A DNA stretch of 12,188 nucleotides from Candidatus Lindowiibacteriota bacterium. Its GTDB lineage: Bacteria; Lindowbacteria; 2-12-FULL-62-27. The stretch is taken from NCBI GenBank assembly GCA_023249255.1, contig JAHFCY010000083.1:1-12188 (forward strand), read 5' to 3'. The position numbers and the translations under genes were made by a program. This document shows positions 1 through 12,188 of this stretch, piece by piece (position 1 is the stretch's first letter; every line of letters begins with the position of its first letter). The notes beneath the pieces are model-generated. The model was not told the origin of the DNA, searched no databases, and saw nothing but the letters and a program-made list of their open reading frames with translations.

Positions 1-89
1 GCCACAACATCGTCCGGGATTACCGTCCCCAGACCGTGCCATGCGGGTTTGTTGCCTCCAAAAAATCCGCTTTCAAACTCGTGAGCCAT
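1..89 (-). CDS. DUF932 / phage-plasmid-like protein, N-terminal 29 residues (partial)
   Basis: Only the first 29 codons lie in the window; the gene runs off the left edge. The peptide starts MAHEFESGFFGG and continues NKPAWHGLGTVIPDDVV. The W-H-G-L-G motif about 18 residues from the start is the hallmark of the N-terminus of the DUF932 (TIGR03299) family, which is found on plasmids, prophages and integrative elements; its biochemical role is unknown. The start is supported by a strong Shine-Dalgarno site (GGAGG at 99-103 on the minus strand, 9 nt from the ATG). It diverges from abiEi. The family call rests on a short peptide, but the motif is distinctive. Confidence 0.8.
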   Translation of the reverse strand, partial: MAHEFESGFFGGNKPAWHGLGTVIPDDVV

Positions 90-314
90 CGCTTACCACC
101 TCCGTTGGATGTCTCGGCGCCGATCTGCGCCGCCACTCCATAGCAACGGGGTTTTTTCTGCAAAGGCTTCGCAGAATGCTCGGCGGCGAACTTCTATCAC
201 TCTATTTTTGCGGAGTACGCTTGCGGCTTATGGAGGGAATGTCGAGTACCCGGAGGGCTTGGTGTGCAGGCGGTCTGTACCAGTGCGAGCCCAAAATTCG
301 GGCCAAAATTATAA

Positions 315-343
315 TTGCAAAACCTAACGTTTAACGTTATAAT
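315..343 (+). promoter_or_regulatory. abiEi-abiEii promoter
   Basis: A -35 box TTGCAA (315-320) is followed by a 17-base spacer and a perfect -10 box TATAAT (338-343). The start of transcription should fall near 350, only about 4-5 bases before the abiEi ATG at 355, and no Shine-Dalgarno site is visible, so the message would be leaderless or nearly so. Confidence 0.75.
325..339. promoter_or_regulatory. Palindromic operator in the abiE promoter spacer
   Basis: TAACGTT-T-AACGTTA is a perfect palindrome with 7-base arms. It fills the spacer between -35 and -10 and covers the first two bases of the -10 box. AbiEi antitoxins are known to repress their own operon by binding inverted repeats in the promoter, so this is the obvious candidate site. 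It is flanked by a direct repeat, TATAATTGCAA (310-320) and TATAATTTGCAA (338-349). Confidence 0.7.
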
Positions 344-354
344 TTGCAACCGAA

Positions 355-1155
355 ATGAAAGGACATTCGAGGGTCACCGCATGGCAATATATCGAAGAAC
401 TTTTGGGAATGGGCCGATACACGTTCACCCGCAAGGAAGCGACGCGCAGGCTGAAGACGTCTCCGGCGGCCGTGTACATGGCGCTACACCGGCTGGAACG
501 GGCGGGGAAGGTGGTCATGCTCCGGGCCGGGTTCTATGTGATCGTGGATCCCCAGCATCGTTCGACGGGGATGATGCCGCCGGAGTGGTTCATTCAGGAG
601 TTGATGAAAGATTTGGACAGACCATACTACGTGGGGCTATTGTCCGCCGCGCAGATTCACGGCGCCGCACATCAAGCACCGCAGGAGTTCCAAGTTGTTA
701 TTCCAAAGCGATCCCTTCGGCCCGTCCGATCCGGTAATGTAAAAATTCGGTTCTTCGGTAAGGGATTGTTCGATCGTTCTGCGACGATCGAGGTAAAAAC
801 ACCTGTGGGATTTATGAAGGTGTCAACGCCGGAAACGACGGCATGGGACATCATCCGATATCCCCGGGGCGCCGGAGGATTCGATCATGCCGTTACCGTA
901 CTCGCGGAACTGGCCGAGAAAATCGATTCCGCCAAACTCATGGATATTGTCATCCGCCACGATGAGGTCATCGTGATACAGCGCCTCGGATACATATTCG
1001 AACGACTAGGCCGGCGGCGTCTGGCGCAGGCACTGGCCAAACGGGTACAACATGCGCCGATAAGGGCGTTGGATTCGTCAATGCCGCTCAAGGGCGCAAG
1101 TGTCAGCCGCAAATGGGGTCTATGGGTGAATGCGAAGGTTGAGGCGGAAGCATGA
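355..1155 (+). CDS. abiEi: AbiEi family type IV antitoxin / autorepressor
   Basis: This 266-residue protein matches AbiEi in size and layout. Residues ~8-65 form the N-terminal winged helix (T-R-K-E-A-T-R-R-L, then Y-M-A-L-H-R-L-E-R-A-G and the wing L-R-A-G-F-Y-V-I). Residues 89-108 carry the family signature around Y-Y-V-G-L-L-S-A-A-Q-I-H-G-A. The C-terminal half is the AbiEi_3-type domain that counteracts the toxin. In the family, AbiEi blocks the effect of AbiEii without a stable complex (type IV) and represses the operon. The stop overlaps the abiEii start (ATGA at 1152-1155), as expected for a coupled TA pair. The ATG at 355 has no ribosome binding site, but it sits right after a strong promoter and gives the expected N-terminus. 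Confidence 0.93.
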   Translation: MKGHSRVTAWQYIEELLGMGRYTFTRKEATRRLKTSPAAVYMALHRLERAGKVVMLRAGFYVIVDPQHRSTGMMPPEWFIQELMKDLDRPYYVGLLSAAQIHGAAHQAPQEFQVVIPKRSLRPVRSGNVKIRFFGKGLFDRSATIEVKTPVGFMKVSTPETTAWDIIRYPRGAGGFDHAVTVLAELAEKIDSAKLMDIVIRHDEVIVIQRLGYIFERLGRRRLAQALAKRVQHAPIRALDSSMPLKGASVSRKWGLWVNAKVEAEA

Positions 1156-1940
1156 TCCCTCAAGCCGCGATCACGCACTGGCGTAATTTCGCGCCGTGGC
1201 CGCAGGAGTCTCAAGTTGAGCAGGATCTGATCCTGTCCCGGTCGCTCATTGAAATTTTCAGTGAACCGAACCTTGCGGCCGCTCTTGTTCTGCGGGGCGG
1301 GACGGCACTGCACAAATTATACGCCGGCGGACAGACGCGATACTCGGAAGATATAGATCTGGTGCAGATTGCCGCCGGTCCAATCGGGCAAATAATGGAC
1401 GCGGTCCGCGCCCGGCTTGATCCCATTCTCGGAACTCCCCGTCGTGAGAACAATCCCGGCAATGTGACACTCCGATACCGAATGGAGTCTGAAATTCCGC
1501 CGATCGTTCCGCTGCGGCTCAAGGTCGAGATCAATACACGCGAGCACTTTGCCATATTCGGTGTTGTCGATATGCCATTTGGGATTCGTTCGCCGTGGTT
1601 TGAGGGCAAGGCCGGCGTGAAGACGTTTATCCTTGATGAACTGCTCGCCACCAAACTTCGCGCTCTTTACCAACGTCGCAAGGGCCGCGATCTTTTCGAT
1701 CTTTGGCTGGGCCTTGGGATGAAAGGAGCCGATCCACGCCGGATCATCGAGGCGTTTCGCAGATACATGAAAGCCGAAAAGAATAAGGTCGGCCGAACCA
1801 CGTTCGAAAAGAACTTGGCAGCCAAGGTCTCATCCGGAACGTTTAACGAAGATATCAAACCACTACTTGCGGCCAAAGTTCGGTACGATGCCGAAACAGC
1901 GTCGAAGGAGGTGGCACAGAGATTGTTGAGTCTGCTGTAG
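1152..1940 (+). CDS. abiEii: AbiEii/AbiGii nucleotidyltransferase toxin
   Basis: This 262-residue protein has the expected nucleotidyltransferase motifs in order: motif I G-G-T-A-L-H-K at 49-55, motif II S-E-D-I-D-L at 65-70 with the metal-binding pair D67/D69, a third acidic strand L-K-V-E-I-N at 123-128, and the motif IV region with K168 followed by R-K-G-R-D-L-F-D-L-W at 176-185. All look intact, so the toxin should be active. Family members are bacteriostatic toxins that use nucleotides to modify RNA targets (tRNA 3' ends for related MenT toxins) and can abort phage infection. The target of this one is not visible. Translation is probably coupled to abiEi through the 4-base ATGA overlap. 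The gene ends 93 bases before the 3' end of the convergent exported-protein operon. Confidence 0.95.
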   Translation: MIPQAAITHWRNFAPWPQESQVEQDLILSRSLIEIFSEPNLAAALVLRGGTALHKLYAGGQTRYSEDIDLVQIAAGPIGQIMDAVRARLDPILGTPRRENNPGNVTLRYRMESEIPPIVPLRLKVEINTREHFAIFGVVDMPFGIRSPWFEGKAGVKTFILDELLATKLRALYQRRKGRDLFDLWLGLGMKGADPRRIIEAFRRYMKAEKNKVGRTTFEKNLAAKVSSGTFNEDIKPLLAAKVRYDAETASKEVAQRLLSLL

Positions 1941-2033
1941 CCATGCCGCCTTGTCACTCCCCCTATACGGGCTGAACAGGTGTTGCTCTTTTCTCAACCG
2001 ATCCTTGATGAACTTCGTGAAGAACAGATCATG
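1941..2033. other. Convergent intergenic region, no clear terminator
   Basis: These 93 bases separate two convergent transcription units. A short palindrome, CTTC-GT-GAAG, lies near 2010-2025, but I see no GC-rich hairpin with a U-tract for either strand. Read-through into the antisense of the other unit is therefore possible. Confidence 0.4.
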
Positions 2034-2930
2034 TCAATCGTTCTTGGCATATATCGCCTTGATCTGTGCGGCTGAGAGCGATCGATTACCAGATGAGGGT
2101 GATCGACCACGCGCCCCGGATCCGGATGTGTTAGTCGGCGAACGAACATCAACAGGGAACGTCTGTCCACCACCGCTACCCACGCTGGAATACCGGGATT
2201 GCGCCTGCTCCAAGAGCGCTATGGCGCCACCACCGCCCGTGGAAGCAGAACTTCCGACCGGCCCGATCACAATGCCGCCACCCTTGGACGCGCCGGACGC
2301 GGCGCCTGCACGGATTTTGGCCTGTCGCTCTTCATACATTTCCTTGCTCGGAATGCTGCCCGCCGGAAGGACACCTTCCTCAAGATAGTCCTGGATCACG
2401 GTCGATTTTGGCGCCTTCTCTCTCGCCTGCCTTGCTTGATCGTACTCGGTGCTGGTCATTTGCGGCGATATTCCGCCGGTGGCGATATAATCGCTGATCC
2501 TTTTGGCGCTCGTGGTTTGTTCCCTCACCTTTCGACCAGCCTCGACCTCGACGTTGGTCATTCCGGGCGTGATTCCTCCCGTGGCAATATAATTTTGAAC
2601 GAGACTGGCCCGGGTCTTTTCTTCCCGCACCTTGCTCGCCGCATCGTATTCTTTACTCGTCATGTCCGGAGATCGCGCTCCGCGTTCAATGTAATCCCTC
2701 ACCCTTTCAGCGCTTTTTTTCTGATCGCGCATATTCGACGCTTGATTGTATTCTTCGCTGGTCATATCCGGGGGACGTGCGCCCCGTTCGACATAGTCGT
2801 TTATCACGTTCGCCCGAGGGCCACGGAGCGCACACCACCCAACCACTTCGGTCGACAAAAGAATCACCAGTGCCAGCAATCCACAAATCGTCAATCGAAC
2901 GTTCCCATTCGATCCGCCTCGTTTCGTCAT
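2034..2930 (-). CDS. Exported protein with five 34-residue repeats and shared C-terminal tail (fourth gene of operon)
   Basis: This 298-residue protein is of unknown function. Residues 1-34 look like a Sec signal peptide (basic start, hydrophobic stretch ~13-30) ending before L-R-G-P at 35-38. Four exact-length 34-residue repeats follow (44-77, 78-111, 112-145, 146-179), with a divergent fifth at ~180-214. The repeat consensus is [NRQS]-[DN]-Y-[IV]-x-x-G-x-x-x-P-x-M-T-x-x-E, ending in basic/acidic helix-like sequence around R-[DE]. A Gly/Ser-rich linker leads to the tail R-S-L-S-A-A-Q-I-K-A-I-Y-A-K-N-D, shared with the three upstream genes. I chose the ATG at 2930 because GAGAGGG lies 9 bases before it; the in-frame ATG at 2939 has no room for that site. 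The upstream gene's stop is at 2947. Confidence 0.88.
   Translation of the reverse strand: MTKRGGSNGNVRLTICGLLALVILLSTEVVGWCALRGPRANVINDYVERGARPPDMTSEEYNQASNMRDQKKSAERVRDYIERGARSPDMTSKEYDAASKVREEKTRASLVQNYIATGGITPGMTNVEVEAGRKVREQTTSAKRISDYIATGGISPQMTSTEYDQARQAREKAPKSTVIQDYLEEGVLPAGSIPSKEMYEERQAKIRAGAASGASKGGGIVIGPVGSSASTGGGGAIALLEQAQSRYSSVGSGGGQTFPVDVRSPTNTSGSGARGRSPSSGNRSLSAAQIKAIYAKND
2457..2805 (-). repeat. 102-bp tandem coding repeats (34 residues each)
   Basis: Four in-frame units spaced 102 bases apart encode the Y-[IV]-x-x-G...P-x-M-T repeats of the fourth exported protein. They are easy to see on the plus strand as successive blocks starting near 2457, 2560, 2662 and 2762. They have diverged at DNA level, so they are old or under protein-level selection rather than freshly duplicated. 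Confidence 0.85.
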
Positions 2931-2946
2931 TTCTCTCATCCCTCTC

Positions 2947-3882
2947 TCAGTTCTTGTCCCTCATTCTGATGGCGGCCACCTGGGCCGGTGACAGAGAACG
3001 CTTCGACCCGGAGCTGCTTGGCGATCCGCCCTTGGGTTTACCGCTCGAAGAAACCGGCGCCCCCGGCTTTGTCTTCTTGGGCGCTCCATGTTTGGAAGCA
3101 CCGGGCTTGCCTTTGGGGGTTCCAACGGCCGCTGGATCTTCAGATGATCCCGCACTCCCCGCCTCGGCCAGCAATTTATCCTTGTCGCCTCCGCCCTCCG
3201 CCTCTACACCCGCCTCAATGTCACCGGCTTTTTTATTTTCTTCGGCGCTTACGCGATTTCTTTCCTTCGTTCCCTCGATGAGTTCATTCTGAAGTTCCGG
3301 CACGTCCTCTGTGTAGCGTTTCTCCCACTCCGCATCCAGCGAAGGTCCCGGACGACCAAGAGATGCGTCCCCCCGCCGGGCTGAGCGCGCCTCGGCGTCA
3401 TCCTTATACGAACTGCGAATTTTAACAGGCTCATCTGCCGACTTCCCAAGGCCAACATCGCCACCATCCGCCTTGGGTGTATTTACCCAACCGGGGCTGG
3501 GTGATTTGTCGCCTCTGTTTCGAATCGGTTCATCTGAAATTGTTTCTGTCTGCCGAAGGACGGTCGACGATTTGTCGGCCCCTTTTGCTTTCTTAAAACG
3601 CGACAGCATGTTTTCAATGGATTTTTCTGGCGTTGTTCCCCATTCTTTTATGTCTTTCGGCGGTGTCGGGCTGTTGGCAATTTTCAGATATTCATTTATC
3701 ACTTCCCGCGCATTATTCTCCGTCGCAATCACTTTGTCGCCGAGCGGGTTTGTTTTCATCGGCTTTACCCCGCTGGGTCCGCGCAGACCGGCGTTTACGG
3801 GTTCGCCCGTGAGAAATAGGACAACGACCCAAGCCAAACACACCACGGAAATTTTCCAGATACTCGAACCATGCCTGTCCAT
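2947..3882 (-). CDS. Exported low-complexity protein with shared C-terminal tail (third gene of operon)
   Basis: This 311-residue protein is of unknown function. A signal peptide (hydrophobic ~12-25) ends near V-N-A, followed by G-L-R-G-P at 32-36. The body is hydrophilic and apparently disordered: a short helical stretch at 57-70, a charged region at 180-240, then a Lys/Pro/Gly/Ser-rich segment (~250-292) with repeated G-x-P-K and K-P-G-A elements. The last 17 residues are R-S-L-S-P-A-Q-V-A-A-I-R-M-R-D-K-N, matching the tails of its operon partners. The ATG at 3882 lies three bases past the stop of the preceding gene (3886-3888), and a GGGAG site overlaps the end of that gene. No catalytic motif is visible. 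Confidence 0.88.
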   Translation of the reverse strand: MDRHGSSIWKISVVCLAWVVVLFLTGEPVNAGLRGPSGVKPMKTNPLGDKVIATENNAREVINEYLKIANSPTPPKDIKEWGTTPEKSIENMLSRFKKAKGADKSSTVLRQTETISDEPIRNRGDKSPSPGWVNTPKADGGDVGLGKSADEPVKIRSSYKDDAEARSARRGDASLGRPGPSLDAEWEKRYTEDVPELQNELIEGTKERNRVSAEENKKAGDIEAGVEAEGGGDKDKLLAEAGSAGSSEDPAAVGTPKGKPGASKHGAPKKTKPGAPVSSSGKPKGGSPSSSGSKRSLSPAQVAAIRMRDKN

Positions 3883-3885
3883 ACG

Positions 3886-4689
3886 TCAATTATCTCCCTT
3901 CGCGTATATCGCTTTGATTTGTGATGCACTGAAACTTCTTTTTCCGGATGTTGATCCCGTCGTCGTGCGCGAGGATTGGGCGGATCCATTCCGCGCCCTG
4001 GCCTGTTGACCCCTGGGACGGGTGCTTATGGTCACCGAACCATCGTCATTTATTCTCGCGCCGGGATTGGACAAAAGCTCTTTGACCTTCTCATCCAGCC
4101 GGTTGGTTAGTTTCGGATCGCCATAATTGTCTCCCGCCATCCTTTTTTTATAGGATTCGATTCCAGTCCGACTCGCCCGCACAGCCTCATCATCATGACC
4201 GCGCCGGCCGTATTTCATGTCCTCATCCATCGCCCGTTGAATACGCTCTCGTTGTGCCTGTTCGCCCCTCATGTCTGCATCCAATCCCCGCTGTATTTGC
4301 TTCCGGCTCTCCTCCGCGCCTTTGAGGTCTTCATCAACGGCCGCTCGCATCCGTCGCTTACTTTCGGCCATTCCTCTGAGATCTGCGTCCAAGGCATTTT
4401 CGCGCGCTGCGAAATTTTGTTTTTCGGCGTCCAAGCGTTCTACAAGTTGACGCTCACGTATCGCCGCCTCCTGTCGATCGTCAGGCTGCGAGGCTTTCAA
4501 GCGAACCTCTCGGGCCTTTGCCACCTCGTCGGTTATCCCTTCAATGCGGCCGGCCCGTTTATCCTCATTTTCTTTAATTGGTCGATTGTTGAACGGTTTC
4601 GATTGTTTCGGCCCGCGCAGACCGGCTATTGCTCGATCTCCGCCGAACAATAGAATCGAGACAAACACAAAACAGATGCATCGAGTCAT
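3886..4689 (-). CDS. Exported helical protein with 18-residue repeats and shared C-terminal tail (second gene of operon)
   Basis: This 267-residue protein is of unknown function. The signal peptide (M-T-R-C-I-C-F-V-F-V...) ends at A-I-A, followed by G-L-R-G-P at 23-27. Residues ~40-200 are highly charged and should form a long helix or coiled coil. Within them an 18-residue unit, D-x-D-[LM]-[RK]-G plus a basic helical part, repeats at 101-118, 119-136 and 137-154, with a partial fourth copy from 155. A linker leads to the tail R-S-F-S-A-S-Q-I-K-A-I-Y-A-K-G-D-N. The frame stays open upstream to 4803, but the ATG at 4689 gives the signal peptide at the N-terminus, has GGAGG 12 bases upstream, and lies one base from the upstream stop (TAATATG). 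Confidence 0.9.
   Translation of the reverse strand: MTRCICFVFVSILLFGGDRAIAGLRGPKQSKPFNNRPIKENEDKRAGRIEGITDEVAKAREVRLKASQPDDRQEAAIRERQLVERLDAEKQNFAARENALDADLRGMAESKRRMRAAVDEDLKGAEESRKQIQRGLDADMRGEQAQRERIQRAMDEDMKYGRRGHDDEAVRASRTGIESYKKRMAGDNYGDPKLTNRLDEKVKELLSNPGARINDDGSVTISTRPRGQQARARNGSAQSSRTTTGSTSGKRSFSASQIKAIYAKGDN
4210..4389 (-). repeat. 54-bp tandem coding repeats (18-residue helical unit)
   Basis: About 3.5 in-frame units encode the D-x-D-[LM]-[RK]-G repeat of the second exported protein. Eighteen residues equal five turns of an alpha helix, so each unit would put the same charge pattern on the same helix face. This suggests a rod, spacer or binding surface. Confidence 0.8.
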
Positions 4690-4690
4690 A

Positions 4691-6469
4691 TTATTTGCTC
4701 GCCTCCTTGGCCTTGATCGCGGCGACCTGAGAAGACCCCAGCGAACGTCCGCCTGAACTGGGTTTGCTGGACGCGGGCATGAACGGCTTTGCCGCCCCCC
4801 CATGCGCTGAAGCAGAAGTGGAAATCATAGGCCTTGTCTGGCCGACATTCGGCCCCGTTCCGAGCAGCACCTCCGGGCGGCTATAATTGACGTTGGCCAT
4901 TGCCAAGAGTTGGGTTGATGGTGGTGCGTTCGCCGGAATATCGTCGGGCGCCTTGTGGCGAAGCGCTTCGGCGATAGCCTCCCGCTCCTGGCGGGACTGC
5001 TCCTCCATCTGTTGCGGTGTCAATCGTTCCATTGGGACTTGCTGTTGTTGTTGAGGCGTCGGTTGTGGGGCGAGGACGTGCGACAAAGTTTGATTTTTAC
5101 TCACAGCGTCGGTTGGCAGAGTTCTTGCGAGACCCTCTATGACACTCATCCGCTCTTTGATGTTGTCGGCATTCGTGTAGGCCGAGTTTGTGTATGCCTG
5201 TTCAAGTGATTTTGCCGCCTCGTCGTAACGACCCTGACTCCGCAAGTCGCTGAATTTTTCTACTGCGTCGCTGTATTGGCGATCATGCACGTTGATCTCC
5301 GCGCGCCGCAGCCCCTGCTGGATGACATTGACATCTTCTTGGGTCTTCGGATCCCAAATATTGCCGTATTTCGCGTGTATATCGTTTATTTGTTCTTGCA
5401 GATGATCATTAGCCGTCGAGGTCCGTACAACAGGAGCGGATGCCGGTACTGGATTGCCGACGGGAGCGTGCGCACCGTCTGAGGGAGGAATAGTTTTTGG
5501 AGAAGAGGTTTTGGAGTTTGATTTTGTACCATGTTGTCGGGCGGACTCTTGTGCCTGGCGTTGGGACTCTGCCTCTGCATTTGCCGCTTGCCGATCCCGC
5601 TCTTGCCACTTTGCTCGCACCTCCGCGTCTTCTCGTGCTATCTGCTCCAGGGTTCTGTTCACCGCCGCAGAAGCGGGCGAACTCGCGCCCGCCGATTTAT
5701 TGACATTGGATGCGGTCTTTGTCCGTGACTCACGTTCCTTCAATATTTGCGCATCTTCTTTTTGTTTTTCACGGATGAATTTATCAACCTCGGCCGGCGT
5801 TCCAGTAATGAAATGCGATGTGTTGGGGTCGGCGACGGATTGGTAACTCCGACTGATGATGCCAGGCGGATTTGAGGACGATGCCCGCGGATGCGGTGAG
5901 GCTGGCTTGGGTGTTTTCGAAGGCCGATCGTGCGAAATCACGTTTGCCGGTTTCTGTTCATCAGAGGCGACCTGAGAGCCGGACGAAGCCGTCTGAGCTG
6001 ACACTTCTGCGCGGCGTTTCTTCAATCGAGCCAGAAGAGTCGCAATGGGATTGATATCATCGCCGAAAGCCTTGACCTGTTGCGACAATCCGAACGATGG
6101 CATGGGTCCACGTCCCAACCGTTCGGGCGTTGAGGTTGGTGAAGATCGCGTAATGAGAAGTTGGCGGACGACATGGCCACTCTTTGTTACATAACCACCC
6201 ACCCCATAATCCTCATCATCTGCGAAAAGCGGCGGAACAACATTGGCACTCCCACCACTGGAATATGGATGAACAATATTTAAGGGGGTAACCCAATATT
6301 GCGAGATTCTGCCGGCGGCGTCGGCGGGTGTGGATATTAAGGAAGTGTCGTGGAGTAATGGCCTCAGCGAAACATGGGTGCCGCGCAACAAACCGGCTGC
6401 CGACGGGCCGGCAAAAACCAGTATTCCCCCGATCAAGGACACCAACCAAATCATTTTGGCTTTCGGCAT
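4691..6469 (-). CDS. Large exported protein with coiled coil, TPR-like stretch and shared C-terminal tail (first gene of operon)
   Basis: This 592-residue protein is of unknown function. The signal peptide (hydrophobic ~7-20) ends at S-A-A, followed by G-L-L-R-G at 26-30. Residues 35-110 may form a small folded domain (Tyr/Gly-rich, ending V-V-R-Q-L-L-I-T). Residues 225-312 are a charged coiled coil. Residues ~380-450 look helical, with one TPR-like motif around L-R-S-Q-G-R-Y-D-E-A-A-K-S-L-E-Q-A-Y (409-426). A Pro/Gln-rich linker (five Gln at 473-477) follows, and the tail is R-S-L-G-S-S-Q-V-A-A-I-K-A-K-E-A-S-K. The frame is open to 6529, but ATG 6469 has a GAGGGGG ribosome binding site 4 bases upstream and puts the signal peptide at the N-terminus. 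It is the promoter-proximal gene of the operon. Confidence 0.9.
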   Translation of the reverse strand: MPKAKMIWLVSLIGGILVFAGPSAAGLLRGTHVSLRPLLHDTSLISTPADAAGRISQYWVTPLNIVHPYSSGGSANVVPPLFADDEDYGVGGYVTKSGHVVRQLLITRSSPTSTPERLGRGPMPSFGLSQQVKAFGDDINPIATLLARLKKRRAEVSAQTASSGSQVASDEQKPANVISHDRPSKTPKPASPHPRASSSNPPGIISRSYQSVADPNTSHFITGTPAEVDKFIREKQKEDAQILKERESRTKTASNVNKSAGASSPASAAVNRTLEQIAREDAEVRAKWQERDRQAANAEAESQRQAQESARQHGTKSNSKTSSPKTIPPSDGAHAPVGNPVPASAPVVRTSTANDHLQEQINDIHAKYGNIWDPKTQEDVNVIQQGLRRAEINVHDRQYSDAVEKFSDLRSQGRYDEAAKSLEQAYTNSAYTNADNIKERMSVIEGLARTLPTDAVSKNQTLSHVLAPQPTPQQQQQVPMERLTPQQMEEQSRQEREAIAEALRHKAPDDIPANAPPSTQLLAMANVNYSRPEVLLGTGPNVGQTRPMISTSASAHGGAAKPFMPASSKPSSGGRSLGSSQVAAIKAKEASK

Positions 6470-6480
6470 CAATCCCCCTC

Positions 6481-6495
6481 GGTGGGACACCCACC
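6481..6495 (-). promoter_or_regulatory. 5'-terminal hairpin in the operon leader
   Basis: GGTGGG-TGT-CCCACC is a perfect 6-bp stem with a 3-base loop. From the promoter, transcription should start near 6494, so the RNA would open directly with this hairpin, followed at once by the GAGGGGG ribosome binding site. A 5'-terminal stem of this kind can protect an mRNA from 5'-dependent decay or tune initiation; the role here is inferred. Confidence 0.5.
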
Positions 6496-6500
6496 AAGAG

Positions 6501-6529
6501 ATTGTTCCACGCCGGGAAGAGAGTGTCAA
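6501..6529 (-). promoter_or_regulatory. Promoter of the four-gene exported-protein operon
   Basis: Read on the minus strand, a perfect -35 TTGACA (6524-6529) is followed by a 17-base spacer and a -10 AACAAT (6501-6506, 4 of 6 matches). It is placed to start transcription ~25 bases before the ATG at 6469. It overlaps the upstream open frame, which is further reason to prefer the 6469 start. Confidence 0.7.
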
Positions 6530-6761
6530 TATCTATGAACGAGTGGTTTAACTACGCACCTTGCGTCCCCCTCACTTCACAATGCAAATGTCCAAGGATC
6601 GACCATCTGAAAATCAACGGGTTATGAGATTTTTTCGGAAGACCGCCATCAAAAGCACCCCTTCCCTGCTATGGGGTAGAGAACCTCCGGCCGGCCACCA
6701 CATATCCGGCGGTCGGGAACAATTTGTCCGGACACTCCGGATCGGGAGGATGGTCTAGGAA
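6530..6761. other. Divergent intergenic region upstream of the ORF6N gene
   Basis: No gene is seen. It holds four TCCGG elements (starting at 6686, 6705, 6727 and 6736), a 10-bp palindrome TGTCCGGACA (6725-6734) and overlapping CCGGCCGG/GGCCGGCC (6687-6696). These could be protein-binding sites for divergent control, but the short GC-rich motif could also be chance. Confidence 0.35.
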
Positions 6762-7460
6762 ATGGATTCTGTTGACAACAGGATTGATGGCGGCGATACT
6801 GCCCACACTGTGCGTGCGGAGAAATCGATCGTTAGGAAGCCAATCATCGCAGAGATTGAGCACCGGATTTACACCATCCGGGGCGCCCAAAGAGTCATGT
6901 TGGACGAAGATTTGGCATGGCTCTATGGCGTTCCCACGAAGTCGCTCAATTTGGCCGTTAAGCGGAATATAAACCGCTTCCCGCCGGATTTCATGTTTCA
7001 ACTAACAAAATCCGAGTACGATTCTTTAAGGTTTCAAATTGAAACCTTAAAGAAGGGACGCGGTCGGCATCGTAAATACATGCCTTATGTCTTCACCGAG
7101 CATGGTGTGGCGATGCTGTCGGGTGTTTTGAACAGCCCGAGGGCAATCCATGTAAACATTCTCATCATGCGGGCGTTTGTTCGGATGCGGCAGGTGGTGG
7201 CGGCGAGTGAAGCGTTGACGCGATTGGTCCGGGAAATTGGAAAGAAGGTCGGATCACACGGGAAGACATTACTGAAACACCAAGAGGATATCTCCGCCAT
7301 TATCGAAGCATTGGATCGCCTGATGAATCCACCGCGGACGCCAGTTCTTGGATTTGTTGTTGATCAACCTGAAGAGGGAGAGTCCGGATCCCACCGACGA
7401 AGGGGACGGGGAACAATATCCCATGTCCAGAAATGCCGGAAGAAGGTAAAAATGGATTGA
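6762..7460 (+). CDS. ORF6N-domain DNA-binding protein
   Basis: This 232-residue protein is a clear ORF6N-domain protein (PF10543; KilA-N/Bro-related DNA-binding domains common in phages and mobile elements). Signatures are Y-T-I-R-G then V-M-L-D-E-D-L-A-W-L-Y-G-V at 37-57, the segment with A-V-K-R-N-I-N-R-F-P-P-D-F-M-F-Q at 65-80, and F-T-E-H-G-V-A-M-L-S-G-V-L-N-S-P-R-A-I at 111-129. A helical region follows (140-188), then P-P-R-T-P-V-L-G-F, where many relatives end; the last ~30 basic residues are extra. Residues 88-98 are encoded by a perfect 33-bp palindrome (7022-7054). The ATG at 6762 lacks a well-spaced ribosome binding site. A GTG at 6810 directly after a promoter-like sequence gives an N-terminus closer to family length and may be the true start. 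Confidence 0.93.
   Translation: MDSVDNRIDGGDTAHTVRAEKSIVRKPIIAEIEHRIYTIRGAQRVMLDEDLAWLYGVPTKSLNLAVKRNINRFPPDFMFQLTKSEYDSLRFQIETLKKGRGRHRKYMPYVFTEHGVAMLSGVLNSPRAIHVNILIMRAFVRMRQVVAASEALTRLVREIGKKVGSHGKTLLKHQEDISAIIEALDRLMNPPRTPVLGFVVDQPEEGESGSHRRRGRGTISHVQKCRKKVKMD
6772..6800 (+). promoter_or_regulatory. Candidate promoter inside the 5' end of the ORF6N reading frame
   Basis: TTGACA (6772-6777), a 17-base spacer and GATACT (6795-6800, 4 of 6) lie just inside the annotated ATG. Transcription would start near 6807, three bases before an in-frame GTG at 6810, giving a leaderless message. Confidence 0.45.
7022..7054. repeat. Perfect 33-bp palindrome within the ORF6N coding sequence
   Basis: Arms of 16 bases (left arm TTCTTTAAGGTTTCAA) flank a single central A at 7038; every pair is complementary. 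It encodes residues S-L-R-F-Q-I-E-T-L-K-K of the ORF6N protein. The central 17 bp, GGTTTCAA-A-TTGAAACC (7030-7046), recurs with a central T at 8467-8483. Confidence 0.95.
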
Positions 7461-8404
7461 GTGCTCAGACCGATGAATCGGCAACACCCCCTCAATCAGA
7501 AAGTAGCATTAGCCGACCTCCGGAAAGTGCGACTACTCCCATTCCATCCATCCATGTCGGCGCAGCAAGCGGCCATTGGAGCCAGTCACCCCCGAAATCA
7601 ACACGCCCTCACAGCATTCAATTCCCACTTATTGTCTCGGCTATTGGTTTAAGCCTCGCACTCATAACTTTTTGGGGTGGGTCTCCATCACAATTAAGAA
7701 CGAAGAGAAAAATCGATTATCTCGACATCAAGACAGACTCAATAAATATCAAGCTGGGTGTCATTGAGCGACAGCAATCAGAACACACCGACACGATATT
7801 GGGAGCAATCAAACAACTGGTCAAATCCAACATGATCAGTTCAAGTATAGGTAAACCCGCCACCACGACCCAAACTCTATCCCTTACAAAAAATGAGGAC
7901 CAGACGGGCGGGCAATTCCCAAAAAACACACAAACAGAAAAACTATCGGCAAAATCATCCCCGGCAGAATTTTCCAAAAAATATTTTGCCAAATTCACGG
8001 TAGGAGTTTACTGTCTCAAAGGCGATCGGAATTCGAGAGAAATGGCGACAAGAATCATGGAGGAACTCGAACCAAGTGGATTTAAGATTCGACTATTTGA
8101 GAAACCACTTGAATATTATGTTCCGATGCCCACTTCTGGCCCGTTTGTTCTTTCTCCCATCCAAGGGGTCGAGGTTCGTTATGATGCGGATGAAGAATTT
8201 GCGGCGGCGGATGGCATAGCACGAATTCTATCTCTTGTACTACCCGATGAATATCGGCCGATATACTTGGCTAGGGTGAAAAACAACCCGCCGTTTAAAC
8301 CAACATCCATGTTTATTTCTGTATTTTTCCCAGTTGTTGATTATGAGAAAAAAATACCTTTATCAAAGCCTACGACCGATGGGTCGTATAATTTGGGGGA
8401 ATGA
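7433..8404 (+). CDS. Single-pass membrane protein with possible LytR_C-like C-terminal domain
   Basis: This protein of up to 323 residues is not firmly recognised. It has a Ser/Pro-rich N-terminal tail (1-62), one membrane segment (~63-81, F-P-L-I-V-S-A-I-G-L-S-L-A-L...), a helical region (~95-135), a Ser/Thr/Lys linker (140-180) and a folded C-terminal domain (~187-300). The pattern there, V-x-V-Y-C-L-K-G-D then a helix, G-F-K-I-R-L-F, then V-E-V-R-Y and a second helix, recalls the LytR_C type of alpha/beta domain; this is a resemblance only. The ATG at 7433 overlaps the ORF6N gene by 28 bases and has no good ribosome binding site. A TTG at 7457, overlapping the ORF6N stop (TTGA) with GGAAGAAGG ~10 bases upstream, is an attractive alternative. 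The region is visibly more AT-rich than its neighbours. Confidence 0.8.
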   Translation: MPEEGKNGLSAQTDESATPPQSESSISRPPESATTPIPSIHVGAASGHWSQSPPKSTRPHSIQFPLIVSAIGLSLALITFWGGSPSQLRTKRKIDYLDIKTDSINIKLGVIERQQSEHTDTILGAIKQLVKSNMISSSIGKPATTTQTLSLTKNEDQTGGQFPKNTQTEKLSAKSSPAEFSKKYFAKFTVGVYCLKGDRNSREMATRIMEELEPSGFKIRLFEKPLEYYVPMPTSGPFVLSPIQGVEVRYDADEEFAAADGIARILSLVLPDEYRPIYLARVKNNPPFKPTSMFISVFFPVVDYEKKIPLSKPTTDGSYNLGE

Positions 8405-8405
8405 A

Positions 8406-8504
8406 GTGGTAGGGGAATACGGCGAGGATTTGTTGATCGCGAAGATTCTGGATATGCGGCGGGAGAGGTTTCAATTTGAAACCTCAAACCCGCAGACGAC
8501 GTAA
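8406..8504 (+). CDS. Possible 32-residue ORF resembling the start of the 401-residue protein
   Basis: A GTG start at 8406 follows GGGGGA (8395-8400) and overlaps nothing else on its strand. The peptide contains E-D-L-L-I-A-K-I-L-D-M-R-R-E-R-F, which aligns with E-D-S-P-I-A-D-I-R-D-M-R-L-E-M-F at the N-terminus of the 401-residue protein. Over 51 bases the DNA matches at 38 (8419-8469 against 9346-9396, by eye). It then runs into the 21-bp palindrome and stops. It could be a real mini-gene, a broken copy of the longer gene, or a leader peptide. Confidence 0.35.
   Translation: MVGEYGEDLLIAKILDMRRERFQFETSNPQTT
8465..8485. repeat. 21-bp perfect palindrome, second copy of the ORF6N-gene palindrome core
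   Basis: Arms of 10 bases (GAGGTTTCAA) flank a central T at 8475. The 17-bp core differs from the copy inside the ORF6N gene only at the central base. It sits inside the 32-codon mini-ORF in the same reading frame as in ORF6N, giving R-F-Q-F-E-T here and R-F-Q-I-E-T there. Confidence 0.95.
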
Positions 8505-8516
8505 GGACGATTCCTG

Positions 8517-8585
8517 ATGAAGCGATATCCAAGACAGGACACCTTGATGTCGTATTTTGCGACCCCGAAGGAGCCGCCGAGGTAA
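8517..8585 (+). CDS. Possible 22-residue ORF
   Basis: A short ORF (M-K-R-Y-P-R-Q-D-T-L...) is preceded by a good ribosome binding site, TAAGGA at 8502-8507, which overlaps the stop of the previous mini-ORF. I know of no relative. It is reported because the site and the spacing are good, not because of any protein similarity. Confidence 0.2.
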   Translation: MKRYPRQDTLMSYFATPKEPPR

Positions 8586-8592
8586 AAATGTC

Positions 8593-8733
8593 ATGAGCTA
8601 CGAATACTGTCCCAGGTGTCAGAAGTTGGAATACACGACCGTTTCCACATCACTCCGGTTCGACAAGACGGGCATCGGAGAATTTTTGAAAATACACCGC
8701 GCCACGAAGGGCGATAGAAAATGGGGTGTTTGA
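8593..8733 (+). CDS. Possible 46-residue zinc-ribbon-like small protein, perhaps frameshifted
   Basis: An ATG at 8593 follows GAGGT with 9-10 bases spacing. The peptide begins M-S-Y-E-Y-C-P-R-C-Q-K-L, so it has one C-x-x-C knuckle, but the second cysteine pair that a complete zinc ribbon needs is missing. In a second frame from about 8666 the sequence reads Q-D-G-H-R-R-I-F-E-N-T-P-R-H-E-G-R before a stop. This loosely recalls the second half of small two-knuckle ribbon proteins and hints at a frameshift. The stop at 8731-8733 is four bases before the ATG of the next gene, so translation may be coupled. Confidence 0.4.
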   Translation: MSYEYCPRCQKLEYTTVSTSLRFDKTGIGEFLKIHRATKGDRKWGV

Positions 8734-8737
8734 GGCA

Positions 8738-9334
8738 ATGTCCTCCGTCATAGAATTTTCAATTGTCCAAGGCGACATAAGTTTATTTGAGGCGGATGTG
8801 GTCGCGTTTAAATACGCTGGTAATTTCTATGGTGTAGAGAAGATTATAGCTGATCGTTTTCGCGAGAAGTTCATTCCAACTGAACGACTGATTCCGACCG
8901 GCAGGGAATATAGTTTTGAGGATACTCATGGCTGTATCACGGCACCCCGCGCTCTTATCGTGAAGGCGAGGGAACTTTCAGAATTTGATTACGACGACAT
9001 AAAGAAATTCAGTATGGATGTGCTCCGGATATTAGATCCTTTGGCCCCGAACATTAAACACTTGGCCATGACAATTCACGGGCGGCATTTGTTCCCCGAT
9101 GAAATCAGGCTGGTTCGTTCCCAATTGGATGGGATTAGAGAGGCATTGTCCAAAGGCGAAGTTCCCCTATTTTTGAATAAAATCACAATCGTTGAAGCCG
9201 ATCCCGAATGTGTACAACGTCTACAAATCGGCCTTGAACCCTATCTCAAACTATTTGGAAAGATGTTACCAGAGCGGTGGGGGTTTCGTCTGTCGTTTGA
9301 AGATAGCCGAGTTTCAGATCACGGAGAGACATAA
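8738..9334 (+). CDS. 198-residue protein resembling a macro-like/CHAT-associated domain
   Basis: The start I-E-F-S-I-V-Q-G-D-I-S-L-F-E-A-D-V-V-A-F-K-Y recalls the first strand and helix of macro-type folds (V-x-G-D-I followed by D-x-[IV]-[VI]). The middle has L-A-M-T-I-H-G (109-115) and a later strand K-I-T-I-V-E-A-D-P (148-156). I associate this combination, T-I-H-G with a terminal I-V-E-x-D, with proteins and domains that accompany CHAT/caspase-like peptidases. That is memory of a pattern and is not verified. A GTG at 8726 is also in frame; I prefer the ATG at 8738, four bases after the preceding small ORF. The stop overlaps the next gene's start by one base (TAATG), so the two are surely co-translated. 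Confidence 0.78.
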   Translation: MSSVIEFSIVQGDISLFEADVVAFKYAGNFYGVEKIIADRFREKFIPTERLIPTGREYSFEDTHGCITAPRALIVKARELSEFDYDDIKKFSMDVLRILDPLAPNIKHLAMTIHGRHLFPDEIRLVRSQLDGIREALSKGEVPLFLNKITIVEADPECVQRLQIGLEPYLKLFGKMLPERWGFRLSFEDSRVSDHGET

Positions 9335-10539
9335 TGGTATACAACGAGGATTCGCCGATCGCGGATATCCGGGACATGCGACTGGAGATGTTTCCGGATA
9401 GTTGCCGAGAGACCATCGTCAAATTTCAGCAGTTGGACAAACTCTCCGATGACGAAATCGACTTTGTGGTGTCGTATGTAATGTTGCGGGTGAAAGAGGT
9501 CGGACAACTGACGCATGCCATCCGAGTGGCCTCCGCCGATCTTGGGGGAAGGATGGCGAAGGTGTTTTTGTCGAAGCAGGTGACTATTACCAACGAACCC
9601 GTCAAACTGTGGGCCATAATTCTCGCCCAGCGTGAATTTGTCAACAACGCCTGTTTTCTTTATAGTCGTGGAAATTTGCAAGTGAAAATCGAACCCGTTC
9701 TTGGACCGAACCTCTATTGGGAAGATGCGACTCCCCTTACGGATATAAACAGCGCTCAAAAAAATAAATTACAATTAAAAAAACTCCTGGCGCAGCGGGC
9801 GCGAACGGATGGCCCTCCATACGAAGAAGATCCCTGCCGTCAGCAGTTGGACCGCCTTCCAAGGCGAAATCCGCCTCCGACCGAATCTGAAGAAGAATGG
9901 GAACAGGTCATAACAAGCCAGGATCCAAAAATCCGCGAACGATTAAAAAAAGCCGAGAGAATAGACAGATGCCTGACCGATTTCGTTGTATTGTTTGCCA
10001 AACATCTTTGGCCTCTCAGTCGGGGACTGGGCATCTCCATCGACGATCCGCTACCGAGCGCCGACCCCAACGTGATTTTGGATGACCACCTTGACACGAT
10101 AAGAAAAGGAGAAGCTTCCGCATTTCTAACATTGGATATAATAAACGAACCAATATATCTTTATATTTCCCCCGGCCTTGCCGCAGAGGTGGCCGATGCC
10201 TTCGTCGACCAATACACTTATCAGATTGATGGAGACGTTCAACGTTTCATCATTCAGCATTTTTATGAAACCGCCGAAGATTTTTTACGTTGTGCGTTCG
10301 AAAAAACGCTGGGACTTAAAACGAAGAGATATCATATATGCGCGAATCAGACGGCGGCCGAGGAGTTATTCTCTGAATATGCCGGCGCTCAGATGGAGAA
10401 TTTTCACTACGGCATTAATTTCGGGGAGCGCAATCCCGACTACCCGGCCGGCCATCTTTTGACGGTTGCGATCCCCGTGAAATTACTCAATTTTGTACAA
10501 TCACGCGAAACAGATCATTCCACAGTACGAATTTCCTGA
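9334..10539 (+). CDS. 401-residue protein of unknown function
   Basis: I do not recognise this protein. It has no signal peptide or membrane segment. Residues 35-65 are helical, followed by a hydrophobic region (~75-125). A charged linker (~140-215, rich in R, K, E, P) separates it from a C-terminal part that ends in a strand-rich section (E-N-F-H-Y-G-I-N-F-G-E at 355-365, then L-L-T-V-A-I-P-V). The TAATG overlap with the 198-residue gene points to a two-protein module, perhaps a complex. Its first 20 residues resemble the mini-ORF at 8406. The 3' end overlaps the convergent gene by 25 bases. Some histidines and cysteines in the C-terminal part (Y-H-I-C, H-Y-G) could be functional, but no known catalytic pattern is evident. 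Confidence 0.87.
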   Translation: MVYNEDSPIADIRDMRLEMFPDSCRETIVKFQQLDKLSDDEIDFVVSYVMLRVKEVGQLTHAIRVASADLGGRMAKVFLSKQVTITNEPVKLWAIILAQREFVNNACFLYSRGNLQVKIEPVLGPNLYWEDATPLTDINSAQKNKLQLKKLLAQRARTDGPPYEEDPCRQQLDRLPRRNPPPTESEEEWEQVITSQDPKIRERLKKAERIDRCLTDFVVLFAKHLWPLSRGLGISIDDPLPSADPNVILDDHLDTIRKGEASAFLTLDIINEPIYLYISPGLAAEVADAFVDQYTYQIDGDVQRFIIQHFYETAEDFLRCAFEKTLGLKTKRYHICANQTAAEELFSEYAGAQMENFHYGINFGERNPDYPAGHLLTVAIPVKLLNFVQSRETDHSTVRIS

Positions 10540-12188
10540 TATCGCCTGTAGAGGGGCCTGATGTTCTTGCCGCTCAAATATCGCCGAATTTCATCCGGGT
10601 TGTCTAACGAAAGAGGATGACCGGCCCTCTTTTCGGCCTGTTTGATCGCCTTCGCAACCGCGGCGCTTAGGCCGGCGTCTCTTTCCTTGCCCAACAACTC
10701 CTGCTCCGGATTGGCGCGACGCGCGGGCATGGCTTCTCCCAGCGACAAACCATCAGTACCGTCTATAGGCGCGTCCAAACTTTTCATACCGCGCGCGGGA
10801 TTTTCGAGTCGATATTCTTTCATTGTGCCGAGATGCGTCAACAATGCCTTTTGACGGAGCGTATACCTTGGATCATCTTTGATCACGCCCCATATTTCCT
10901 GATATGACTGTTGCAACGTCTTTGCCTGTTCCCCAGCCGTCGATTCTTCATGAAAGATGTCCGGCGGCGGTTTTTTTGAAAGATTGCCCAGTGTCTCCAC
11001 CTTATTTCGCTCCACCCACTTGCCATCAACTTTTTTCATTCCACGATAAACGAATTTCAAATCCAACGGCACTTCGTCCGGGATGGTCACAGGCTTCTTA
11101 TAGACTTCGTATCCCCTGGGCTTTTTACCCAATTCTTGTACATACGGAAGCTTTGAGCCGTAGGTAATGTCGTCCGCACTGTTCACACGATACCGCGATG
11201 GTTCGGCCTCAAACCCGGGCAGGCCCTCTTGGGAGGCATCGGCCAACTGTGAGCCGCCACCCGGAGAACGAATTTCCCGGCCAGTGGCTGCATCGACCAT
11301 TCGTCCCGTTTTCGGATTAACGAGTACATCACGCCCTCCAACCTTCATTTTTTCCAGTGTTGCGGTTGAAACTGGTCCTTGGATTTTCCCAATTTTCTGC
11401 GGACGTTTTTCAATCCCTTTTATACGGCCGGCCGGATTTAACCGTTGAATCGCCTGTACCGTCACATCGTCAAAAACATCCTTTACTTCGTTTCCCAAAT
11501 CCGCCCCATATCTGCCTTTGATTTCTTCGATGCCACGCGGGGAAACCTGCCCCTTAACTATTTTTTGGGCTTTCTTTATTGCAGCATTTCTCTCTATATC
11601 CCCAGGCGCATTTTTGATTTCTTCTAAAAGCGTTTTTATAGAGGATGGCGTACGCTCGTTTTGCGTGGCCGGCCCCCGGCGTACAGGTGGATTTTTTAGG
11701 GCTTCGATCGTGGCGTCAAGTTCCGCCCTCTGCTTTGCTTCGCCACCGGTTGACACCCCCGAACGGATATTTTGTTTATGACGCTGAAGTCGCTCCGCCA
11801 CCGATCGGCGCGTTGTCTCGTCGGCATTGGCGTAACGTTTCATCACGGATTCCAGCGGCGCCGCCTTCCAACTTTCGGGCGTGAGCACATCCGCCCGCGT
11901 TCTTTTCTTGAATTCTATTTTGTCGGAAAACTCGGGCGCATCTTTGCCGGCGGCGCCCGGACCCGCTCTGCCCGGATTTGCCTGCGCGTATTCTCGCGCT
12001 TCCTGCGAGTATGGATCGGTCGGTGGCGCACGCGGTCGGGCGTTTTTCGTTGAAACCAACGGTTCTCGGAGAGCCTCGTTGACTGTCCTTAATTCCTCCG
12101 ATGACAGGCTCTCCTTGATCTTGGGATCCCGCATTGCTGCGATCAGATTTTTCTTGGCGGTCTGAATTTTTTGGTTGGCACGGGCGGC
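10515..12188 (-). CDS. Large unknown protein, C-terminal 557 residues (partial)
   Basis: The frame is open to the window edge; the first visible residues (A-A-R-A-N-Q-K-I-Q-T-A-K-K-N-L) continue smoothly into the rest, so the real start lies outside. The protein is hydrophilic and mostly helical, rich in K, R, E and P. A short segment, V-N-P-K-T-G-R-M-V-D-A-A-T-G-R-E-I, occurs near the middle, and a possible folded region around F-V-Y-R-G-M-K-K-V-D-G-K-W-V follows. No signal peptide, membrane segment or catalytic motif is visible. It lacks the tail shared by the four exported proteins. Size and composition would fit a large polyvalent or virion-associated protein of a mobile element, but that is a guess. 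Confidence 0.88.
   Translation of the reverse strand, partial: AARANQKIQTAKKNLIAAMRDPKIKESLSSEELRTVNEALREPLVSTKNARPRAPPTDPYSQEAREYAQANPGRAGPGAAGKDAPEFSDKIEFKKRTRADVLTPESWKAAPLESVMKRYANADETTRRSVAERLQRHKQNIRSGVSTGGEAKQRAELDATIEALKNPPVRRGPATQNERTPSSIKTLLEEIKNAPGDIERNAAIKKAQKIVKGQVSPRGIEEIKGRYGADLGNEVKDVFDDVTVQAIQRLNPAGRIKGIEKRPQKIGKIQGPVSTATLEKMKVGGRDVLVNPKTGRMVDAATGREIRSPGGGSQLADASQEGLPGFEAEPSRYRVNSADDITYGSKLPYVQELGKKPRGYEVYKKPVTIPDEVPLDLKFVYRGMKKVDGKWVERNKVETLGNLSKKPPPDIFHEESTAGEQAKTLQQSYQEIWGVIKDDPRYTLRQKALLTHLGTMKEYRLENPARGMKSLDAPIDGTDGLSLGEAMPARRANPEQELLGKERDAGLSAAVAKAIKQAEKRAGHPLSLDNPDEIRRYLSGKNIRPLYRRYQEIRTVE

Follow-up and report, generated by a model that had tools for sequence, protein, structure and literature searches.

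Four adjacent genes at positions 2034-6469 of the window (the whole stretch of DNA analysed, which is the complete contig C335 of 12,188 bases) encode exported proteins whose middles are unrelated and whose ends are common to all. This central claim of the preliminary description is confirmed by the gene layout, the signal peptides, the tail profiles and blastp comparison of the cores, and the observation is both sound and unusual. Our preferred reading, held tentatively and with a rough probability of 0.4, is that the four are co-expressed, elongated envelope proteins which dock via a common C-terminal helix. New protein-sorting systems have repeatedly been discovered through short ends that unrelated exported proteins have in common, and the present set shows the pattern of such a tag without the membrane helix used by all the tag systems compared here. 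Since, in addition, the host phylum is represented by three species in the genome collection searched, and the first gene appears to have been exchanged between element-like copies, the operon is compact and open to testing as a candidate for a further means by which proteins are gathered beyond the inner membrane.

The operon and its products

The host genome comprises 3.35 Mb in 366 contigs and is estimated to be 89% complete. The four tightly spaced genes lie on the minus strand, as do all features of the operon given below, in the order P4-P3-P2-P1, separated by 1, 3 and 7 bases. The last gap depends on the start of P1, for which the ATG at 2939 yields 301 residues and a gap of 7, and the next in-frame ATG at 2930 yields 298 residues and a gap of 16; of the spacings originally described (1, 3 and about 16), the first two stand and the third holds with the ATG at 2930. 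Purine-rich runs resembling ribosome-binding sites are found upstream of the gene starts, and a promoter-like site, TTGACA-17-AACAAT with a TG before the second hexamer (6501-6529), precedes P4, the first gene, and is also kept in a second copy of this region on contig C141. A single promoter-like site in front of near-contiguous genes implies co-expression.

P4 (592 residues; 4691-6469) consists of a signal peptide, the mature start GLLRGT, a core rich in Ser, Pro, Ala and Gln with predicted long helices, a linker and the tail RSLGSSQVAAIKAKEASK. In P3 (267 residues; 3886-4689) the signal peptide and GLRGP are followed by a charged, probably helical core with 18-residue repeats, and again by a linker and the tail RSFSASQIKAIYAKGDN. 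P2 (311 residues; 2947-3882) likewise has a signal peptide, GLRGP, a linker and the tail RSLSPAQVAAIRMRDKN, here enclosing a core rich in Gly, Lys, Ser and Pro, and P1 (301 residues; 2034-2939) has a signal peptide, LRGP, five repeats of 34 residues predicted to be helical, a Gly/Ser-rich linker and the tail RSLSAAQIKAIYAKND.

Shared ends

All four proteins end in a Ser/Gly-rich linker and a C-terminal tail of about 16 residues, RSLSxxQIxAIxAK, and all four of these segments match the tail profile (HMM A1), that of P4 with E 1.4e-13 in the sample. When a profile was built from three tails and the fourth was sought, with E-values scaled to the six-frame open reading frames of the genome, the segment was recovered in P4 (4697-4780) at E 0.0016, in P3 (3889-3972) at 2e-6, in P2 (2950-3036) at 0.012 and in P1 (2037-2120) at 3.3e-8; no non-member scored better than E 90.

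Over the 15 tail codons dS ranges from about 1 to infinity and dN from 0.34 to 1.1, with dS near or beyond saturation in most pairs, the sequences being short and the figures accordingly rough. In all six pairs dS exceeds dN, which argues that the protein sequence was kept as the DNA turned over; on this comparison the tails are old and constrained rather than recent duplicates. Since only four tails from one genome enter into it, the claim of conservation is one made within the operon. An ESX-type YxxxD tail was considered and rejected, this motif occurring in P1 (YAKND) and P3 (YAKGD) only and being absent from P2 and P4, and Sec signals being present on all four.

At the other end, the N-terminus of each protein holds a single hydrophobic segment, and elsewhere no 19-residue window rises above a KD of 1.6. 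Judged from hydrophobicity and the sequence of the cleavage site, rather than by a trained predictor, P1-P4 probably carry Sec-type signal peptides. The putative signal peptide and mature start, matched by the head profile (HMM A8), lie at 6365-6445 in P4, 4594-4671 in P3, 3760-3837 in P2 and 2802-2879 in P1. LRG stands at the same mature-start position in all four, and none of 400,000 shuffles yielded any common tripeptide there. The head profile is itself weak, leave-one-out recovery being clear for P3 only (E 0.0047), so that the tail bears most of the evidence for the shared ends.

Cysteine is absent from the mature proteins, counted from the residue before LRG onward. A lipoprotein nature was rejected, as there is no Cys at +1 and the Cys of P1 lies just before the predicted cleavage site (VVGWCA), which misfits a lipobox. 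An Omp85-family match in the host genome makes an outer membrane likely, and 'exported' can thus mean periplasm or surface.

Unrelated cores

No pairwise blastp match among the cores of P1-P4 was better than E 0.37. The 34-residue repeats of P1, xxVxDYIxxGxxxPxMTSxEYxxAxxxRE (2304-2813), give a lag-34 autocorrelation of 167 versus a shuffle maximum of 40, and the 18-residue repeats of P3, DxDLRGxxESRxxxQRAx (4213-4389), which are probably helical to judge by their sequence, a lag-18 value of 96 versus 44. The earlier characterisation of the cores as low-complexity or repetitive is thus borne out by the repeats of P1 and P3, those of P2 and P4 being better described as rich in Ser, Ala, Pro, Gly and Lys.

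A single-sequence AlphaFold2 model of P1 consists of an array of repeats of a 26-residue helix, with pLDDT mostly about 80-93 over residues 51-170, followed by a disordered linker (pLDDT below 50) and a short predicted helix at residues 290-299. It is on this model that an elongated core and a tail helix are predicted. No Pfam or NCBIfam model scored above its cut-off for any of the four proteins, and Foldseek with the P1 model returned nothing below E 0.25. The best second-look match, to FF-domain repeats (4fqg) with Z 5.0, was set aside, such a value being common for helical repeats.

Searches for relatives

Profile searches found no tail in the host's own genome beyond the four operon genes, and none in the two phylum mates or in 386 genomes sampled across the domain. 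Likewise, a short peptide pattern and tblastn gave no match in IMG/VR or in 84,980 GTDB r220 species, searches which may omit records near the host genome and which diverged tails could escape. The weak outside tail matches for which a locus was returned were read individually, and none was a true C-terminal tail. The P1 repeat profile picked out P1 alone over 386 genomes, and searches of viral contigs with full P1-P4, and of plasmid and phage records with P1 and P4, gave nothing convincing; this includes a weak plasmid match of P1 under a TPR protein (E 0.03, 21% identity). Narrow term searches of the open-access literature found no identical combination. The lack of a detectable relative sets a limit on the claim as well as on its computational testing.

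The preliminary description had proposed profiles of both ends as a check and had expected many paralogs per genome. The tails were all recovered and the heads weakly so, and as the genome searches returned these four genes only, the expected paralogs failed to appear. It had also named, as a finding that would speak against the idea, a tail confined to this locus as recent duplications. The confinement is what we find in the genomes searched; the recency is contradicted by the near-saturated dS of the tails.

Possible joint docking or sorting

In the explanation we favour, the operon would belong to an element-like region as a cargo module, its four products being co-expressed, exported by Sec and freed of their signal peptides, so that most mature proteins would begin with (G)LRGP. 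The cores would act as long spacers, mostly helical or disordered and showing no sign of an enzyme, and a flexible Ser/Gly linker would present the short C-terminal helix, S-x-x-Q-[IV]-x-A-I-x-A-K, for docking on a single partner common to all four, which would be either a fellow member of the set or an envelope protein, and the four would be assembled jointly in the periplasm or on the cell surface. The common partner, the joint assembly and its location are suggested by the architecture, since ends that are alike on unrelated cores fit a situation in which the ends alone meet a shared partner. To this extent the original proposal that one machinery reads the ends agrees with the data, but no partner machinery was found, and the matrix, co-polymer and bait roles suggested there are candidates. 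Against docking stand the moderate confidence of the tail helix in the P1 model and the poor model of P4, which has no tail helix. Furthermore, the hydrophobic moments of the tail helix (0.04-0.15) are below those of most shuffles; the helix is not amphipathic, and the classical mode of a docking helix or encapsulation peptide is thereby weakened.

A more far-reaching proposal, possible but doubtful, is that this is an undescribed exported assembly of a barely sampled phylum, in which the products of a mobile cargo operon are joined or sorted by a novel, non-hydrophobic type of C-terminal tag together with a novel mature N-terminal motif, the cores changing freely.

Alternatively, the tail could be a sorting or secretion signal, recognised and perhaps cut by a dedicated export or anchoring enzyme, encoded at another place on the element or in the genome, which would carry the proteins beyond the outer membrane in the manner of many-to-one tag systems, an account that we regard as conceivable, if on balance improbable. 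A signal peptide combined with a short homologous C-terminus on unrelated proteins is the signature behind the discovery of PEP-CTERM and GlyGly-CTERM (PMC1569441, PMC3237569), and P1-P4 all possess the N-terminal signal peptide and the homology domain at the extreme C-terminus. Similarity to PEP-CTERM/exosortase, LPXTG/sortase, GlyGly-CTERM/rhombosortase and MYXO-CTERM/myxosortase extends to the unrelated cores and to the occurrence of several members per genome. In PEP-CTERM and GlyGly-CTERM tags, however, the signature motif is followed by a hydrophobic transmembrane stretch (PMC1569441, PMC3237569), and the operon tail is without the hydrophobic C-terminal helix that is a defining part of such systems; unlike them, too, it has only four members in one operon. 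Dedicated tag systems often have the enzyme gene adjacent (PMC3237569), but none is seen in the window, the contig being short and the genome incomplete. The co-occurring membrane enzyme or transporter anticipated earlier did not emerge either, no multi-pass membrane protein or dedicated membrane enzyme being apparent among the window proteins. Membership in LPXTG, PEP-CTERM or GlyGly-CTERM itself was rejected, as there is no hydrophobic stretch and no curated Pfam or NCBIfam tag model matched.

Encapsulation peptides of bacterial microcompartments have a linker-plus-helix layout (PMC12339742), and the operon tails may resemble these and similar docking motifs as terminal segments of about 16-18 residues borne by different proteins on a poorly conserved linker, the helix and the disorder of the linker being predicted in the model of P1. 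They differ in that P1-P4 carry export signals and in that, by its moment, the tail helix lacks amphipathic character. No shell protein turned up in the Pfam scan of the window proteins, and identity with these peptides was rejected, neither the amphipathic helix nor cytosolic cargo with shell genes being found. By analogy, then, the operon may resemble tag and encapsulation systems in its mode of working at most.

Possible old duplication

It is also possible, though we think it unlikely, that the shared ends are the remnant of an old duplication of one exported gene within the operon, the cores having drifted or been replaced and the ends serving the folding, stability or export of each protein with no common partner. 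Near-identical DNA encodes GLRGP in P2 and P3, the tails form two closer pairs, P1/P3 and P2/P4, as duplication predicts, and no partner was found. Yet a near-saturated tail dS with kept residues, next to cores in which no homology is detected, is hard to obtain without selection on the ends, and the reason for such selection is left unexplained by duplication.

A second copy and the mobile-element-like context

The first 8547 bases of contig C141 (L019) form a colinear region paralogous to 6027-12188 of the window, in the order primase, 401-residue protein, remnant of an ORF6N gene, promoter and some 150 codons of P4 (147 aligned), where the contig ends; the assembled part of this operon copy stops within P4. 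The stretch at 6027-6679 (minus strand) is 93.8% identical in DNA to C141 7886-8547. Between the two copies dS is 0.06 in P4, 1.7 in the gene for the 401-residue protein and 0.67 in the C-terminal part of the primase, and over the N-terminal 147 residues of P4 dN is 0.026 (dN/dS about 0.43). The low dN, together with a 9-base indel that keeps the frame, supports coding, and the dS of P4, far below that of its neighbours, suggests that the start of the operon was recently exchanged between the copies or introduced into one of them. The flanking cargo differs, with AbiE and ORF6N/PDC-S05 in the window versus SLFN_AlbA_2 and DUF6745 genes on C141.

Could P1-P4 then serve the element itself as components of a transfer or particle machinery, be it for conjugation or for a phage-like surface? 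A primase of phage/plasmid type in the region and the existence of two colinear copies would fit, but the idea is very unlikely, since the PHROGs matches of P1-P4 were none of them above noise, P1 and P4 have no convincing phage or plasmid relative, and the assembled genome has no TraG-D_C coupling protein, which leaves conjugative self-transfer without support. Less probable still is a defence-island set of exported baits or effectors with swappable cores, directed against phages or rivals, for although an AbiE toxin-antitoxin pair and the ORF6N gene flank the operon, none of the four proteins matches PADLOC and the cores, which match no enzyme family, have a structural look.

Several neighbouring genes may be recorded in their own right. 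The AbiEi/AbiEii pair occupies 355-1940 of the window, convergent with the operon. The ORF6N-domain gene at 6762-7460 matches the PADLOC candidate defence family PDC-S05, and its remnant lies at about 6101-6379 on C141, where 4432-5961 and 6381-7490 encode an SLFN_AlbA_2 plus HATPase_c_4 protein and a DUF6745 protein. A 323-residue protein (window 7433-8404) has a single membrane segment and matches no family. The 401-residue protein (window 9334-10539; L019 3236-4429) is 58% identical between the copies and has no relative detected in 385 other genomes. The DnaG-like primase (window 10515-12188; L019 9-3251) matches phage and plasmid primase families and carries a C-terminal extension of about 600 residues; matches outside the two copies are confined to the N-terminal primase part, the extension having no relative elsewhere, and in alignment columns of about 850-1020 the two copies are nearly identical.
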